64,000 nt of DNA from Halegenticoccus soli. Its GTDB lineage: Archaea; Halobacteriota; Halobacteria; Halobacteriales; Haloferacaceae. Position numbers and translations under genes: made by a program. This document shows positions 1-64,000 of the stretch, in pieces (position 1 is the first letter of the stretch; every line of letters begins with the position of its first letter). Location of the stretch: contig NZ_PEND01000001.1 of NCBI RefSeq assembly GCF_002844195.1, forward strand, positions 62,001-126,000, read 5' to 3'. The notes under the pieces were generated by a model. That model did not search any database and was not told the DNA's origin. It saw only the letters and a program-made list of their open reading frames with translations.

Positions 1-758
1 CCCGCGACCTCGGCGGCCCGGTCGGGCGTGACGAACACGTCGATGTTCTTCGCGAGGCGGGGCTCGTTTCGGGCGAGGCCGCCGCCGACGCGGACGTTGA
101 AGCCCCTGACGTCCTCCCCGTCGATCTCCTTCGTCGCGGGCTCGAAGGCGAGGTCGTTGATGTCGCCCTGGCCGCAGCCCTCGCGGCAGCCGGTGACGCT
201 CACCTTCCACTTCCGCGGGAGGTTAGTGTGCTCTTCGTTCCCCTTGAACGCGTCGTGCAGCTCCATCGCCACGGGGAGGGCGTCGACGTGTTCGTGTTTG
301 TCCTTGCCGGCGACGGGACAGCCGACGATGTTTCGCCAGGAGTCACCGCAGGCCTGCTGGGTCGAGAGTCCGACCTCGTCGAGCTTCTCGAATATCTCGG
401 GCACGTCCTCCAGCTTGATCCAGTGCAGCTGAATCGACTGCCGGGTCGTCCAGTCGACCCAGGAGTCTCCGAACTCGGGGTTCGACGCCGGGCCGGTCGC
501 GTACTCCTCCGCGATGTCGGCGACGACCTCGGTCTGCCCGGGCTTCAGCACGCCATTCGGCGTGCCGATCCGCATCATGAAGTAACTCTCCTGGCCGTTG
601 CGCTGGTGGTACAGCCCCCACCACTTGAAGCGCTCGAACCAGGCGTCGTGCTCGTCTCCGGGGATAGACTCCCACCCCTCCTCCGCGAACTCGTAGAGGT
701 GGTCCAGTATATCGTTACCGTACACCTCCGACTTCCATTTTTCCACGTCGCTCGGCAT
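1..758 (-). CDS. Nitrite/sulfite reductase, N-terminal part (runs off the window)
   Basis: This is the first 252 codons of a siroheme/[4Fe-4S] nitrite or sulfite reductase; the 3' end lies outside the window. It starts MPSDVEKWKSEVYG at 758 and carries the ferredoxin-like half-domain, with the stretch ESYFMMRIGTPNGVLKPGQ and the motif TTRQSIQLHWIKLEDVP shared nearly word for word with the full-length paralogue at 54731-56500. The siroheme/cluster cysteines would lie in the missing part, so function cannot be checked. Family members reduce nitrite or sulfite by six electrons from ferredoxin; which substrate this copy uses is open. A CTTACG box at about 785 sits roughly 28 bp before the start, suggesting a leaderless transcript. 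The nas/nir inverted repeat seen before the paralogue is absent here. Confidence 0.93.
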   Translation of the reverse strand, partial: MPSDVEKWKSEVYGNDILDHLYEFAEEGWESIPGDEHDAWFERFKWWGLYHQRNGQESYFMMRIGTPNGVLKPGQTEVVADIAEEYATGPASNPEFGDSWVDWTTRQSIQLHWIKLEDVPEIFEKLDEVGLSTQQACGDSWRNIVGCPVAGKDKHEHVDALPVAMELHDAFKGNEEHTNLPRKWKVSVTGCREGCGQGDINDLAFEPATKEIDGEDVRGFNVRVGGGLARNEPRLAKNIDVFVTPDRAAEVA

Positions 759-856
759 GCTCTGGCCGTTCGTTTAGCCGGCGCACGTAAGGGCGCGCGC
801 ATGCCGTCAACCCTTCCCGGTGCTCCCTGAAAGAGGCAACATTTTCCTGTTCGACG

Positions 857-1192
857 TCAGCGGTGCGCGGCGGCGGTCGCGGCCGGGGCGACCTGCGGAC
901 ACAGGACGCTCTCGCGGTCGACGTCCCGGAACTCGCCGTCGACGACTCGACCGACCGGGAGCCAATCGGTGGTCGCCTTGGCGCCGCAGGCGATACACTG
1001 GCCGTAGGCACGAACCTCGACCGTTCGTCCGTCGACGCCGGTTTCGACGAACCCCTCGACGACCACGTCAGAGAGGTCACAGGAGCAGAAATTCCCGCCC
1101 GGGAACCGCCAGAGTTCGCTGACGCTCACTTCGCGCGTGTCGTTCACCGAGATCCACGCGCCGTCGTCCAGGGTGCGCAGGGCGACGCTCAT
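857..1192 (-). CDS. Small cysteine-containing haloarchaeal protein
   Basis: Predicted protein of 111 residues beginning MSVALRTLDDGAWISVND. I do not recognise the family. It has a CSC motif (FCSCDL) and a C-x2-C motif (GQCIACGAK), plus a late CPQ, which together could bind zinc. The ATG at 1192 was chosen because the frame further upstream turns into arginine-rich, low-quality sequence. It lies upstream of and parallel to the reductase fragment, about 98 bp away. No membrane segment or signal peptide is visible. The coding call rests on base use and an acidic product; no function is proposed. Confidence 0.65.
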   Translation of the reverse strand: MSVALRTLDDGAWISVNDTREVSVSELWRFPGGNFCSCDLSDVVVEGFVETGVDGRTVEVRAYGQCIACGAKATTDWLPVGRVVDGEFRDVDRESVLCPQVAPAATAAAHR

Positions 1193-1411
1193 CGCACTCC
1201 CGTTCTCCCTCGAACTACCTGTATGAGTCGGCAGCCGCAATTCTGCGTCGCCCCTGTGACGGCGTCGGCGGGGGACGATCGCCGGACGAAAGCGACCTTC
1301 CGGTGGGACTGACCGTCGAAGATGCCGGCAGAACCGTCCGGAATGCGGGAGCAATGGTAGTCCTTACAGCGAAAATCGACCTTATGCGGTCTCCCGTCCA
1401 ACGGTGCGTCG

Positions 1412-1519
1412 ATGAGTTCCATCGAACGAGATCGTAGCGACCGCGACCACGTCCCCGCGAGCGACGGCGCTTCCGCCGACGTCGCGCCCGAACTGTACGA
1501 GGGAGGGCGCGATCGATGA
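1412..1519 (+). CDS. Possible 35-residue leader or micro-protein
   Basis: A 35-codon ORF (MSSIERDRSDRDHVPAS...) that ends in an ATGA overlap with the next small ORF: its TGA is 1517-1519 and the next ATG is 1516-1518. The overlap suggests translational coupling. The product is acidic and low in complexity, with no recognisable domain. It could equally be a non-coding leader that happens to stay open. A CTTATG box at 1381-1386 lies about 28 bp upstream and supports transcription starting here. Confidence 0.4.
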   Translation: MSSIERDRSDRDHVPASDGASADVAPELYEGGRDR

Positions 1520-1659
1520 GCGACGCCGTGAACTGCGCCGAGGCGGAGGAGAGAGAGCGGCACGACGACCACCTCGCGGATCTCGAGGACGGATCGGGGT
1601 GCACCGAGATCTGGGAGCACCTCTCGGAGCGCCGCGAGCGGGCCGAAGTCGAGGAGTGA
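1516..1659 (+). CDS. Small acidic haloarchaeal protein (47 aa)
   Basis: Product of 47 residues, MSDAVNCAEAEERERHDDHL..., with two cysteines (7 and 29) and a C-terminal charged helix around EIWEHLSERRERAEVEE. Codon use is typical of neighbours (nearly always G or C in third position), which favours a real gene. It overlaps the preceding micro-ORF by four bases. The function is unknown. The stop codon region is repeated just downstream (see 1657-1684). Confidence 0.6.
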   Translation: MSDAVNCAEAEERERHDDHLADLEDGSGCTEIWEHLSERRERAEVEE

Positions 1660-1684
1660 CGGGGGTGTTCTGACGGGGGCGACG
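1657..1684 (+). repeat. Two 14-bp direct repeats that re-copy the stop codon
   Basis: TGACGGGGGTGTTC is followed directly by TGACGGGGGCGACG. The first TGA is the stop of the 47-codon gene. Two copies alone are weak evidence, but the arrangement matches stronger examples later in the window. Confidence 0.45.
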
Positions 1685-1754
1685 CGGACGCTTTGACGCG
1701 AGATTCGCCGCGCGGCGAGAGACTTTTGCTTCCCGACCCGAAAACCGACACCAC

Positions 1755-2435
1755 ATGACTGAGCAGTCCCGGCGGACGACGGGGCCGTCGGCTGATCGGG
1801 AGGAGCCGGTCGGCGAACCGGTCGTCAGGGCCGACCCGGCCGTCACGGGAGAACGAGCCAGAGAGGCGGTGGGATTCGACCCGGACGACCCGGAGAGCGT
1901 CTCGCTCGCCGCCGAGACGGTCCGGGCGTTCGCCGAAAACACGGTCGGATCGGAGGACAACGTCTACATGCTCCGCGGCGCCGCCGCCTGCGCCGCGCTC
2001 GTCCGCGGCGTCGGCTCGTACAAGGCGGCCGCCGAGCGCGCGGGCGGCGACGCGTCCATCTCGTTCATCCGGAAGTGGGCGCGGGTGCACGACCTCCCGC
2101 AGTCCATCCGTCGGCACGTCGCCCGCGGGCACATCGCCCCCACCGCGGCGAAGCACATCGCGCGCGTCTCGGGCGACGCCCGCTTTTACCTCGCGTGGGC
2201 GACGCTCGACAGCGGGCTGACGGTGCGGGAGGTCCGGACGCTCGCGAGCGAGATCAACAACGGCGCGTCGGCTCCGGAGGCGCTCCGCGCCCACGGCGTG
2301 CCTCTCGGTCGGCTCGAACTGACCCTCCCGCCGGAGCTGTACCTCGAACTCCGGCGGTGGGCGTCCCTGGAGAACCGAGAGCCGGGCGACGTCGTCGCCG
2401 ACGCGCTCGCTAATTACTTCGACGGGGGCGACTGA
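1755..2435 (+). CDS. ParB-like / ribbon-helix-helix DNA-binding protein
   Basis: A 226-residue protein. The first 45 residues are disordered. Residues about 50-175 form an all-helical region with the look of a ParB-type HTH (SIRRHVARGHIAPTAAKHIA, then LTVREVRTLASEI). The C-terminal part, LELTLPPELYLELRRWASL to the end, resembles a ribbon-helix-helix strand-helix-helix unit. I recall a haloarchaeal DUF7119 family with this build. It is probably a chromosomal DNA-binding protein, but the ParB N-terminal CTPase/nuclease domain is absent, so a segregation role is not implied. A CTTTTGC box at 1723-1729 sits about 30 bp before the ATG, suggesting a leaderless message. Confidence 0.8.
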   Translation: MTEQSRRTTGPSADREEPVGEPVVRADPAVTGERAREAVGFDPDDPESVSLAAETVRAFAENTVGSEDNVYMLRGAAACAALVRGVGSYKAAAERAGGDASISFIRKWARVHDLPQSIRRHVARGHIAPTAAKHIARVSGDARFYLAWATLDSGLTVREVRTLASEINNGASAPEALRAHGVPLGRLELTLPPELYLELRRWASLENREPGDVVADALANYFDGGD

Positions 2436-2689
2436 GCGGCGCGACTGTTCGTCGGCGAGAAACTCCCGGGCCGCCGCTGACGGTTTCTCGCGTCCGCTCG
2501 ACGCCCGGCCAGCGACGGTCTCGTTCGGGAAGTGCGCCTGTTCGATCGTCTCGGGTCCGACGAGGACGGTCGAGGCGCCGGGGTCGACATCGTGGCGCGA
2601 GTCGGCCCCGTAGGCCCCGCTGCCAGCGGTGAGGCCGTCACCCCACCGTTTCGGGTCGAACGCCCCCGTCTACAGATGAGCGCGGCAAG

Positions 2690-2775
2690 TGCCTCGGGGT
2701 CGTACGGAAATCCCCGCGAAGATTTCCGTGACGACGAGACGCCGTAGGCGTCTCGAACCACTTGACCCCGAGGCA
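2690..2775. ncRNA. Structured element: 12-bp outer stem enclosing two perfect hairpins
   Basis: Three nested perfect stems are visible. The outer arms TGCCTCGGGGTC (2690-2701) and GACCCCGAGGCA (2764-2775) pair over 12 bp. Inside, ACGGAAATC (2704-2712) pairs with GATTTCCGT (2721-2729), and CGAGACGCC (2735-2743) pairs with GGCGTCTCG (2747-2755). The result is a three-way junction of about 86 nt. It lies in the 461-bp gene-free interval between the ParB-like gene and tRNA-Lys; 2436-2689 otherwise holds only an unconvincing open frame that ends inside the second hairpin. It could be a structured RNA from either strand, or the folded end of a decayed IS200/IS605-type element. No target-site duplication or clear promoter is seen. 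Confidence 0.6.
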
Positions 2776-2896
2776 GTTCACCATAGGTCTCCGCCGGATC
2801 GTCCGGGGACGACGGGTGCGCGACGAGCCGTTCTGCGTCGGGGGTATGCGGGAGGATAGTAAACGCTTATGCCGCCGTGTCATCAAGTGCGGGTGA

Positions 2897-2970
<74 letters not shown>

Positions 2971-3081
2971 TTGTTACTCCGCGAGCGACAGCGAGCGGTC
3001 CCAACGCCCGGCGTGAGGAGCGAAGCGGCTTCGAGAAATCCGAAGGAGGCCGGTCGCGCGCAGCGAAACGAGCACGTCCCC

Positions 3082-3750
3082 TCAGTGTTCGTGCGGGAGG
3101 TGCAGTTCGAGGAGCGATTTCACGCCCCGACGGATCCGCTCCGACACCGCCTGCTGGCTGACGCCGATCTCCTCGCTCAGCCCGTCGACGGTGCACTTGC
3201 GAGGGATGTCGAAGTATCCGGCGCTGAAGGCCAGTTCCAACGCCTCGCGCTGTTTGTCCGTCAACAGATTCGCGCCGTCGCCCGCGGAGCCGCTCCTCTC
3301 GAAGGGGTACGCTTCCGAATAGAGCTTGTCGATGCGAACCGAGATGCCGTTTTCCTCGCAGTGGGCCAGAAACGAGGAGAGCGACGCCCGGTCCGGACTC
3401 CGGACGCGGAGCCGCCAGGTCGCCTCCCCCGGACGGCTGGTCGCCGTGAGAACCTGGATGCCGCGGTCCGCCAGGAGCTTCGAGACGAGCGGCGTGTCGG
3501 TTCTCGCCCTGACGTTGTACACCCGGACGGCGGGAAAGTCCACGATGCGCTCGAAGTCGGCGACGGACGGATCGGCGCGAAGCTCCCGCTCGAAGGCGTC
3601 GAAGTCGCAGTTTTCGACGACGAATCCCGCGCTGTCCGGCGAGGCCTGATACTGCACCGCGATCCGCGCCTCGGGGAGCTTCGGGAGCGCGTGCTGCGTC
3701 AACACCGCACCCGGTCCGGACACCTGAACCTCAGCGATGACTGATGACAT
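3082..3750 (-). CDS. Bat-type HTH_10 transcriptional regulator
   Basis: A 222-residue regulator. The N-terminal 150 residues form the two-part sensor region typical of bacterio-opsin-activator-like (Bat) proteins. The C-terminus carries the HTH_10 domain: LTDKQREALELAFSAGYFDI, then the recognition part LSEEIGVSQQAVSERIRRG. Family members regulate transcription in haloarchaea, often in response to light or redox, but the stimulus here is unknown. The ATG at 3750 is preceded by GGAGG (3765-3761, 10-nt spacing), so this transcript probably has a leader. Its HTH resembles that of the regulator at 4425-5078, which points to an old duplication. Confidence 0.88.
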   Translation of the reverse strand: MSSVIAEVQVSGPGAVLTQHALPKLPEARIAVQYQASPDSAGFVVENCDFDAFERELRADPSVADFERIVDFPAVRVYNVRARTDTPLVSKLLADRGIQVLTATSRPGEATWRLRVRSPDRASLSSFLAHCEENGISVRIDKLYSEAYPFERSGSAGDGANLLTDKQREALELAFSAGYFDIPRKCTVDGLSEEIGVSQQAVSERIRRGVKSLLELHLPHEH

Positions 3751-3760
3751 TGCCGTCTCG

Positions 3761-3803
3761 CCTCCTACCGTGATAGATAGTACCACACGGTCGGTAATAA
3801 GTA
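3761..3803 (-). promoter_or_regulatory. Promoter and ribosome binding site of the Bat-type gene
   Basis: On the minus strand a CTTATTA box (around 3797-3803) is followed by a leader containing GGAGG at 3765-3761, 10 nt before the ATG at 3750. Shine-Dalgarno motifs are uncommon among genes of this window, so the site helps fix the start. Confidence 0.5.
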
Positions 3804-4013
3804 TCGTCACGGGGAAACGTCGTCCGGACGCGAGCCGGCCCCGCCTCGTCCGACTGCAGTCGTGATCAGTCGGTGCTCGGCGCGAGAAGGTGGCGTTTGC
3901 GCGTGAGAGGACGCGTCGGCCGGTGAAGGGGACGTCGGATCGGCCGTGCGCGTTCGATCGTCGGCGACGGACGGGCGATTCAGGGGTGCCTCCGTGTCCC
4001 GTCCCGCCTCGGC

Positions 4014-4382
4014 TCAGAAACGATCGTAGATCCGAATGCGACCGTCGCTTCGGACGGCGACGGTCGCGCCTCCGTACTCGAAGGCTATCTCCCCTCTGAC
4101 GCTTCCGGGACCGTCCGACGAGGGGCCGAAGAGCGCGACTTCCAGCGCGTCGGCGTCGACGCGGTCGTACAGCGCCGAGAACCCGCTTTCGACCGGATCG
4201 ACCCCTCTCGCCGCCGCCACGGCGAAGACGACCGCGGAGCTGAGATCGAAGTCTTCCGCCGGATGATACCACGTCTCGTGGAGTACCCGCCCGCAGCCGG
4301 CGGTGCCCTCCTTTCCGCCGAACGGGGGAGCGGAACCCACGGTTTCGGTCGATTCTAACTCTTCGGCCACGTCGACACGCAC
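4014..4382 (-). CDS. HalOD1 output-domain protein
   Basis: The 122-residue product has the HalOD1 pattern: DLSSAVVFAVAAARGVDPVE, a middle LYDRVDADALEVALFG, and a terminal strand pair GEIAFEYGGATVAVRSDGRI. HalOD1 is a small haloarchaeal output domain usually found near signalling proteins; its activity is not known to me. The start is a GTG at 4382. It lies just after a Bat-type gene read in the same direction (43-bp gap) and before a second one, so the three may work in one signalling pathway. Confidence 0.8.
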   Translation of the reverse strand: MRVDVAEELESTETVGSAPPFGGKEGTAGCGRVLHETWYHPAEDFDLSSAVVFAVAAARGVDPVESGFSALYDRVDADALEVALFGPSSDGPGSVRGEIAFEYGGATVAVRSDGRIRIYDRF

Positions 4383-4423
4383 GGCGATCGACCGTGTAGT
4401 TCCGAGGGTTTAGCACTCAACCG

Positions 4424-4430
4424 TTTATAA
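4424..4430 (-). promoter_or_regulatory. TATA box for the HalOD1 gene
   Basis: TTATAAA on the minus strand overlaps the last codons of the upstream Bat-type gene and lies about 45 bp before the GTG at 4382. It implies a separate transcript with a short leader for the HalOD1 gene. Confidence 0.5.
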
Positions 4431-5078
4431 GCCGTCGGGGGCGATCGAGTTCCCGATGAGCGTCTCGTGCGCCCGACGGAGCCGGACCGACGCCGCCTGC
4501 GTCGAAACGCCGAGCTGGTTCGCCAGTTCGCCGAGGGTGATCTCGCGCGGCACGGCGAAGTACCCCTCCGCGAACGCTCTGGTGAGCACCTCCCGCTGGG
4601 GTTCCGTCAGGCCGAACGCGTCGCCGGGCAGCTCACCGCCCTCGCTGTACACCGCCCTGAGTCCGAGACCGATGCCGAGCGAGAGCACCCGGCTCCTGTA
4701 GGCGTGGAGCGCGTCGCGGTCCGGGAACCGCATCCGGAGCTCCCAGCCGTCGTGCGTCCCTCTCAGGTCGAGATTCATCGCGCCGACGTCGACGACCGCG
4801 GGGTACGCGGACGCGTCCCTGCCCGCCGCGGTGTACTCGACGCGGAAGAGCCGCCGTTCGCCCACTTCGACCAGCTCGGTCAGGTTCCGCACCGTCGGGT
4901 CCGCTTCGACCCCCGCCGCGAACGCCTCGAAGTCCGCCTCCTCCATCCAGAAAAACAGCCGTATCCCCCCCGAATCGCTCGTCTGCACGTCCTCCACGTA
5001 GGCGGTGCTCTCCGGGACCCTCGACAGCGCTTCGCGGAGAATGGGCGATTCGAGCAGGAACTCCGCGATGAGACTCAT
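4425..5078 (-). CDS. Bat-type HTH_10 transcriptional regulator
   Basis: A 217-residue paralogue of the regulator at 3082-3750. The C-terminal HTH_10 runs from LTEPQREVLTRAFAEGYFAV to LANQLGVSTQAASVRLRRA. The N-terminal sensor half is diverged and lacks cysteines or other obvious cofactor ligands. The ATG at 5078 opens the frame. Sitting head to tail with a HalOD1 gene and another HTH_10 gene, it probably belongs to the same sensory group; ligand and targets are unknown. Confidence 0.87.
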   Translation of the reverse strand: MSLIAEFLLESPILREALSRVPESTAYVEDVQTSDSGGIRLFFWMEEADFEAFAAGVEADPTVRNLTELVEVGERRLFRVEYTAAGRDASAYPAVVDVGAMNLDLRGTHDGWELRMRFPDRDALHAYRSRVLSLGIGLGLRAVYSEGGELPGDAFGLTEPQREVLTRAFAEGYFAVPREITLGELANQLGVSTQAASVRLRRAHETLIGNSIAPDGL

Positions 5079-5189
5079 CGGTTCCCTCTCGTCGCCGTTC
5101 CGCCAAATACTATTCTGTCACTCTCCGAACCGACCCGTCGGTTCGCCGGCCTCGGAGTCGGGTGGGGACCGCGGGCCCCCGACCCCGGC

Positions 5190-5672
5190 TCAGCCGAGGT
5201 TCTCCCCCTGATAGCTCCCGTCGTACGTGCCGTCGTGTCCGGCGTCGGCGAGAACGAGCTGGGCGATGCGCGCGCCCCGCTCCAGTTCGATGTCGTGGTG
5301 GACCTGCAACAGCCCTTCGCCCCTCCCCTCGTAGCCCGCGTCCCACACCGCCGTGTTGAGCATGCACGAGTTTCGCATGAGCGACGACCGCGGGTAGACG
5401 TACCCGACGTGCTCCTCGGGGATGCGGACCGTCTCGCCGTAGCGGACGACGTACCCGCCCGGCGGGAGGTAGTACGAGTCGGGGTCGTCCGCGCCGCTGT
5501 CGTCGGGCTCGATCGGCTGCCGCTCGCCGATCTCCTTGTCGTCGCGGCCGATCCGACCGGAGTTGATCTGCTCGAAGACGGCGTCGAGGGTGAGGTCCAC
5601 GCCGTTCGGCTGTACCTGCGCGTCCGCGATCGGCGTGACGTGCTCCGCGACGAACGTGCCGGGCTTGAACAT
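5190..5672 (-). CDS. dut: dUTP diphosphatase / dCTP-deaminase family protein
   Basis: A 160-residue enzyme of the trimeric dUTPase/dCTP deaminase fold that removes dUTP and so prevents uracil in DNA. It starts MFKPGTFVAEHVTPI; the core is YVYPRSSLMRNSCMLNTAVWDAGYEG, with the conserved serine and aspartate of the nucleotide pocket, and the terminal HDIELERGARIAQLVL strand. The deaminase and dUTPase branches look alike; the length and the tail favour archaeal dUTP nucleotidohydrolase. Residues upstream of 5672 in the same frame are arginine-rich and were left out. A T-run box around 5694-5702 suggests a leaderless transcript, divergent from aconitase. Confidence 0.85.
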   Translation of the reverse strand: MFKPGTFVAEHVTPIADAQVQPNGVDLTLDAVFEQINSGRIGRDDKEIGERQPIEPDDSGADDPDSYYLPPGGYVVRYGETVRIPEEHVGYVYPRSSLMRNSCMLNTAVWDAGYEGRGEGLLQVHHDIELERGARIAQLVLADAGHDGTYDGSYQGENLG

Positions 5673-5815
5673 GTCCGTGAATGCGAGACGGACCAAAAAA
5701 CGGTGACGAATCCCTCCGGGGATCGTAACTCGAATCCGCGTTACTGTTCGATCCTCCGCGAAAATTGCCGATCCGCCGGGGTTCCACACGGTTATTGGAC
5801 GGGGAACACGCGGGA

Positions 5816-5822
5816 TTTATAT
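5816..5822 (+). promoter_or_regulatory. TATA box of aconitase
   Basis: TTTATAT is centred 30 bp before the ATG at 5849, which places the transcription start at or next to the start codon. Confidence 0.65.
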
Positions 5823-5848
5823 CCGCGGAGGGACCATCCACGGACGAT

Positions 5849-7825
5849 ATGGGACAGACAATTACGGAGAAGATTCTCGACGATCACCTCGTCGAGGGGG
5901 AGCTGGAACCCGGAGAGGAGATCGGTATCGAGATCGACCAGGTGCTGATGCAGGACACCACCGGCACGATGGTGTGGCTGCAGTTCGAGGCGCTCGACCT
6001 GGACGACGTCCAGACCGAGCTCGCCGCCCAGTACTGCGACCACCAGACTTACCAGTTCGACTTTAAGAACACGGACGACCACCGCTTCCTCCGCTCCGCC
6101 GCGGGCACCTACGGCGCTCATTTCTCTCGCCCCGGCAACGGCATCTGTCACAACGTCCACAAGGAGAACTTCGCGGCGCCCGGCAAGACGCTCCTCGGAT
6201 CCGACTCGCACACGCCGACGCCCGGCGGCCTCGGCCAGCTGGCGATCGGCGCGGGCGGGCTCGACATCGCCGTCGCGATGGGCGGCGGCGCGTACTACGT
6301 CGAGATGCCCGAGATCGTCAACGTCCGCCTGGAGGGCGAACTCCCCGAGTGGGCGACGGCGAAGGACATCATCCTCGAGATGCTGCGCCGCCTCTCCGTG
6401 AAGGGCGGCGTCGGCAAGGTGTTCGAGTACACCGGTCCGGGCGCTGAATCGCTCACGGTCCCCGAGCGGACGACCATCACCAACATGGGGACCGAGCTCG
6501 GCGCGACCTCGTCCATCTTCGGCACGGACGAGAAGACCAGGGACTACCTCGAACGGCAGGGCCGCGGCGACGAGTACGTCGAACTGGCGCCGGACGAGGA
6601 CGCCGAGTACGCCGACGAGCTCGTCATCGACCTCTCGGAGCTCGAACCGCTCATCGCCCAGCCGTCGATGCCCGACAACGTCGTGCCCGTCCGCGAGGCC
6701 GCCGGCACGAGCGTCGACCAGGTCATCATCGGCTCGTGCACCAACGGCGGCTACGAGGACATCCTCCCCGCCGCGAAGATGCTCGAGGGCCGCGAGGTGG
6801 ACAAGAAGACCGAGATGATCATCGCGCCCGGGTCGAAGCAGGCGTCGGAGATTCTCGCCCGGCAGGGCTGGACCGCCGAGCTGATGGCTGCCGGGGTGAA
6901 CTTCTCCGAGGCCACCTGCGGCGCGTGCATCGGCATCGGGCACGTCCCCGCCTCCGACTCCGTCTCGCTGCGGACGTTCAACCGCAACTTCGAGGGGCGC
7001 TCCGGGATCGAGGACGACAACGTCTACCTCTGCTCGCCCGAGGTCGCCACCGCGGCCGCCATCAAGGGCGAGATCGTCGACCCGCGCGACCTGGCCGACG
7101 AACTCGGCGACCTCGAAGCGCCCGGCATCGAACTCCCCGACCAGTACGACGGCAGCAAGGCCGACCTCATCTCGCCCGACGAGGCCGTCGACGACGAACT
7201 GATCAAGGGGCCGAACATCGGCGACGTGCCGCTGAAGGAGCCGCTCGAGTCGCACCTCGCGGGACCGGCGCTCCTGAAGATGACCGACAACATCACGACG
7301 GACCACATCATCCCGGCGACGTCGGACATCCTCAAGTTCCGCTCGAACGTTCCGAAGCTCAGCGAGTTCACGCTGTCGCGCGTCGACGAGACGTTCGCCC
7401 AGCGCGCACTCGAAGCCGACGGCGGCTTCCTCGTCGCCGGGGAGAACTACGGACAGGGCTCCTCCCGCGAGCACGCCGCGCTGTGTCCGATGTACCTCGG
7501 CGTCGAGGGCGTCCTCGCGCAGAGCTTCGCCCGCATCCACAAGGCGAACCTGTTCAACTTCGGCCTCGTCCCGCTGACCATCGACGAGGACACCTACGAC
7601 CGCATCGAGCAGGGCGACGACATCGAGATCGTCGACGACGTCGGCGAGGGCGTCCGCTCCGGCCAGGAGGAGTTCACCGTCCGCGTGAACGACGACTGGG
7701 AGGCGACCGCCCGCCTCGACGCCTCCGAGCGCGAGCGCGAGATCCTCGCCGCCGGCGGCAAGCTCTCGTGGACCAAGCAGCAGCACGAGGGGAGCCGAGG
7801 CGGCGCCCAGCCCGCCGACGACTGA
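5849..7825 (+). CDS. acnA: Aconitate hydratase
   Basis: A 658-residue aconitase that converts citrate to isocitrate in the TCA cycle. The N-terminal three domains hold the cluster cysteines: Cys297 in GSCTNGG and Cys357/Cys360 in TCGACIG. Substrate-binding motifs are visible early (SDSHTPTPGG). The swivel domain carries GENYGQGSSREHAAL, whose serine-arginine pair is catalytic in the family. The length matches haloarchaeal aconitases. The ATG at 5849 is 27-30 bp after a strong TATA box, while further upstream the frame has no good start. It stands alone, divergent from the dUTPase gene. Confidence 0.97.
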   Translation: MGQTITEKILDDHLVEGELEPGEEIGIEIDQVLMQDTTGTMVWLQFEALDLDDVQTELAAQYCDHQTYQFDFKNTDDHRFLRSAAGTYGAHFSRPGNGICHNVHKENFAAPGKTLLGSDSHTPTPGGLGQLAIGAGGLDIAVAMGGGAYYVEMPEIVNVRLEGELPEWATAKDIILEMLRRLSVKGGVGKVFEYTGPGAESLTVPERTTITNMGTELGATSSIFGTDEKTRDYLERQGRGDEYVELAPDEDAEYADELVIDLSELEPLIAQPSMPDNVVPVREAAGTSVDQVIIGSCTNGGYEDILPAAKMLEGREVDKKTEMIIAPGSKQASEILARQGWTAELMAAGVNFSEATCGACIGIGHVPASDSVSLRTFNRNFEGRSGIEDDNVYLCSPEVATAAAIKGEIVDPRDLADELGDLEAPGIELPDQYDGSKADLISPDEAVDDELIKGPNIGDVPLKEPLESHLAGPALLKMTDNITTDHIIPATSDILKFRSNVPKLSEFTLSRVDETFAQRALEADGGFLVAGENYGQGSSREHAALCPMYLGVEGVLAQSFARIHKANLFNFGLVPLTIDEDTYDRIEQGDDIEIVDDVGEGVRSGQEEFTVRVNDDWEATARLDASEREREILAAGGKLSWTKQQHEGSRGGAQPADD

Positions 7826-8030
7826 GCGAGGTCAGCGTCGGTCGCGTCGACCACCGAGCCGGCGATGCCGATCCCCGAGCGGCCCGCCGCCGCTCGGAGC
7901 TGCGGACGACCGATCTCCGCGGATCGCTCCCGATCGTTCTCCGTTTTTCGTCGTTCCCGGGCGGCGGACGTATCACGAACGCGGCCGGTGAGCCGTCGCG
8001 CTTTTGGAGATCTAACGCCTACCGGACGGC

Positions 8031-8540
8031 GTGACGACCATCTCGCAGGACCTCGGACGGGTGATCATCCGGCAGGCCGAGCGGGCGGACCTGCTCTCGG
8101 TCTTCCGCATCGAGAAGGCCTGCTTCCCCCAGCCGTGGCCGTTCGTGGCGTTCGAGCAGTTCCTCGGCGAGCCGGGGTTCATGGTGGCCGTCCGCGACGG
8201 CGGCGTCGTCGGGTACGTCGTCTCCGACACCGTTCCGAACTACGGCCGTGACATCGGCCACGTGAAGGACCTCGCCGTTCACCCGGACGCCCGCGGGATG
8301 GGCATCGGACGCCAGTTGCTCGAACGGGCGCTGACCGCGCTCGTCCTCGACGGCGCGGCGGTCGTCAAACTCGAGGTCCGCGAGGGGAACGACCCCGCCC
8401 AGTCGCTCTACCGGGACGTCGGCTTCGAGCCGATGCGGCGGGTCCCGCGGTACTACGGCGACGGCGAGGCCGCGCTGGTCATGGTGCTCGACGTCGCGGA
8501 GTGGCAGCGGGCCGGGAACGAACGCCCCGCCGACGAGTAG
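8031..8540 (+). CDS. rimI: Ribosomal-protein-alanine N-acetyltransferase-like (RimI)
   Basis: A 169-residue GNAT acetyltransferase. It has the RimI/Naa10 signature IRQAERADLLSVFRIEKACFPQPWP, the acetyl-CoA loop VHPDARGMGIGRQLL (R/Q-x-x-G-x-G/A type) and the late LYRDVGFEPMRRVPRYY. Archaeal homologues acetylate protein N-termini. The start is a GTG at 8031, 24-30 bp after a CTTTTGG box at about 8001-8007, typical of a leaderless message. It is followed by DUF5810 and DUF5809 genes in the same direction, each with its own TATA-like box. Confidence 0.88.
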   Translation: MTTISQDLGRVIIRQAERADLLSVFRIEKACFPQPWPFVAFEQFLGEPGFMVAVRDGGVVGYVVSDTVPNYGRDIGHVKDLAVHPDARGMGIGRQLLERALTALVLDGAAVVKLEVREGNDPAQSLYRDVGFEPMRRVPRYYGDGEAALVMVLDVAEWQRAGNERPADE

Positions 8541-8631
8541 GAGGGCGGACGAGAGAGCGGCGGTCCGAAGCGGCGGAGGGGGACGAGCCGGGAGTAGTGG
8601 GCTTTTGCCGGTCGGACCCGAACCGTCGAGC

Positions 8632-9087
8632 ATGGGATACGCCTGTCCGGTCTGCGACGTCCCCCAGCGCGACGGGAAGCACCTCGCGAACCACCTCGCG
8701 TTCACGGCGATGCTCCGCCACGAGGACCACGAGGCGTGGCTCGACGAGCGCGTCCCCGGTTGGCACGAACTGTCGCCGCCGGAACTCGCCGCCGAGGTGA
8801 CCGAGTTCGCGACCGAAACGGAGTTCGAGGAGGTGTTCGAGGACACGGTCGAGGGCCACGACCACGCGCACGGACGCGGCGAGTTCGACGCGGATCCGAG
8901 CGCGTTCGCCTCGGGGGGCCTGCGGGAATCCGCGCCGCTCGACGCAGAAGCCAGGCGGGTCATCTCGGAGGCGCAGGAACTCACGAGGCGGATGATCGAG
9001 GGCGAGGACGGCGCTGGCGAGGACGGGACGGGCGAGGACGGCGCAGGCGAGGACGGCGCGGAAGAAGAAGGCGACGCCGGGCGGTGA
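8632..9087 (+). CDS. DUF5810-type protein with zinc-finger-like N-terminus
   Basis: The 151-residue product starts MGYACPVCDVPQRDGKHLANHLAFTA, with a C-x2-C and H-x3-H spacing like a C2H2-type zinc site. I recall this as haloarchaeal DUF5810, usually next to DUF5809 as here. The function is unknown. The C-terminal 30 residues are an acidic Gly-Glu-Asp repeat (GEDGA four times) encoded by a perfect-period 15-bp tandem repeat, which looks recent. A CTTTTGC box about 30 bp before the ATG suggests a leaderless transcript. Confidence 0.8.
   Translation: MGYACPVCDVPQRDGKHLANHLAFTAMLRHEDHEAWLDERVPGWHELSPPELAAEVTEFATETEFEEVFEDTVEGHDHAHGRGEFDADPSAFASGGLRESAPLDAEARRVISEAQELTRRMIEGEDGAGEDGTGEDGAGEDGAEEEGDAGR
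9001..9060 (+). repeat. Four 15-bp tandem repeats inside the DUF5810 gene
   Basis: Units of the form GGCGAGGACGGCGCN start at 9001, 9016, 9031 and 9046. Because the period is a multiple of three, they add GEDGA/GEDGT to the protein without a frameshift. Such repeats vary in number by slippage. Confidence 0.85.
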
Positions 9088-9195
9088 AGCGACGGGTCGA
9101 ACGCGCGGACGACGCTCGCCCGGCAGTCGGTATCCGGGCGAAAACGCTCCGCTCGAACGGAAAGGCGTAAACCCGGCCGCCGACCATCCCGGAGC

Positions 9196-9624
9196 ATGGA
9201 CGAGGACGGCCTGTTCTCCCCCGAGACGGTCGAGGAGGCCCGCGAGGCGTACGAAGCCGTCGGACCGGCGGCGCAGATCGTGGTCCGGGAGACCGCGCGG
9301 GCGATGGGCTTCGACCGCGAGGAGTACCGCGAGCGGGTGACGGGCGACGTGGTCGAGACGGCGCGGGACGCGCTGTTCGCCTCGCTGCTCGTCGTCCGCG
9401 TCGGCGACCGCGCCGAGTTCGAGGCCTGGCGCGAGGAGCACCCCGAGTACGAGGTGTTCGAAACCGGGAGCGAGAACGTGGCGCGCGTCGCGTGGCACGC
9501 CGCCCCGTTCGTCGAGACCGCCGTCGCCGCCACGTTCCAGAACGAACCCGAGGCGGCGGTCGGGACGCTCCGCCGGCAGGCGTTCGGGCGGATCTACCGC
9601 CCGGAGTTCTACCCGGAGGAGTGA
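9196..9624 (+). CDS. DUF5809-type haloarchaeal protein
   Basis: A 142-residue protein, MDEDGLFSPETVEEAREAYE..., with the well-conserved MGFDREEYRERVTGDVVETARDALFASLL and the tail LRRQAFGRIYRPEFYP. I recall this as DUF5809, found beside DUF5810 in haloarchaea. No catalytic motif or membrane segment is seen. The neighbour pairing suggests the two act together; what they do is unknown. Confidence 0.8.
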   Translation: MDEDGLFSPETVEEAREAYEAVGPAAQIVVRETARAMGFDREEYRERVTGDVVETARDALFASLLVVRVGDRAEFEAWREEHPEYEVFETGSENVARVAWHAAPFVETAVAATFQNEPEAAVGTLRRQAFGRIYRPEFYPEE

Positions 9625-9759
9625 CCGGTCCGAGGTCCGAGGAGACACTCGGCCAGAGCGGAAAACGACCGATCGGGGCGGGACGAGCGCCCGGAGGGGC
9701 GCGGCCGACTCCGAAGCCGCGAGCGAAACCGGTTTGCCGCCCGCCCCGCAACCTCCCGC

Positions 9760-10182
9760 GTGCGCCGGATCACACGCAACTTCCTGATCGGCCTCCTGCT
9801 CGTCGTCGTCGCCCTCCTCGCGCTCGGCGCGCTGCCGAGCCACCTCGGCTCGGGCGACCCGTACTACCTGACCGCGACGCCGACGGACGAACCCGGCCCG
9901 GCGGTCGACGTGTCGAACGCCTCGGAGCGCCGCTATCCCTACCTGACGCAGGCGCTCCGTTCCGAGGACGGCCGATCCGAGGGGTATCAGAAGGGCCGGT
10001 ACGGCCTCAAGGAGGCGTTCACCCACTCGCCGTTCGACGAGGTCGACGCCCTGGCCGCGCGGAACCCGGACGCGCGGGTCGACGGCGCTTCCGACGACGG
10101 CCCGCCGTCCGCCGCCTCCGGCGGGGGCGTTCTGGTGGAGTATAAGGGCGAGCGCTACCGTGTTCACGTCGTCCAACGATGA
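9760..10182 (+). CDS. Membrane-anchored haloarchaeal protein
   Basis: A 140-residue protein that starts with a GTG at 9760. Residues 7-27 (NFLIGLLLVVVALLALGAL) form one membrane anchor, and the remainder is a soluble outer domain with conserved-looking YPYLTQAL and YKGERYRVHVVQR. It overlaps the following NUDIX gene by four bases (ATGA at 10179-10182), so the two are probably translated together. The family is not known to me. Confidence 0.72.
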   Translation: MRRITRNFLIGLLLVVVALLALGALPSHLGSGDPYYLTATPTDEPGPAVDVSNASERRYPYLTQALRSEDGRSEGYQKGRYGLKEAFTHSPFDEVDALAARNPDARVDGASDDGPPSAASGGGVLVEYKGERYRVHVVQR

Positions 10183-10760
10183 GCGACGACTCCCACGTCC
10201 CCGACGACGGCAGGCGGCACGAACCCCTCCCCGATCCCGAGTGGCCGGTCATCGAGTCGGCCGTCGAGTACGAGACGGGCTGGTTCACCGGCGGCTACGA
10301 CCTCGTCGAACAGCCCGACGGTCGGCGGAAGAAGTACTACTGGGCGGAACTGGCGACCGCGGTCGTCGTGGTCGCGGTGACGGACGGGCGGGTGCTGTTC
10401 GTCGAGCAGTACCGCCCGACGATCCGGGAGACGCAGCTGGAACTCCCCGCGGGCATCGTCGAGGCAGGCGAGTCCTACACGCGGGCCGGCGCGCGCGAAC
10501 TCCGCGAGGAGACCGGGTTCGAAGCGTCCGCCACGTCGCTGCTTCAGGACTTCTGGTGTTCCACGGGCCTGTTGCGTCACCGCCGGGGGTTCGTCTTCGC
10601 CGAGGGGCTCGAACCGGTCGAGCGGTCGCTCGACGCCAACGAGTTCCTCACGCCGCGGGCGGTGCCGGTCGAGGAGGCGCTGGCGTTCGCCCGATCGGAG
10701 CCGACGAACGACGCGACCGTCGAGGGGTTGCTGCTGGCGAGAGACGAGGGGCTGCTGTAG
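10179..10760 (+). CDS. NUDIX hydrolase (ADP-ribose pyrophosphatase-like)
   Basis: A 193-residue hydrolase. The NUDIX box at residues 92-114 is complete: GIVEAGE followed by ARELREETGF, which supplies the Mg2+-binding glutamates. Upstream, VLFVEQYRPTIRETQLELPAG is typical of ADP-sugar pyrophosphatases. It would cleave a nucleoside diphosphate linked to another group; ADP-ribose is likely but not proven. It is coupled to the membrane protein upstream by an ATGA overlap, and a clear paralogue follows at 10873. Confidence 0.88.
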   Translation: MSDDSHVPDDGRRHEPLPDPEWPVIESAVEYETGWFTGGYDLVEQPDGRRKKYYWAELATAVVVVAVTDGRVLFVEQYRPTIRETQLELPAGIVEAGESYTRAGARELREETGFEASATSLLQDFWCSTGLLRHRRGFVFAEGLEPVERSLDANEFLTPRAVPVEEALAFARSEPTNDATVEGLLLARDEGLL

Positions 10761-10872
10761 CCGTCCGGCGGGCGAACGCGTTCGCCCGACCCCTCGTTCG
10801 CCGACGGCCGCGGTGCGGCCGTCGCGTCCGCGACCACCCACAGCTATGTCCGCCGCACCTGGACCTGCACCC

Positions 10873-11403
10873 ATGACGGACGCCGAGTGGCCGGTCCTCG
10901 AAACGCACGTCGAGTACGACGCGGGATGGTTCACCGCCGGATACGACCTCGTCCGCCGGCCGAGCGGCGAGACGGCGCGGTACTACTGGGTCGACCCGGC
11001 CGACTCGGTCGTGGTGGTCGCGGTCCGCGACGAGCGGGTGCTGCTGGTCGAGCAGTACCGCCCGCGGCTCCGCGGCACGTTCGTCGAGTGCCCCGGCGGC
11101 GGGATCGACGCGGGCGAGTCGCCGACGGAGGCGGCCGCGCGGGAGCTGCGCGAGGAGACGGGGTACGCGGCCGGCCGCGTCGAACGCCTCACGTCCTACT
11201 TCCCGTCGGGGTGGGAGCGCCACGAGCGCCACGTCGCCTTCGCGTCGGAGCTCGAACCCGCCACCCCCGACCCGGACGGGGGCGAGTTCATCGAGGTCCA
11301 CGAACTCCCCGTCGAGGAGGCGTTCGAGGCGGTCCGCCGCGAACCGATGAACGGGTGGGGACTGCTGCCGCTGCTCGTGGCCCGCAACGCCGGATTGCTG
11401 TAG
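10873..11403 (+). CDS. NUDIX hydrolase, tandem paralogue
   Basis: A 176-residue paralogue of the preceding gene: EWPVLETHVEYDAGWFTAGYDLV matches EWPVIESAVEYETGWFTGGYDLV closely. Its NUDIX box (residues about 76-98) is intact, ending ARELREETGY. An in-frame ATG nine codons upstream (10846) is possible, but the extra codons have unusually AT-rich third positions, so 10873 is preferred. The pair probably arose by tandem duplication; substrate divergence is likely but not visible. Confidence 0.86.
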   Translation: MTDAEWPVLETHVEYDAGWFTAGYDLVRRPSGETARYYWVDPADSVVVVAVRDERVLLVEQYRPRLRGTFVECPGGGIDAGESPTEAAARELREETGYAAGRVERLTSYFPSGWERHERHVAFASELEPATPDPDGGEFIEVHELPVEEAFEAVRREPMNGWGLLPLLVARNAGLL

Positions 11404-11440
11404 TCGTGGGGCTTATCGACCCCGGCCGTCATGGAGGAGT

Positions 11441-11803
11441 ATGGACGGCGAAATCTCCCCGGAGGAGGTCGAGCGGCTGCTGGAGGACGATCGCCCGCCG
11501 CGGGTCGTCGACATCCGACCCCCGGCGGCGTTCGATCGGGAGCACATTCCCGGCAGCGAGAACGTCCCGTTCGCCGGACTGCCGGACCGCATCGCCTCCC
11601 TGGAGGGCGCAGAGCGGATCGTCACCGTCTGCCCGCACGGGCAGGCGAGCCGGCAGGCCGCCAGACTGATCAAGTCCTACGAGGGCACCAAGGACGCCCG
11701 GGTCGAGAGCATGGAGGGCGGACTCGACGCCTGGGAGGGCGAGTTCGAGACGGCGATCGAGGCCGACGGCGACGGCGGCGGGGACTCCGACGCGCCGTTC
11801 TGA
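11441..11803 (+). CDS. Single-domain rhodanese
   Basis: A 120-residue sulfurtransferase domain. The active-site loop is CPHGQAS with Cys64, preceded by VVDIRPPAAFDREHIPGSENVPF and followed by MEGGLDAWEGEF. Rhodaneses move sulfur as a cysteine persulfide. The last 20 residues are acidic and disordered. It starts 37 bp after the NUDIX gene and could share its transcript. Confidence 0.9.
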   Translation: MDGEISPEEVERLLEDDRPPRVVDIRPPAAFDREHIPGSENVPFAGLPDRIASLEGAERIVTVCPHGQASRQAARLIKSYEGTKDARVESMEGGLDAWEGEFETAIEADGDGGGDSDAPF

Positions 11804-12025
11804 TCGATCGGTTCCGTCGATCCGACCGCCCTCCCCGACCAGTCCCCCGATTTCCCGGCGGATCCAACGATTCGGTTACAGATGGCTCGATCGGTCGAAA
11901 GCGGCCGCTGCGGGCGAAAAACGCGTGCGAAAAAGCGTTGAACCGCTCGACGCGCAGAAGCTACGTAACGATCACGCGAGCGGGGTGAGCGCGATCTCGC
12001 CGGAAGCGGAGCGAGTCGACGGCGA

Positions 12026-12331
<306 letters not shown>

Positions 12332-12410
12332 CTACACGATGGGGATATTAAACAGTATCGGGAACGTGCAGGCGTCTGCGGTGCCGGTTTCGCTCGAATT
12401 TCGGATTCGA

Positions 12411-14717
12411 TCACCGCCCCGTTCGCGCCCCGTCCCGACCGCGGGAGCGAACCAGCGCGTCGACGTCGTCGATCGCCGTTTCGGCCTCCTCGCGGGTGAC
12501 GCCGCGACCGTAGCGCGCCCGCTCGTAGGCGCGCCCGACCCGCTCGGCCCGGGGGTCGAGTCCGACGTTCGACAGCGCCCGCAGGTAGGCCCGCGGCGTC
12601 TCTCCGGGTTTCCGCGGGCGGTACCGCTTTTCGAGCAGGCGTTCGAGGCGGGCGTACGCCCGCTCTACGTCCCGCTCCGGCGTCTCCCGCCGCCGCTGGT
12701 GCCGGAGCCAGAAAAAGCGGTACGCCCGCTCGGCCGCGTCGACCCGCCGCGCGCCGGCGACGAGTCCCACGAGGAGCGCGAGCCAGACGCCGAGCGTCTC
12801 GCGGGACGGGAGCGACGGGCCGTCGTCCGCCGGCGGGTCGCCTCCGCCCCCGTCGTTCGGCGCCGGAGTGAACGCCGGCGTCCGGACGTCCGACCCGCCG
12901 GTTCCGTTGGGGTCGATCCCGTCGGAGGCGTTTCCGTCGCTTCCGTTCGGGGTTCCGTCGTCTCCGTCGTCGGGCGTCGGGGTCTCGTCGGGATCCGGCG
13001 TCTCGGTTTCGGTCGGCGTCGGCGTCGGCGTCTCCGAGTCGTCGTCGCGCCGCGTCTCGTTCGTGTCGACCCCGGGCTCGCCGTCCTGACGGGCCTGATC
13101 CAGTCGGGCGCTCTCCGTGCTCACGCGCGGGTCCGAGGGGGTGGGGTCGAACCGCACCCACCCCACGTCCGGGAAGTACACCTCGACCCACGCGTGGGCG
13201 TTCAGCCCGCGGACGACCCACTCGTTCTCGCCGACGCGCTCGCCCGGCGTGTAGCCGGTGACGAACCGGGCCGGAACGCCCTCGGCGCGGAGCATCACGA
13301 CCATCGTCGTCGCGAAGTACGTGCAGTAGCCCGCGTCCATCTCGAAGAGGAACTCGTCCGCGACGTCCCCGTCCGGCTCCTCGACGTTGAGCGTGTACCC
13401 CTTGTTCGACTCCAGGTACTCCTCTATCGCGACGGCCTTGTCGTAGGCGTTTTCCTCGTCGCCGGCGACCTCGGCCGCCCGATCGCGGACCCGATCGGGG
13501 GTGCTGTCCGGGAGCTGCGTGTAGTCTTCCCCGAGGGTTCCGGGGTAGTCAGTCCCGCTCCGGCGGAGCTGCTCTTCTGTGTACTGCGCCACTTCGCTTC
13601 GGACCGTGTAGCTCTCGTTCGCCAGCACGGCGTCGCCCGCGACGAGTCCGCCCTGGCGCGTGACTTTTGCGGTGTCGGCCGTGCGGCCGTCGACGGCGAC
13701 GGGTTTCCACGCCGCCGGGAGCGCGTCCATCTCGGTCCTCGCCGTGACCGTCTGCACGAGCGGGCGGGATTCGCCGGGCGGACCGTCGAGCCGCCCCTGG
13801 TACGGCCGCGCGGTGTCCGTGCGGACCCACTGACTCCCCGTGTACCGGTTGTACGCGCCCGTCTGCCAGTACTCGGGGTCGTCGCTCTCGACGGTGAAGC
13901 GGACCTTCGGCGACAGCCGGATGCTGCCGACCACCGTCACCTCCTCGCTGGAGGAGACGACGTTCGACTCGACCGTTCCGACCCCTCGATCGGGGAGGAG
14001 CGGCTCGGCCGCGCCGCCGGGGACGACCGACAGCACCGCCGACAGGACGATCATCGCCGCGACGACGACCGCCAGCGTGTCGAGCTCGGCGGCGACGCCG
14101 CCCCGGACGTTCATCGTCTCGAACCCCACCGCCGCCGCCGCGCCGATCACGCCGACGAGCGTCGTCGCGCTGTCGGCGTCGCCGGTCAGGATGAAGAACA
14201 GGAGCGCGCCGCCGCCGACGGCGACCGCCCAGCCGTACCGCCCCCGGAGCGCGAGGCACACCGAGAGAAACACCGGTGCGGGGGCGATCGCGAGCGCCCA
14301 GACGCCCGCGTTCGTCAGCCGGAGGACCGAAAGCCCCGTCAGCAGCGCGACGGTGTCCGCGACCACCCGTCCGACGGTGAAGAGCGCGCGGCTGCTCGCG
14401 GGAACCGAGAGGACGTAGACGCCCATGCCGCCGATCACGAGGGCTCCGCCGACGAAAAGCGCCGTCCGGATCCGCATGAACCGCCCGAGCGCGGCCGCGG
14501 CGACGGCGCTCCCGGCGACGACGACCGCCATCGTCGCGCTCCCGCCGACGACGTCGGTCACGTGGTACAGGACGCTCACGTAGGAGAACGTCAGGAGCGC
14601 GATGCCGACCATCCCGGGGTGGCGGACGCCCTTCCACCTCGCACCGGTCGCGCCGCCGGCGTCAGTCGCTTCGCCGTCCCCGAGGCCGCCCCCTCGACCG
14701 CCGCTCGCCCCGCTCAC
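12411..14717 (-). CDS. Transglutaminase-like membrane protein (TgpA/DUF3488-type)
   Basis: A 768-residue protein. Residues about 35-245 hold six or more membrane helices. A large outer domain follows, with the transglutaminase core: AGYCTYFATTMVVMLRAEGVPARFVTGY (catalytic Cys), ...LNAHAWVEVYFPDVGWVRFDPTPS (catalytic His and Asp). After a Thr/Pro-rich linker comes one more helix and a cytosolic DUF4129-like tail. It overlaps the DUF58 gene by four bases and closes a moxR-DUF58-transglutaminase operon. Such trios occur in bacteria and archaea and are thought to act in envelope protein processing; the substrate is unknown. Confidence 0.9.
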   Translation of the reverse strand: MSGASGGRGGGLGDGEATDAGGATGARWKGVRHPGMVGIALLTFSYVSVLYHVTDVVGGSATMAVVVAGSAVAAAALGRFMRIRTALFVGGALVIGGMGVYVLSVPASSRALFTVGRVVADTVALLTGLSVLRLTNAGVWALAIAPAPVFLSVCLALRGRYGWAVAVGGGALLFFILTGDADSATTLVGVIGAAAAVGFETMNVRGGVAAELDTLAVVVAAMIVLSAVLSVVPGGAAEPLLPDRGVGTVESNVVSSSEEVTVVGSIRLSPKVRFTVESDDPEYWQTGAYNRYTGSQWVRTDTARPYQGRLDGPPGESRPLVQTVTARTEMDALPAAWKPVAVDGRTADTAKVTRQGGLVAGDAVLANESYTVRSEVAQYTEEQLRRSGTDYPGTLGEDYTQLPDSTPDRVRDRAAEVAGDEENAYDKAVAIEEYLESNKGYTLNVEEPDGDVADEFLFEMDAGYCTYFATTMVVMLRAEGVPARFVTGYTPGERVGENEWVVRGLNAHAWVEVYFPDVGWVRFDPTPSDPRVSTESARLDQARQDGEPGVDTNETRRDDDSETPTPTPTETETPDPDETPTPDDGDDGTPNGSDGNASDGIDPNGTGGSDVRTPAFTPAPNDGGGGDPPADDGPSLPSRETLGVWLALLVGLVAGARRVDAAERAYRFFWLRHQRRRETPERDVERAYARLERLLEKRYRPRKPGETPRAYLRALSNVGLDPRAERVGRAYERARYGRGVTREEAETAIDDVDALVRSRGRDGARTGR

Positions 14718-15736
14718 GCCGTCGATCCCCCCGTCGGTGCGCGCCGCGTCGATCGGTCGGGCCGTCGGGACGATCCCCCGCGGCGAAGGTCCGCGAACGT
14801 CGCCGTCCGGTCGCCGAGAATCACCCGCGTCCCGCCGGGTTCCGCGCGGACGACGACGTCGGCGTCGGCCCCGGCGACGGGTCCGCCGGACGCCAGAGCG
14901 CAGCCTTCGAGCACCGCCGTCCGCCCCCGGCGGTTTGGGTCGGCCTCGATCCGGCGGTCGGGCAGCGAGAGCGTCACCGGCACGTCCGCGTCGAGCAGCG
15001 CGAGCGCGACGCTGGCCGCGGCTTCCGCCATCTCGTCGGCGGCGTCGGGGGTCGATCCCGCGGCGACGTGGACCGCCTCGACCTCCGCGTCCGGGGCGAA
15101 CTCCCGGACGATGAGCTCCTCCCGCTTCGCCGTCGACTTCCAGTGGACGTCGCGGGTCGCGTCGCCGCGGACGTACTCGCGCAGGCGGTCGAACTCGGTG
15201 CGGCTCTCCGGGGCGTCGGCGGCGGAGAGCGCGTACAGCTCGTCGCGGATCGCCCCGCCCAGCTCGCGCACTCGCGGGTACACGAGTACCCGGTCGGTTT
15301 CGGAGAGGACCATCTCGGTCTCGAACAGCCCGAACACGTCGCCGGTGGTGATCTCGACGGGGCCGAGTTCGCGCTCCCCGCGCGACTCGTACGTTACCTC
15401 GTACGTCACGGGCTCCCCGCCGACGGCGGCGCGGACCGTCGCGTCCGGCGCGGAGAGCCCGTCGTCCGCGCGGTCGGAGACGACGCCGACGAAGGGCCGG
15501 GCCACCCCGGAGAACGAGAGCGTCACCTCGTCCGTCCCGCCGACGGCGCCGACCTTCCGCGCGCTCCGCGAGACCGTCGGGGTGGGGCGGTACCGGAGCT
15601 GGATCACGCCCGCCGCGAGCGCGACGAGGCCCGGGAGGACGACGGCGTTGAGCGCGCGGGCTCCCGAGAGCGCGGCCAGCGCGAACCCGGCCACGCAGAC
15701 GCCGACGACCGCCTTTCCGCGGCGCGTGAGCCTCAT
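14714..15736 (-). CDS. DUF58 (vWA-like) protein
   Basis: A 340-residue DUF58 protein. Two membrane helices occur near the N-terminus (VVGVCVAGFALAALSGARAL and VVLPGLVALAAGVI). The DUF58 signature is DRLREYVRGDATRDVHWKSTAKREELIVREF. DUF58 proteins are partners of MoxR ATPases. It overlaps both neighbours by four bases (ATGA), implying tight co-translation. Confidence 0.92.
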   Translation of the reverse strand: MRLTRRGKAVVGVCVAGFALAALSGARALNAVVLPGLVALAAGVIQLRYRPTPTVSRSARKVGAVGGTDEVTLSFSGVARPFVGVVSDRADDGLSAPDATVRAAVGGEPVTYEVTYESRGERELGPVEITTGDVFGLFETEMVLSETDRVLVYPRVRELGGAIRDELYALSAADAPESRTEFDRLREYVRGDATRDVHWKSTAKREELIVREFAPDAEVEAVHVAAGSTPDAADEMAEAAASVALALLDADVPVTLSLPDRRIEADPNRRGRTAVLEGCALASGGPVAGADADVVVRAEPGGTRVILGDRTATFADLRRGGSSRRPDRSTRRAPTGGSTA

Positions 15737-16698
15737 TCGACCGGAACGGAGTCGAGCGCGTCCTCCACGACCGTCCGCCCCGCGCCGGCGCCGCCCGCGA
15801 GGACGCGGTGACTCAGGACGGTCGTCGCCTCGGCCTGCACGTCGTCGGGGATGACGTACTCCCGTTCGTCGAGCACGGCGCGCGCCTGCGACGCGCGGAG
15901 GAGCGCGATGCTCCCCCGGGGGCTGACGCCCAGCTCCGCGTGGTCTCGGGTGTACCCCGCGAGGCGGGTCACGTACGACCGGACCGGCTGGGACACCTCG
16001 ACCGCGGCCACGGTCCTCTGCGCCTTCCTGAGATCTTCGACCGCCGCCACCGGTTCGAGCGACTCGATCGGATGATTGCCGACGACCCGTCCGAGCATCT
16101 CGGTCTCCGACGCCTCGTCGGGGTAGCCGAGGTGGAGCTTCTTCATGAACCGGTCGATCTCGGCCATCGGCAGTTCGTAGGTCCGACCGGTCTCGATGTC
16201 GTTCTGCGTCGCGATGACGGTGAAGGGGTCCGGCAGCGGTCGCGTCTCCCCGTCAACGGTGACCTGGGTCTCCTCCATCGCTTCGAGGAGCGCCGACTGG
16301 GTCTTCGGCGGCGCGCGGTTGATCTCGTCGCCGAGGACGACGTTGGCGAACACCGGGCCGGGCTGGAACTCGAACTCGCGGGTCTTCTGGTTGAAGACGT
16401 TGACGCCCGTCACGTCGGACGGTAGCAGGTCGGGCGTGAACTGCACGCGCTTGAACGAACAGTCGAGCGAGCGGGCGGTCGCCCGCGCGAGCATGGTCTT
16501 GCCGACGCCCGGAACGTCGTCGAGGAGCAGGTGTCCGCGGGAGAGAATCGCGATGAGGATGTGCTCGATCGCGTCGCGCTGACCGACGATGACCCGCTCG
16601 ACGTTCTCTGCGATCCGCCGTGCGAGGGTCGCCGCCTCGGCGACCGGCAGTGCTGTGCGCCCGCTGATTCCCGCGTCCGTTGTCTCGGCGTCAGTCAT
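15733..16698 (-). CDS. MoxR-family AAA+ ATPase
   Basis: A 321-residue AAA+ protein, first in its operon. Walker A is DDVPGVGKT, Walker B is VLGDEINRAPPKTQSALLEAMEE, sensor 1 is VIATQND, and the C-terminal lid follows. MoxR proteins act as chaperones that help mature metal-dependent or vWA partner proteins. The ATG at 16698 gives the usual N-terminus; a longer frame exists upstream but its residues are not family-like. An AT-rich AACATTTAC box around 16742-16750 is a plausible promoter. Confidence 0.93.
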   Translation of the reverse strand: MTDAETTDAGISGRTALPVAEAATLARRIAENVERVIVGQRDAIEHILIAILSRGHLLLDDVPGVGKTMLARATARSLDCSFKRVQFTPDLLPSDVTGVNVFNQKTREFEFQPGPVFANVVLGDEINRAPPKTQSALLEAMEETQVTVDGETRPLPDPFTVIATQNDIETGRTYELPMAEIDRFMKKLHLGYPDEASETEMLGRVVGNHPIESLEPVAAVEDLRKAQRTVAAVEVSQPVRSYVTRLAGYTRDHAELGVSPRGSIALLRASQARAVLDEREYVIPDDVQAEATTVLSHRVLAGGAGAGRTVVEDALDSVPVE

Positions 16699-16880
16699 AG
16701 TCTTCTCTCGGGGACCTGCCACGAGTGTCCCGGCAGCCAGTAAATGTTTGTGTCGGTCCGCGCCCCGAGTCGCTGATCCGTACACGCCTCACACGCTCTG
16801 TACCGCAGCGACGTACGTAACTCTGCCGGGCGGGAACGTATCCCGCGACGACAGATTCAGCTTCGAGTGAGCGTGTACCG

Positions 16881-16945
16881 CCGAACGACGGATCCAACTC
16901 CGAACGACTGTCCGCGGAACGACGGATACCGCTCCGACCGACCGC
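16881..16945. repeat. Degenerate CGAACGACGGAT direct repeats between moxR and mutS
   Basis: Copies of (C/G)GAACGAC(G/T)G begin at 16881, 16900 and 16916, with a weaker one at 16934, spaced 16-19 bp. They sit in the 323-bp divergent region 16699-17021, which also holds a 6-bp hairpin at 16830-16846 and a CTTATG box at 16991-16996 for mutS. They might be binding sites or slippage products; the copies are imperfect. Confidence 0.4.
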
Positions 16946-17021
16946 CGCGGCGGTTCCACCGAAACGCTACCGCGGACGCAGTCCCGGACGCTTATGCCGC
17001 TCCGTCGCCCGATGATTGACC

Positions 17022-19877
17022 ATGGTTACGGTGACTGGCCCGCCGGAGCGGATGACGGAAAACCGCGACGAGCTCACCCCGATGCTGAGCCAGTACTACG
17101 ATCTCTGCGAGGCGTACGACGACTCCCTGCTCCTGTTTCAGGTCGGCGACTTCTACGAGGCGTTCTGCGAGGCGGCCGAGGAGACCGCCCGCATCTGCGA
17201 GATCACGCTCACGAAGCGCGAGGACAGCACCGGCACGTACCCGATGGCGGGCATCCCGATCGACAACGCCGCGAAGTACGTGGAGCGCCTGCTCGACGCC
17301 GGCTACCGGGTCGCTATCGCCGACCAGGTCGAGGACCCCGAGGAGGCGAGCGGCCTCGTCGACCGCGCGGTCACCCAGATCGTCACCCCCGGCACGATCG
17401 TCGAGGACGAGCTTTTGAGCGCCGGCTCGACGAACTACGTCGCGGCCCTGACGGCGGAGCGCGACGGCTCCGACGGCCCCGACGGCCGCGGAGAGCGAAC
17501 CTACGCCGTCGCCGCCGTCGACGTGTCAACCGGCGAGTGCCTCGTGACCAGCGCCGGCCGGGAGCGGCTCGAAGAGGAGGTAGAGCGGCTCGGGCCGTCG
17601 GAGCTCCTGCGCGGGCCGGAACTCGACGCCGACGCCTTCTCCCCCGACGGGCTAGACTTCGACGCGATGGAGACCGACTACGGCCCCGAGGCGTTCGCCC
17701 TCGACGCCGCCCGCGAACGGCTCGCCGCCTACGTCCCCTCGCCGGAGGCGGTCGTCGACAACGACGCCGAGCTCCGGGCCTGCGGCGCGGTGCTCGCCTA
17801 CGCCGAGTACACGCAGGGCGGCGAACGGCTCGACTACGTCTCTCGCGTCACCCGCTACGATCCCCGCGAGTCGCTGCAGCTGGACGCGACGGCGCTCCGG
17901 AGCCTCGAACTGTTCGAGACGCGGGGCCACGGCGCCGGCCGCGCGCTCGTCGACGTGCTCGACGACACCTCCTGCGCGCTCGGTCGCCGCCTCCTGACGC
18001 GGTGGCTCCGCCGCCCGCTCGTCGACCGCGACCGCATCGAGGCGCGGCTGGACGCCGTCGAGGAGTTCGCGGAGCGGTCGCTCGTCCGCGAGGAGGTGCG
18101 CGACCTCCTGACGGACGTGTACGACGTCGAGCGGCTCATCGGCCGCGTCTCCCGCGGGCGGGCGAACGCCCGCGACCTCCGCGCGCTCAAGACGACGCTC
18201 GACGTGGTTCCTGCCGTGAAAGCGGGGCTGGAGGGCGTCGAGTCGGACGAGCTCCGCGAGCTCCGCGGCGCGCTGGACGAGATGGAGGACGTGCGGGACC
18301 TGATCGGCCGTGCGATCCGACCGGAGCCGCCGATCGAGGTCACCGAGGGCGGCGTCGTCCGCGAGGGGTTCGACGACGAACTCGACTCCCTGCGGGCGAC
18401 CGAGCGGGAGGGCCGCGAGTGGGTCGCGGAGCTGGAGGAAAAAGAGCGGGAGCGGACGGGGATCGACTCGCTGGAGGTGGGCTACAACCAGGTCCACGGC
18501 TACTACATCGAGGTGACGAACCCGAACCTCGACCGCGTCCCCGACGACTACACCCGACGGCAGACGCTGAAGAACTCCGAACGCTTCTACACGCCCGAAC
18601 TGAAGCGACGCGAGGACGAGATCCTGGGCGCGTCAGAGCGCGCGGACAAGCTCGAGTACGACCTGTTCTGCGAGGTCCGGGAGGCCGTCGCCGCTGAGGC
18701 CGACCGGGTGCAGTCGCTCGCCGAGGCGCTGTCGGCACTCGACGTGCTGGCGACGCTCGCCGCCGTCGCGGTCGCGGAGAACTTCGTCCGGCCCGAGTTC
18801 GGGGAGGGCGGCGTTCGCGTCGAGGCCGGCCGCCACCCCGTCGTCGAGCGGACCCAGCCGTCGTTCGTGCCGAACGACGCCGACCTGGGCCCGGGGGAGA
18901 TTGCGATCGTCACCGGCCCGAACATGAGCGGCAAGTCGACGTACATGCGCCAGATCGCGCTGATCGTCGTGCTCGCGCAGGCGGGGAGCTTCGTCCCCGC
19001 CGACGCCGCCCGCCTGCCGATCGTCGACCGGGTGTTCACCCGCGTCGGCGCGAGCGACGACATCGCGGGCGGGCAGTCGACGTTCATGCGGGAGATGAGC
19101 GAACTCACCGACATCCTCCACGCCGCGACCGGGGACTCGCTCGTCCTCCTCGACGAGGTCGGGCGCGGAACGAGCACGACCGACGGCCTCGCCATCGCGC
19201 GGGCGACGACCGAGTTCGTCCACGACGAAGTCGGCGCGTACACGCTCTTCGCGACGCACTACCACGAGCTCACGGCGCTCGCGGACGAGTACGAGCGCGT
19301 GCGCAACCTCCACTTCGCGGCCAGCGGGGACGGCGAATCCGTGACGTTCCTCCACCGGGTCGCGGAGGGCGCCTCCTCGTCGTCGTACGGCGTCGAAGTC
19401 GCCCGGATGGCGGGCGTCCCGGACGCGGTGGTCGAGCGGTCGCGCGAACTCGTCGCGGCGCGGGAGGCGGACGCGGGCGGCACCGCCGGCGCGACGGACG
19501 CGAGCGCCCCGCCGTCGACTGACGTCGGCACCGACGCATCGACGGCCAGCGCGCCGGCCACTGGGCCGGCCGCCGAGCCGCGCCAGACCACGCTGACGAA
19601 CGGCGATCGTCCGGCGGTCGACGGGGACGCGGGTGTCCGCCCCGAGGGCGAAAGTGGCATGCCCGCCCGTCGCCTAGCCGATCCGAACGGCGAGCGAAAC
19701 GGCGCCTCCGCCCCCGCGGGGCTCGACGGACGCGCGGCCGATCCGACCGCGGGGTCGGACGCCGACGCCCTCGCGTCGGTCGCCGCCGACCTGCGGTCGA
19801 TCGACATCGCGCAGACGACGCCGCTGGAGGCGCTCAACGCCCTGAACGAACTCAAAGGAAAGCTCGATGACGGTTAG
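17022..19877 (+). CDS. mutS: DNA mismatch repair protein MutS
   Basis: A 951-residue MutS1. The mismatch-binding Phe-x-Glu is at F44-Y45-E46 in GDFYEAF. The ATPase has Walker [11 protein letters not shown] (631-640), Walker [14 protein letters not shown] and FATHYHEL. After the ATPase there is a roughly 115-residue low-complexity Ala/Thr/Asp stretch before the last helix ([14 protein letters not shown]), longer than usual. MutS detects mispairs and recruits MutL, whose gene overlaps by 11 bp. ATG 17022 is chosen because a CTTATG box lies about 28 bp upstream; TTG 17016 and ATG 17052 are alternatives. Confidence 0.97.
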
Positions 19878-21525
19878 GAAGCTCCCCCCCGACACGATCG
19901 AACGCATCGCCGCCGGCGAGGTGGTGACACGCCCGGCGAGCGTCGTCAAGGAACTGGTGGAAAACAGCCTCGACGCGGGCGCGACCCGCATAGACGTGTC
20001 CGTCGACGGGGACGGGACGGAACGCGTCCGCGTCGCGGACGACGGCCGCGGGATGAGCGAGGCGGACGCCGAACTCGCGGTCGAACACCACACGACGAGC
20101 AAACTCGGCGAGGCGGCGGACATCGAACGGGTCGACACGCTCGGCTTCCGCGGCGAGGCGCTGCCGAGCATCGCGGCGACCGCGACCCTGGAGATCACGA
20201 CCAACGACGGCGACGTCCGCGGCACCCGCGTCCTGGTCGAGGGAGGCGAGAAGTCGGTCCGCCCCGCGGGCCGGGCCGTCGGGACGACCGTCGAGGTGCG
20301 GGACCTCTTTCACAACCGCCCGGCCCGGCGGAAGTCGCTCTCTTCGGCGAAGGCCGAGTTCGGCCGCGTGAGCGACGTCGTCACCCGGTACGCGCTCGCC
20401 CGGCCGGACGTGCACTTTTCGCTGTCGCACGACGGCCGCGAGGTGTTCGCCACGCCCGGGTCGGAAACGTACACGGACGCGGTGCTCGGCGTGTACGACC
20501 GGAGCGTCGCGGGACAGAGCACCGAGATCGACTACCGGTCGACGTTCGACCTCGACGGGCGGGATCGCCCCCTCCGGGTCGAGGGGCTGCTCGTCTACCC
20601 CTCGATCACGCGGGCGACACGGGAGCACGTCTACGCCGCCGTGAACCGGCGGGCGGTCTACGACGCGACGATCCGCCGGGCGACCGTCGCCGGGTACGGG
20701 TCGCTCCTGCCGAGCGGGCGGTACCCCATCGCGGTCGTCTCCGTGTCGCTCCCGCCCGAGGCCGTGGACGCGAACGTCCACCCCGCGAAGGACGAGGTGG
20801 CGTTCGTCGACGAGGACGCCGTCGCCGACGCGGTCGAGCGGGCCGTCGACGAGGCGCTCACGACCGCCGACCTCAGGCGGAGCGCCGAGATCGCGGTCGA
20901 CCTCGACTCGTCGCTCGAAGCCGTCGGGGGCGACTCGCGCTTCGGCGACGTGGCGGTGATCGGCCAGTATCGCGGGCTGTACCTCCTCTGCGAAGCGGAC
21001 GACGACCTGCTCGTCGTCGACCAGCACGCGGCCCACGAGCGGATCAACTACGAGCGCCTCCGCGACGCGCTGCGGGGCGAGGCGGTCGAGTCGCACCCGG
21101 TCGACCCGCCGAAGGCCGTCGCGCTCTCGCCGTCGGAGGCGGCGGTCGTCGAGGACAACCGCGAGACGCTCTCCCGCCTGGGGTTCGAGGTGTCCGCGTT
21201 CGGCGGCCGCGCCTACCGCATCGAGGGCGTCCCCGCGCCGCTCGGCCGCGTCGCCGACGTCGGCTCGTTCCGCGACGCGCTCGACGCGCTGGCGGCCGGC
21301 GAGGATCCGGAGAACGCCCGTGAGGAGCTTCTGAAGGACCTCGCCTGCCACCCCTCTCTGAAGGCCGGCGACGCGCTCGACCGCGAGACGGCGACCGACC
21401 TCGTGGAGCGTCTGGGGGCGTGTGAGCGGCCCTACGCGTGCCCGCACGGCCGGCCGACGGTGCTCTCGATCGGCGAGGAGACGTTCGTCCGGGGGTTCGA
21501 GCGCGAGCACCGCCGGCTGGGCTGA
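19867..21525 (+). CDS. mutL: DNA mismatch repair protein MutL (endonuclease type)
   Basis: A 552-residue MutL. The N-terminal GHKL ATPase shows [20 protein letters not shown] and [12 protein letters not shown]. The C-terminal domain carries the nuclease motif [12 protein letters not shown] at residues 385-396, plus ACPHGRPT near the end, so this is the nicking form found in organisms without MutH. It starts inside the 3' end of mutS, an 11-bp overlap, and is surely co-transcribed with it. Confidence 0.97.
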
Positions 21526-21597
21526 CGGACGCTCGGTTCCGTTCGCTCCCCGCTACGGGGAAGGGATGGCGAGTACCCCGAGTGTGGTCGGGGGAGG

Positions 21598-22050
21598 TTA
21601 CCACTCCTTGCAGTCGTGACAGACGTAGCGCCCGCCGTCGAGCCACCGCCGCTCGACGCGGGCGTCGCAGGCGTCGCAGGAAGCGCCGTCGGGCGACCAG
21701 GAGAAGGTGGCGTCGGCGGGTTCGACGGCCGCGTCCGCGTCGTCCCCGGACCCCGCGCCCGCAGGTCCGGTCCGCGCGCCCGCGGACGCGAGGGTCTCGT
21801 CCGCGTCGGTTTCGGAGCCCGCGGCGTCGTCCTCGGCTCCGTCGGCCGAATCGACCGCGACGTCGGTCGAATCGCTCGCGGCGGTCGCTTCGGTCCCACC
21901 GGCGACGGTCGAGCTGGACGAGTCGGCCGAATCGGTCGAACTGCCCGATCCGTCGTCGGTCTCGGAGTCGCCGGGTTCGGGGTCGGCGTCGACCTCGCTC
22001 GACGAGGCGCTCGGCCCGAAGAACTCGTCGAGCGACCGATCCCTGCTCAT
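21598..22050 (-). CDS. Acidic protein with C-terminal zinc ribbon
   Basis: A 150-residue protein. MSRDRSLDEFFG is followed by about 95 residues of Ser/Asp/Ala-rich disordered sequence and then a compact C-terminal ribbon: SCDACDARVERRWLDGGRYVCHDCKEW, with two C-x2-C pairs. I recall haloarchaeal DUF7573 proteins with this tail. The function is unknown. A GATAAGAG box at about 22072-22079 lies 25-30 bp before the start. Confidence 0.75.
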   Translation of the reverse strand: MSRDRSLDEFFGPSASSSEVDADPEPGDSETDDGSGSSTDSADSSSSTVAGGTEATAASDSTDVAVDSADGAEDDAAGSETDADETLASAGARTGPAGAGSGDDADAAVEPADATFSWSPDGASCDACDARVERRWLDGGRYVCHDCKEW

Positions 22051-22247
22051 GGAGGGTAGTACCTTCGACGCCTCTTATCGGTGACGACCGCCCGGCGTCC
22101 GGTCGGCCCGACGTCCCGGCTCAGCCCGACGTCTCGAACCGACTCGGCGGATCGAACCGGCTCCGTCCGCGTCGTCGCCTCGGCCGCCGCCTCGATCGCC
22201 GCGGCGAGCATCAACACACAAGTACCCCTCCGTCCGAACTCACCCTC

Positions 22248-22484
22248 ATGGTCAGCGTGCTCGAATTCCTCGCGGAGCTCGTCGGAAGCTCGATCCGGCT
22301 CGGGATCATCTTCGCAACCGAGGTCGTCCTCAACGACCCGCTGTCGGCGATCTCCTTCCTGATCGGCGCGGTCCTGACGGGCTTTTCGGTCCTGTTCTTC
22401 GGCTACCTCGTCGTCGGCGCGGCCGGCGAGTTCCTCGGCAGCCTCATGCCGTCGCCCGGTCGTACGCCGCCGCCGCGAGAGTAA
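22248..22484 (+). CDS. Small two-helix membrane protein
   Basis: A 78-residue protein with two hydrophobic segments (LAELVGSSIRLGIIFATEVV and AISFLIGAVLTGFSVLFFGY) and a short polar tail. The family is not known to me, but codon use is typical. Its last 41 bp overlap the 3' end of the convergent mer gene. Confidence 0.68.
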   Translation: MVSVLEFLAELVGSSIRLGIIFATEVVLNDPLSAISFLIGAVLTGFSVLFFGYLVVGAAGEFLGSLMPSPGRTPPPRE

Positions 22485-23499
22485 TCGCCTCCCCCAGGTC
22501 GGGGCCGAGCGGCGACCCGACCACGACGCCGTCCGCGTGCGCGAGCACCGCGGCCATCCGCTCGCCCACCTCCTCGACGGTGCCGGCCATGCAGAACGCG
22601 TCGACCATGGCGGGCGTCACGAGGTCGAACGCCCCGCGGAACTGGCCGGCGCTGATGCGCTCGCCGATCTCCTTCGCCCGGTCGCGGTCGATCCCGTGGC
22701 GGTCGAGCACCGGCGGGGCGGCCCCCGCGGCGATGAACGCGACCGGCGGACGGGCGGCTTCGCGGGCGGCCTCGGCGTCCTCGGCGACGCTCACGCTCGC
22801 GTAGGCCGCGAGGTCGAACGCGCCGAGCCCGTCCGTCCGGTCCTCCTCTCCGATCTCGACCTGCTCGCGCGCCCACGCGAGGTCGTCGGGGTGCGAGCCG
22901 TTGAACAGCAGGCCGTCGGCGTGCTTCGCGGCCATCCGGCACATGTGCGGCCCCTCGCCGCCGACGTACACCGGGATCTCCCCCGGCGGCTCGTAGTTCA
23001 GCCCGGCGTCGCGCGCCTCGAACGTCCCCTCGCGGGTGACGCGCTCGCCCCGCCAGAGATCCCGGGCGGTCCGAAACGCTTCGAGCACCGGGCGGAGCCC
23101 CCGTTCGCCTTCGAGACCGAGGTTTCGGAGCGTCGAGGGGTCGCCGGGGCCGATCCCGAACACCGCGCGCCCCTCCGACACCTCGGCGAGCGTCGCCACC
23201 TTCGACGCCAGCGTCACCGGGTGCGTCTCGTAGGGGTTGGCGACGCCCGGGCCGAGGCGTATCTCGTCGGTCTCGGCGGCGACGAGCGAGAGGACGGCGA
23301 ACGGGTCGCGGTTGTTGTAGTGACAGCTCGAAAACAGCGCGTCGTACCCGGCCTCCTCGGCCGCGACGCCCAGGTCGACCAGCCGCGACACCGGATGCTC
23401 GGGCGTGATCTCGATCCCGAGCAGCCCTCCCCTTTCGTCGCCCTCGTCCCCTTCGGATCCGCCGTCGGATCGCGCCCCTCGGCCCTCACCGCGGCTCAT
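22444..23499 (-). CDS. mer: F420-dependent methylenetetrahydromethanopterin reductase-like (LLM family)
   Basis: A 351-residue luciferase-like oxidoreductase. Family marks include CHYNNRDPFAVLSLVAAETDEIRLGPGVANPYETHP, FGIGPGD, GEIPVYVGGEGPHMCRMAAKHADG and VVGSPLGPD. Related archaeal enzymes use F420 to reduce a C1-pterin; haloarchaea lack methanogenesis, so the carrier may be a folate. It overlaps cofE by 14 bp, linking it to F420 synthesis. There is an extra charged N-terminus of about 26 residues before LLGIEITPEHP, with no alternative ATG. The 3' end overlaps a convergent membrane-protein gene. Confidence 0.85.
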   Translation of the reverse strand: MSRGEGRGARSDGGSEGDEGDERGGLLGIEITPEHPVSRLVDLGVAAEEAGYDALFSSCHYNNRDPFAVLSLVAAETDEIRLGPGVANPYETHPVTLASKVATLAEVSEGRAVFGIGPGDPSTLRNLGLEGERGLRPVLEAFRTARDLWRGERVTREGTFEARDAGLNYEPPGEIPVYVGGEGPHMCRMAAKHADGLLFNGSHPDDLAWAREQVEIGEEDRTDGLGAFDLAAYASVSVAEDAEAAREAARPPVAFIAAGAAPPVLDRHGIDRDRAKEIGERISAGQFRGAFDLVTPAMVDAFCMAGTVEEVGERMAAVLAHADGVVVGSPLGPDLGEAITLAAAAYDRATA

Positions 23500-24244
23500 A
23501 CGCCCACCCCCTGAGCGCCTGCCGGACGAAGTCGCTCTCCACGTCCCGGAAGTGCGCGTCGCTCCCGGCGTGGTCGCCGAACTCGAAGCCGCGGACGACG
23601 ACGACGGGCGTCCCGCCGTCGCCCTCGCCGGCCACGAGGTTCGCGGCGGCCGCGAGCTCGTCGATCACGTTCTGGACGGTCACGCCCAGTTCCCGCCCGT
23701 CGCGGTCGGTCTCGCCCCGCCAGTCGCGGCTCGCGGGCATACCGGCCCAGCCGATCGCCACGCCGCGCTGGCCGTGGCGGAAGGGGCGACCGCAGGTGTC
23801 GGTGACGATCACCTGGTCGGCGGGGAGCTCCGCGCGGATCCGCCCCGCGCTCTCGCTCGGTCGCCTCGGCAGGAGCAGGAGGTCCGCGCCGGGGACGTTC
23901 GACCGGTCGATGCCGGCGTTGACGCAGACGTGCCCGAAGCGCGTCTCCGTGAGGAGGAAGGGGGCTTCGGTGACGATCTCGGTGCTCTCTTCGAGCACGG
24001 CCTGCGCGAACCGCGGGTCCTTCTCCTCGCCCGTCAGCTCCGAGAGATTCGCGGCGATCTCCCGGGCGCGCGGCCCGGCGGGGAAGTCGTCGAGGTCGGC
24101 GAGCCGACCCTCCGCCTTCGAGACGACGGTGCTCGCGACGCACACCACGTCGTCGGGGCGGAGGTCGACCCGGGCGCGGACCAGCGCGGCGAGGTCGTCG
24201 CCGGGTTCCACCTCCGGGAGGTCGGGTACGGCGAAAAGTTCCAT
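23486..24244 (-). CDS. cofE: Coenzyme F420-0:L-glutamate ligase
   Basis: A 252-residue CofE that adds glutamates to F420-0 with GTP. Visible marks: DDVVCVASTVVSKAEGR, VCVNAGIDRSNVPG, VIVTDTCGRPFRHGQRGVAIGWAGM and the late NLVAGEGDGGTPVVVVRG. It starts at the ATG at 24244, about 28 bp after a T-rich box (24268-24276), and is the first gene of the cofE-mer pair. Confidence 0.93.
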   Translation of the reverse strand: MELFAVPDLPEVEPGDDLAALVRARVDLRPDDVVCVASTVVSKAEGRLADLDDFPAGPRAREIAANLSELTGEEKDPRFAQAVLEESTEIVTEAPFLLTETRFGHVCVNAGIDRSNVPGADLLLLPRRPSESAGRIRAELPADQVIVTDTCGRPFRHGQRGVAIGWAGMPASRDWRGETDRDGRELGVTVQNVIDELAAAANLVAGEGDGGTPVVVVRGFEFGDHAGSDAHFRDVESDFVRQALRGWAYEPR

Positions 24245-24361
24245 GCCGGCGACTCGGCGCGGTCGGTAAAAAAGGACGCCGGTGCTGGTGAATCGGGCCG
24301 GTATCCGGTACGTGGGAGGGGCGAAGCCGACGTGCGCCACCGATCCGAATAGCGGGAGTCG

Positions 24362-24865
24362 CTACCGATCTGATTCCCGGAGGAGCGTCACGCCGACGCT
24401 CCCCTCCTCGACGGTCGCAGTCATCATCGTCGCCTCCTCGGCCGGGTCCGCGCCCGTCGCGCTCCCCGGGTTCAGGATCCGGACGCCCTCGACGGTGTCG
24501 TCCATCGGTTCGTGGGTGTGGCCGGCGACGCCGATCACCTGGTGGCCGCCCTGCTCGGCGACGGTCCCCGCGACCCGCCGCTCGTAGCCCGAGCGGTCGC
24601 CCGTCCCGTGGGTGACGACGAACTCCACGGCCCCGACCTCGACGGTGGCGATCTCGGGCAGGTCGAGGTCCGAGCCGTCCAGGTTGCCGGCGACGGCGGT
24701 GAGGTCCCCGCCGGTCAACTCCTCGACGGTCGACAGCGCCTCCGGCGAGTCGAAATCGCCCGCGTGGATCGCGTGGTCGGCGGCCTCGACGCGCTCGCGG
24801 ACCCACTCGGGGATTTCGGACGCCCGGGAGGGGATGTGCGTGTCGCTGATGATCGCCAGATCCAT
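24362..24865 (-). CDS. YfcE/MJ0936-type metallophosphoesterase
   Basis: A 167-residue calcineurin-like phosphodiesterase. The metal-binding motifs are in order: SDTHIPS, AGDFDSP, VAGNLDG, THGTGDRSG and GHTHEP. Such enzymes hydrolyse phosphodiesters with Mn2+ or Ni2+; the substrate in the cell is unknown. The ATG at 24865 starts right at the first strand (MDLAIISDTH). It is divergent from the NUDIX fusion gene. Confidence 0.9.
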   Translation of the reverse strand: MDLAIISDTHIPSRASEIPEWVRERVEAADHAIHAGDFDSPEALSTVEELTGGDLTAVAGNLDGSDLDLPEIATVEVGAVEFVVTHGTGDRSGYERRVAGTVAEQGGHQVIGVAGHTHEPMDDTVEGVRILNPGSATGADPAEEATMMTATVEEGSVGVTLLRESDR

Positions 24866-24932
24866 GCCGGAACGTGGGACGCGACCGCAAAAGCCGTTGT
24901 GCCCGCCCGCGTAGGCAGAACCGATCCGAACC

Positions 24933-26267
24933 GTGTCCCGAACGCACGTCGTCACCGCGTTCCTCCGCCACCGCGGCGAGGTGCTCCTCGTCCGCCGGAG
25001 CGACGCGGTCGGTACCTACGCCGGCATGTGGGGCGGCGTCTCCGGGTACGTCGAAGGCGACCCCGAGGGCGCGCTCGCGGACGCCCGCAGGGAGATCACG
25101 GAGGAGGTCGGCATCGCCGACGCGTCGCTGGTCCGCGCGGGCGATCCCCTGGCGGTCGACGACGGCGACCGCGAGTGGACCATCCACCCGTTCCTGTTCG
25201 CGGTCGAAACGCGCGCGGTCGAACCGAACGAGGAACTCGCGGACTGGGAGTGGACCGACCCGACGGCCGTCCTCGACCGCGAAACCGTCCCCGCGCTCTG
25301 GGAGGCGTACCGTCGCGTCGCGCCGACGGTCGAGTCCGTTCGGGAGGACGATGAGCACGGTTCGGCGTACGTCTCGGTGCGGGCGCTGGAAGTCCTGCGG
25401 GACGAGGCGGCCGCCGTCGCGGCTGGCGCGAACGCGTGCGGCGGCGGAACCGCCGACGGCGACAGCGACGGCGGCGGGAGCAACGACGGCGACAGCGATG
25501 ACGACGGACACGACACCGCCGGCTGGGAGCGCGTCGCCGCCGTCGCCCGCGACCTTCGGGACGCCCGTCCGGGGATGGCCGCGCTGGCGAACCGCGTGAA
25601 CCGCGCGATGTTCGAGGCCGGGAGAACGGCCGAGAGCGTCCGCGACGCCGCGCGGGAGGGCACCGCCGACGCGCTGGCGGCAGACGGCGAGGCGGCCGCG
25701 AACGCCGCGGACCTGCTCGCCGGCGTCGAGGGGGCCGTCGCGACGCTCTCGCGCTCCGGGACGGTGACCGACGCGCTCTCGCGGACCGACCTCCCTCTCG
25801 TCGTCGCCGAGTCGCGTCCGGGCGGCGAGGGCGTCGGCGTCGCCGAGCGGTTCGCCGCGGTGGGTCGCGACGCGACGCTGACGACGGACGCCGCGCTCGC
25901 GCACGTCGCCGCCGAACGCGACGTCGCGGCCGCGGTCGTCGGCGCGGACGCGGTCCTGCCGGACGGGAGCGTCGCGAACAAGGTCGGCACGCGGGCGCTG
26001 GCGCTCGCCGCCGCGCGGGAGGGGTTTCCGCTCTACGTCGTCGCCGCCGCGGACAAGATCAGCTCCGAGGGGGTGTTTCACCCCGAACCGCGCGATGCGG
26101 CGGAGGTGTACGACGGGGACGCGCCGGTGTCGGTCGAGAACCCGCTGTTCGACCGGACGCCCGGGGATCTGGTCGCGGGCGTCGTCACCGAGCGGGGGGT
26201 GCTGGACGGCGGCGACGTGGAGGCGCTGGCTGCGGAGCACCGGAAGCGGGCGAACTGGGACGGTTGA
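24933..26267 (+). CDS. NUDIX - eIF2B/ribose-bisphosphate isomerase-like fusion
   Basis: A 444-residue two-domain protein. Residues 1-150 are a NUDIX domain with ARREITEEVGI, but the usual Gly-x5-Glu start is altered (GYVEGDPEGA). A Gly/Asp/Ser-rich linker of about 35 residues follows. Residues about 200-444 resemble the eIF2B-alpha/MtnA/ribose-1,5-bisphosphate isomerase family, with VVGADAVLPDGSVANKVGTRALALAA and the DKISSEG tail. The NUDIX part could hydrolyse a nucleotide and the second part isomerise a sugar phosphate; that link is inferred. GTG 24933 is the start. Confidence 0.82.
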   Translation: MSRTHVVTAFLRHRGEVLLVRRSDAVGTYAGMWGGVSGYVEGDPEGALADARREITEEVGIADASLVRAGDPLAVDDGDREWTIHPFLFAVETRAVEPNEELADWEWTDPTAVLDRETVPALWEAYRRVAPTVESVREDDEHGSAYVSVRALEVLRDEAAAVAAGANACGGGTADGDSDGGGSNDGDSDDDGHDTAGWERVAAVARDLRDARPGMAALANRVNRAMFEAGRTAESVRDAAREGTADALAADGEAAANAADLLAGVEGAVATLSRSGTVTDALSRTDLPLVVAESRPGGEGVGVAERFAAVGRDATLTTDAALAHVAAERDVAAAVVGADAVLPDGSVANKVGTRALALAAAREGFPLYVVAAADKISSEGVFHPEPRDAAEVYDGDAPVSVENPLFDRTPGDLVAGVVTERGVLDGGDVEALAAEHRKRANWDG

Positions 26268-26330
26268 CGGTTCCTACAGGTACGAGTATCACGACACTCC
26301 GCAGAATCTACCGAACGGCACTCGAAAACG

Positions 26331-26337
26331 CTTTTTG
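26331..26337 (+). promoter_or_regulatory. TATA-like box for the box C/D sRNA
   Basis: CTTTTTG, flanked by A-rich sequence (GAAAACG), lies 25-30 bp before the terminal stem of the guide RNA at 26362. The spacing fits an archaeal promoter with transcription starting at the RNA's 5' end. Confidence 0.6.
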
Positions 26338-26361
26338 CCGCTCCGATCAGAGGATACGCAC

Positions 26362-26425
26362 GGTGGCGATGAGGAAAGTTACCCCCTCTGAGCCCCTTGT
26401 GATGAGGGACGCAGGCCGAGCCACC
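26362..26425 (+). ncRNA. Box C/D guide sRNA, predicted 23S rRNA helix 69 2'-O-methylation guide
   Basis: All parts are in order: terminal stem GGTGGC (26362-26367) pairs with GCCACC (26420-26425); box C GCGATGA (26366-26372, one change from RUGAUGA); box D' CTGA (26388-26391); box C' GTGATGA (26399-26405, perfect); box D CCGA (26416-26419, one change from CUGA). The guide AGTTACCCCC (26377-26386) is complementary to GGGGGUAACU, which I recall as helix 69 of haloarchaeal 23S rRNA. The fifth base upstream of D' faces the G that corresponds to the methylated Gm1950 of Haloarcula. The second guide, GGGACGCAGG, has no target I can name. It sits in the 291-bp gap between the NUDIX fusion and the dehydrogenase. 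Confidence 0.85.
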
Positions 26426-26531
26426 ACCCTGAACGTCGGATAGCGACAGCTACGGTTCTGCCGCTTCGTCTTCACTCCGCCGGAGCCCTCGTGACGAGAC
26501 TTCTCCCGAGCCGCGCGCCTCGAAAGATTGA

Positions 26532-27485
<954 letters not shown>

Positions 27486-27533
27486 GGGAAGTGACGAACG
27501 CGGCGGTGTGAGCCCCCCGGTTACGCGGTCGAC

Positions 27534-27998
27534 TCAGTTTGCGCCGTCGCCCCCGTCGGCGTTCGATTCGCGGTACCGGATGAGTTCGTTCACGAACCAC
27601 AGCTTCAGCGCCATGGTGGCGACGGTGCAGGCGACCGTCGTAACGGGCTTCCGCCTGTACGCCGCGTACAGTCCGTAGAGAAAGACCGGGACCGCAGCCA
27701 CGTTGAGTACCTGCGGGAAGCCGAACCCCATCACGCTCCTGCCCTCGGAGATCCACAACTGCTCGGCCTTCACGCCGCGGTACATCCAATCGCCGGACTC
27801 CTCCTCGGGCGCCGGGAAGAGCACCGGATTCACCGCGAGATACAGGATAGTGAGTCCGAGCAACGGCCACTTTCTGGCGTAGACGGCGAAGACGAGGACG
27901 GGGTACGAGAGCAGCCGCGTCCACCCGCTCTTCGGGTTCGAGTGGCGGTTCCAGAAGTCGTCGGTCAGGATCGTCGCTCCGGGCGTCTTCGTCGGCAT
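27534..27998 (-). CDS. DUF6653-type membrane protein
   Basis: A 154-residue protein with three or four membrane segments (SYPVLVFAVYARKWPLLGLT, ILYLAVNPVLF, VLNVAAVPVFLYGLYAAY, VTTVACTVATMALKLWFV). The N-terminal DDFWNRHSNPKSGWTR and central NPVLFPAPE are the conserved marks I associate with DUF6653. The function is unknown. It lies convergent to the dehydrogenase, 48 bp away. Confidence 0.75.
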   Translation of the reverse strand: MPTKTPGATILTDDFWNRHSNPKSGWTRLLSYPVLVFAVYARKWPLLGLTILYLAVNPVLFPAPEEESGDWMYRGVKAEQLWISEGRSVMGFGFPQVLNVAAVPVFLYGLYAAYRRKPVTTVACTVATMALKLWFVNELIRYRESNADGGDGAN

Positions 27999-28052
27999 CG
28001 TCTCCCGGACGTAGGTCCGCGATCGATATAGCTGCCGTGGGAGTACTCCGTC

Positions 28053-28676
28053 TTACTTCACGAACTTCAGGAGGTCGTCGCGCTTCTGCTCGTGGAAGTG
28101 GTGTCGCAGCGCCTCCTTCAGCGCCTCCACGTTCCCCCGCTTGGCGCTGATCGGCGCGATCGTCTCCTTCCACTGCTGCCACGGCGGGTACAGCCCCAGC
28201 CGGTCGCACAGCTCGTTCAGCCGCTCGTCGCGGTCGTCGACCTTGTCCATCTTGTTCACCGCGACGACCGTCGGGATCCCAAGCTCTTCGAGGAAGTAGA
28301 ACATCTCGACGTCGTGGGGGATCTCGTCGGCGTTCGTGTGGCGGTCGATGATGTCGACGGCGCTCTTGCCGTCGACGACGAGCACGCCCGCGAGGATGCT
28401 GTCGGCGTTGTCCTCGACGTACCGGACGACGTCCGTCTTGATCTGCTCCCGACGGCGCTCGTCAACGCCCGACATGAATCCGAAGCCGGGGAGGTCGGTG
28501 AACACGAAGTCTTCCGCCGCCCAGTCGAAGTGGTTGGGCTTGCGGGTCACGCCGGGTTTCTTCCCGGTCGTGAACTTGTCGTGCCCGGTCAACTCGCGCA
28601 TCAGCGTCGATTTGCCGACGTTCGACCGCCCGACGAAGACCACTTCTGCCCCCCGGTCCGGTCGCTCCTCGAACAT
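28053..28676 (-). CDS. engB: Ribosome-biogenesis GTPase EngB
   Basis: A 207-residue GTPase of the TrmE-Era-EngA-EngB family. G1 is GRSNVGKS (16-23), G3 is DLPGFGF, G4 is NKMD and G5 is SAK. Members help assemble the large ribosomal subunit. The ATG at 28676 gives the short N-terminus ([16 protein letters not shown]) normal for archaeal EngB; the frame upstream is open but not protein-like. Confidence 0.93.
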
Positions 28677-28950
28677 ACGTCCCGTATTCGACCGCGCGGG
28701 ATACCTCTTACGAGGCGACGACCGGCTATCGACCCTCCGTTGGCGTCGAATCGGGTCGACGGCTCGCTTCCGCGTCGACGCGGAGTGCGCCGTCGACGCC
28801 GGCGTGTCAGACGCGCTGACCCGCGGTGATCGCCGTCGCGTCGCTCGCCGTGGAGAAGGCTCATGCCGCTCAGGCGCCAACCGTGCTCTCCGTGGAGACC
28901 AGACGCGGAAGGGCGTCGACGGACGGCGAACGCGCCGTCGGGACGGGACG

Positions 28951-30222
28951 ATGAGCGAGCCGCCGTCGACGCGAGCGGGAGGCGAACGGACGACCACGGA
29001 CGACGGGATCGGGGGCGCTCGGCGGTGGCGAGCCCTGCTCGTGATCGCGGTCGCGGAGCTGTTGGCGATGTCGCTCTGGTTCAGCGCCACCGCGGCGGGG
29101 CCCGAACTCGCCGCCGAGTGGAGCCTGACGCCGACCGAGACGGCGTGGTTGACGATCGCCGTCCAGCTCGGGTTCGTCGCCGGCGCGCTGCTGTCGGCCG
29201 CGCTCACCCTCTCGGACGTCGTCCGGCCCCGGTACCTGTTCGCGGGCTCCGCCGCGGTCGGCGCCGGCGCGACCGCCGTCATCGCGGGGGCCGTCGACTC
29301 GGCGGTCCCCGCCATCGGGCTCCGGTTTCTCACGGGCGTCGCGCTCGCCGGGGTGTACCCGCCGGGGATGAAGATGATGGCGGGGTGGTTCCGCGCCGGG
29401 CGCGGGTTCGCCATCGGCGTCCTGGTCGGATCGCTCACCGTCGGCTCGGCGCTGCCGCACCTGCTGCGGACGATAGGCGGAGCCGGACGGCCGCGAGCGG
29501 TTCTGTACGGCGCGGTCGCGCTCGCGCTCGTCGGCGGCGCGCTCGCCCTGTTCGTCGAGGAGGGCCCGTACCAGTCGCCGGCCGCGCCGTTCGATCCGCG
29601 GGCGGTCGGGCGGATCCTCCGCGACCGCGCGACGCTGCTCGCCAACGGCGGGTACTTCGGCCACATGTGGGAGCTGTACGCCGTCTGGACGTGGATCCCC
29701 GCGTACCTGCTGGCGAGCTTCGACGCGAACGGCGGGTACGCGGGGTCGTCCGAACTGGCGTCCTTCCTCGCGTTCAGCACCATCGCGGTCGGCGGGCTCG
29801 GCGCGGTCGCGGCGGGGCTCGCGGCCGACCGCGTCGGGCGGACGACGGTGACGAGCGCCAGCATGGCCGCCAGCGGGCTCGCCTGTCTTTTGGCCGTTCC
29901 GCTGTTCGGCGCACCGCCGCTCCTCCTCGTCCCGTTCTGCCTGCTGTGGGGGTTCGCGATCGTGGCGGACTCCGCGCAGTTTTCCGCGTGCGTGACCGAA
30001 CTCGCCGAACCGAGCTACGTCGGGACGGCGCTCACCCTGCAGACGGCGCTCGGCTTCCTCCTCACGACGGCGTCGATCCAGCTCGTTCCGATCGTCGTCG
30101 GCGTCGCGGGGTGGCGGTGGGCGTTCGCGCCCCTCGCCGTCGGCCCTGCGGTCGGCACGCTCGCCATGCTCCGGCTCCGCGCCCGGCCCGAGGCCAGCCG
30201 CCTCGCGGGCGGACGGCGGTAG
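28951..30222 (+). CDS. Major facilitator superfamily transporter
   Basis: A 423-residue carrier with about twelve membrane helices. MFS marks include the first helix [23 protein letters not shown] and the loop 2-3 region [15 protein letters not shown]. It resembles the nitrate/cyanate branch loosely, but the substrate cannot be called. The ATG at 28951 follows a 274-bp gap from engB in which I see no gene. The last codons are copied twice past the stop (see 30205-30258). Confidence 0.85.
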
Positions 30223-30258
30223 GAGAACGGACGTCGATAGGCGAGCGGACGGCGGGAG
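30205..30258 (+). repeat. Three 18-bp tandem repeats across the MFS stop codon
   Basis: GCGGGCGGACGGCGGTAG (ending in the stop), GAGAACGGACGTCGATAG and GCGAGCGGACGGCGGGAG follow one another without gap. The second copy repeats an in-frame TAG; in the third the stop has become GAG. The period is a multiple of three. Confidence 0.75.
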
Positions 30259-30330
30259 ACGGGCGCGTCGCCGTCCACGTCTCCCGGCGAACGCCTCTCC
30301 TCGGCCACTCGGTCATCCCGCCGGTTCGGG

Positions 30331-31728
30331 TCAGTCCGCCGGCTCGACGTTCTGGTTCATCCGGAACAGGTTCGTCGGGTCGTACTCGCGCTTGAGTTCT
30401 GCCAGGCGCTCGTAGTTGTCGCCGTAGGCCAGCGACTCCTCGCCTTTCCCCTCGCTGATGAAGTTCACGTAAGTTCCGACGAGCGCGTGCGGGGCCATCG
30501 CGTCGTAGAACTCCCGCGCCCAGGCCACGCACTCGTCGTCGTGCGCCGGATCCTCCCACCGAGTGTGGACGTTCATCACGTACTCCGCGTCGCGGTGGGG
30601 GTACGCGGTGGCGTCCGCGGGAACGCGGGTGACGGCCCCGCCCAGCCGCGCGAAGGCGAGCTCCGTCTGCGGCGACGGGAGTCGCGCGGCGTGCTCGACC
30701 GCGGTGTCGATGGCCTCGTCGGTCAGGTCGGCGAAGTTGTGCGATTTCCAGTAGTTGCGCGCGCCGGGTTCGAGCAGCGGGTCGAACGCCTGCTGCCACT
30801 CGGTGTACCGGTGGGGACCGATCGCGTCGGCGATCGGCTCGCCGAACTCCCGAAGCGGCACCATCGCCGCTTCGCCCTCCGCCGGATCGCCCGCGTAGAA
30901 GGCGGCGAGGACGAGAACGTCCGTTCCGTGCGCGTCCTCCGGGAGGAACGGCAGCGGCGGCGCCTTTCTGAGGACGAACCAGACCACGAGGTCGTCCGGC
31001 GCCTCCGCGTTGAACTCGCGAACGAATCGCAGAACGTCCGCCGCCTCGTCGTGCGGATGCACGATCACCCCCGAGAGGATCTCGGGGCCGACGTCGTGGA
31101 GCCGGAATTCGAACGAGGTGACGACTCCGAAGTTGCCGCCGCCGCCGCGGATTCCCCACAGCAGGTCCCGGTTTTCCTCCTCGCTCGCGCGAACGAGTTC
31201 GCCGTCGGCGGTGACCACGTCCGCCGACGCGAGGTTGTCGACCGTCATCCCGTACTTGCGCGAGAGCCAGCCGAATCCGCCGCCGAGCGTGAGCCCGGCG
31301 ATTCCCGTCGTCGAGTTGAACCCGACCGGGGTCGCAAGGCCGAACGCCTGCGTCTCGTGGTCGAGTTCGGCGAGCGTGACCCCCGGTTCGACCCTGGCGG
31401 TCCGCCGGGACGGATCGACGCGAACCGACCGCATCCGCGACAGGTCGATCACGACGCCGTCGTCGCACACCGCGTTGCCGGCGACGTTGTGCCCGCCCCC
31501 CATTACGGAGACGAGCGCGCCGTTCTCCCGTGCGAAGTTCACGGCCTCGATCACGTCCGCGACGCCCGCGCAGCGGGCGATGACGGCCGGCCGGCGGTCG
31601 ATCATCCCGTTCCAGATCGACCGGGCCTCGTCGTACCCCGCGTCGCCGGGTCGGAGCAGCTCGCCGCGGAACCGCTCGCCGAACCGGGTTACCGCACCGT
31701 CGTCCGGTGTCTTCACGTGTATTGCCAT
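30331..31728 (-). CDS. FAD-linked oxidoreductase (BBE-like)
   Basis: A 465-residue flavoprotein of the PCMH/berberine-bridge type. The FAD domain shows VSVMGGGHNVAGNAVCDDGVVIDLS, where the His and Cys can be bicovalent flavin sites, then GLTLGGGFGWLSRKYGMTVDNL and WGIRGGGGNFGVVTSFEF. The C-terminal BBE motif is YGDNYERLAELKREYDPTNLFRMNQN. Related enzymes oxidise alcohols, sugars or amines; the substrate is unknown. A TATTTCA box at about 31760-31766 supports a leaderless start at 31728. Confidence 0.9.
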   Translation of the reverse strand: MAIHVKTPDDGAVTRFGERFRGELLRPGDAGYDEARSIWNGMIDRRPAVIARCAGVADVIEAVNFARENGALVSVMGGGHNVAGNAVCDDGVVIDLSRMRSVRVDPSRRTARVEPGVTLAELDHETQAFGLATPVGFNSTTGIAGLTLGGGFGWLSRKYGMTVDNLASADVVTADGELVRASEEENRDLLWGIRGGGGNFGVVTSFEFRLHDVGPEILSGVIVHPHDEAADVLRFVREFNAEAPDDLVVWFVLRKAPPLPFLPEDAHGTDVLVLAAFYAGDPAEGEAAMVPLREFGEPIADAIGPHRYTEWQQAFDPLLEPGARNYWKSHNFADLTDEAIDTAVEHAARLPSPQTELAFARLGGAVTRVPADATAYPHRDAEYVMNVHTRWEDPAHDDECVAWAREFYDAMAPHALVGTYVNFISEGKGEESLAYGDNYERLAELKREYDPTNLFRMNQNVEPAD

Positions 31729-31902
31729 AGCATATCACTGTCCGTTCGCTTCGAGAGGTGAAATACTTCGACCGATTTCGTCCGCTGCCACGTTCGAAGT
31801 CGTTGACGGGATTCGTTCATGCGTCCGCGTCGTTCGGCGGTGATCCGAAGGGGGCGGATCGCGGGGCCGGATCGCACAGGCCGCTGACCGAAGTCGACGG
31901 GC

Positions 31903-31930
31903 CTCCTCGGACGCCGAGGCGTCCGAGGAG
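31903..31930. terminator. Perfect 13-bp hairpin with 2-nt loop
   Basis: CTCCTCGGACGCC and GGCGTCCGAGGAG are separated only by GA. The hairpin lies in the 350-bp gap between the oxidoreductase start and the next gene and has no T-run. It might be a terminator, a cruciform-forming site or a protein-binding site; none is proven. No gene is visible in 31729-32078. Confidence 0.4.
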
Positions 31931-31938
31931 CTGAAGGG

Positions 31939-31974
31939 GCCGAGACGGCTGAGATAGCCGAGGCGGCCGAGACA
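31939..31974. repeat. Four 9-bp tandem repeats (GCCGAGACG-like)
   Basis: GCCGAGACG, GCTGAGATA, GCCGAGGCG and GCCGAGACA follow each other directly, nine bases after the hairpin at 31903-31930 ends. Confidence 0.6.
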
Positions 31975-32078
31975 GTTGCCGCCGGAGAGACTGAGACGGT
32001 CGTTGGCGGAGAGATCCAGACGCTCTCCGTCGCCGACGAGGCGTAGCTTCTACCTCGCTCGGCGAGAAGTCCGGGACG

Positions 32079-32786
32079 ATGGACAAACAGCAGCTGCGCG
32101 AGCGGGTCTGGGACGAGTTAGAGGAGAGCGGCGAGGCGCGCTTTCCGTACCCGCCGCACGGGAGAATTCCCAATTTCGCGGGGGCGAAGGACGCGGCGGC
32201 GCGGCTCGGAGAAACCGACGAGTGGCGGGACGCGAACGTGATCAAGTCGAACCCCGACGCCCCGCAGCTTCCCGTCCGCCGAACCGCGCTGCGGCGGGGA
32301 AAGACGGTGTACATGGCCGTCCCGCGATTGCGGGACGAGGAGTGCTTCCTCCGACTCGACCCGGCGGCGATCGACGACGTGGACCGCGCGGCGACGATCG
32401 GCGGCTCGTCCGAGGCCGGCGTGCCGGTCGCCCCCGAGGAGATGGTGCCGGTCGATCTGATCGTCGCGGGCAGCGTCGCGGTCACCGAACGGGGCGAACG
32501 GGTCGGGAAGGGTGAGGGGTACAGCGACCTCGAATTCGCGGTCCTCCGCGAGTTCGGGCTCGTCGACGACGGGACGACGACGGTCACCACTGTCCACGAG
32601 ATCCAGGTCGTCGACGAGGCGGTCCCGACGTCCGAGCACGACGTTCCGATGGACCTGCTCTTCACCCCCGAGCGGACGGTTCGGACGACCGCCTCGGGAT
32701 CCAAGCCGGCGGGCATCGCGTGGGACGAGCTGAGCGACGAGCGAATCGAGGAGATTCCGATTCTGGAGCGGTTGCGACCCCGGTGA
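32079..32786 (+). CDS. 5-formyltetrahydrofolate cyclo-ligase-like protein
   Basis: A 235-residue member of the 5-FCL/MTHFS family. It opens MDKQQLRERVWDELEESG and contains FAGAKDAAARL, VIKSNPDAPQLPVRRTAL, VPVDLIVAGSVAVTERGERVGKGEGYSDLEFAVL and a VHEIQVVDEAVP strand. True cyclo-ligases turn 5-formyl-THF to methenyl-THF with ATP. Archaeal relatives are more distant, so the exact reaction is uncertain. No neighbour is clearly linked. Confidence 0.82.
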   Translation: MDKQQLRERVWDELEESGEARFPYPPHGRIPNFAGAKDAAARLGETDEWRDANVIKSNPDAPQLPVRRTALRRGKTVYMAVPRLRDEECFLRLDPAAIDDVDRAATIGGSSEAGVPVAPEEMVPVDLIVAGSVAVTERGERVGKGEGYSDLEFAVLREFGLVDDGTTTVTTVHEIQVVDEAVPTSEHDVPMDLLFTPERTVRTTASGSKPAGIAWDELSDERIEEIPILERLRPR

Positions 32787-33014
32787 ATTCGACTCGCCTC
32801 CGAGCGGTCGCCGGCCGTTTCGTTTCAATCCCGCCCTGGGCTTTCTCTCCGCTGCAACTCGGTCATGGGACCGTGCGTTTCGGCTCTGATCGTGGGTAGG
32901 ACAGTGGCGGCAGACGGGAGCGATCGGATTTGGCGGACTCGAACGTTCGAGCCGCTGGAAACGGGAGGAGGCTTCCGTCGACGCCGCCGACGAAACGTTG
33001 AACCCGCTGTGCCG

Positions 33015-33027
33015 TATACTCCGTATA
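33015..33027 (+). promoter_or_regulatory. Inverted repeat TATAC-TCC-GTATA before an antitoxin gene
   Basis: A perfect 5-bp inverted repeat with a 3-bp spacer ends one base before the GTG of the RHH antitoxin. RHH antitoxins commonly bind such palindromes to repress their own promoter, so this is a candidate operator. A second perfect palindrome, CTCGAACGTTCGAG, lies at 32938-32951. Confidence 0.5.
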
Positions 33028-33028
33028 T

Positions 33029-33214
33029 GTGGGAACGAAAAACGTCCGTCTCGACGAGGACGTTTACGAGCGGATCAAGGCGAAAAAGCGCGACGGCGAG
33101 ACGTTCTCGGAGGCGATCGATCGGCTGACGGCCGAAACCTCCATCCTCGACCTCTACGGCATCGCCGACCCCGACACGGAGGACGAGTTCCGAGCGGCCG
33201 TGGACGGACGCTGA
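33029..33214 (+). CDS. VapB-like RHH antitoxin, no toxin beside it
   Basis: A 61-residue protein, MGTKNVRLDEDVYERIKAKKRDGETFSEAIDRLTAE, with the strand-helix-helix layout of VapB/RelB-type antitoxins (recalled as DUF7557 in haloarchaea). The start is a GTG at 33029. Usually a PIN-domain VapC follows within a few bases, but 33215-33286 holds none, and the next gene is a peptidase on the other strand. The upstream region 32787-33028 has no toxin either. Confidence 0.75.
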   Translation: MGTKNVRLDEDVYERIKAKKRDGETFSEAIDRLTAETSILDLYGIADPDTEDEFRAAVDGR

Positions 33215-33286
33215 GCGCCTCACGCCGATCCGTGAACCGCTGCGGCCGGGAAAAGTGCCGATCGAACCCGAACCGACGCGGTCGAA

Positions 33287-34393
33287 CTACTCCGGCGGGA
33301 GGTCCCGGTAGTAGTAGTCGCCGCGCTCCGGGATCTCCTCGGCGCCGTCGGGGTCGACCTCGAACACGGAGCCGTCGGCCGTGCCGTCGACGACGCTGGT
33401 CATGATTTCGAGCGCCAGCCGGGTGAGTTTCCCGTTGGACTTCTGCCCGACGCCCCCGCGGATCTCGACCAGTACGCTCCCGTAGCCCTGCAGACCGTAG
33501 CTGTTGCGCGCGATGCCGGGGTACGTGCCGCCGGGGTACTGCGTCGCCTCGGCGTAGCCGAACTTCGAGACGTGGTCGTAGGCGTGTCGGACGAGCTGCT
33601 TCGAGAGGTTCTGCGCGTCCGTCGGGACGCCCTCCGCGATGGGCCAGAACATCGAGGTCGTGATCATCTCCCCGTCGTCGGTGACGTACGTCCCCTGGTT
33701 GTGCACGTCGACGACCCAGAGCGGGTCGACCTCGGCGACGGCGTCGACGACGGCCTGCGCCTCCGGGACCGGGTTCTCCGGGTACTCGTCCGGGCGGTTC
33801 TGATAGAGGTCGCTCTCCGTCCAGTCGGGCCAGTGGTAGCGGTTGACGTCCCAGCCGACGCCCGCGTCGGGCGACGTGAAAAAGCCCTCCGAGGTGTCGC
33901 GGGCGGGCGCGTCCGGATCGACGTTGTACCGCTGGAACAGCTCCGGCTCCGACCCGTCGGGGTTCACCCGCGGGACCACGTTCACCGTCACCTCCTCGAG
34001 CAGGTCGTCGACGCTCGTGCTCCCGCTCGCGAGGTACTGGAGCATCGACAGCGCCGCCTCGGTTCCGTGCGGCTCGTTCCCGTGCTGTTGCGTGACGAAC
34101 ATCACGTCCGCGTCGCCGCTACCGACGCGCGCGAGGTGGATGTCCCGCCCCTGGTTCGACGTACCGACCGACTCGACCGCGAATTCGCGCTCGCTCGACC
34201 GCTGGAGACGGTCGAGCGCCGCGACCAGCTCCTCGTAGTCGTGGAACGCCTCCACCTTCCGCGGCTCGTTCTCCGTGAGCCACGGTCCGCCGGGAACGAT
34301 GTGTCCGTCCGGCTTCGCGCCCGCCGCACCGGTGAAAAGTGTCGCTCCGAGCGCCGCCCCGCCGACCGATTTCAGCATCTCTCTCCGATTCAT
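33287..34393 (-). CDS. Secreted M14-family zinc carboxypeptidase
   Basis: A 368-residue peptidase exported by a Tat-like signal (MNRREMLKSVGGAALGATLFTGAAGA). Zinc ligands are His104 and Glu107 in QQHGNEPHG and His231 in VVDVHNQG. The likely catalytic Glu310 is in VLVEIRGG. VPRVNPDG is also typical of M14. It is probably an extracellular exopeptidase. A second M14 gene lies at 36024-37358. The promoter is AT-rich (TTATAAATT around 34421-34430, minus strand), about 30 bp before the ATG. Confidence 0.9.
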   Translation of the reverse strand: MNRREMLKSVGGAALGATLFTGAAGAKPDGHIVPGGPWLTENEPRKVEAFHDYEELVAALDRLQRSSEREFAVESVGTSNQGRDIHLARVGSGDADVMFVTQQHGNEPHGTEAALSMLQYLASGSTSVDDLLEEVTVNVVPRVNPDGSEPELFQRYNVDPDAPARDTSEGFFTSPDAGVGWDVNRYHWPDWTESDLYQNRPDEYPENPVPEAQAVVDAVAEVDPLWVVDVHNQGTYVTDDGEMITTSMFWPIAEGVPTDAQNLSKQLVRHAYDHVSKFGYAEATQYPGGTYPGIARNSYGLQGYGSVLVEIRGGVGQKSNGKLTRLALEIMTSVVDGTADGSVFEVDPDGAEEIPERGDYYYRDLPPE

Positions 34394-34556
34394 TTTGGCG
34401 CTTCATCGATTAATCCACTACAATTTATAATTAACTGAAAATGAAGAAAACCGGATATCCCTCTCGCGCGTCGCCGCGAGCGGCGACGAGATCCGCCGCG
34501 TCCGCCAGGACGGGTCCGACCCGTGGCTATTTCGGTTCCCCGCCCGTGGCGTCACT

Positions 34557-35951
34557 GTGCGACTCGTAGAGGTCCTGATCCCGGCCGGGAGGCGAAACGC
34601 GGTCCTCGGCGCGCTGGACGACGAAGGGATAGACTACGCGGTCACCGACGAGACCAGCAGCCGCGAGTTCACCGCGGTCGTCACGTTCCCCGTGCCGACG
34701 AACGGCGTCGAGCACGTGCTCGCCCGCCTCCGCGAAGCCGGCATCGACGAGGACTCGTACACGGTCGTTCTCAACGCGGAAACCGTGGTTTCGCGGCGCT
34801 TCGAACGGCTCGAAGAGCGATTCAGCGAAAACGGCAACGGGGACGAAGGCCGGATCGCCCGCGAGGAGATCCACACGCGGGCGGCGGACCTCGCGCCGGA
34901 GTTCGGCAACTACGTGGCCATGACGGTGATAAGCGCCGTCGTCGCGACGGCGGGCGTGCTCGTCGACTCGCCGGCGGTCGTCGTCGGCTCGATGGTGATC
35001 GCCCCGCTCGTCGGTCCCGCGATGGCCACGAGCGTCGGGACGGTCGTCGACGATCCGGCGCTGTTTCGCCGCGGCGCGAAGCTTCAGGTGCTCGGCGTCC
35101 TCGCCGCCGTCGTCAGCGCGTCCGCCTTCGCCGTGCTGGTGAAGACGCTCGGGATGGTCCCGCCGACGCTGGATCTCTTTTCGCTCCAACAGTTCTCCGG
35201 TCGGCTCTCCCCCGATTTCCTCTCGCTCGCGGTCGCCCTCGGCGCGGGCGTCGCCGGGGCCATAAGCATCGCCTCGGGCGTCTCCATCGCGCTCGTGGGC
35301 GTGATGATCGCGGCGGCGCTCATCCCTCCCGTCGCCGTCGTCGGAATCGGCATCGCGTGGGGGCAGCCGATGACCGTCCTCTCCTCCGGCGTGCTCGTGC
35401 TGGTGAACGTTCTCTCGATCAACCTCTCGGCGCTGGCCGTCCTCTGGTACAAGGGGTACCGCCCCGAGAACTGGTTTCGCCAGGACGCGGCGCGGAGCGC
35501 GACGCTCAAGCGGATCGCGGCGCTCGCGGTGGCGATCGCCGTCCTCTCGGTCTTCCTCGGCGGCGTGACGTACGCGTCGTACCAGACCTCGCTGTACGAG
35601 GGGGAGATCCAGACCGAGGTGAACCAGATCGTGGGCGCGCCGCCCTACCAGAGCCTGTCGGTCCTCGAAATCCGGGTCCAGTACGACGACCAGATCCCCT
35701 TCCGCGAACCGAGCCGAGTCGTCGTCACGGTCGGTCGCCCCGTCGGGGAGGACCCGCCGAATCTCGCCGCGACGCTGTACGAACACCTGAACGCGGCCGT
35801 CGATCGGCCGAACGTGTTCCCGCTCGACGCCTCTCCGGCCCCCGAGACTCCGATCGACGTGCAGGTCCGGTACGTCGAAGTGCAGACGAAGTCTGCGAAC
35901 CAGCCGCAGCGCCTCGCCGACGCGCGTTCGACGCAGGCCGCGTCCGGGTGA
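34557..35951 (+). CDS. DUF389 membrane protein
   Basis: A 464-residue protein with a GTG start. The N-terminal 110 residues are a soluble ferredoxin-like fold; the DUF389 core then has five or six membrane helices with PAVVVGSMVIAPLVGPAMATSVGTVV and GVMIAAALIPPVAVVGIGIAWG. A C-terminal soluble domain follows. DUF389 proteins are widespread but lack an assigned role. The stop is followed by repeats that copy it (35938-35991). Confidence 0.9.
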   Translation: MRLVEVLIPAGRRNAVLGALDDEGIDYAVTDETSSREFTAVVTFPVPTNGVEHVLARLREAGIDEDSYTVVLNAETVVSRRFERLEERFSENGNGDEGRIAREEIHTRAADLAPEFGNYVAMTVISAVVATAGVLVDSPAVVVGSMVIAPLVGPAMATSVGTVVDDPALFRRGAKLQVLGVLAAVVSASAFAVLVKTLGMVPPTLDLFSLQQFSGRLSPDFLSLAVALGAGVAGAISIASGVSIALVGVMIAAALIPPVAVVGIGIAWGQPMTVLSSGVLVLVNVLSINLSALAVLWYKGYRPENWFRQDAARSATLKRIAALAVAIAVLSVFLGGVTYASYQTSLYEGEIQTEVNQIVGAPPYQSLSVLEIRVQYDDQIPFREPSRVVVTVGRPVGEDPPNLAATLYEHLNAAVDRPNVFPLDASPAPETPIDVQVRYVEVQTKSANQPQRLADARSTQAASG

Positions 35952-35991
35952 CTCCCCGCGTCCGGGTGACTCTCCGCGTTCGGGGGACTCG
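35938..35991 (+). repeat. Three 18-bp tandem repeats across the DUF389 stop codon
   Basis: CCGCGTCCGGGTGACTCC, CCGCGTCCGGGTGACTCT and CCGCGTTCGGGGGACTCG are contiguous. The stop TGA (35949-35951) recurs in frame at 35967-35969; in the third copy it is changed to GGA. Confidence 0.8.
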
Positions 35992-36023
35992 CTCCCGTAT
36001 CGATCGTCCGGACGGGGGAACGA

Positions 36024-37358
36024 TCAGCGGGACGCGTGGGGGTTCGAGATCACCTCGCCGTGCAGGGGGATGTCGAAGTAGCGCTCTCCGTCCACCTCGT
36101 CGAGCGTCCCCTCGGCGAGCGCCTCGAAGGTCGTCATGAACCCCACCTTCGTCGCCTCCATCTGCTTGCCGAGCGCCATCTGCCCGCGGTCGTCCGTCTG
36201 GTAGGACACCTCGTAGAGCATCCCCGCGGCGTCGGTGTGCGGCGTGAGCGCGTCGAGGTACGATCCCCACAGCGTCGCGTACCCGTACCGCGTGATGCTG
36301 TCGAAGACGCTGTCGCCTCGCTCCGCGAGCGCGTCGGCGACCAGGGTGCTCATCCGGAGCGACCGCGCGCTCGTCTCGGGGCCGATGAACGGGTTGACCA
36401 CGTCCTCGACCGGCGCGTCCGGGTCGTCGTACGGCGCGCGGTCGCGGTAGGTCGGACCGTAGGCCGCCATCACGCTCATGATCGTCTGCTTCGGGGGTTT
36501 GTTGCCGTCGCCCGAGTCGGGGACGAGGTACGATCCCTGGTGGTGGTGCGTGATGGCGACGTCGGGGTCGGCCCGGAAGTACGAGTCCGTGACGGCGCGC
36601 ACCTCGGGCGCGAGGCGGAGGCCGCTGTTCCGCAGCGTGTACCCGTCCTGGGGCACGTCGAGGTACGCCTCGCCCTCGTCGGAGACGTACCACCACTCCG
36701 CCTCGTCGTCCGTCTTCGGGTCGAACTCCGACGGCGGCCGGAAGTTGAAGTCGCGGTTCATGTCGTAGCCCGGCGGCGTTCCGGACGGCGACGAGTAGTG
36801 GTAGTACGGCCGGTGGCGGGAGTCGCCCTCCTCCCACGCCTGCGTGTTCGTCCGCCGGCCGACCCACTCGTCCCTCCCGTCGTCGTCGACGTCGTACTCG
36901 AACATCGCGCCGTCCGGGTTCACCCGCGGGACGACCGTCAGCGTCAGTTCGTCGAGGATCCGCTCGACGCGCCCGGAGGTGCCCTGCGCGAGGTCACGAA
37001 GCAGCTTGAGCGCCACCTCGGTGCCGACGGCCTCGTCGCCGTGGATCTGTGTGATGAGGTGGACGCTCGTGTCGCCCTCGCCGACGGTCGCCTCCCAGAT
37101 GGGGTCGCCGAGGCCCGCCGACTCGCCGATCTTCCGGAGGGCGATTCGATCGCTCTGCCGGTCGAGCTTGCGGAGCGCCCGCGTCAGCTGTTCGTTCGTG
37201 TGGAAGCCGTTCAGGTTGATCGCCTGATCCGAGCCGGGCCACGGCCCGCCCGGCCGGTAGACGTCTCGATCGTCCGGTCCGGCCGCACCAGCGGTTCCGA
37301 CGGCACCGAGGCCGAGAAGCGTCGCTCCGGCGGATCTGAGGTAGGTTCGACGGCGCAT
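36024..37358 (-). CDS. Secreted M14-family zinc carboxypeptidase, second copy
   Basis: A 444-residue paralogue of the peptidase at 33287. The Tat signal is MRRRTYLRSAGATLLGLGAV. Zinc ligands are His106 and Glu109 in QIHGDEAVG and a histidine in THHHQG (271-273); VPRVNPDG is present. The candidate catalytic glutamate is in MLYEVSYQTDD. It is longer than the first copy by inserts around residues 150-260. The ATG at 37358 is preferred because the Tat motif starts there and a GTAAATGC box lies about 30 bp upstream. Confidence 0.9.
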   Translation of the reverse strand: MRRRTYLRSAGATLLGLGAVGTAGAAGPDDRDVYRPGGPWPGSDQAINLNGFHTNEQLTRALRKLDRQSDRIALRKIGESAGLGDPIWEATVGEGDTSVHLITQIHGDEAVGTEVALKLLRDLAQGTSGRVERILDELTLTVVPRVNPDGAMFEYDVDDDGRDEWVGRRTNTQAWEEGDSRHRPYYHYSSPSGTPPGYDMNRDFNFRPPSEFDPKTDDEAEWWYVSDEGEAYLDVPQDGYTLRNSGLRLAPEVRAVTDSYFRADPDVAITHHHQGSYLVPDSGDGNKPPKQTIMSVMAAYGPTYRDRAPYDDPDAPVEDVVNPFIGPETSARSLRMSTLVADALAERGDSVFDSITRYGYATLWGSYLDALTPHTDAAGMLYEVSYQTDDRGQMALGKQMEATKVGFMTTFEALAEGTLDEVDGERYFDIPLHGEVISNPHASR

Positions 37359-37553
37359 TGTGCGCCCTTCTGTTGGAAAATGCGAAGTAAATGCATTTCT
37401 AAGATTCACTGATAGTTAACTGACGAGGCTGCCGGCGCGCGACCGGCGAGCAGTCGGGGAGGTGTCAGAGAGTCGGCCGGGATCGACGAGTCGACGGGCG
37501 GCGCGTCGACACGGCGATGAGTTGACGAGCCACGAACGGCGTCTCGCGGCCCC

Positions 37554-38567
37554 TCAGCGGTCGCCGCGGCTCGGCAGATCGGGCTCGTAGCCGATCGCCT
37601 CGATCGCCGTGTCGAGGACGCCGTCCACGTTGTCGCCCTCCGCGACGCTCATGTACGCGTCCGCCTCGACGTCCGTCGAGCGGTCGCTCTTGTTGCAGAC
37701 GGTGAGAACGGGGACGTCCGCGCCCTCGAACCGGGCGGCCACGGCGTCCCGGAGTTCGAGCTGCGCGTCGAGGGGGTAGCCGCACGCCTCGGAGGCGTCG
37801 ACGACGAACAGCACGGCGTCGGCGAGGTGTTCGAGCGCGCTGACCGCCTGCCGCTCGATGTCGTTGCGCTCCTCCTCGGGGCGGTCGAGCAGCCCCGGGG
37901 TGTCGATGATCTGATAGCGGATCCGGTCGCGCTCGAAGTGGCCGATCCCGACGCCCTTCGTCGTGAAGGGGTACGCCGCGATCTCGTTTCGCGCGCGGGT
38001 GACCGCGTTCACGAACGACGACTTGCCGACGTTCGGGTAGCCGGCGACGACGAGCGTCGGCTCGTCCGGGCGGACGTCCGGCAGCGTCCTCAGCGCGTCG
38101 CGGGCGTCCCCGACGCGGCGGAGGTCCGCCTCGACCTCCTCGACGATGTCGGCCATCCGGGCGAACGCCTGCTTTCTGTGCTTCCGCGCCGTCTCCGGAT
38201 CCGTCCTGCGGAGCTTCGACCCGTACTCGTCCTTGATCTCGCGGACCTGTCGGCTGGCCCACCCCACCTCCGAGAGGCTCTGGCGGAGGATGTCGACGCC
38301 GCCCTCGTCCTCGCGGCCGCCGAACGACGGCTCTGTCTTGAGCACCGCGTCCGCGAGTTCGTAGTAGAACGGGTCCACGAGGTCGAAGTCGGGCCACTCC
38401 GTGACGACGTTCTCCAAGTTGTCCGAGAGGATGTTCGCCGCCGTCTGCAGCATCGACTGCTGGGCTTCGAGGCCCTGCTTGGCCCGTCCGGCCCGCGCCG
38501 CCCGCGAGAACGCCTTGTCGATGAGCTCCTCCGACCGGGGCGTCGTCGGAAGGTTCTCGAAAATCAT
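37554..38567 (-). CDS. NOG1/Obg-type GTPase
   Basis: A 337-residue GTPase. A helical N-terminal domain of about 160 residues precedes the G domain: G1 GYPNVGKSS, G2-like YPFTTKG, G3 DTPGLL and G4 NKSD. This layout is that of NOG1, which helps build the large ribosomal subunit. It begins at the ATG 38567; a CTTTTAGG box around 38591-38598 lies about 28 bp upstream. The 186-bp stretch 37359-37553 upstream of the M14 peptidase shows nothing notable. Confidence 0.92.
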   Translation of the reverse strand: MIFENLPTTPRSEELIDKAFSRAARAGRAKQGLEAQQSMLQTAANILSDNLENVVTEWPDFDLVDPFYYELADAVLKTEPSFGGREDEGGVDILRQSLSEVGWASRQVREIKDEYGSKLRRTDPETARKHRKQAFARMADIVEEVEADLRRVGDARDALRTLPDVRPDEPTLVVAGYPNVGKSSFVNAVTRARNEIAAYPFTTKGVGIGHFERDRIRYQIIDTPGLLDRPEEERNDIERQAVSALEHLADAVLFVVDASEACGYPLDAQLELRDAVAARFEGADVPVLTVCNKSDRSTDVEADAYMSVAEGDNVDGVLDTAIEAIGYEPDLPSRGDR

Positions 38568-38675
38568 GTACCCGGTTACTCGCCCCGCACCTAAAAGCGC
38601 GTCCGTTCGGCCGTCACGCGAGGCGGCGTCGGGCTCGCGGATCGAACCGACCCGGTCCGCCGCTTCGACGCGCGT

Positions 38676-38752
38676 CGGTTCGACGGACAATCCCTGTCGG
38701 TTCGACGGCCATTTCCAGCCGATTCGACCGATACTTCCAGCCGGTTCGGCGA
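38676..38752. repeat. 22-bp tandem repeats in the NOG1/DUF5518 divergent promoter region
   Basis: Units begin with CGGTTCGACGG at 38676, CGGTTCGACGG at 38698, CGATTCGACCG at 38720 and CGGTTCGGCGA at 38742, with a constant 22-bp period. Each unit but the last ends in a TTCCAGC-like tail. The array lies between divergent starts at 38567 and 38787. Two helical turns per unit would put any bound protein on one face of the DNA. Confidence 0.75.
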
Positions 38753-38786
38753 GCGGCTTTTCCCCGCGCCGCCCGTAGAGTGGCGC

Positions 38787-39149
38787 ATGACTGACTGGCG
38801 CGCGGTCGGCGTCGGCTTCGTCGTCCTCCTCGTCGTCGGCGCTCTCGGCCTCTCGGCACCGGTGATCGGACAGATCGGCGCGGGGCTCGTCGGCGGGTTC
38901 GCCGCCGGGTACCTCGCCGGGGGTGGCCTCGGCCGCGGCGCGTGGCACGGCCTGCTCGCGGGGTCGATCACGGGCGTCGTCCTGACGGTCCTGCTCGCGC
39001 TCGTCGGCAGCGCGATCGGCCTCGGCGCGGGCCCCGTCGGGGCGTTCCTCGGCGGCGCGGGCGTGCTCGTCGTCGGCCTGTTCGTCACGCTCCTGTTCGC
39101 GCTCGACAGCGCCCTCGCGGGGGCGGTCGGCGCTGCGCTGAAGGGCTGA
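38787..39149 (+). CDS. DUF5518-type membrane protein
   Basis: A 120-residue protein of four hydrophobic segments rich in Gly, Ala and Leu (for example VGVGFVVLLVVGALGLSAPV and LVGSAIGLGAGPVGAFLGGA). I recall similar haloarchaeal proteins as DUF5518. The function is unknown. It starts 35 bp after the 22-bp repeat array. Confidence 0.78.
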   Translation: MTDWRAVGVGFVVLLVVGALGLSAPVIGQIGAGLVGGFAAGYLAGGGLGRGAWHGLLAGSITGVVLTVLLALVGSAIGLGAGPVGAFLGGAGVLVVGLFVTLLFALDSALAGAVGAALKG

Positions 39150-39179
39150 GGGCCGAAAAATCCAGCGGCGTCCTCTCTC

Positions 39180-39425
39180 TCACCCCTTGATCGTGAGCAC
39201 TCCGTCGTTGACGGTGATCTCGTCGGCCTCGGCCGGCACCTCGAACTCGAACTGCTGGTCGCCGAGCACGACGATCGCCGTGCCGTCGACGACGTCGACC
39301 GACGGCTCGCCCGCGGCCGGTCCGAAGTCCACCGCGATGACGCTGTCCCCGTCGTACTCGTAGTGGCGGATCGCGACGTCCTGTCGCCTGTTCGCTTCGG
39401 CTTCGAGTTCGCGCGGCGTTTCCAT
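39180..39425 (-). CDS. Small beta-sandwich protein (DUF7127/Hsp20-like)
   Basis: An 81-residue protein, METPRELEAEANRRQDVAIRHYEYDGDS..., whose strand pattern (VDVVDGTAIVVLGDQQFEFEVPAEADEITVNDGVLTIKG) resembles a short Hsp20/alpha-crystallin sandwich ending in a terminal strand. I recall DUF7127 for such haloarchaeal proteins. Chaperone activity is only a guess. Confidence 0.75.
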   Translation of the reverse strand: METPRELEAEANRRQDVAIRHYEYDGDSVIAVDFGPAAGEPSVDVVDGTAIVVLGDQQFEFEVPAEADEITVNDGVLTIKG

Positions 39426-39585
39426 GGCTGCGCAGTCGACGCGAACGACCGTAAGTTCTCTGTCCGCCCGGACGAGCGCGGGCTCGGCCACCGCCTCACC
39501 GGCGCTCCTCGGCCGCGAAACGGTTCTGAAGCCCCGACGGCGTCGGCGCCCTACCGGCGATGGCACCCTCCGACGGCGCGTCCGG

Positions 39586-40098
39586 TCACTCCTCCGCGTC
39601 CGTTCCGCGGTCCAGGTACTCCCGCTGGACGGCGATCACCTCGCTCGAATCCGCACAGCCCGCGTAGCGCCGCAGCGGCTCCTCGTTGAGCTTGAGGAAC
39701 GTCTCGCCCCAGCGGAACTTCGAGAGGATCTCCTCGGCCCGCTCGCGCTCGCCGAAGACGACGAGGGCGGCCGCCAGCGCTTCGACCGTCGTCAGGCGGA
39801 GGGGCCGGCCGAAGTTCACGGGGTTGGCGGCGACGAGGTACGGGAGCGCGCGGTGGACGCCCGGGAGAGAAAAACGCGCCTTGCCCGCGGTCTCCCACGA
39901 GCAGTCGAGGGCGACGAGCGCGTCCGCCTCCTCGGCGTCGGCGGGGGAGAGCGCCCGCTCGGCGTGCGGATTGAGCACGACCCCGTACGGGGTCTCGCGG
40001 TCCGTTCGGTGCAGCGCCGCGAGGTCGAAGCGCGCGAGTTTCCTCGCCGTGCACTTCTCGGGGTCGTCGTCGCCCTCGTACCTGATGTGCAGTTCCAC
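39586..40098 (-). CDS. tsr3: rRNA aminocarboxypropyltransferase Tsr3 (DUF367)
   Basis: A 170-residue Tsr3 protein. It shows the DUF367 features: [33 protein letters not shown] and [20 protein letters not shown]. Tsr3 transfers an aminocarboxypropyl group from S-adenosylmethionine to a hypermodified base of small-subunit rRNA. The start is a GTG at 40098. Confidence 0.92.
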
Positions 40099-40145
40099 AC
40101 CCGGTCAATGCGTCGGGGGATCAAAAGTGCCGCGCTCCTGACTCG

Positions 40146-40193
40146 TCTCTCCCTTTCTCTCTTTCTCCGTCCCGTCCCTCTCCCTCTCTCTCC
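40146..40193. repeat. Polypyrimidine tract
   Basis: About 48 bp of nearly pure C/T, with uninterrupted runs at 40146-40168 and 40175-40193. CTCCGTCCCGT follows the first run and recurs right after the second. It lies between divergent tsr3 and the SnoaL-like gene. Mirror-type pyrimidine runs can form triplex DNA. Confidence 0.65.
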
Positions 40194-40234
40194 GTCCCGT
40201 CGGTTCTATAGGCCGCCGGGCGTCAAGTGCGCGT

Positions 40235-40579
40235 ATGGATCACACTGAGGCCGTGCGGTCGTACTACGGCGCGCTCGACGCGCACGACTACGACCGGCTG
40301 TCGGCGCTGCTCTCGGCGGACTTCGTCCAGCGGCGGCCGGATCGAACCTTTGAGGGCCGCGAGGCGTTCGTCTCGTTCATGCGCGACGGGCGGCCCCGGA
40401 CGGACACGACGCACGAGATCGACTCGATCTACGAGCGCGTCGACGGCGAGGGCGACGCGGTCGAACTGGCGGCGCGCGGGCGGCTCCTCGCCGACGGCGG
40501 CGAGGAACTGCTCCCCTTCGTCGACGTGTTCCGGTTCGAGGACGGGCGGATCGCGGAGCTTTCGACCTACGCCCGCTGA
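40235..40579 (+). CDS. SnoaL/NTF2-like protein
   Basis: A 114-residue cone-shaped alpha+beta protein. Family marks: VRSYYGALDAHDYDRLSALLSADF, a central VSFMRDGRP and the last strands VDVFRFEDGRIAELSTYAR. Such folds serve as small isomerases, hydrolases or ligand-binding proteins; no catalytic residues can be assigned. CTATAG at 40206-40211 lies about 27 bp before the ATG. Confidence 0.82.
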   Translation: MDHTEAVRSYYGALDAHDYDRLSALLSADFVQRRPDRTFEGREAFVSFMRDGRPRTDTTHEIDSIYERVDGEGDAVELAARGRLLADGGEELLPFVDVFRFEDGRIAELSTYAR

Positions 40580-40592
40580 ATCGCGGCTCCCG

Positions 40593-40712
40593 CTACCTGC
40601 CGGTCTCCAGTCGCGCTCGGCGCTCTTCGAACTCCTCGTCGCCGAGAGCGCCCCGGGCGTACGCCCGGCGGAGCACTTCGGTCGGGTTCGGTTCGCCGCC
40701 CGTCGTCCGCCC
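40593..40712 (-). pseudogene. Possible SHOCT-domain remnant after serS
   Basis: The frame ends in PTEVLRRAYARGALGDEEFEERRARLETGR, which fits the SHOCT consensus (L-x-x-L-x-x-G-x-I/L-T/S-x-E-E-F-x-x-x-K/R). The only start inside is a GTG at the LRR position, giving 27 residues. The rest of any original gene is absent: the frame runs back into serS, where it is out of phase. A decayed C-terminal fragment is the simplest reading. Confidence 0.4.
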
Positions 40713-40714
40713 CG

Positions 40715-42094
40715 TCAGTCCCGCTTCCCCGCGCCGACGGCGCTCTCGCCGACCGGCTCGTGCCCTTCGATCACTTCCGCGCCGTTCATGTACGGTCGGA
40801 GCGCCTCCGGCACGGTGACGGTGCCGTCGTCGTTCTGGTAGTACTCGAGGAGGGCGACCATCACGCGGCCGATCGCCGTGCCCGAGGCGTTGAGGGTGTG
40901 GAGGTACTCGGCCGACTCGTGGCGCTCGGGCCGGTAGCGGAGGCCGGCGCGCCGGGCCTGGAAGTCCTCGAAGTTCGACGCGCTCGACACTTCGAGCCAC
41001 CGGCCGCCCCGCTCGGGGCCGTCGTCGGCCGGCGTGCCGGGCGCCCACACCTCGATGTCGTACGTCTTTGCCGAGGAGAACGTGAGATCGCCGGTGCAGA
41101 GATTCAGGATCCGGTAGGGGAGGCCGAGGCGCTTCAGCACCTCCTCGGCTTCCCCGACGAGGGCTTCGAGCCGGTCGTAGCTGTCGTCGGGCTCGACGAA
41201 GTTGACGAGTTCGACCTTGTTGAACTGGTGGACGCGGACGATGCCGCGCGTCTCGGTGCCGTGTTCGCCGGCCTCGCGGCGGAAGTTCGGGGTGTACGCC
41301 TGGTGCTTCAGCGGGAGGTCCTCCCGCAGGAGGATCTCCTCGGCGTACATGTTCGTCACCGGCACCTCCGCGGTCGGACAGAGCCAGAGGTCGTCCTCGT
41401 CGTACGCCTCGGTCTCCGAGCCGCCGATCCGGTAGGCGTCCTCGGCGAACTTCGGGAGCTGACCGGTGCCGACCATCGAGGTGGTCTTGACCGGGATCGG
41501 CGGGAAGAGGTCGACGTACCCCTGCTCGCGGTGGACGTCGAGCATGAACTGGATCAGCGCGTGCTCCAGCATCGCGCCCTCGCCCTTGAGGAAGTAAAAG
41601 CCCGAGCCGGTGGTCTTCGCGGCGCGCGCCTCGTCGATGATGTCGAGCTCCTCGCCGAGTTCGTAGTGCGGGACGACCTCCTCCGGCAGCTCCCGGAGCG
41701 CGTCGAACCCGACGCGGCGCACCTCCACGTTGTCGCGCTCGTCGTCGCCGACGGGGACGCTCTCGTGCGGGACGTTCGGGAGTTCGAGGAGCGCGGCGTC
41801 CAGCTCCGCCTCCAGCTCGTCGGCCCGCGCTTCGACCTCGGCGAGCTCGGCCTTCAGCTCCTGCGACCGCTCGATTGCCTCCTGCGCCTCGGCCTCCTTC
41901 CCGTCGGCCTTCAACCGGCCGATCTCGCCGCTGACCTCGTTGCGCTCGTGGCGGAGGTCGTCGCCCCGGCTCTTCAACGCGCGCCACTCCTCGTCGAGGT
42001 CGAGCACCCGATCGAGGTCGACGTCGTACCCGCGCTGTTCGAGCGACGCGCGGACCTCCTCCGGGTGCTCGCGGAGGTACTGCCTGCTGAGCAT
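40715..42094 (-). CDS. serS: Seryl-tRNA synthetase
   Basis: A 459-residue class II synthetase of the common (not methanogenic) type. Residues about 35-105 are the long coiled-coil arm that binds tRNA-Ser (EWRALKSRGDDLRHERNEVS...). Motif 2 is FRREAGEHGTETRGIVRVHQFNKVE and motif 3 is NASGTAIGRVMVALLEYYQ. The ATG at 42094 gives the normal MLSRQYLREHPEEVRASL start. Confidence 0.97.
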   Translation of the reverse strand: MLSRQYLREHPEEVRASLEQRGYDVDLDRVLDLDEEWRALKSRGDDLRHERNEVSGEIGRLKADGKEAEAQEAIERSQELKAELAEVEARADELEAELDAALLELPNVPHESVPVGDDERDNVEVRRVGFDALRELPEEVVPHYELGEELDIIDEARAAKTTGSGFYFLKGEGAMLEHALIQFMLDVHREQGYVDLFPPIPVKTTSMVGTGQLPKFAEDAYRIGGSETEAYDEDDLWLCPTAEVPVTNMYAEEILLREDLPLKHQAYTPNFRREAGEHGTETRGIVRVHQFNKVELVNFVEPDDSYDRLEALVGEAEEVLKRLGLPYRILNLCTGDLTFSSAKTYDIEVWAPGTPADDGPERGGRWLEVSSASNFEDFQARRAGLRYRPERHESAEYLHTLNASGTAIGRVMVALLEYYQNDDGTVTVPEALRPYMNGAEVIEGHEPVGESAVGAGKRD

Positions 42095-42213
42095 TTACTC
42101 GACGTTCTTCGGGGCGGGGGAAAACCGTGTCGCATCCGTGCGATTCCGTGTCCCGGTGCGTCTGGAGAACCCGCCCGCGGTCGTTCGTCCCCCGAGGGCC
42201 GGGCGGACGGACG

Positions 42214-42290
42214 CCGAAGGGGCGCTCACCGGAGAACCGAGGGGACGCTCATCGGGGCCGACAGAGCCGAGGCGACGCTCACCAGAGAAC
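42214..42290 (-). repeat. Three tandem copies of the DASS carrier's 3' end with stop codon
   Basis: Read on the minus strand, the gene ends GTTCTCTGGTGAGCG with stop TGA at 42281-42279. Related copies follow with TGAGCGTCCCCTCG at about 42251-42238 and GTTCTCCGGTGAGCGC at about 42237-42222. All three keep TGAGCG, then CC(C/T)CG-like tails. Spacing is about 30 and 23 bp, and the copies extend into the gap before serS. Confidence 0.7.
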
Positions 42291-43760
42291 AGCGGGCCAG
42301 ACGAACTTGAACAGGAGCCAGATGAGCACCGTCAGGATGCCCGTCATCAGGACGTTGAGGGCCATCCCGGCCCGCATCATGTGCTCCTGTTTCAGGTGCC
42401 CGCTGCCGAAGACGATGGCGTTCGGCGGCGTCGCCACCGGCAGGGCGAAGGCGAAGCTCGCCGCGATCGCGCCGCTCACGGCGAGGAACACCGCGGCGCT
42501 CACCTCGGCGAGCCCGAGCGTCGAGGCGAAGATCCCGCCGATGCCGATGAGGATCGGGACGATGATCGTCGCCGTCGCGGTGTTCGAGGTCATCTCGGTC
42601 AGGAGGATGACGAGCAGGACGACCGCGCCGACGACGAGGAGGATCGGCGCGCCGGTGAGCGACCCGAAGACGGTCTGTGCGAGCCACTCGGTCGCGCCCG
42701 TCTCGGCGAAGGCGTCGGCCAGCGCGATCCCCCCGCCGAAGAGCAGGATGGTCCCCCAGTCGATGTCGACCAGGTCGTCCCACTCGACGGTGTCCGCGAG
42801 CACCAGCGCGGGGATCGCGTACAGCCCGACCATCACGTAGTAGAGCAGGCCCTGGTGACCCGCCACGCCGAGGACCGTCGGACCCTCGTCCGACCCGTAC
42901 AGCGTGTTGTACCACGGCTGCGAGAGCAGGCCGCTCTCGACGAGGCGCTCGGCGAGGATGTCGAGGTCGCCGACCATCCACAGCACCGCCGTGGCCCCGA
43001 AGATCGCGGCGACGCGTCGCCCCCGCGGGCCGAGCGACCCCTCCTCGCGGAGGTACTCGCGGGCCTGCCGGCGCGCGCCGCTGACGTCGTCTATCTCGGG
43101 CGGGAAGAACACGAACGTGAGGAGGTACCAGACGAGTGGCAGCGTGAGCACGACGATCGGGATGCCGATGAACAGCCAGTCGACGAAGCCGATCTCGTAG
43201 TTCAGCATGGCCGAAAGCTGCGTGGCGACCACGGCGTTGGGGGGCGTGCCGATAAGCGTGCCGACGCCGCCGACGCTCGCGGCGTACGCCGTCCCGAGCA
43301 GCGTCGCGATCTGCATGTTCGAGAAGGCGTCCGCGGTCGACTCCTCGTCCACGACCCCGTCGCGGCCGAGCACCTGCGCGAGCACGCCGAGCGCGATGGG
43401 CGTCATCATCGCCGCCGTGGCCGTGTTCGACACCCACATCGAGAGGAGCGCCGTAGCGATCATGATCGCCAGGATCAGGAGGCGCGGCGAGGCCCCCATC
43501 GCGCTCATGATCCACAGGGCGATCCGGCGGTCGATGTCGTACTTCTGGAGCGCGTTCGCGAGCATGAACCCCGCGATGAACAGGAAGATGAGGTGGTCGG
43601 CGAAGCCCGCGAGCGCCGGATCGATGTCGTTGTAGACGCCGAACCCGGTCAGGAGAACCGGAATCGAAAGCGCCGTGACCGCCAGCGGAACGACGCCCGT
43701 CACCCACAGCACCGCGGCGAAGACCATCGTCGCCACCGCGTACTGCCCCTTCACCGACAC
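42279..43760 (-). CDS. DASS/SLC13-type anion symporter, main frame
   Basis: A carrier of 493 residues in this frame, with about eleven membrane helices. DASS marks include MWVSNTATAAMMTPIAL and the repeat LLTEMTSNTATATIIVPILIGI (the two SNT sodium/anion loops) and ATPPNAIVFGSG. Members import di- or tricarboxylates or sulfate with Na+; the substrate is not clear. The only start in this frame is GTG 43760, which omits a first helix that lies upstream in another frame (see 43751-43858). A frameshift is suspected. Confidence 0.85.
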   Translation of the reverse strand: MSVKGQYAVATMVFAAVLWVTGVVPLAVTALSIPVLLTGFGVYNDIDPALAGFADHLIFLFIAGFMLANALQKYDIDRRIALWIMSAMGASPRLLILAIMIATALLSMWVSNTATAAMMTPIALGVLAQVLGRDGVVDEESTADAFSNMQIATLLGTAYAASVGGVGTLIGTPPNAVVATQLSAMLNYEIGFVDWLFIGIPIVVLTLPLVWYLLTFVFFPPEIDDVSGARRQAREYLREEGSLGPRGRRVAAIFGATAVLWMVGDLDILAERLVESGLLSQPWYNTLYGSDEGPTVLGVAGHQGLLYYVMVGLYAIPALVLADTVEWDDLVDIDWGTILLFGGGIALADAFAETGATEWLAQTVFGSLTGAPILLVVGAVVLLVILLTEMTSNTATATIIVPILIGIGGIFASTLGLAEVSAAVFLAVSGAIAASFAFALPVATPPNAIVFGSGHLKQEHMMRAGMALNVLMTGILTVLIWLLFKFVWPAVLW

Positions 43761-43858
43761 TGCGGCGACGGCCCGAACGCCACGAGCAGCGTGAGGACGG
43801 CCGCCGCGAGGAAGACGGCGACGCGTCCGCGCGCGGTCCGTTTGAGTGTCCGTATCAT
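43751..43858 (-). pseudogene. Out-of-frame first helix of the DASS carrier
   Basis: ATG 43858 opens MIRTLKRTARGRVAVFLAAA, then VLTLLVAFGPSPQCR and a stop at 43751. It reads like a basic N-terminus plus first helix of a DASS carrier, and the main frame continues with VSVKGQYAVATMVFAA ten bases before this frame stops. One lost base (or two gained) between about 43760 and 43778 would explain both. An AT-rich CTTAATCAT box at 43890-43898 lies about 30-40 bp before ATG 43858, which supports it as the real start. Confidence 0.6.
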
Positions 43859-43993
43859 TGATACGCGATAAACGATCCCAGTTCTCATACTTAATCATTT
43901 TCCATCGCGGACGCGGATAATACGGGGTCGCTCGACCGTCCGATCGGTCGACCGTCCGACGCGTTCAAGCCCGTTCCCGGCGTCCAGACCGGT

Positions 43994-44425
43994 ATGAACG
44001 CCGATGCCGAGCCCCGGGACGTCCACGTTTCGAGCGTCTTCGTCCGCGCCGGGTTCGACGCGGTGTGGGACCGCGTCGCCGACCCGCTCGGGTTCCCCGA
44101 GCTGTACCCGAACTGGACGTCGACGGTCGAACGGGACGGGGACGGGACCTTCCGCGGAACGGGGCCCGATGGGGACGAGTTCACGATCTCGCCCCGACTC
44201 CGCCGCGAGGTCGGCGTCGTCGACTTCGACGTGACCGACGCGGAGGGAAACGTGGAACGGTCGCGTTCGCGGTTGTTCCCGGTCGGCGACGACTGCTGCG
44301 TCCTGGTGCATCTCGCCATCCGACGGCCCGGGGTAAGCGACGACGGCTGGGAGGAGCACACGCGCGGTACCGACGAGGACCTGGAGCGGGCGAAGCGGCT
44401 GATCGAGTCCGAATCGGCGAGATAG
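43994..44425 (+). CDS. SRPBCC-fold protein
   Basis: A 143-residue START/SRPBCC-like protein. It has HVSSVFVRAGFDAVWDRVADPLGFPELYPNW at the start, alternating strands, and a C-terminal helix GTDEDLERAKRLIESE. Such folds hold hydrophobic ligands. The ligand is unknown. Its stop codon lies in the first unit of an 18-bp repeat array. Confidence 0.8.
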   Translation: MNADAEPRDVHVSSVFVRAGFDAVWDRVADPLGFPELYPNWTSTVERDGDGTFRGTGPDGDEFTISPRLRREVGVVDFDVTDAEGNVERSRSRLFPVGDDCCVLVHLAIRRPGVSDDGWEEHTRGTDEDLERAKRLIESESAR

Positions 44426-44481
44426 ACGGAATCGACTGAGCCGACGGAACCGACAAATTCGACGGAGCCGGCGCGGTCGCG
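44410..44481 (+). repeat. Four 18-bp repeats across the SRPBCC stop codon
   Basis: CGAATCGGCGAGATAGAC (with stop TAG at 44423-44425), GGAATCGACTGAGCCGAC, GGAACCGACAAATTCGAC and GGAGCCGGCGCGGTCGCG are contiguous. Identity falls along the array, so the first two are closest. The period is a multiple of three. Confidence 0.65.
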
Positions 44482-44518
44482 CTCGACCGCCTCCGATTTC
44501 GCCGCGCGCACCCGCCGC

Positions 44519-44770
44519 TCAGAACGTCTCGACGAGCACCCGGACCTGCTCGTCGGTGAGCTCGGCCGCGTAGAGCTCGAACAGCGCGCGACGGCGGGGG
44601 CGCGAGAGCCCGCGCCGCCCCGATTCGAGCATCGAGACGTGCGCCTGCATGAGCTCGTCGAGCTCCCGCTCGACCGCCCGCTGCTCGTAGCCGGCGGCCG
44701 TCCGGAGGAGGCGCCAGGCCAGGGGCGAGATCTCCTCGACGTCCACTCCGTCGGTCGACGACCGCTCCAT
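44519..44770 (-). CDS. Small XRE-like HTH regulator
   Basis: An 83-residue protein with a helix-turn-helix: LRTAAGYEQRAVERELDELMQAHVSMLESGRRGLSRPRRRAL. It resembles Cro/C1-type repressors. GTTATATGT at about 44794-44802 is 25-30 bp before ATG 44770, so the message is probably leaderless. It is divergent from the metallo-beta-lactamase gene and might regulate it. Confidence 0.7.
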   Translation of the reverse strand: MERSSTDGVDVEEISPLAWRLLRTAAGYEQRAVERELDELMQAHVSMLESGRRGLSRPRRRALFELYAAELTDEQVRVLVETF

Positions 44771-44864
44771 GACCGTCCTCTCGGCGACCCGCCACATATA
44801 ACGTCGGATCGAGTCTGTTTCCGCCGACCGAACCCTTTTGCCCCGCGCCCGCACCCTTCCGTGC

Positions 44865-45782
44865 ATGGCCATCGGCGACGTGAACCCGGTCCCGGACTGT
44901 ACCGACCTGTACTACCTCGACACCGGCATGTACGACACCGAGGCGTACGGCTCCGTCTACGTCGTCGACGCCGAGCGACCGGCCGTCGTCGACACCGGCA
45001 TCGGCACCAACCGCGATCTGCTGTTCGACGCGCTCGACGGGATCGGAATCGGCCGCGAGGACCTCCGGTTCGTCCTCCCGACGCACGTCCACCTCGACCA
45101 CGCGGGCGGCGCGGGCTTCCTCGCGGCGGCGTACCCGAACGCGACCGTGATGACCCACGAGATCGGCGTGCCGCACCTCGTCGACCCCTCGCGGCTCGTC
45201 GCGGGGACGAAGGCCGCCGTCGAGGACCAGTGGGAGTTCTACGTCGAGCCGGAGCCCGTCCCCGAAGACCGGATCGAGGGCGTTGCCGGGGGCGACGTGA
45301 TCGACCTCGGCGACCGAACGCTCGACGTCGTCCACGCGCCCGGTCACGCCCCGCACCAGGTGATGTTCCACGACCGCCGCGACAACACGCTGTTCACCGC
45401 CGACGCGGCGGGGATCTGGGTGCCGAGCGAGCGCGAGATCCGGCAGACGACCCCGCCGTCGCAGTTCGACCTCGAACAGTGTCTCGACGACGCGAGCCGC
45501 ATCGTCGAGATCGACCCCGACGTGCTGTGCTTCGGCCACTTCGGCCCCCGCGAGTACGACGAGGAGCTGATGGATCGGTACAAGCGCACGCTGGTCGAGT
45601 GGGTCGAGGCCGTCAGGCGGAAGCGCGAGGAGCTCGGCGACGACGACGCGGTCATCGAGCACTTCCAGGAGCACACCGACATGGTCGACGTGTGGGGCGA
45701 ACGGAAGGCCCGCGCGGAGGAGCGGCTGAACGTTCGAGGCGTTCTCGGCTATCTCGACCACCGGGCGGAACGGGAGTCGTAA
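44865..45782 (+). CDS. Metallo-beta-lactamase fold hydrolase
   Basis: A 305-residue hydrolase. The metal motif is LPTHVHLDHAGG, followed by VVHAPGHAPHQVMF, FTADAAGIWVP and a late CFGHFGPREYD. The C-terminal 60 residues form a helical cap (VEAVRRKREELGDDDAVIEHF). The substrate is unknown. ATG 44865 is chosen; an in-frame upstream start would extend into the divergent promoter. Confidence 0.88.
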   Translation: MAIGDVNPVPDCTDLYYLDTGMYDTEAYGSVYVVDAERPAVVDTGIGTNRDLLFDALDGIGIGREDLRFVLPTHVHLDHAGGAGFLAAAYPNATVMTHEIGVPHLVDPSRLVAGTKAAVEDQWEFYVEPEPVPEDRIEGVAGGDVIDLGDRTLDVVHAPGHAPHQVMFHDRRDNTLFTADAAGIWVPSEREIRQTTPPSQFDLEQCLDDASRIVEIDPDVLCFGHFGPREYDEELMDRYKRTLVEWVEAVRRKREELGDDDAVIEHFQEHTDMVDVWGERKARAEERLNVRGVLGYLDHRAERES

Positions 45783-45816
45783 CAACTCCCGGCGTGATGT
45801 TCGGCGTTCCTGACGG

Positions 45817-45826
45817 TTTTTATAAT
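45817..45826 (+). promoter_or_regulatory. TATA box of the acyl-CoA synthetase
   Basis: TTTTTATAAT lies 22-31 bp before the ATG at 45848, the spacing expected of a leaderless haloarchaeal transcript. Confidence 0.65.
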
Positions 45827-45847
45827 CGACGGACGTAGCGCCGTGAC

Positions 45848-47803
45848 ATGGAGTGGCGCGACGCGGAGGCGACGTACGAGAGCGAGGTGATCGCCCGGAC
45901 CACGCTCCCCGTGATGTTCGAAGAGAGCGCCGAGCGGAACGCCAACCGGCTCGCACAGCGGTACAAGGGGGGCGTGTACGACCGGTCGCTCGTCCCCGAC
46001 GCGCTGCCCGCGCCGCCCGACGGCGACTACGCCGGCCTCTCGTACGCGGAGATGCGGGGGATCGTCCGCGCCCTCGCGGCGGGCTTTCGGGACCTCGGGC
46101 TCGAAACCGGCGACCGAGTGGGGATCTTCGCGGACACGCGGCTGGAGTGGGCGCAGTGCGACTTCGCGGTCCTCGCGGCCGGCGGCGTCGTCACCACCGT
46201 CTACACGTCGTCGTCCGAGCGCCAGGTGAAGTACCTCCTCGGCGATCCCGGCGCGTCCGGCGTCGTCGTCGAGAACGCCGACCTGCTCCGCCGGGTGCTC
46301 GCGGTCGAGGACGAACTGGACCTCGACTTCGTCGTCGTCGTCGACGACGTGCCCGACGGGAGCGGGATGGCGGGGGCGGTCCGGGACCGGGCGGACGTCG
46401 TCTCGCTCGCCGACGTGTACGCCCGCGGCGAGGCGACGTTCGACGAGGCGGCGTACGAATCGTGGCTCGACGAGCGCGCCCCCGACGACCTCGCGAGCCT
46501 CATCTACACGTCCGGCACGACCGGGCGTCCGAAGGGCGTCCGGCTGACGCACCGGAACTTCCGGGCGAACGTCAACCAGTGTTACCGCCGCTTCGGTCCG
46601 CGCCGGGACAAGGGCGACGCGCCCGTCATCGATCCGAACTCGACGACGCTGTCGTTCCTGCCGCTCGCGCACGTGTTCGAGCGCCTCGCGGGGCACTTCC
46701 TCATGTTCGCGGCCGGCGCGACGGTCGCGTACGCCGAGAGCCCCGACACCCTCCGCGAGGACTTCGGGCTCGTCCGGCCCACCGTCGGCACGAGCGTCCC
46801 GCGGATCTACGAGAAGCTCTACGACGCGATCAGGTCGCAGGCGGCCGAGTCGCCCGCGAAGGAGCGGATCTTCGAGTGGGCCGTCGGGGTCGGCCGGGCG
46901 CACCACGGGGCGGACGCGCCGGGGCCGCTGCTCTCCGCGAAACACCGCCTCGCCGACCGCCTCGTCTTCTCGCAGGTCCGGGAGGCGCTCGGGGGGCGCG
47001 TCGACTTCCTCATCAGCGGCGGCGGCAGCCTCTCGCCCGACCTGTGCGCCCTGTATCACGGGATGGGACTCCCCGTCCTGGAGGGGTACGGCCTCACCGA
47101 AACCGCGCCGGTCGTCTCCGTCAACCCCCCCGAGGAGCCGAAGATCGGAACGATCGGGCCGCCGCTCTTCGGCGTGGACGTCGAGATCGACGAGAGCGCC
47201 GTCGACGACGACGTCCGTGATGGAGCCGGCCGGATCGGCGAACTGCTCGTGAAGGGTCCCAACGTCGCGGACGGGTACTGGAACGCGCCCGGGGAGACGG
47301 CCGACGCGTTCACCGAGGACGGCTGGTTCCGGACGGGCGACGTCGTCGAACTCCGCTCCGACGGCTACATCGCGTTCCGGGAGCGGGCGAAGCAGCTTCT
47401 CGTCCTCTCGACCGGCAAGAACGTCGCCCCCGGGCCGATCGAGGACGCGTTCGCGACGAATCCGCTCGTCGAACAGTGCATGACTCTCGGCGACGGGCGA
47501 AAGTTCGTGGGCGCGCTGATCGTGCCCGACCTCGACGCCGTCAGCGCGTGGGCCGAGCGCGAGGGGATCGACCTGCCCGACGATCCCGCGGCCGTCTGCC
47601 GCGACGACCGGGTCCGCGAGCGGATCGAGCGGGAGGTGGACCGGATCAACGAGCGGTTCGAGTCCCACGAGCGGATCAAGCGGTTCAGGCTCCTCCCCGA
47701 GCCCTTCAGCGAGGAGAACGGCCTCCTGGCGCCGACGATGAAAAAGCGCCGCCCGCACATCCTGGACCGCTACGCCGACGAGGTGGCGCTCGTCTACGAC
47801 TGA
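45848..47803 (+). CDS. Long-chain acyl-CoA synthetase (AMP-forming)
   Basis: A 651-residue adenylate-forming enzyme. The AMP motif is LIYTSGTTGRPKGVRLTHRN; EGYGLTETAP is the A5-type motif, and FRTGDVVELRSDGYIAFRERAKQLLVLSTGKNVAP carries A7/A8. LSFLPLAHVFER is typical of long-chain enzymes. It activates a fatty or other carboxylic acid with ATP and CoA for beta-oxidation. A thiolase gene at 53399-54532 could act in the same pathway. Confidence 0.93.
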   Translation: MEWRDAEATYESEVIARTTLPVMFEESAERNANRLAQRYKGGVYDRSLVPDALPAPPDGDYAGLSYAEMRGIVRALAAGFRDLGLETGDRVGIFADTRLEWAQCDFAVLAAGGVVTTVYTSSSERQVKYLLGDPGASGVVVENADLLRRVLAVEDELDLDFVVVVDDVPDGSGMAGAVRDRADVVSLADVYARGEATFDEAAYESWLDERAPDDLASLIYTSGTTGRPKGVRLTHRNFRANVNQCYRRFGPRRDKGDAPVIDPNSTTLSFLPLAHVFERLAGHFLMFAAGATVAYAESPDTLREDFGLVRPTVGTSVPRIYEKLYDAIRSQAAESPAKERIFEWAVGVGRAHHGADAPGPLLSAKHRLADRLVFSQVREALGGRVDFLISGGGSLSPDLCALYHGMGLPVLEGYGLTETAPVVSVNPPEEPKIGTIGPPLFGVDVEIDESAVDDDVRDGAGRIGELLVKGPNVADGYWNAPGETADAFTEDGWFRTGDVVELRSDGYIAFRERAKQLLVLSTGKNVAPGPIEDAFATNPLVEQCMTLGDGRKFVGALIVPDLDAVSAWAEREGIDLPDDPAAVCRDDRVRERIEREVDRINERFESHERIKRFRLLPEPFSEENGLLAPTMKKRRPHILDRYADEVALVYD

Positions 47804-47839
47804 CCGAGCCGGCGTTTTCCGGCACCGACCGCCGCTGCG

Positions 47840-47881
47840 CCGATCCGACCACCGCCACATCCGATCTGACCGCCGCGACGG
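47840..47881 (+). repeat. Two 21-bp direct repeats after the synthetase
   Basis: CCGATCCGACCACCGCCACAT (47840-47860) is followed by CCGATCTGACCGCCGCGACGG (47861-47881). They lie 37 bp past the stop in the 188-bp gap before the antiporter. They resemble the other stop-proximal repeats but do not include the stop. Confidence 0.4.
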
Positions 47882-47979
47882 TCGCCAACGGGCGAACTGA
47901 GCGCCCGTCGAAGCCGCCGCCGCGCGGCGGGCCGATGAAGTGACTTTTATGCTCGCTCCGACGAACTCCTCGGGCACAT

Positions 47980-47984
47980 GGAGG
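47980..47984 (+). promoter_or_regulatory. Shine-Dalgarno site deciding the antiporter start
   Basis: GGAGG lies 7 nt before GTG 47992. It overlaps an ATG (47978) in another frame, which opens only 13 codons. The TATA-like CTTTTATGC is at 47943-47951. Confidence 0.5.
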
Positions 47985-47991
47985 GACCACA

Positions 47992-49890
47992 GTGGCGGCG
48001 CAGGGCGGAGCCGACCTGATCGCGATCGTCGCCGCCATCATCGGCATCGGCGTCGTCGCGCAGCTGCTCGCCGACCGGTTCCGAGTGCCGAGCATCATCT
48101 TCCTCATCTCGGCGGGGATCCTCCTCGGACCCGAGGGCATCGGTCGGTGGGTTCCGGGCGTCGACCCGCTGGTGACCCCGAACTCCTTCGGCAACGCGCT
48201 CTCGGCCATCGTCGGCCTCTCGGTGGCGATCATCGTCTTCGAGGGGGCGTTCCACCTCCGGCTCGACAAGCTCCGGAAGGCACCGTCGGCGGCGCTGCGA
48301 CTCGTGACCGTGGGCGCGCTCATCGCCCTCGGCGGCACGGCGGCCGTCGTCCACTACGCACTGGGCGTCGACTGGCTCGTCTCCCTGCTCATCGGCGCGC
48401 TGCTCGTCGCCACCGGTCCGACCGTCATCACGCCCATCCTCGAGGTCGTCCCGGTTCGGAGCCGGGTCGCCGTGGCGCTGGAGACGGAGGGGATCGTCAA
48501 CGACGTGACGGCCGCCATCCTCGCGGTGGTCATCTTCGAGGCCATCGTCGCGGAGGTGGCGGGTCCGGGCGAGCTCTTCGTCCTGTTCTTCGAGCGGCTG
48601 GGCATCGGCGTGCTCGTCGGGATCATCGTCGCCGCCGTGATCTACTACCTGCTGACCCACGTCGACATGTCGCCGGGGAACGCGCCGCAGCACGCCCGCC
48701 TGCTCGTCCTCGCGGGGGCGCTCGTCGCCTACGGCGCGGCGGACGTGCTCGCCATCGAGTCGGGCATCGCGGCCGTCGCCACCGCCGGGGTGCTCCTCGG
48801 GAACGTCGATCTCCCCTACGAGGGGGAGATCTCGGCGTTCAAGGGCGACGTGACGCTCGTCGTCCTCTCGTTCGTCTTCATCGCGCTCGCCGCGCTGTTG
48901 GAGTTCGAGAACCTCCGGCGTATCGGCCTCCCGGGGCTCGTCATCGTGGTCGCCGTGGCGCTCGTCATCCGGCCGGCGCTCGTGTGGCTCTCGACGATCG
49001 GCGACCGGTTCACCCGCGAGGAGCGCCTCTTCATGAGCTTCGTCGGGCCGCGCGGGATCATCCCCGCGTCGGTCGCGACGCTCTTTGCGATCCAGCTCCG
49101 GGCGCAGGGCCTGTCGGGGCCCGCAGACGTCCTCGTCGGCACCGTCTTCCTCGTCATCCTGGTGACGGTGGTGTTCGAGGGCGGGCTCGCCCGACGGATC
49201 GCGGAACGCCTGAACGTGATACCCATGCGTGTACTCGTCATCGGAGGCGGCCAGGTGGGCCGCGCGCTCGCCGAACGCCTCGAAGACCGCGGAGAGAACG
49301 TCGTACTGATCGAAAAGGACCGCGAGATGCTCGAACTCGCCCGCGATGGCGGGTTCACCGTCCACCACGGCGACGGCACGGACACGGACGTCCTCCGATC
49401 CGCCGGCGCGGAGAACGCGAAGATCGTCGTCGCCGCCACCGGCAACGACGACGCGAACCTCCTCGTCGCGCAGCTCGCGAGCTCCAAGTTCGGGCCCGAG
49501 ACGATCATCGCGCGGGCGAACAACCCGGACAACGTCGACGCGTTCGAGGAGCTGGGCGTCCGGACCATCTCCGCGGCCGACGCGACGGCCGTCGCCATCG
49601 ACAACTACATCGAGCGGCCCGCGCTGGCGAACTGGATGGGCGAGCTCGGGCGCAACGGCGACGTCCAGGAGATCGAGATCACGGCCGACGGGCTCGTCGG
49701 CCGAACGATACGGGACATCGGCCCCGAACTCCCCGACGGCTGTCTCGTCGCGCTCGTCGCCCGCGACGGCGAAATCGAGGTCCCCGAGGCCGACTTCACG
49801 CTCCAGCGCGGCGACCGAATCACCCTCCTCGGCCGCCGGGACGCCGTCCGGAAGGCGATGAACCTCTGTCACCCCGGGCAGAGGCAGTGA
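47992..49890 (+). CDS. Na+/H+ antiporter (CPA type) fused to an RCK/TrkA domain
   Basis: A 632-residue protein. About twelve membrane helices fill residues 1-400, with the ion-site segments ATGPTVITPILEVV and ALETEGIVNDVTAAILAVV. From residue 412 a TrkA-N domain begins (VLVIGGGQVGRALAERLEDRG), followed by a TrkA-C domain ending in LQRGDRITLLGRRDAV. The antiporter swaps Na+ or K+ for H+, and the RCK part likely gates it by NAD(H) or another nucleotide. This is useful for salt balance in a halophile. GTG 47992 has a GGAGG site. Confidence 0.93.
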   Translation: MAAQGGADLIAIVAAIIGIGVVAQLLADRFRVPSIIFLISAGILLGPEGIGRWVPGVDPLVTPNSFGNALSAIVGLSVAIIVFEGAFHLRLDKLRKAPSAALRLVTVGALIALGGTAAVVHYALGVDWLVSLLIGALLVATGPTVITPILEVVPVRSRVAVALETEGIVNDVTAAILAVVIFEAIVAEVAGPGELFVLFFERLGIGVLVGIIVAAVIYYLLTHVDMSPGNAPQHARLLVLAGALVAYGAADVLAIESGIAAVATAGVLLGNVDLPYEGEISAFKGDVTLVVLSFVFIALAALLEFENLRRIGLPGLVIVVAVALVIRPALVWLSTIGDRFTREERLFMSFVGPRGIIPASVATLFAIQLRAQGLSGPADVLVGTVFLVILVTVVFEGGLARRIAERLNVIPMRVLVIGGGQVGRALAERLEDRGENVVLIEKDREMLELARDGGFTVHHGDGTDTDVLRSAGAENAKIVVAATGNDDANLLVAQLASSKFGPETIIARANNPDNVDAFEELGVRTISAADATAVAIDNYIERPALANWMGELGRNGDVQEIEITADGLVGRTIRDIGPELPDGCLVALVARDGEIEVPEADFTLQRGDRITLLGRRDAVRKAMNLCHPGQRQ

Positions 49891-49951
49891 CGGCGGCGCC
49901 GACGCGCCGGCCGCTGTGACGACGGACGGTCGCCGCGTCGCCGCCCGGCGC

Positions 49952-49985
49952 GGCGGTCGGATCGACGAGGCGGTCGGATCGACGC
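49952..49985. repeat. Two 17-bp direct repeats
   Basis: GGCGGTCGGATCGACGA is followed directly by GGCGGTCGGATCGACGC. They lie in the gap between the antiporter and the cyclase; no gene is seen in 49891-50078. Confidence 0.55.
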
Positions 49986-50078
49986 GACGGAAGCGGCCGG
50001 CGTTGCGCCCGACGCCGACGTGATCGATCGGTCGGCCGATCCGGCCGATACTTGTCCGCCGGGCGCGAACTGCGCCCC

Positions 50079-50690
50079 ATGCAGGACCTCAGTCACCCCC
50101 TCTCCGCCGGAACGCCCGTCTACCCCGGGGACCCGCCGGTCCGCCTCGACCCACACGCGACCCGCGGGGCGGACGGGTACCGCGTCACCGAGATCGGCCT
50201 CGGCAGCCACGCGGGGACGCACGTCGACGCCCCCGCGCACACCGAACCCGAGGGCAAGCCGGTCGACGCGCTCCCGCTCCGGCGGTTCGACTTCGACGCG
50301 CGGCTGGTCGACCTGCGCGGGCTCGACGCCGGCGAGGTCGTCCGGGCGGCCGACCTCCCTGAACCGGACTGCGACATGCTCGTCCTCCGGACCGGCTGGG
50401 ACGACCACTGGGGCACCGACCGCTACTACGACCACCCCGCACTCGCGCCGGACGCGGCGCGGTGGTGCGCCGACCGCGGGTACGATCTCGGCTTCGACAC
50501 CGTCGGTCCCGACCCCGTCGACGCCGTCGACCTCCCGGCCCACCGGGCGCTCCTCGGCGCCGGGTGCCTCCTCCTGGAGAACCTGACGAACCTCGACGGG
50601 CTGCCCGAGCGCTTCCGGATCCGCGCCTACCCGCTCGCGCTCGTCGGCGCCGACGCCTCGCCCGTTCGGGCGGTGGCGGTTCTCCGGTAG
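50079..50690 (+). CDS. Cyclase/kynurenine-formamidase family protein
   Basis: A 203-residue metal hydrolase. The family motif H-x-G-T-H-x-D-x-P-x-H is exact in GSHAGTHVDAPAHTE, near residue 45. DLSHPLSAGTPVYPGDPP at the start is typical. Formamidases of this group hydrolyse N-formylkynurenine; other members act on cyclic amides, so the substrate is open. ATG 50079 is preferred over a start nine codons upstream. The 3' end is copied six times downstream. Confidence 0.87.
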   Translation: MQDLSHPLSAGTPVYPGDPPVRLDPHATRGADGYRVTEIGLGSHAGTHVDAPAHTEPEGKPVDALPLRRFDFDARLVDLRGLDAGEVVRAADLPEPDCDMLVLRTGWDDHWGTDRYYDHPALAPDAARWCADRGYDLGFDTVGPDPVDAVDLPAHRALLGAGCLLLENLTNLDGLPERFRIRAYPLALVGADASPVRAVAVLR

Positions 50691-50815
50691 GCTGGGAGTG
50701 ATTCTCCGGTAGGCCGGGAGTGGTTCTCCGGTAGGGTCGGGCCGCGGTTCTCCGGTAGCGCCGAGGGTGGCTCTGCGGTAGGGCCGAAGGCGGTTCTCCG
50801 GTAGGGCCGGGGGTC
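50678..50815 (+). repeat. Six-copy tandem repeat spreading from the cyclase stop codon
   Basis: GGTTCTCCGGTAGG-type units begin at 50678, 50700, 50722, 50746, 50769 and 50792, a period of 22-24 bp. In the first copy this is the gene's last codons (GTT CTC CGG TAG). Every copy keeps the CGGTAG. The units fill the gap before the AOR-family gene. Confidence 0.88.
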
Positions 50816-50855
50816 TTTCACCAACGTTTATTCGGGTGAGGGCGAAAGCGCCAGT

Positions 50856-52535
50856 ATGCACCACGCAGTCGGACCCCTGCTCTCGGTCGACGTCTCCGAG
50901 CGGACCGCCGAGACGGAGGACGCGGACGACGTGCTCGAAGCGTTCATCGGCGGCCGCGGCGTCGGAACGAAGCTGGCGCACGACCGGATCCCGTTCGACG
51001 CCGACCCGTTCAGCCCCGAGAACCGCGTCGTGTTCGCCACCGGCCCGATGCAGTTCTCGCAGATGAGCTTCACGGGGCGGATGAGCGCGACCGGCCTCTC
51101 GCCGCTCACGAACGGGCTCCTGTCCGCGAACGCCGGCGGATTTCTCTCGCGGAACTTCACGGGCGCGGGGTACGCCGCCGTCGAGGTGACGGGCGCGAGC
51201 GACGAACTGCTCGCGGTTCACGTCACCGACGAGGGCGTCGAGTTCGAGGAGGTGCCGGACCTCGCGGGGGCGACGGTCTCGGAGGTCACCGAGTACGTGA
51301 AGGCCGAGCACGGTCTCGGGGAGGACCAGATCGCCTGCGTCGGCCCGGCGGGGGAGAACCGGGTCCGGTTCGCCTCGATCATGACCACGGAACACCGGGC
51401 GTTCGGACGCGGGGGGCTCGGCGCGGTGCTCGGCTCGAAGAACGTCAAGGCGATCACCTTCGACGGGGACGCCCAACCCGAGGTGGAACTCCCCGACGTC
51501 ACGATGGAGATTCACCGGGAGGCGGCGACGCGCGACCACCCGATGAAGAAGGCGGGGACGACGAGCGTCACCGAGTACGCGAACCACGTCGGGGCGCTTC
51601 CGACGCGGTACTTCTCCGAGCTGGAGTTCGAGGGCGTCGAGGGGATCAGCGGCGACCGCGTCGCGGAGAAGAAGTTCAAGAAGGGGACGTGCTCGTCCTG
51701 CGCGTTCGCCTGCAAGCTCCCGACGAAAGACGAGGAAAGCGGCCTGGAGACCGAGGGGCCGGAGTACGAGACGGTGATGTCGTTCGGCTCGAATTCGGGG
51801 GTGGACGACATCGTCTCCGTGATGAAGTCGAACGACCTCTGCGACGAGTTCGGGATGGACACCATCTCCTGCGGGGACGTCGTCGCCGCCTACCTGGCGA
51901 GCGAGGACGCCTTCGGCGACTCCGAGCTGATCCACGAGACGGTCGAGAAGATCGCCCGCCGCGAGGGGATCGGCGACCTGCTCGCGGAGGGGATCGACCG
52001 CTGCCACGGGGAGCTGGGGGTCGAAAACTGGACGGCGAAGGGGATGGAGTTCCCGGCCCACGACGGGCGGAAGCTCAACGGCCAGGGCCTGTCGTTCGCC
52101 ACGTCGAACCGCGGCGCGGACCACATGTACGCCGAGTTCTACTCGAAGGAGTACCCGCTGGTGAGCAAGGACGAGGCGGTCGACCCCGAGGGCCTGGAAG
52201 GGAAGGCGCCGATGGTCGTCGAAAAGGAGAACCGCAACGCCGTGCTCGACAGCGCCGTCGTCTGCAAGTTCTCCCGGGACTTCGTCGACGACGACCGCCT
52301 GTCGACGCTGCTCGGCGCGGACTACGACGACCTCCTCGCGGTCGGCGCGCGGATCGTCGACCTCGAACGCGGGTTCAACAACCGGCGGGGCTTCGACCGC
52401 GAGGACGACGCCGTCCCCTACGACCTCCCCGGGTTCGACGAGGCGCTCGACGAGTACTACGAGACCCGCGGCTGGAACGCGGACGGAACGGTCCCGGACG
52501 CGGGCGCGAGCGGCGCGGCGAGTGCGGGCGACTGA
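50856..52535 (+). CDS. Aldehyde:ferredoxin oxidoreductase family protein
   Basis: A 559-residue tungsto- or molybdopterin enzyme. N-terminal AOR domain: DVLEAFIGGRGVGTKLAHD, ATGPMQFSQMSFTGRMSATGLSPLT, then a SIMTTEHRAFGRGGLGAVLGSKNVKAI stretch. Cluster cysteines are Cys279, Cys282, Cys286 (CSSCAFAC) and Cys470. These enzymes oxidise aldehydes to acids with ferredoxin. A GTTTATT box at 50826-50832 gives a leaderless ATG at 50856. No ferredoxin gene lies beside it. Confidence 0.93.
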   Translation: MHHAVGPLLSVDVSERTAETEDADDVLEAFIGGRGVGTKLAHDRIPFDADPFSPENRVVFATGPMQFSQMSFTGRMSATGLSPLTNGLLSANAGGFLSRNFTGAGYAAVEVTGASDELLAVHVTDEGVEFEEVPDLAGATVSEVTEYVKAEHGLGEDQIACVGPAGENRVRFASIMTTEHRAFGRGGLGAVLGSKNVKAITFDGDAQPEVELPDVTMEIHREAATRDHPMKKAGTTSVTEYANHVGALPTRYFSELEFEGVEGISGDRVAEKKFKKGTCSSCAFACKLPTKDEESGLETEGPEYETVMSFGSNSGVDDIVSVMKSNDLCDEFGMDTISCGDVVAAYLASEDAFGDSELIHETVEKIARREGIGDLLAEGIDRCHGELGVENWTAKGMEFPAHDGRKLNGQGLSFATSNRGADHMYAEFYSKEYPLVSKDEAVDPEGLEGKAPMVVEKENRNAVLDSAVVCKFSRDFVDDDRLSTLLGADYDDLLAVGARIVDLERGFNNRRGFDREDDAVPYDLPGFDEALDEYYETRGWNADGTVPDAGASGAASAGD

Positions 52536-52615
52536 GCGGCATTTCGCCGCGAAGGTGCGCGGAAGACTGAGCGGTCCGTCGCCGCGAAGGGAGGACGACT
52601 GAGCCGCGATCCGCC
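52530..52615 (+). repeat. Tandem repeats across the AOR stop codon
   Basis: GACTGAGCGG, which contains the stop TGA (52533-52535), recurs at 52565 and, as GACTGAGCCG, at 52597. The first two copies also share a TCGCCGCGAAGG block. Periods are 35 and 32 bp. Confidence 0.75.
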
Positions 52616-52624
52616 TCTCGCCCG

Positions 52625-53344
52625 TTACTCCGATTCCGACCCGCGGAGCGCGGCGTAGGCGGCCGCGCCGATCCCGGCGAGCGCCGCCGGGACGCCGAAC
52701 CCCGGCATCTGAATCCCGGTTTCGTCCCCGCCTTGCCCTCCGGACTCGGTCTCCGTCGGGGTCGTCGTGGGGACGTCCTCCCGTATCAGCTCCAGCGTGA
52801 CGGCGAAGGCGTCCGTCCCGCACCGGTTCTGCTCGTTGATGACGAACAGGTTGCCCGGCTCGATGTTCTCGTCCTCCTTGTCGGCGTACAGCGACGTTCT
52901 CTTGGAGTTGCGAGCGGCTTCGATCCGGTCGATGAGCACCGCCTCCGTCGTGACGACGTCCTCGCCGGGGCCGACGAACGGGCAGGGTTTCACCTCGTCG
53001 CCGGGCACGTCGCTCTCGTCGCCGAGGATCTTGACGAACAGGCCGGTGTAGTTACGGTTGTTGAACTTCGGCGCGGCCCCCAGCAAGCCGGCGGTTGTCG
53101 TCACCTCGTCGTCCTCGCTTCCGACCCCGCCCTCGTTTCCGCCGCTCTCGTTTCCTCCGGTCTGATTCCCGCCGTCGGTCTCGTTTCCGCCGCTGGTCCC
53201 GTTACCCTCCTGTGCGCGACCGGCGCGCGCGACCACGCCCGCCGCGGGGATCGCCGCGCCGGCCCGCAGGAGACGGCGGCGCGAGATCCGTCGGTTCGGC
53301 GTCGTTGCGTCCGTCTCGTCGGCGGTCGTCTGGTCCCTCCACAT
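52625..53344 (-). CDS. Tat-exported protein with PGF-CTERM anchor
   Basis: A 239-residue surface protein. The twin-arginine signal is ISRRRLLRAGAAIPAAGVVA. A Gly/Asn/Glu-rich spacer (GNETDGGNQTGGNESGG) offers N-glycosylation sites. The middle domain has two cysteines (KPCPFVG and NRCGTDAF). The C-terminus ends in the PGF-CTERM signal: MPGFGVPAALAGIGAAAYAAL plus a charged tail, where archaeosortase would cut and attach a lipid. The function is unknown. Confidence 0.88.
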   Translation of the reverse strand: MWRDQTTADETDATTPNRRISRRRLLRAGAAIPAAGVVARAGRAQEGNGTSGGNETDGGNQTGGNESGGNEGGVGSEDDEVTTTAGLLGAAPKFNNRNYTGLFVKILGDESDVPGDEVKPCPFVGPGEDVVTTEAVLIDRIEAARNSKRTSLYADKEDENIEPGNLFVINEQNRCGTDAFAVTLELIREDVPTTTPTETESGGQGGDETGIQMPGFGVPAALAGIGAAAYAALRGSESE

Positions 53345-53398
53345 CCCGTGAAAACAGACGGCTGGCTGTCACTAATACGTCGCGGCCGACGCGGTCCG

Positions 53399-54532
<1,134 letters not shown>

Positions 54533-54594
54533 GTCTCACCATCGGCGGCCCAGACTGATAAATCCGGGAGAACGCGGCGTCCCGCGCCGCGAGT

Positions 54595-54738
54595 TTACGG
54601 ACCGTCGGGCGCGCCGCCGTCGAACAGCTCCGGCGCGGCGTCGGCGGAGACGTGCTGTCGGACCTCTCGAACCCTCTCGGACGCTCTCCGGCCGCCCGCC
54701 GATCGTCGCGCTCCGCCTGCGAACGGTCGCTCAGTCAT
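54595..54738 (-). CDS. Possible 47-residue protein overlapping nirA
   Basis: ATG 54738 overlaps the nirA stop region by 8 bp and reads MTERPFAGGARRSAGG..., ending VSADAAPELFDGGAPDGP. The second half has normal codon use, while the first half is arginine-rich. The overlap suggests coupling to nirA, but no family is recognised. It fills most of the gap 54533-54730. Confidence 0.35.
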   Translation of the reverse strand: MTERPFAGGARRSAGGRRASERVREVRQHVSADAAPELFDGGAPDGP

Positions 54739-56500
54739 CGGCCGACAGCGGCGTCCCGTCCGCGGCGGTCGGGGCGGGGCTCTCCCCCTCGGCGAACGGG
54801 TACCACGACTGCTTGGCGTCGTACATCCACGGGTCCTCGTACGTCGTCTCCTCCGGTTCGCACAGCTCGACCAGCGCCTCGGTCCCCGTGGCCTCGACCC
54901 ACTCGCGGAACGTCTGTCCCTCGGCGCGGTGCGCGGCGAACGCCTCGAACAGGTTTCGGAGGGCCCCGGGGACCTCGTCGACGGGAACGCGCTGGCGGAT
55001 CCACTCGACGAACGTCGGCTCCTCGCCGATCCCCCCGCCGACGCCGACGTCCATCGCCTCGACCATCCGCCCGTCCTTCCTGGCCCGCATGCCCATCAGG
55101 CCGACGTCGGCCGTGTTCGACTGGCCGCAGTCGGCCGTACATCCGGAGTAGTGGACGTGGAGGTTCTCCACGTCGTCCGGGAGGTCGACGTTGTCGCGGA
55201 GCCACCGCAGCAGCCGCGCCGTGCGCGCCTTCGTCTCCGTCAGGGCGAGCGGACAGAACTCCGTGCCGGTGCAGGCGACCGCGCCGCGCTGGAACGGGTT
55301 CGGCTCGGGGGTGTGCTTCTCCAGCAGCGGCTCGGCCAGCAGGTCGTCGAGCCGCGACTCCGGCACGTCCACGACGATCGGGTTCTGCCGGCGGGTGAGC
55401 CGAACCTCGCCGGAGCCGTACTCGTCGGCCAGGTCGGCGAGTTCGATCGCGTCGTCCGCGGTCAGCCGGCCGACGGCGACGCTCAGGCCGACGTAGTAGC
55501 GGCCGTCCTTCTGCTCGTGGACGCCGACGTGGTCGGCTTTCCCCTCGGCCGGGGGCCGCCCCGCGTTGTAGGTGTACTCCTCGCGGACGTCATCGCCCGC
55601 GGCGCGGAGTTCGAAGTCGACGTACTCCGCTTCGAGCAGGTCGCGGATCCGCTCGGTCCCCCACTCGTCGACGAAAAAGCGGCTCCGGTTCTTCGAGCGT
55701 ACCTCGCGGTCGCCGTGATCGCGGTACAGCCGCACGAACCCCGCGACGACCTCGTACGCCTCCTCGGGCGTGACGAACGCGTCGAGGCTCCGCGCCTTCC
55801 GGGGCTTTCGCCCCCCGAGGCCGCCGCCGACGCGGACGTTGAAACCCGTCACCTCCTCGCCGTCGATCTCCTTTCTCGCGGGTTCGAGGCCGACGTCGTT
55901 GATCGAATCCTGGGCGCAGCCCTCGCGGCAGCCGGTGACGCTGATGTTGAACTTCCGGGGCATGTTCGACAGCGCGTCGTCGCCGCGGAGCTCCCTCTGG
56001 AAGCGCTCCAGCAGGGGGCGGGTGTCGATCAGCTCGCGGTTGTCCCTGCCGGCCACGGGACACCCGGAGATGTTGCGCATCGTGTCCCCGCCCGAAGAGC
56101 GGCTCGAAACGCCGACGGACTCCAGCTTCTCCCAGATCGCCGGCACGTCCTCCAGCTTGATCCAGTGCAGCTGGATCGACTGGCGGGTCGTCAGGTCGAT
56201 CCACCCGTTGCCGAACTCGGGATTGGGCTCCGGACCGGTCGCGTAGTCGCGGGCGACCTCGCCGATCGCGCGGAGCTGTCCGGGCGCGAGACGGCCGTTC
56301 GCGTTCGTGAGACGCATCATGAAGTAGCTCTCCTGGCCGCTCCGCTGGTGGAAGAGCCCCCAGAACTTGAATCGGGTGAACCACTTCTCGCGCTCCTCCT
56401 CGGGGATCGCGTCCCACCCCTCCTCGGCGAACTCGAGGATCCGTTCGCGCACCGCGTCGCCGTACAGCTCCGCTTTCCACTCCTCTTTCTTCCTCGACAT
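54731..56500 (-). CDS. nirA: Ferredoxin-nitrite reductase (nitrite/sulfite reductase family)
   Basis: A 589-residue siroheme reductase. It has two ferredoxin-like half domains. The siroheme/[4Fe-4S] cysteines are Cys410, Cys416, Cys454 and Cys458 (ACTGTEFC and GCTADCG), an intact set. In this setting it would reduce nitrite to ammonium after NasA. The start ATG 56500 is preceded by GGAGGT (56514-56509, 8-nt spacing). It is separated from the nas operon by the 233-bp AT-rich region 56501-56733 and so probably has its own promoter. A paralogue starts the window. Confidence 0.93.
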   Translation of the reverse strand: MSRKKEEWKAELYGDAVRERILEFAEEGWDAIPEEEREKWFTRFKFWGLFHQRSGQESYFMMRLTNANGRLAPGQLRAIGEVARDYATGPEPNPEFGNGWIDLTTRQSIQLHWIKLEDVPAIWEKLESVGVSSRSSGGDTMRNISGCPVAGRDNRELIDTRPLLERFQRELRGDDALSNMPRKFNISVTGCREGCAQDSINDVGLEPARKEIDGEEVTGFNVRVGGGLGGRKPRKARSLDAFVTPEEAYEVVAGFVRLYRDHGDREVRSKNRSRFFVDEWGTERIRDLLEAEYVDFELRAAGDDVREEYTYNAGRPPAEGKADHVGVHEQKDGRYYVGLSVAVGRLTADDAIELADLADEYGSGEVRLTRRQNPIVVDVPESRLDDLLAEPLLEKHTPEPNPFQRGAVACTGTEFCPLALTETKARTARLLRWLRDNVDLPDDVENLHVHYSGCTADCGQSNTADVGLMGMRARKDGRMVEAMDVGVGGGIGEEPTFVEWIRQRVPVDEVPGALRNLFEAFAAHRAEGQTFREWVEATGTEALVELCEPEETTYEDPWMYDAKQSWYPFAEGESPAPTAADGTPLSADD

Positions 56501-56508
56501 TTCAAGCG

Positions 56509-56602
56509 ACCTCCGGATGACGTTCGTCTATTTTTATCCCATTTCTGCACACGAACATGGCGAATATCACGTTGAATCCGTCCGGTACGAATCTATATAA
56601 CG
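56509..56602 (-). promoter_or_regulatory. nirA promoter and leader
   Basis: The region is AT-rich, unlike the genes. Two TATA candidates are seen on the minus strand: TTATATAGA around 56593-56601 and ATAAAAATA around 56529-56537. GGAGGT at 56514-56509 argues for a leadered mRNA from the first. Confidence 0.55.
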
Positions 56603-56613
56603 TTAATCGTTGA
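56599..56613. promoter_or_regulatory. Inverted repeat shared with the nasA promoter
   Basis: AACGTTAATCGTTGA has AACG and CGTT half-sites 5 bp apart. It lies about 100 bp upstream of nirA and touches a TATA-like box. The same sequence with one change occurs upstream of nasA at 61057-61071. Confidence 0.6.
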
Positions 56614-56733
56614 AATAATCAAATAATTGGGTATCAACGAGGGCAAACGGTCAGTTTACTATCGGATATAGGGTGTTTAAGGGCGTTGTTCGGAAGAAAA
56701 CCGGACGTTCGATTGCACGTTCGGCCACTCGAT

Positions 56734-57444
56734 TCACGTATTTCCGGAATCGAGTACCTCGCGATCGTCCCCGCGCTCGTCCGCGGGCCGCGCGCCGCGG
56801 AGGCGCCTTTCGGCGGTCCGCAGATCGCCCGGCGCGTCGACGTTCAGGAAGTCGCCCGGGTCGGCGAACGCGCGCACCGTCCGCTCGCGGACGACATCCG
56901 GCTCCAACACGCGCACGACGTCCCGGAGTCGGCCGTCGAACAGCCTGAGCGCGTCGTCGCAGGCGGCCGTCGCCGCCCGGACGTGAACCGCGGCGGGAAG
57001 GGGACGCACCTCGCCGCCGACCGTCGGCACCGCGCCCGTTCGGTGGCGCGCGCGGTCGAGCAGGAACGCGAGGAACGCCGACGGCACGAGCGGCGCGTCG
57101 CACGGCACGACCGCCGCGTACTCCGCGTCGGCCGCCCGCAGGCCGGTTCGGACGCCGGCCGCCGGGCCGCGGTCGAGGATCGGATCCTCCGCGAAGCGGG
57201 CGTCGAGGCCGGAGAGCGCCGCCTCGAACGCCTCGCGCTGGTCCCGCCGGCAGTTGACGACGAGTTCGTCCACCGCGGGCGCGACCGCCTCGGCCACGCG
57301 GCGGATCATCGGCACCCCGTCCACGAGCGCCGTGGCCTTGTCGACGCCCCGAAAGCGCGTCGATCGCCCGCCGGCGACGATGACGCCCGCCCGTCCCGTG
57401 TCGGGTTTCACCGCCCCCGGACGGCCGCGCTCGGTATCAGTCAT
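56734..57444 (-). CDS. mobA: Molybdenum cofactor guanylyltransferase-like (MobA)
   Basis: A 236-residue nucleotidyltransferase. MobA marks: [23 protein letters not shown] (nucleotide loop with lysine), [18 protein letters not shown] and a terminal [10 protein letters not shown]. It attaches GMP to molybdopterin to make the cofactor NasA needs. It overlaps the NarK-type gene by 8 bp and is third in the nas operon. Confidence 0.9.
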
Positions 57445-58741
57445 CGCCCCCGGCGTAGTCGTCCCGGCCGGCCGCGAGAAAGCCGTCGACGTGGGCGCGC
57501 TCGGCGACGGCCGGCCGGGCGACGAAGGCGTTCAGGAGGACGATCGGAACCACGAGCGCAGCGACGACGAGGTACCCGTCGTGGACGGCGCCCGCGTCGG
57601 CCGCGGCCGCGTAGACGAGCGGGAAGCCGATGCCGCCGAACGTCCCGATGCCGCCGACCACCCCGGCGGCCGCCCCGGACCGGTTCGGGAACATCGCGGG
57701 CACCTGCGCGAAGATCGCCCCCTCGGAGAACGCGCAGGCCGTCCCCACGAGGAAGCCCGCCGCGACCGTGAGCGCGACGCTCCCCGTCTGCCCGGCGAGC
57801 GTCAGGCCGACAAGCGAGACGACGATGCCGCACAGGCAGACGACCGTCCACTGCTCGCGGTACCGGCCGGGGAAGACGGGCAGGACGTTCCGCTCGCGTC
57901 GGGCGATCCGGTCGCTCACGTACCCGCCGATCGGACGCAGGAGGCCGGCGGCCAGCGAGAACGTCGCGGCGAAGGTGCTCGCGACGACGAGGTCGGAGCC
58001 GAACCCCTCGCGGAAGTACGTCGGGAGCCACCCGTTCATCGAGATTTCGAGCCCGAAGCTCATCACGTAGCCGAGCGCCAGCGCGACGACGCCGTACCGG
58101 GTCGCGGTGTGCAGCCACGACGACAGCGTCGCGGACTCGCTGGCGCGCTCGGCGCGTTCGTCGGTGGCGGCGTCCTCGCCGAGCAGCCGGTAGAGAACCG
58201 CCATGACGAGCGCGGCCACGCCGGTGTAGAAGAACGCCGCGCGCCACCCCGTCGAGAACAGCGGGCCGTTCCACGAGCCGAACAGTCGCGGCAGGACGAG
58301 CGCGCCGGCGGCCGCCCCGGCGTTGCCGATCCCGGCGTAGACGCCCTCCGCGGTCCCCAGTTGCTCCTCGGGGAACCACTGGGCGACGTGCTGGACGCCG
58401 ATGACGAACGTGATCCCGGCGGAGGCGACGACCAGCCGCAGGGCGAAGAACGTCTCGTACGTGGTCGCGAAGGCGCTCGCCGCGCTGAAGACGCCGACGT
58501 ACCCGAGCACGACCGAGAACACCGTCGGCGCGCCGTACCGGTCCGACAGCCACCCCACGAGCACCCGGCCGGGCGGGGCGCTCCAGATGGCCGCGCTCGC
58601 CAGGACGCCGAGATCGGTCAGGGAGAGCCCGAACTCGTCGGCGATGGGGCCCGTGAAGGGCGCGAAGGAGAACCAGATGAGAAACGACAGGTTGAACGCC
58701 GCCGTCGCGAGGGCGAGCGTCCGCCACTTCGTCGCCCTCAC
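57437..58741 (-). CDS. NarK/NNP-type nitrate transporter
   Basis: A 434-residue MFS carrier with twelve helices. Nitrate-family marks: [30 protein letters not shown], a first-half [18 protein letters not shown] and a second-half [16 protein letters not shown] (the paired glycine-rich nitrate signatures). GTG 58741 overlaps the nasA stop (GTGA), so translation is coupled. It imports nitrate and may export nitrite. Confidence 0.92.
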
Positions 58742-60942
58742 TGTCCGCCCTCCGGGGCCGCGACGTGGCGGCCGCCCTTCGCCTTCGCGTCCGCCGCGTT
58801 CGCCGCCGCTGCGTCCGTTTCCTCGGCCGCCTCCCTCCCCTTCGCGTCCGCCGCCTCCGCCGACGGCGCGGCGAGGCGCACCGCGCACTGCTTGTAGTTC
58901 GGCTCCGCCGAGCGCGGATCCGTCGCCGCGATCGTGAGCCGGTTCGTCGCGGGGTGGTGGATCGGGAGCCACACCATCCCCGTCGGCACGGCCCCGTCGC
59001 GCTCGACCGCCGCCGCGACGCCGCCGCGGCGCGAGACGACGACGGTCCGCTCCTCGTCGATCTCGCCGTCGAACCGCTCCGCCGTCTCGGGGTTCATCCG
59101 CGCCCGGACGGGGCCGGGATCGTCCGGAGGTCGGGATCTGACGCCGGTGTTGTACCCGTCCGGCTCCCGCGCGGTCGTGAGCACGAGCGGGTACCGATCG
59201 TCCGCCGGCTCGGGCAGGCGCTCCGCGTCGCCGGCGGAGAAGCGGGCGCGGCCGGTCGGCGTCGGGAACGACCAGTCCGCGCCGCTCCCGCCGCCGCGGT
59301 AGTACCGGTAGCCGCCGCTCGACGACGCGTCGGGAGCGGGCCAGCGGACCGCGCGCTCCGCGTCGAGGCGGGCGTAGCTGATCCCGGAGCAGTCGGCGTT
59401 CGTCCCCGCCGTGAGCGCCCGGAACTCGTCGAAGACCGCCTCGGGGTCGAGTCGCGGTTCGGGGAACAGGTCGGGCGCGAGCCGCGACCCGACGGACGCG
59501 ACGACGTCCAGGTCCGACCGGACGCCGGCGGGCGTGTCCGTCGCGGGGCGGACCCGCGAGACCGTCCGTTCCATGTTCGTGACGGTCCCCTCGGACTCGC
59601 CCCACGTCGCCGCCGGGAGGACGACGTCCGCCAGTTCGACCGTCTCGGTCCGGAAGGCGTCCTGCGCGACGAGGAACGCGTCGTCGAGAACGTCGCGGAC
59701 CCGATCGGCGTCGGGCATGCCGGCGACGGGGTTCGTCGCGACGGTCCACACCGCCGTCGGCTCCGAATCGATGATTCCCACCGGCCCGGGGCCGGGATCG
59801 TCCGGGAGCCGGGAGGCGGGGACGCCCCACGCGTCGGCGACTGCCCGCCTGTGGTCTGGATCGTCGAACGGGCGGTGGCCCGGCCAGGTTCCCTTGGACG
59901 AGCAAACGCGGGTGCCCATCGAGTTGGCCTGTCCGGTCAGGGAGAACGGTCCGGAACCGGGACCGAGGTTCCCGGTGGCCAGACAGAGGTCGACGAGCGC
60001 GCCCGCGGTCGCGGTGCCGCGGACGCTCTGGTTCACCCCCATCCCCCAGTAGACGAGCGTCGGACGCTCGAACGCCGCCGCGAGCGCCTCGACCGTCGCC
60101 CGGTCGACGCCGGCCGCCTCCGCCGCCGCGTCGACGGTCGGGAGCGACGCGGCGAGCGCGTCGAACCCCTCGGTGTGCCGCCCGACGAACGCGCGGTCGA
60201 CGCGATCGGTTTCGATCAGCCGCGCGAGGACGGCGCGGGCGAGCGCGAGGTCGCCGCCGGGGCGCGGCCGGACGTGCAGGTCCGCCGCGTCGGCGGTTTC
60301 GCTGCGCACCGGGTCGACGACGACCAGCCGGCAGCCGTCGTCGTCCGCCGAGTCGGCGATCCAGCGGAACAGCACCGGGTGCGCGACGGCGGGGTTCGCG
60401 CCCCAGACGACGTGGGACTCGGCGTCGGGGACGTCGTCGTAGGTCGGCGGCGGCGCGTCGCTCCCGAAGGCGTCGTAGTACGCCCGCACCGCGCTCGCCA
60501 TGCACAGCGTCGTGTTCGCGTCGTAGTTGCGCGTGCCGACGCCGCCGCGGGCGAGCTTTCCCAGCGCGTAGGCCGCCTCGTTGGTCTGCTGGCCGCTGCC
60601 GAGGATCGCGAGGTCGTCGGGGCTCGACGGCGGGCGGCCGTCGGCGAGGTCGGCGGCCGAGTCGGCGATCGCGCCGCCCAGCCCGTCTGCGACCCTCGCC
60701 AGCGCGTCCTCCCACGTCGACCGGACGAGCGCTCCGCCCTTCCTGACGAGCGGCCGCGTCAACCACTCGCCGTCCGGGTCGACCGACTCGCGGATCCCGC
60801 GTCCGCACGCCAATCCCCGGTTGACGGGGTGGGCCGGATCGCCCCGGACGGCGTCGAGACCGTATCCCCGGTCCGCGCCGTGGTGGACGTGGCCGCACCC
60901 CACCGCACACCGCATGCAGGTCGTCGGGACGGGGCCGCTCAC
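58738..60942 (-). CDS. nasA: Assimilatory nitrate reductase
   Basis: A 734-residue molybdopterin oxidoreductase. The [4Fe-4S] cysteines are Cys9, Cys12, Cys16 and Cys46 (CMRCAVGC...LACGRG). Mo-bis-MGD domains follow, with [25 protein letters not shown] and GQANSMGTR. The late MoCo dinucleotide-binding domain holds [16 protein letters not shown] and [16 protein letters not shown]. There is no Tat signal, so it works in the cytoplasm on nitrate. The start is GTG 60942. It leads the nasA-narK-mobA operon. The C-terminal 45 residues are an Ala/Lys-rich tail. Confidence 0.94.
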
Positions 60943-60977
60943 GCGCGGCCCCCCGCGAAGTGACAGGTAGTTTGTTT

Positions 60978-60993
60978 ACGATCGTTCATTAAA
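60978..60993 (-). promoter_or_regulatory. nasA core promoter with palindrome
   Basis: On the minus strand TTTAATG (60993-60987) lies about 45-50 bp before the GTG. ACGATCGT at 60978-60985 is an 8-bp palindrome next to it. The rest of the 388-bp interval 60943-61330 holds the shared repeat at 61057, a 6-bp hairpin at 61149-61164 and the AAA-gene promoter. Confidence 0.5.
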
Positions 60994-61056
60994 TCGCTCG
61001 GATACCCTACGATAGTTCTCAGTCTCACGTCTTTACGGGACTGAATGAGGGAACAA

Positions 61057-61071
61057 AACGCTAATCGTTGA
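61057..61071. promoter_or_regulatory. Inverted repeat shared with the nirA promoter
   Basis: AACGCTAATCGTTGA differs by one base from 56599-56613. It is about 115 bp upstream of nasA, the same side and nearly the same distance as the nirA copy. Confidence 0.6.
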
Positions 61072-61299
61072 CAAACGCACGATTTCAGGCGTTCGAGTGG
61101 ATGTTCGTTTGATATCGAATCGTCTTTAAGGAATATGTTTCCGTATATCGCCCATATCTGGGCGTATTTTCTGGACGATCGGCGAACGAAGTTCGGATTT
61201 TCCGAAACCGAGTTCCGTTTCCTCCGCGCCGCGCGCCGGTCGCTCGCCCCGGGCTCTCGCTCGACGCCGACATGGCAGCGATATGGCCGATTCGACGGC

Positions 61300-61306
61300 C
61301 TTAAGC
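61300..61306 (+). promoter_or_regulatory. Promoter of the AAA ATPase gene
   Basis: CTTAAGC lies 25-31 bp before ATG 61331. This favours that start over an in-frame ATG at 61283. Confidence 0.5.
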
Positions 61307-61330
61307 ACCTGTAGCTGCAAGTTCTCGCGG

Positions 61331-62722
61331 ATGAACGACCCGGCCCTCGAGGTAGTCGAATTCCTTCTGACGGCCCATCTCTACACCGAAAACCGGGACC
61401 TGGACGAGAACGATCTGCCCCCGCGCTACCGGCAGGTGTTCTGGACCGACGAACCGTCCGCGCGAGGCTCGGAGTCGGGCGAAACCCCTTCCCCCGGAGG
61501 CATCGAGCGCCCGCTGACCGCGACGGACAGCACGGCCCGGACGGCCACCGGCGTCGAGCGCCCCTGGGAGGCGGTTTCGGACCTGCTGTTCACCCAGCGC
61601 GCGGAGTTCTCGGGGAAGCTCTCGCTCACGCAGCCGGACATGGCGCTCGACTGGTTCGTCGACCGGGCGGACCGCGAGCGCATCGCGACGAACCCGACGA
61701 TCGCCGCCGCCGTCGAGGACCGCGACGACGTCGACGTGACACACGAGGAGGCGCGGGAGGCGAACCGGCCGATCCAGGCCGACCGGGTGTGGATCGACAG
61801 CCTCCTGGAGGAGTATTTCGACACCGGCGAGGAAGGCGACGCCGAGATGCTCGACCTCGTGCACGTCCGCGCGCCCGAGGAGATCGAGATGACCCTGGAC
61901 GACCTCGTCCTCACGGAGGACCAGGAGGGCGAGATCAGGAAGATCGTCACGGCCATCGAGCACCGCGACTACCTCGCGGAGATCGGCCTCCGCGAGATCG
62001 GCAAGCTCCTCTTCGTCGGCCCGCCGGGGACCGGGAAGACGACGGTTTCGCGGGCGCTGGCGCACGAACTCGGCCTCCCGTTCGTCGAGGTGAAGCTGTC
62101 GATGATCACGAGCCAGTACCTCGGCGAGACGGCGAAGAACGTCGAGAAGACCTTCGAGGTGGCGAAGCGGCTGTCGCCGTGCATCCTCTTCATCGACGAG
62201 TTCGACTCCGTCGCGAAGACGCGCCGGAGCGACGAGCACGCCGCGCTGAAGCGGGCCGTCAACACCCTGCTGAAGAGCATCGACGACATCAGCCTCATCC
62301 GCGACGACGTGCTCCTCATCGGCGCGACCAACCACCCGGACCAGCTCGACGCGGCGGCCTGGCGGCGCTTCGACGAGATCGTCAACTTCCCGAAGCCCGA
62401 CCGGGGGATGCGCGCGGACATCCTGCGCGTCATCACGCGGGAGATGGACATCGCGGACTTCGATCCCGAGTCGGTGGCGGACCTGACCGAGGGGCTCACC
62501 GGCAGCGACCTCCGCCTCGTGCTGCGGGAGGCGGTCCTCGAAGCGCTCACCGAGGGTCGGATGACCCTGACGCAGGAGGACATCCTCGACGCGGTCGCCG
62601 ACTTCGAGGAGCGGGACAACCTGAAGAACATGGACATGATCGACGGCGAGGGCGCGGCCGTCGCGGGCGACGGCGGTTCGCACTCGCACGACGACGGACA
62701 CGATCACGACCACGACCACTGA
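61331..62722 (+). CDS. AAA-type ATPase with histidine-rich tail
   Basis: A 463-residue ATPase. The first 200 residues are family-specific (LEVVEFLLTAHLYTENRDLDE, then EEIEMTLDDLVLTEDQEGEI). The AAA core has Walker A GPPGTGKTT (230-238), Walker B LFIDEFDS (Asp289-Glu290), sensor 1 GATNHPD and arginine AAWRRFDE. The last 17 residues are HSHDDGHDHDHDH-like and may bind metal. The role is unknown; similar proteins act as chaperone or remodelling ATPases. It is followed 4 bp later by a PhnP-like gene and probably shares its transcript. Confidence 0.88.
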   Translation: MNDPALEVVEFLLTAHLYTENRDLDENDLPPRYRQVFWTDEPSARGSESGETPSPGGIERPLTATDSTARTATGVERPWEAVSDLLFTQRAEFSGKLSLTQPDMALDWFVDRADRERIATNPTIAAAVEDRDDVDVTHEEAREANRPIQADRVWIDSLLEEYFDTGEEGDAEMLDLVHVRAPEEIEMTLDDLVLTEDQEGEIRKIVTAIEHRDYLAEIGLREIGKLLFVGPPGTGKTTVSRALAHELGLPFVEVKLSMITSQYLGETAKNVEKTFEVAKRLSPCILFIDEFDSVAKTRRSDEHAALKRAVNTLLKSIDDISLIRDDVLLIGATNHPDQLDAAAWRRFDEIVNFPKPDRGMRADILRVITREMDIADFDPESVADLTEGLTGSDLRLVLREAVLEALTEGRMTLTQEDILDAVADFEERDNLKNMDMIDGEGAAVAGDGGSHSHDDGHDHDHDH

Positions 62723-62726
62723 GCCG

Positions 62727-63551
62727 ATGCGCGTCACGCTCCTCGGGACGGGGGACACGACCGGGACGCCGACCGTCGGCTGCGACTGCGACACCTGCGC
62801 GGCGGCCCGCGAGCGCGGCGTCGAGCGCACGCGCTTTTCGGTCCACGTCGAGAACGAGCGGACGGGCGAGTCGCTCCTGATCGACGCGAGCCCCGACTTC
62901 CGGTACCAGTTTCTGACCCGCGACGTCCCCCTGCCGGACGCCGCCCTCGTCACCCACGTCCACTTCGACCACCTCGACGGGCTGGGCAACGCCTACCGCG
63001 TGTTCGACGAGCTGCCCGTCTACGCGGCGGACGAGGTCGATCCGGCGACCGGCGAGAGCGTCGCCGACACGATCCGCCGGAAGTACGACTACCTCGACCG
63101 AATCACCGTCCGGGACCGAACGCCGCTAGAGCCGTTCCGCGCCTGCGGGTTCGACCTCACGCTCGTCCCCGTGGACCACCCGCCGCTCCTGTGCTACGGG
63201 CTCGCCGTCGAGGACCCCGAGACGGGCGCGAAGCTGTCGCTGTCGGGCGACACGAGCTACGGGATCCCCCGCGAGTCCCGCGACGCCCTGCGCGATCCCG
63301 ACCTCCTGCTCGCGGACGCGATCGTCCCGGCGTCGCTCTGCGAGTACCACCCAGCGGGCGGGAAGCACCGCGACGAGGACGGCGTGCCGCGGACGTTCGG
63401 CTCGAAGCACATGACCCGCGAGGGCGCGCTCTCGCTCGCGGACGAGCTCCGCGCGGCCGAGGTTCGGCTGGTCCACACCGCCCACTTCTACCCGGTCGAG
63501 GAGGCGTTCGCGGAGCCGCTGGCGGTGGACGGGGAGACGTTCGCGCTCTAG
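62727..63551 (+). CDS. PhnP-like metallo-beta-lactamase phosphodiesterase
   Basis: A 274-residue metallo-beta-lactamase hydrolase. It opens MRVTLLGTGDTTGTP, has a zinc-type CDCDTC (C-x-C-x2-C) and the metal motif VTHVHFDHLDG, then VPVDHPPL, SLSGDTSYG and VRLVHTAHFYPVEEA. PhnP relatives cleave cyclic phosphodiesters. No phosphonate genes are near. It is 4 bp downstream of the AAA ATPase. Confidence 0.88.
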   Translation: MRVTLLGTGDTTGTPTVGCDCDTCAAARERGVERTRFSVHVENERTGESLLIDASPDFRYQFLTRDVPLPDAALVTHVHFDHLDGLGNAYRVFDELPVYAADEVDPATGESVADTIRRKYDYLDRITVRDRTPLEPFRACGFDLTLVPVDHPPLLCYGLAVEDPETGAKLSLSGDTSYGIPRESRDALRDPDLLLADAIVPASLCEYHPAGGKHRDEDGVPRTFGSKHMTREGALSLADELRAAEVRLVHTAHFYPVEEAFAEPLAVDGETFAL

Positions 63552-63606
63552 CGCGAGGGGGCACCGGGAGCGCCGGCGGGTCGCCGTTCCGCCGCCGCGT
63601 CGAGCG

Positions 63607-64000
63607 CTACGTGAACCGATCCAGCCCCGCCTGCCGTCGCGCCACGCCCGCGGGGTCGGCGACCCACGGCGAGCGCTCCTCGCGGATCGCGTCGAGGTCG
63701 ACGTCGGGCGGGTCGGCCGGCTCGAACGCCGGACACGAGGGGCCGCACTCGGTCCCGGGGTCGACGACCCGGCCGAAGTGGTCGCAGCGCGGCCGGCCGT
63801 CCGCCGTCGCCCGCGCCCTGGCGCACGCCGGAAGCTCGTCGGTGCGCCAGCCCTTCCCGTACGCGCGCTCGGCGATCCGGCGGCGCTTTCGCGCCTTCTC
63901 CCCGGCGCTCACGGCGGCGATCTCCGTCTCCAGCGGGCGCGCCTCGATCGGCTCGATGCCGGTTTCCCCGACCGGCAGCGCCGTCGCCTCGCGGATCACC
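63607..64000 (-). CDS. Cysteine-containing haloarchaeal protein (edge of window)
   Basis: At least 130 residues are visible; a GTG at 63999 could be the start, but the frame may continue beyond the window. Cysteines are grouped in PACARARATADGRPRCDHFGRVVDPGTECGPSCPAF, which could bind a metal. The family is unknown to me. It is convergent with the PhnP-like gene. Confidence 0.6.
   Translation of the reverse strand, partial: VIREATALPVGETGIEPIEARPLETEIAAVSAGEKARKRRRIAERAYGKGWRTDELPACARARATADGRPRCDHFGRVVDPGTECGPSCPAFEPADPPDVDLDAIREERSPWVADPAGVARRQAGLDRFT

Follow-up and report, generated by a model that had tools for sequence, protein, structure and literature searches.

Does the short interval between a NUDIX and IF-2B-like gene (24933-26267, plus strand) and a D-2-hydroxyacid dehydrogenase gene (26550-27485, plus strand), both assigned by Pfam, encode a guide RNA, and if so, which nucleotide does this RNA act on? 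The initial annotation of the window, i.e., the whole 64,000-nt stretch of Halegenticoccus soli DNA analysed here, had proposed a box C/D sRNA at 26362-26425, with a D' guide directed at helix 69 of the 23S rRNA and a D guide that may direct another methylation.

Anatomy and conservation of the sRNA

The whole predicted RNA occupies 26362-26425 on the plus strand (64 nt), exactly the coordinates initially proposed, and reads GGTGGC-GAT-GAGGA-AAGTTACCCCCT-CTGA-GCCCCTTG-TGATGA-GGGACGCAGG-CCGA-GCCACC. It is supported by homologues and by a covariance model match (G000:C1:88362-88425, 81.3 bits). The terminal stem is formed by GGTGGC (26362-26367) and GCCACC (26420-26425). Within it, on the same strand, are box C, ATGAGGA (26369-26375), the D' guide, AGTTACCCCC (26377-26386), box D', CTGA (26388-26391), the D'-C' spacer, GCCCCTTG (26392-26399), box C', TGATGA (26400-26405), the D-guide region, GGGACGCAGG (26406-26415), and box D, CCGA (26416-26419). 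Boxes C and C' were located by homologue alignment. All homologues share the same layout: a six-pair stem, a 3-nt bulge, box C with the family consensus RTGANGA, the D' guide, D', the spacer, C', a variable D region, box D and the stem.

Boxes C and D of this sRNA are one-base variants of RUGAUGA and CUGA, respectively, and are therefore slightly non-canonical; box D reads CTGA in some relatives. When box C is read as ATGAGGA, after a six-pair stem and a 3-nt bulge, the terminal motif becomes a regular kink-turn, and the G-C pair beside the sheared pairs is invariant across homologues. With regard to the internal C'/D' motif, comprising CTGA and TGATGA, position 2 of D' and position 4 of C' covary: the combinations C/C, T/T and T/C are observed 25, 12 and 6 times, respectively, and C/T never. 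The terminal stem is 100% paired in the 20 representative rows of the alignment, with three of its six pairs changed on both sides, whereas slid control structures pair at 24-61%. The homologue alignment and the covariation thus bear out the stem and the four boxes recognised earlier.

The core pattern is present in 377 of the 394 genomes sampled from the order Halobacteriales, and in 344 of the 347 good ones; a reversed control gave a single match. The D' guide, GTTACCCCC, does not differ among the 39 distinct full copies. These copies were gathered with a pattern loosely requiring TTACCCCC, which makes this invariance partly a result of selection, and the same guide recurs in unselected model matches. 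Both the guide and the structure are therefore conserved in evolution. The D region varies freely, with an entropy of 1.3-2.0 bits per position among the 39 homologues.

A TATA-like promoter box, TTTTT, precedes the terminal stem at 26332-26336 (plus strand; -30 to -26). T-rich sequence is conserved at these positions among 42 homologous upstream regions, as is an A at -10. This is what a haloarchaeal promoter that starts transcription close to the stem would show, and it agrees with the promoter box initially placed 25-30 bp upstream. Scans for sigma-70 promoters and intrinsic terminators are uninformative for archaea. As C/D boxes are short and degenerate, and the guide match alone is not rare, the boxes could also have come together by chance in an intergenic stretch that yields no RNA. 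This is contradicted by the near-universal conservation, the invariant guide, the compensatory stem changes and the promoter box, which make it extremely improbable.

Across the phylum, a covariance search with model R1 found matches in 116 of the 247 genomes sampled, including genomes outside the order. From their place in the phylum, the latter are probably methanogens and their relatives. In the 17 matches read outside the order, [AG]AGTTACCCC[CG] or a close variant stands beside D', and the boxes are RATGATGA, the canonical form of box C, and CTGA or CCGA. Their stems and spacers differ from the haloarchaeal ones. The spacer GCCCC[TG]TG, at 26392-26399 in the window, is almost invariant in Halobacteria and absent in homologues outside the order. 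As the guide is retained outside the order and the spacer is not, the guide appears to be old and the GCCCC spacer a haloarchaeal addition. The spacer was also considered as an extra antisense element and rejected as such: it has no common 8-nt match in rRNA, and its T/G alternation argues against a fixed pairing.

The RNA had also been described as one that annotation overlooks, and Rfam gave no match at 26362-26425. A homologous sRNA is found on the Natronorubrum bangense plasmid NZ_CP031308.1, at 139840-139900, between the hisI and aCPSF1 genes; this interval has no listed feature in the PLSDB gene table, which omits RNA genes.

The D' guide and helix 69 of 23S rRNA

In RNAs of this class, box D or D' adjoins a guide of 8-12 nt that is complementary to rRNA or tRNA. 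A search of the guide complements against the rRNA and tRNA of the organism, a check proposed at the outset, matched the D' guide to helix 69: the organism's own 23S gene (contig C15) contains the 10-nt complement GGGGGTAACT within the helix 69 context GGCGGGGGTAACTATGACCC, as had been claimed from the guide sequence. The own 23S assembly is partial, with runs of N, and the rRNA of a relative, G021, was added to the target search. The pairing of the guide at 26377-26386 with GGGGGTAACT comprises 10 Watson-Crick base pairs, begins at +2 from D', and is exact in the own 23S at GGGGGUAACU. C26383, the D'+5 nucleotide (plus strand), faces the fourth G of GGGGG, which is equivalent to position 1909 in E. 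coli and 1950 in Haloarcula. The N+5 rule thus picks, as recovered from the organism's own rRNA, the very G that the initial annotation had designated and that is reported as Gm1950 in H. marismortui (PMC2584109).

Of 200 shuffled guides, 9 (4.5%) can form at least 10 Watson-Crick pairs with some stretch of rRNA or tRNA. Taken by itself, the guide match is therefore only moderately improbable and not decisive, and it is the conservation that makes it secure. The guide can also pair over 8 bp with 16S rRNA at GGGGUAAC, which counts against helix 69 as the target.

The kind of sRNA and its target were already predicted in 2008 by Grosjean and colleagues (PMC2584109). These authors listed Gm1950 among the modifications observed in H. 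marismortui and, for the equivalent Gm1934 of Haloferax volcanii, predicted a C/D sRNA. Homologues of this guide sRNA were reported from 25 archaeal genomes, with Pyrococcus sR41 proposed as its counterpart. The window RNA is thus a further member of this group. It shares the target nucleotide and the guide concept with the H. volcanii candidate. Compared with archaeal box C/D sRNAs in general, such as the sR families of Sulfolobus and Pyrococcus, it has the same box order, terminal kink-turn motif, internal C'/D' motif and N+5 rule. In contrast to them, only the D' guide is conserved in the present family, the D guide is free, and the D'-C' spacer is conserved within Halobacteria.

Based on these observations, the most likely role of the sRNA at 26362-26425 is to direct 2'-O-methylation to the G1950 equivalent in helix 69 of 23S rRNA. 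We infer, with high confidence, an independently transcribed archaeal box C/D sRNA with a D' half that guides helix 69 methylation and a mainly structural D half. The sRNA would be transcribed on its own, from its own promoter box, and L7Ae, Nop5 and fibrillarin would assemble on the terminal C/D kink-turn and on the internal C'/D' motif. The D' guide would pair with the 5' strand of helix 69, and fibrillarin would place a methyl group on the 2'-O of the G opposite C26383. The D half probably has no fixed target.

The initial suggestion that the second guide also directs a methylation, which would then be species-specific, fits the length of the D region (9-11 nt), its correct placement, and a match of 8 Watson-Crick and 2 GU pairs between the D guide of the window and the 23S rRNA of a relative. 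Nevertheless, shuffling the D guide gives an equal or better match in 170 of 200 cases, and the best rRNA position is matched by 4/39 D guides, compared with 39/39 for D'. In rRNA and tRNA, the best target of the D guide has 8 Watson-Crick pairs, with nothing above the shuffles. Given that this region varies freely and has no target shared among homologues, the suggestion did not hold up, and a dual guide is very unlikely.

Helix 69 is an intersubunit bridge and a hotspot of 2'-O-methylation in archaea (PMC4644070). This location, together with the conservation of the GCCCC spacer in Halobacteria beyond the needs of guiding, could also indicate that the main role of the sRNA is that of a folding chaperone or a checkpoint for helix 69 while the 50S subunit is assembled, with methylation being secondary. 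Such a role is unlikely, as the D'+5 register falls exactly on the G for which 2'-O-methylation is reported in H. marismortui, and the spacer lacks a fixed 8-nt rRNA complement and is not shared by the homologues outside the order.

Register-shifted paralogues

Besides the form found in the window, a B form, with AAT[AG]GTTACCCC[AT] before D', is present in eight genomes. It pairs with helix 69 over 11-12 bp and, as its guide has one C fewer, D'+5 is predicted to move to the 1910 equivalent. B-type loci comprise L072, L073, L079, L081, L082, L154, L155 and L156, and in some genomes the B form adjoins an RNase Z-like gene. G121 was considered as a further genome with the B form and was rejected, the listed match being a partial copy of the A form.

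The genome of the window contains a second C/D sRNA (G000:C3:461457-461521, minus strand, locus L046, 58.1 bits). It reads TTTACCCCCGAA-CCGA, a register predicted to point to the 1907 equivalent over 9 bp, and it adjoins a conserved gene encoding 286 aa, which shares 72% identity with the neighbour of the B copy in G278. Two further genomes, G077 and G085, carry GT[TC]TACCCCCGCT-CCGA forms. Methylation directed by the B-type and GTTTACCCCC-type paralogues would lie at the 1910 or 1907 equivalents.

The sRNA gene as a proposed integration site in relatives

In at least five relatives (G021, G009, G298, G371 and G209), one to three copies of the 3' half of the sRNA gene lie on the 3' side of the intact gene, and each copy begins at the CCCCC of the guide. 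G121 has a partial, closely spaced sRNA copy. To the left of CCCCC, the identity is at background (5-10/40), and to the right it reaches 95/100 nt in one G371 copy. A motif near TCTAYTAAYAGA-NATCGT stands to the left of CCCCC in four of the five array genomes, G209 being different. A search for this motif over 394 genomes returned only these arrays and one chance-like match with three mismatches; the motif is also present in one Haloferacaceae MAG.

The array of G021 (L047, G021:C1:1274000-1285000, 3691-7310, minus strand) comprises three units of 1-1.5 kb located 3' of the intact sRNA gene. Each unit carries a toxin-antitoxin-like pair and, at its end, TCTATTAATAGA followed by a copy of the sRNA 3' half. 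The cargo consists of a MazE/AbrB-like and PIN pair, a MarR-like and PemK/MazF-like pair, and a MarR-nucleotidyltransferase gene followed by a small ORF that has no Pfam match. The MAG locus (L104, LKML01000061.1, 1577-2393) contains the same HTH and PemK/MazF-like cassette with the same kind of site. Its PemK-like protein is 91% identical to that of G021, which speaks for lateral movement of the cassette together with the site.

The units of G298 (L087 and L088, G298:C2:204000-241000) are larger. One, of 18.9 kb, contains matches to DndA, DndC, DndD, DndE and PbeA, and the other, of 8.7 kb, contains a calcineurin-like phosphoesterase, NurA and HerA; both are bounded by copies of the sRNA 3' half. 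Serine-recombinase-like ORFs are located 5' of the sRNA in this genome. The units of G371 (L089), G009 (L090) and G209 (L091), as read from their ORFs without a family search, include a 2553-aa surface-like protein, a transporter, UspA-like genes, and HTH and Lrp-like regulators.

None of the units of G009, G021, G298 and G371 contains a tyrosine recombinase, which suggests that the enzyme acts in trans. Att-type sites were absent from the viral contigs, phages and plasmids searched. The site of the window has no 3' copy and can therefore be regarded as an empty site. According to the mechanism that we propose, cassettes with toxin-antitoxin pairs, a Dnd-Pbe defence island, regulators or transporters would carry a copy of the sRNA 3' half, insert within the D' guide region of the sRNA gene, rebuild the gene and stack in arrays.

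The integrative elements of archaeal tRNA genes likewise duplicate the 3' half of the RNA gene at the far end of the insert and keep the gene intact (PMC8371274). In contrast to these elements, the target here is a C/D sRNA gene and no tyrosine recombinase lies inside the units. The present units are also stacked, each ending in its own site, which makes them more like integron cassettes than like tRNA-gene elements (PMC8371274). A 2021 review of archaeal tyrosine recombinases contains no mention of sRNA or non-coding RNA, and we found no open-access report in which a C/D sRNA gene serves as attachment site in archaea, which is absence of evidence. This use of an sRNA gene, as the landing site of mobile toxin-antitoxin and defence genes, is apparently undescribed so far. 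With moderate confidence, we propose that this sRNA family doubles as an attB-like site for cassettes in which no tyrosine recombinase was found, the window copy being unoccupied, and that the register-shifted paralogues extend methylation to neighbouring guanosines of helix 69.

The sRNA would explain a methylation at an intersubunit bridge helix of the haloarchaeal ribosome, and the analysis provides a model and an alignment for a near-universal RNA family missing from Rfam. Its relatives make two sets of questions testable: whether duplicated guides gain new methylation sites when the guide slips by one or two bases against the D' box, and whether toxin-antitoxin and defence cassettes of archaea insert repeatedly at an rRNA-modification gene, and by the action of which recombinase.
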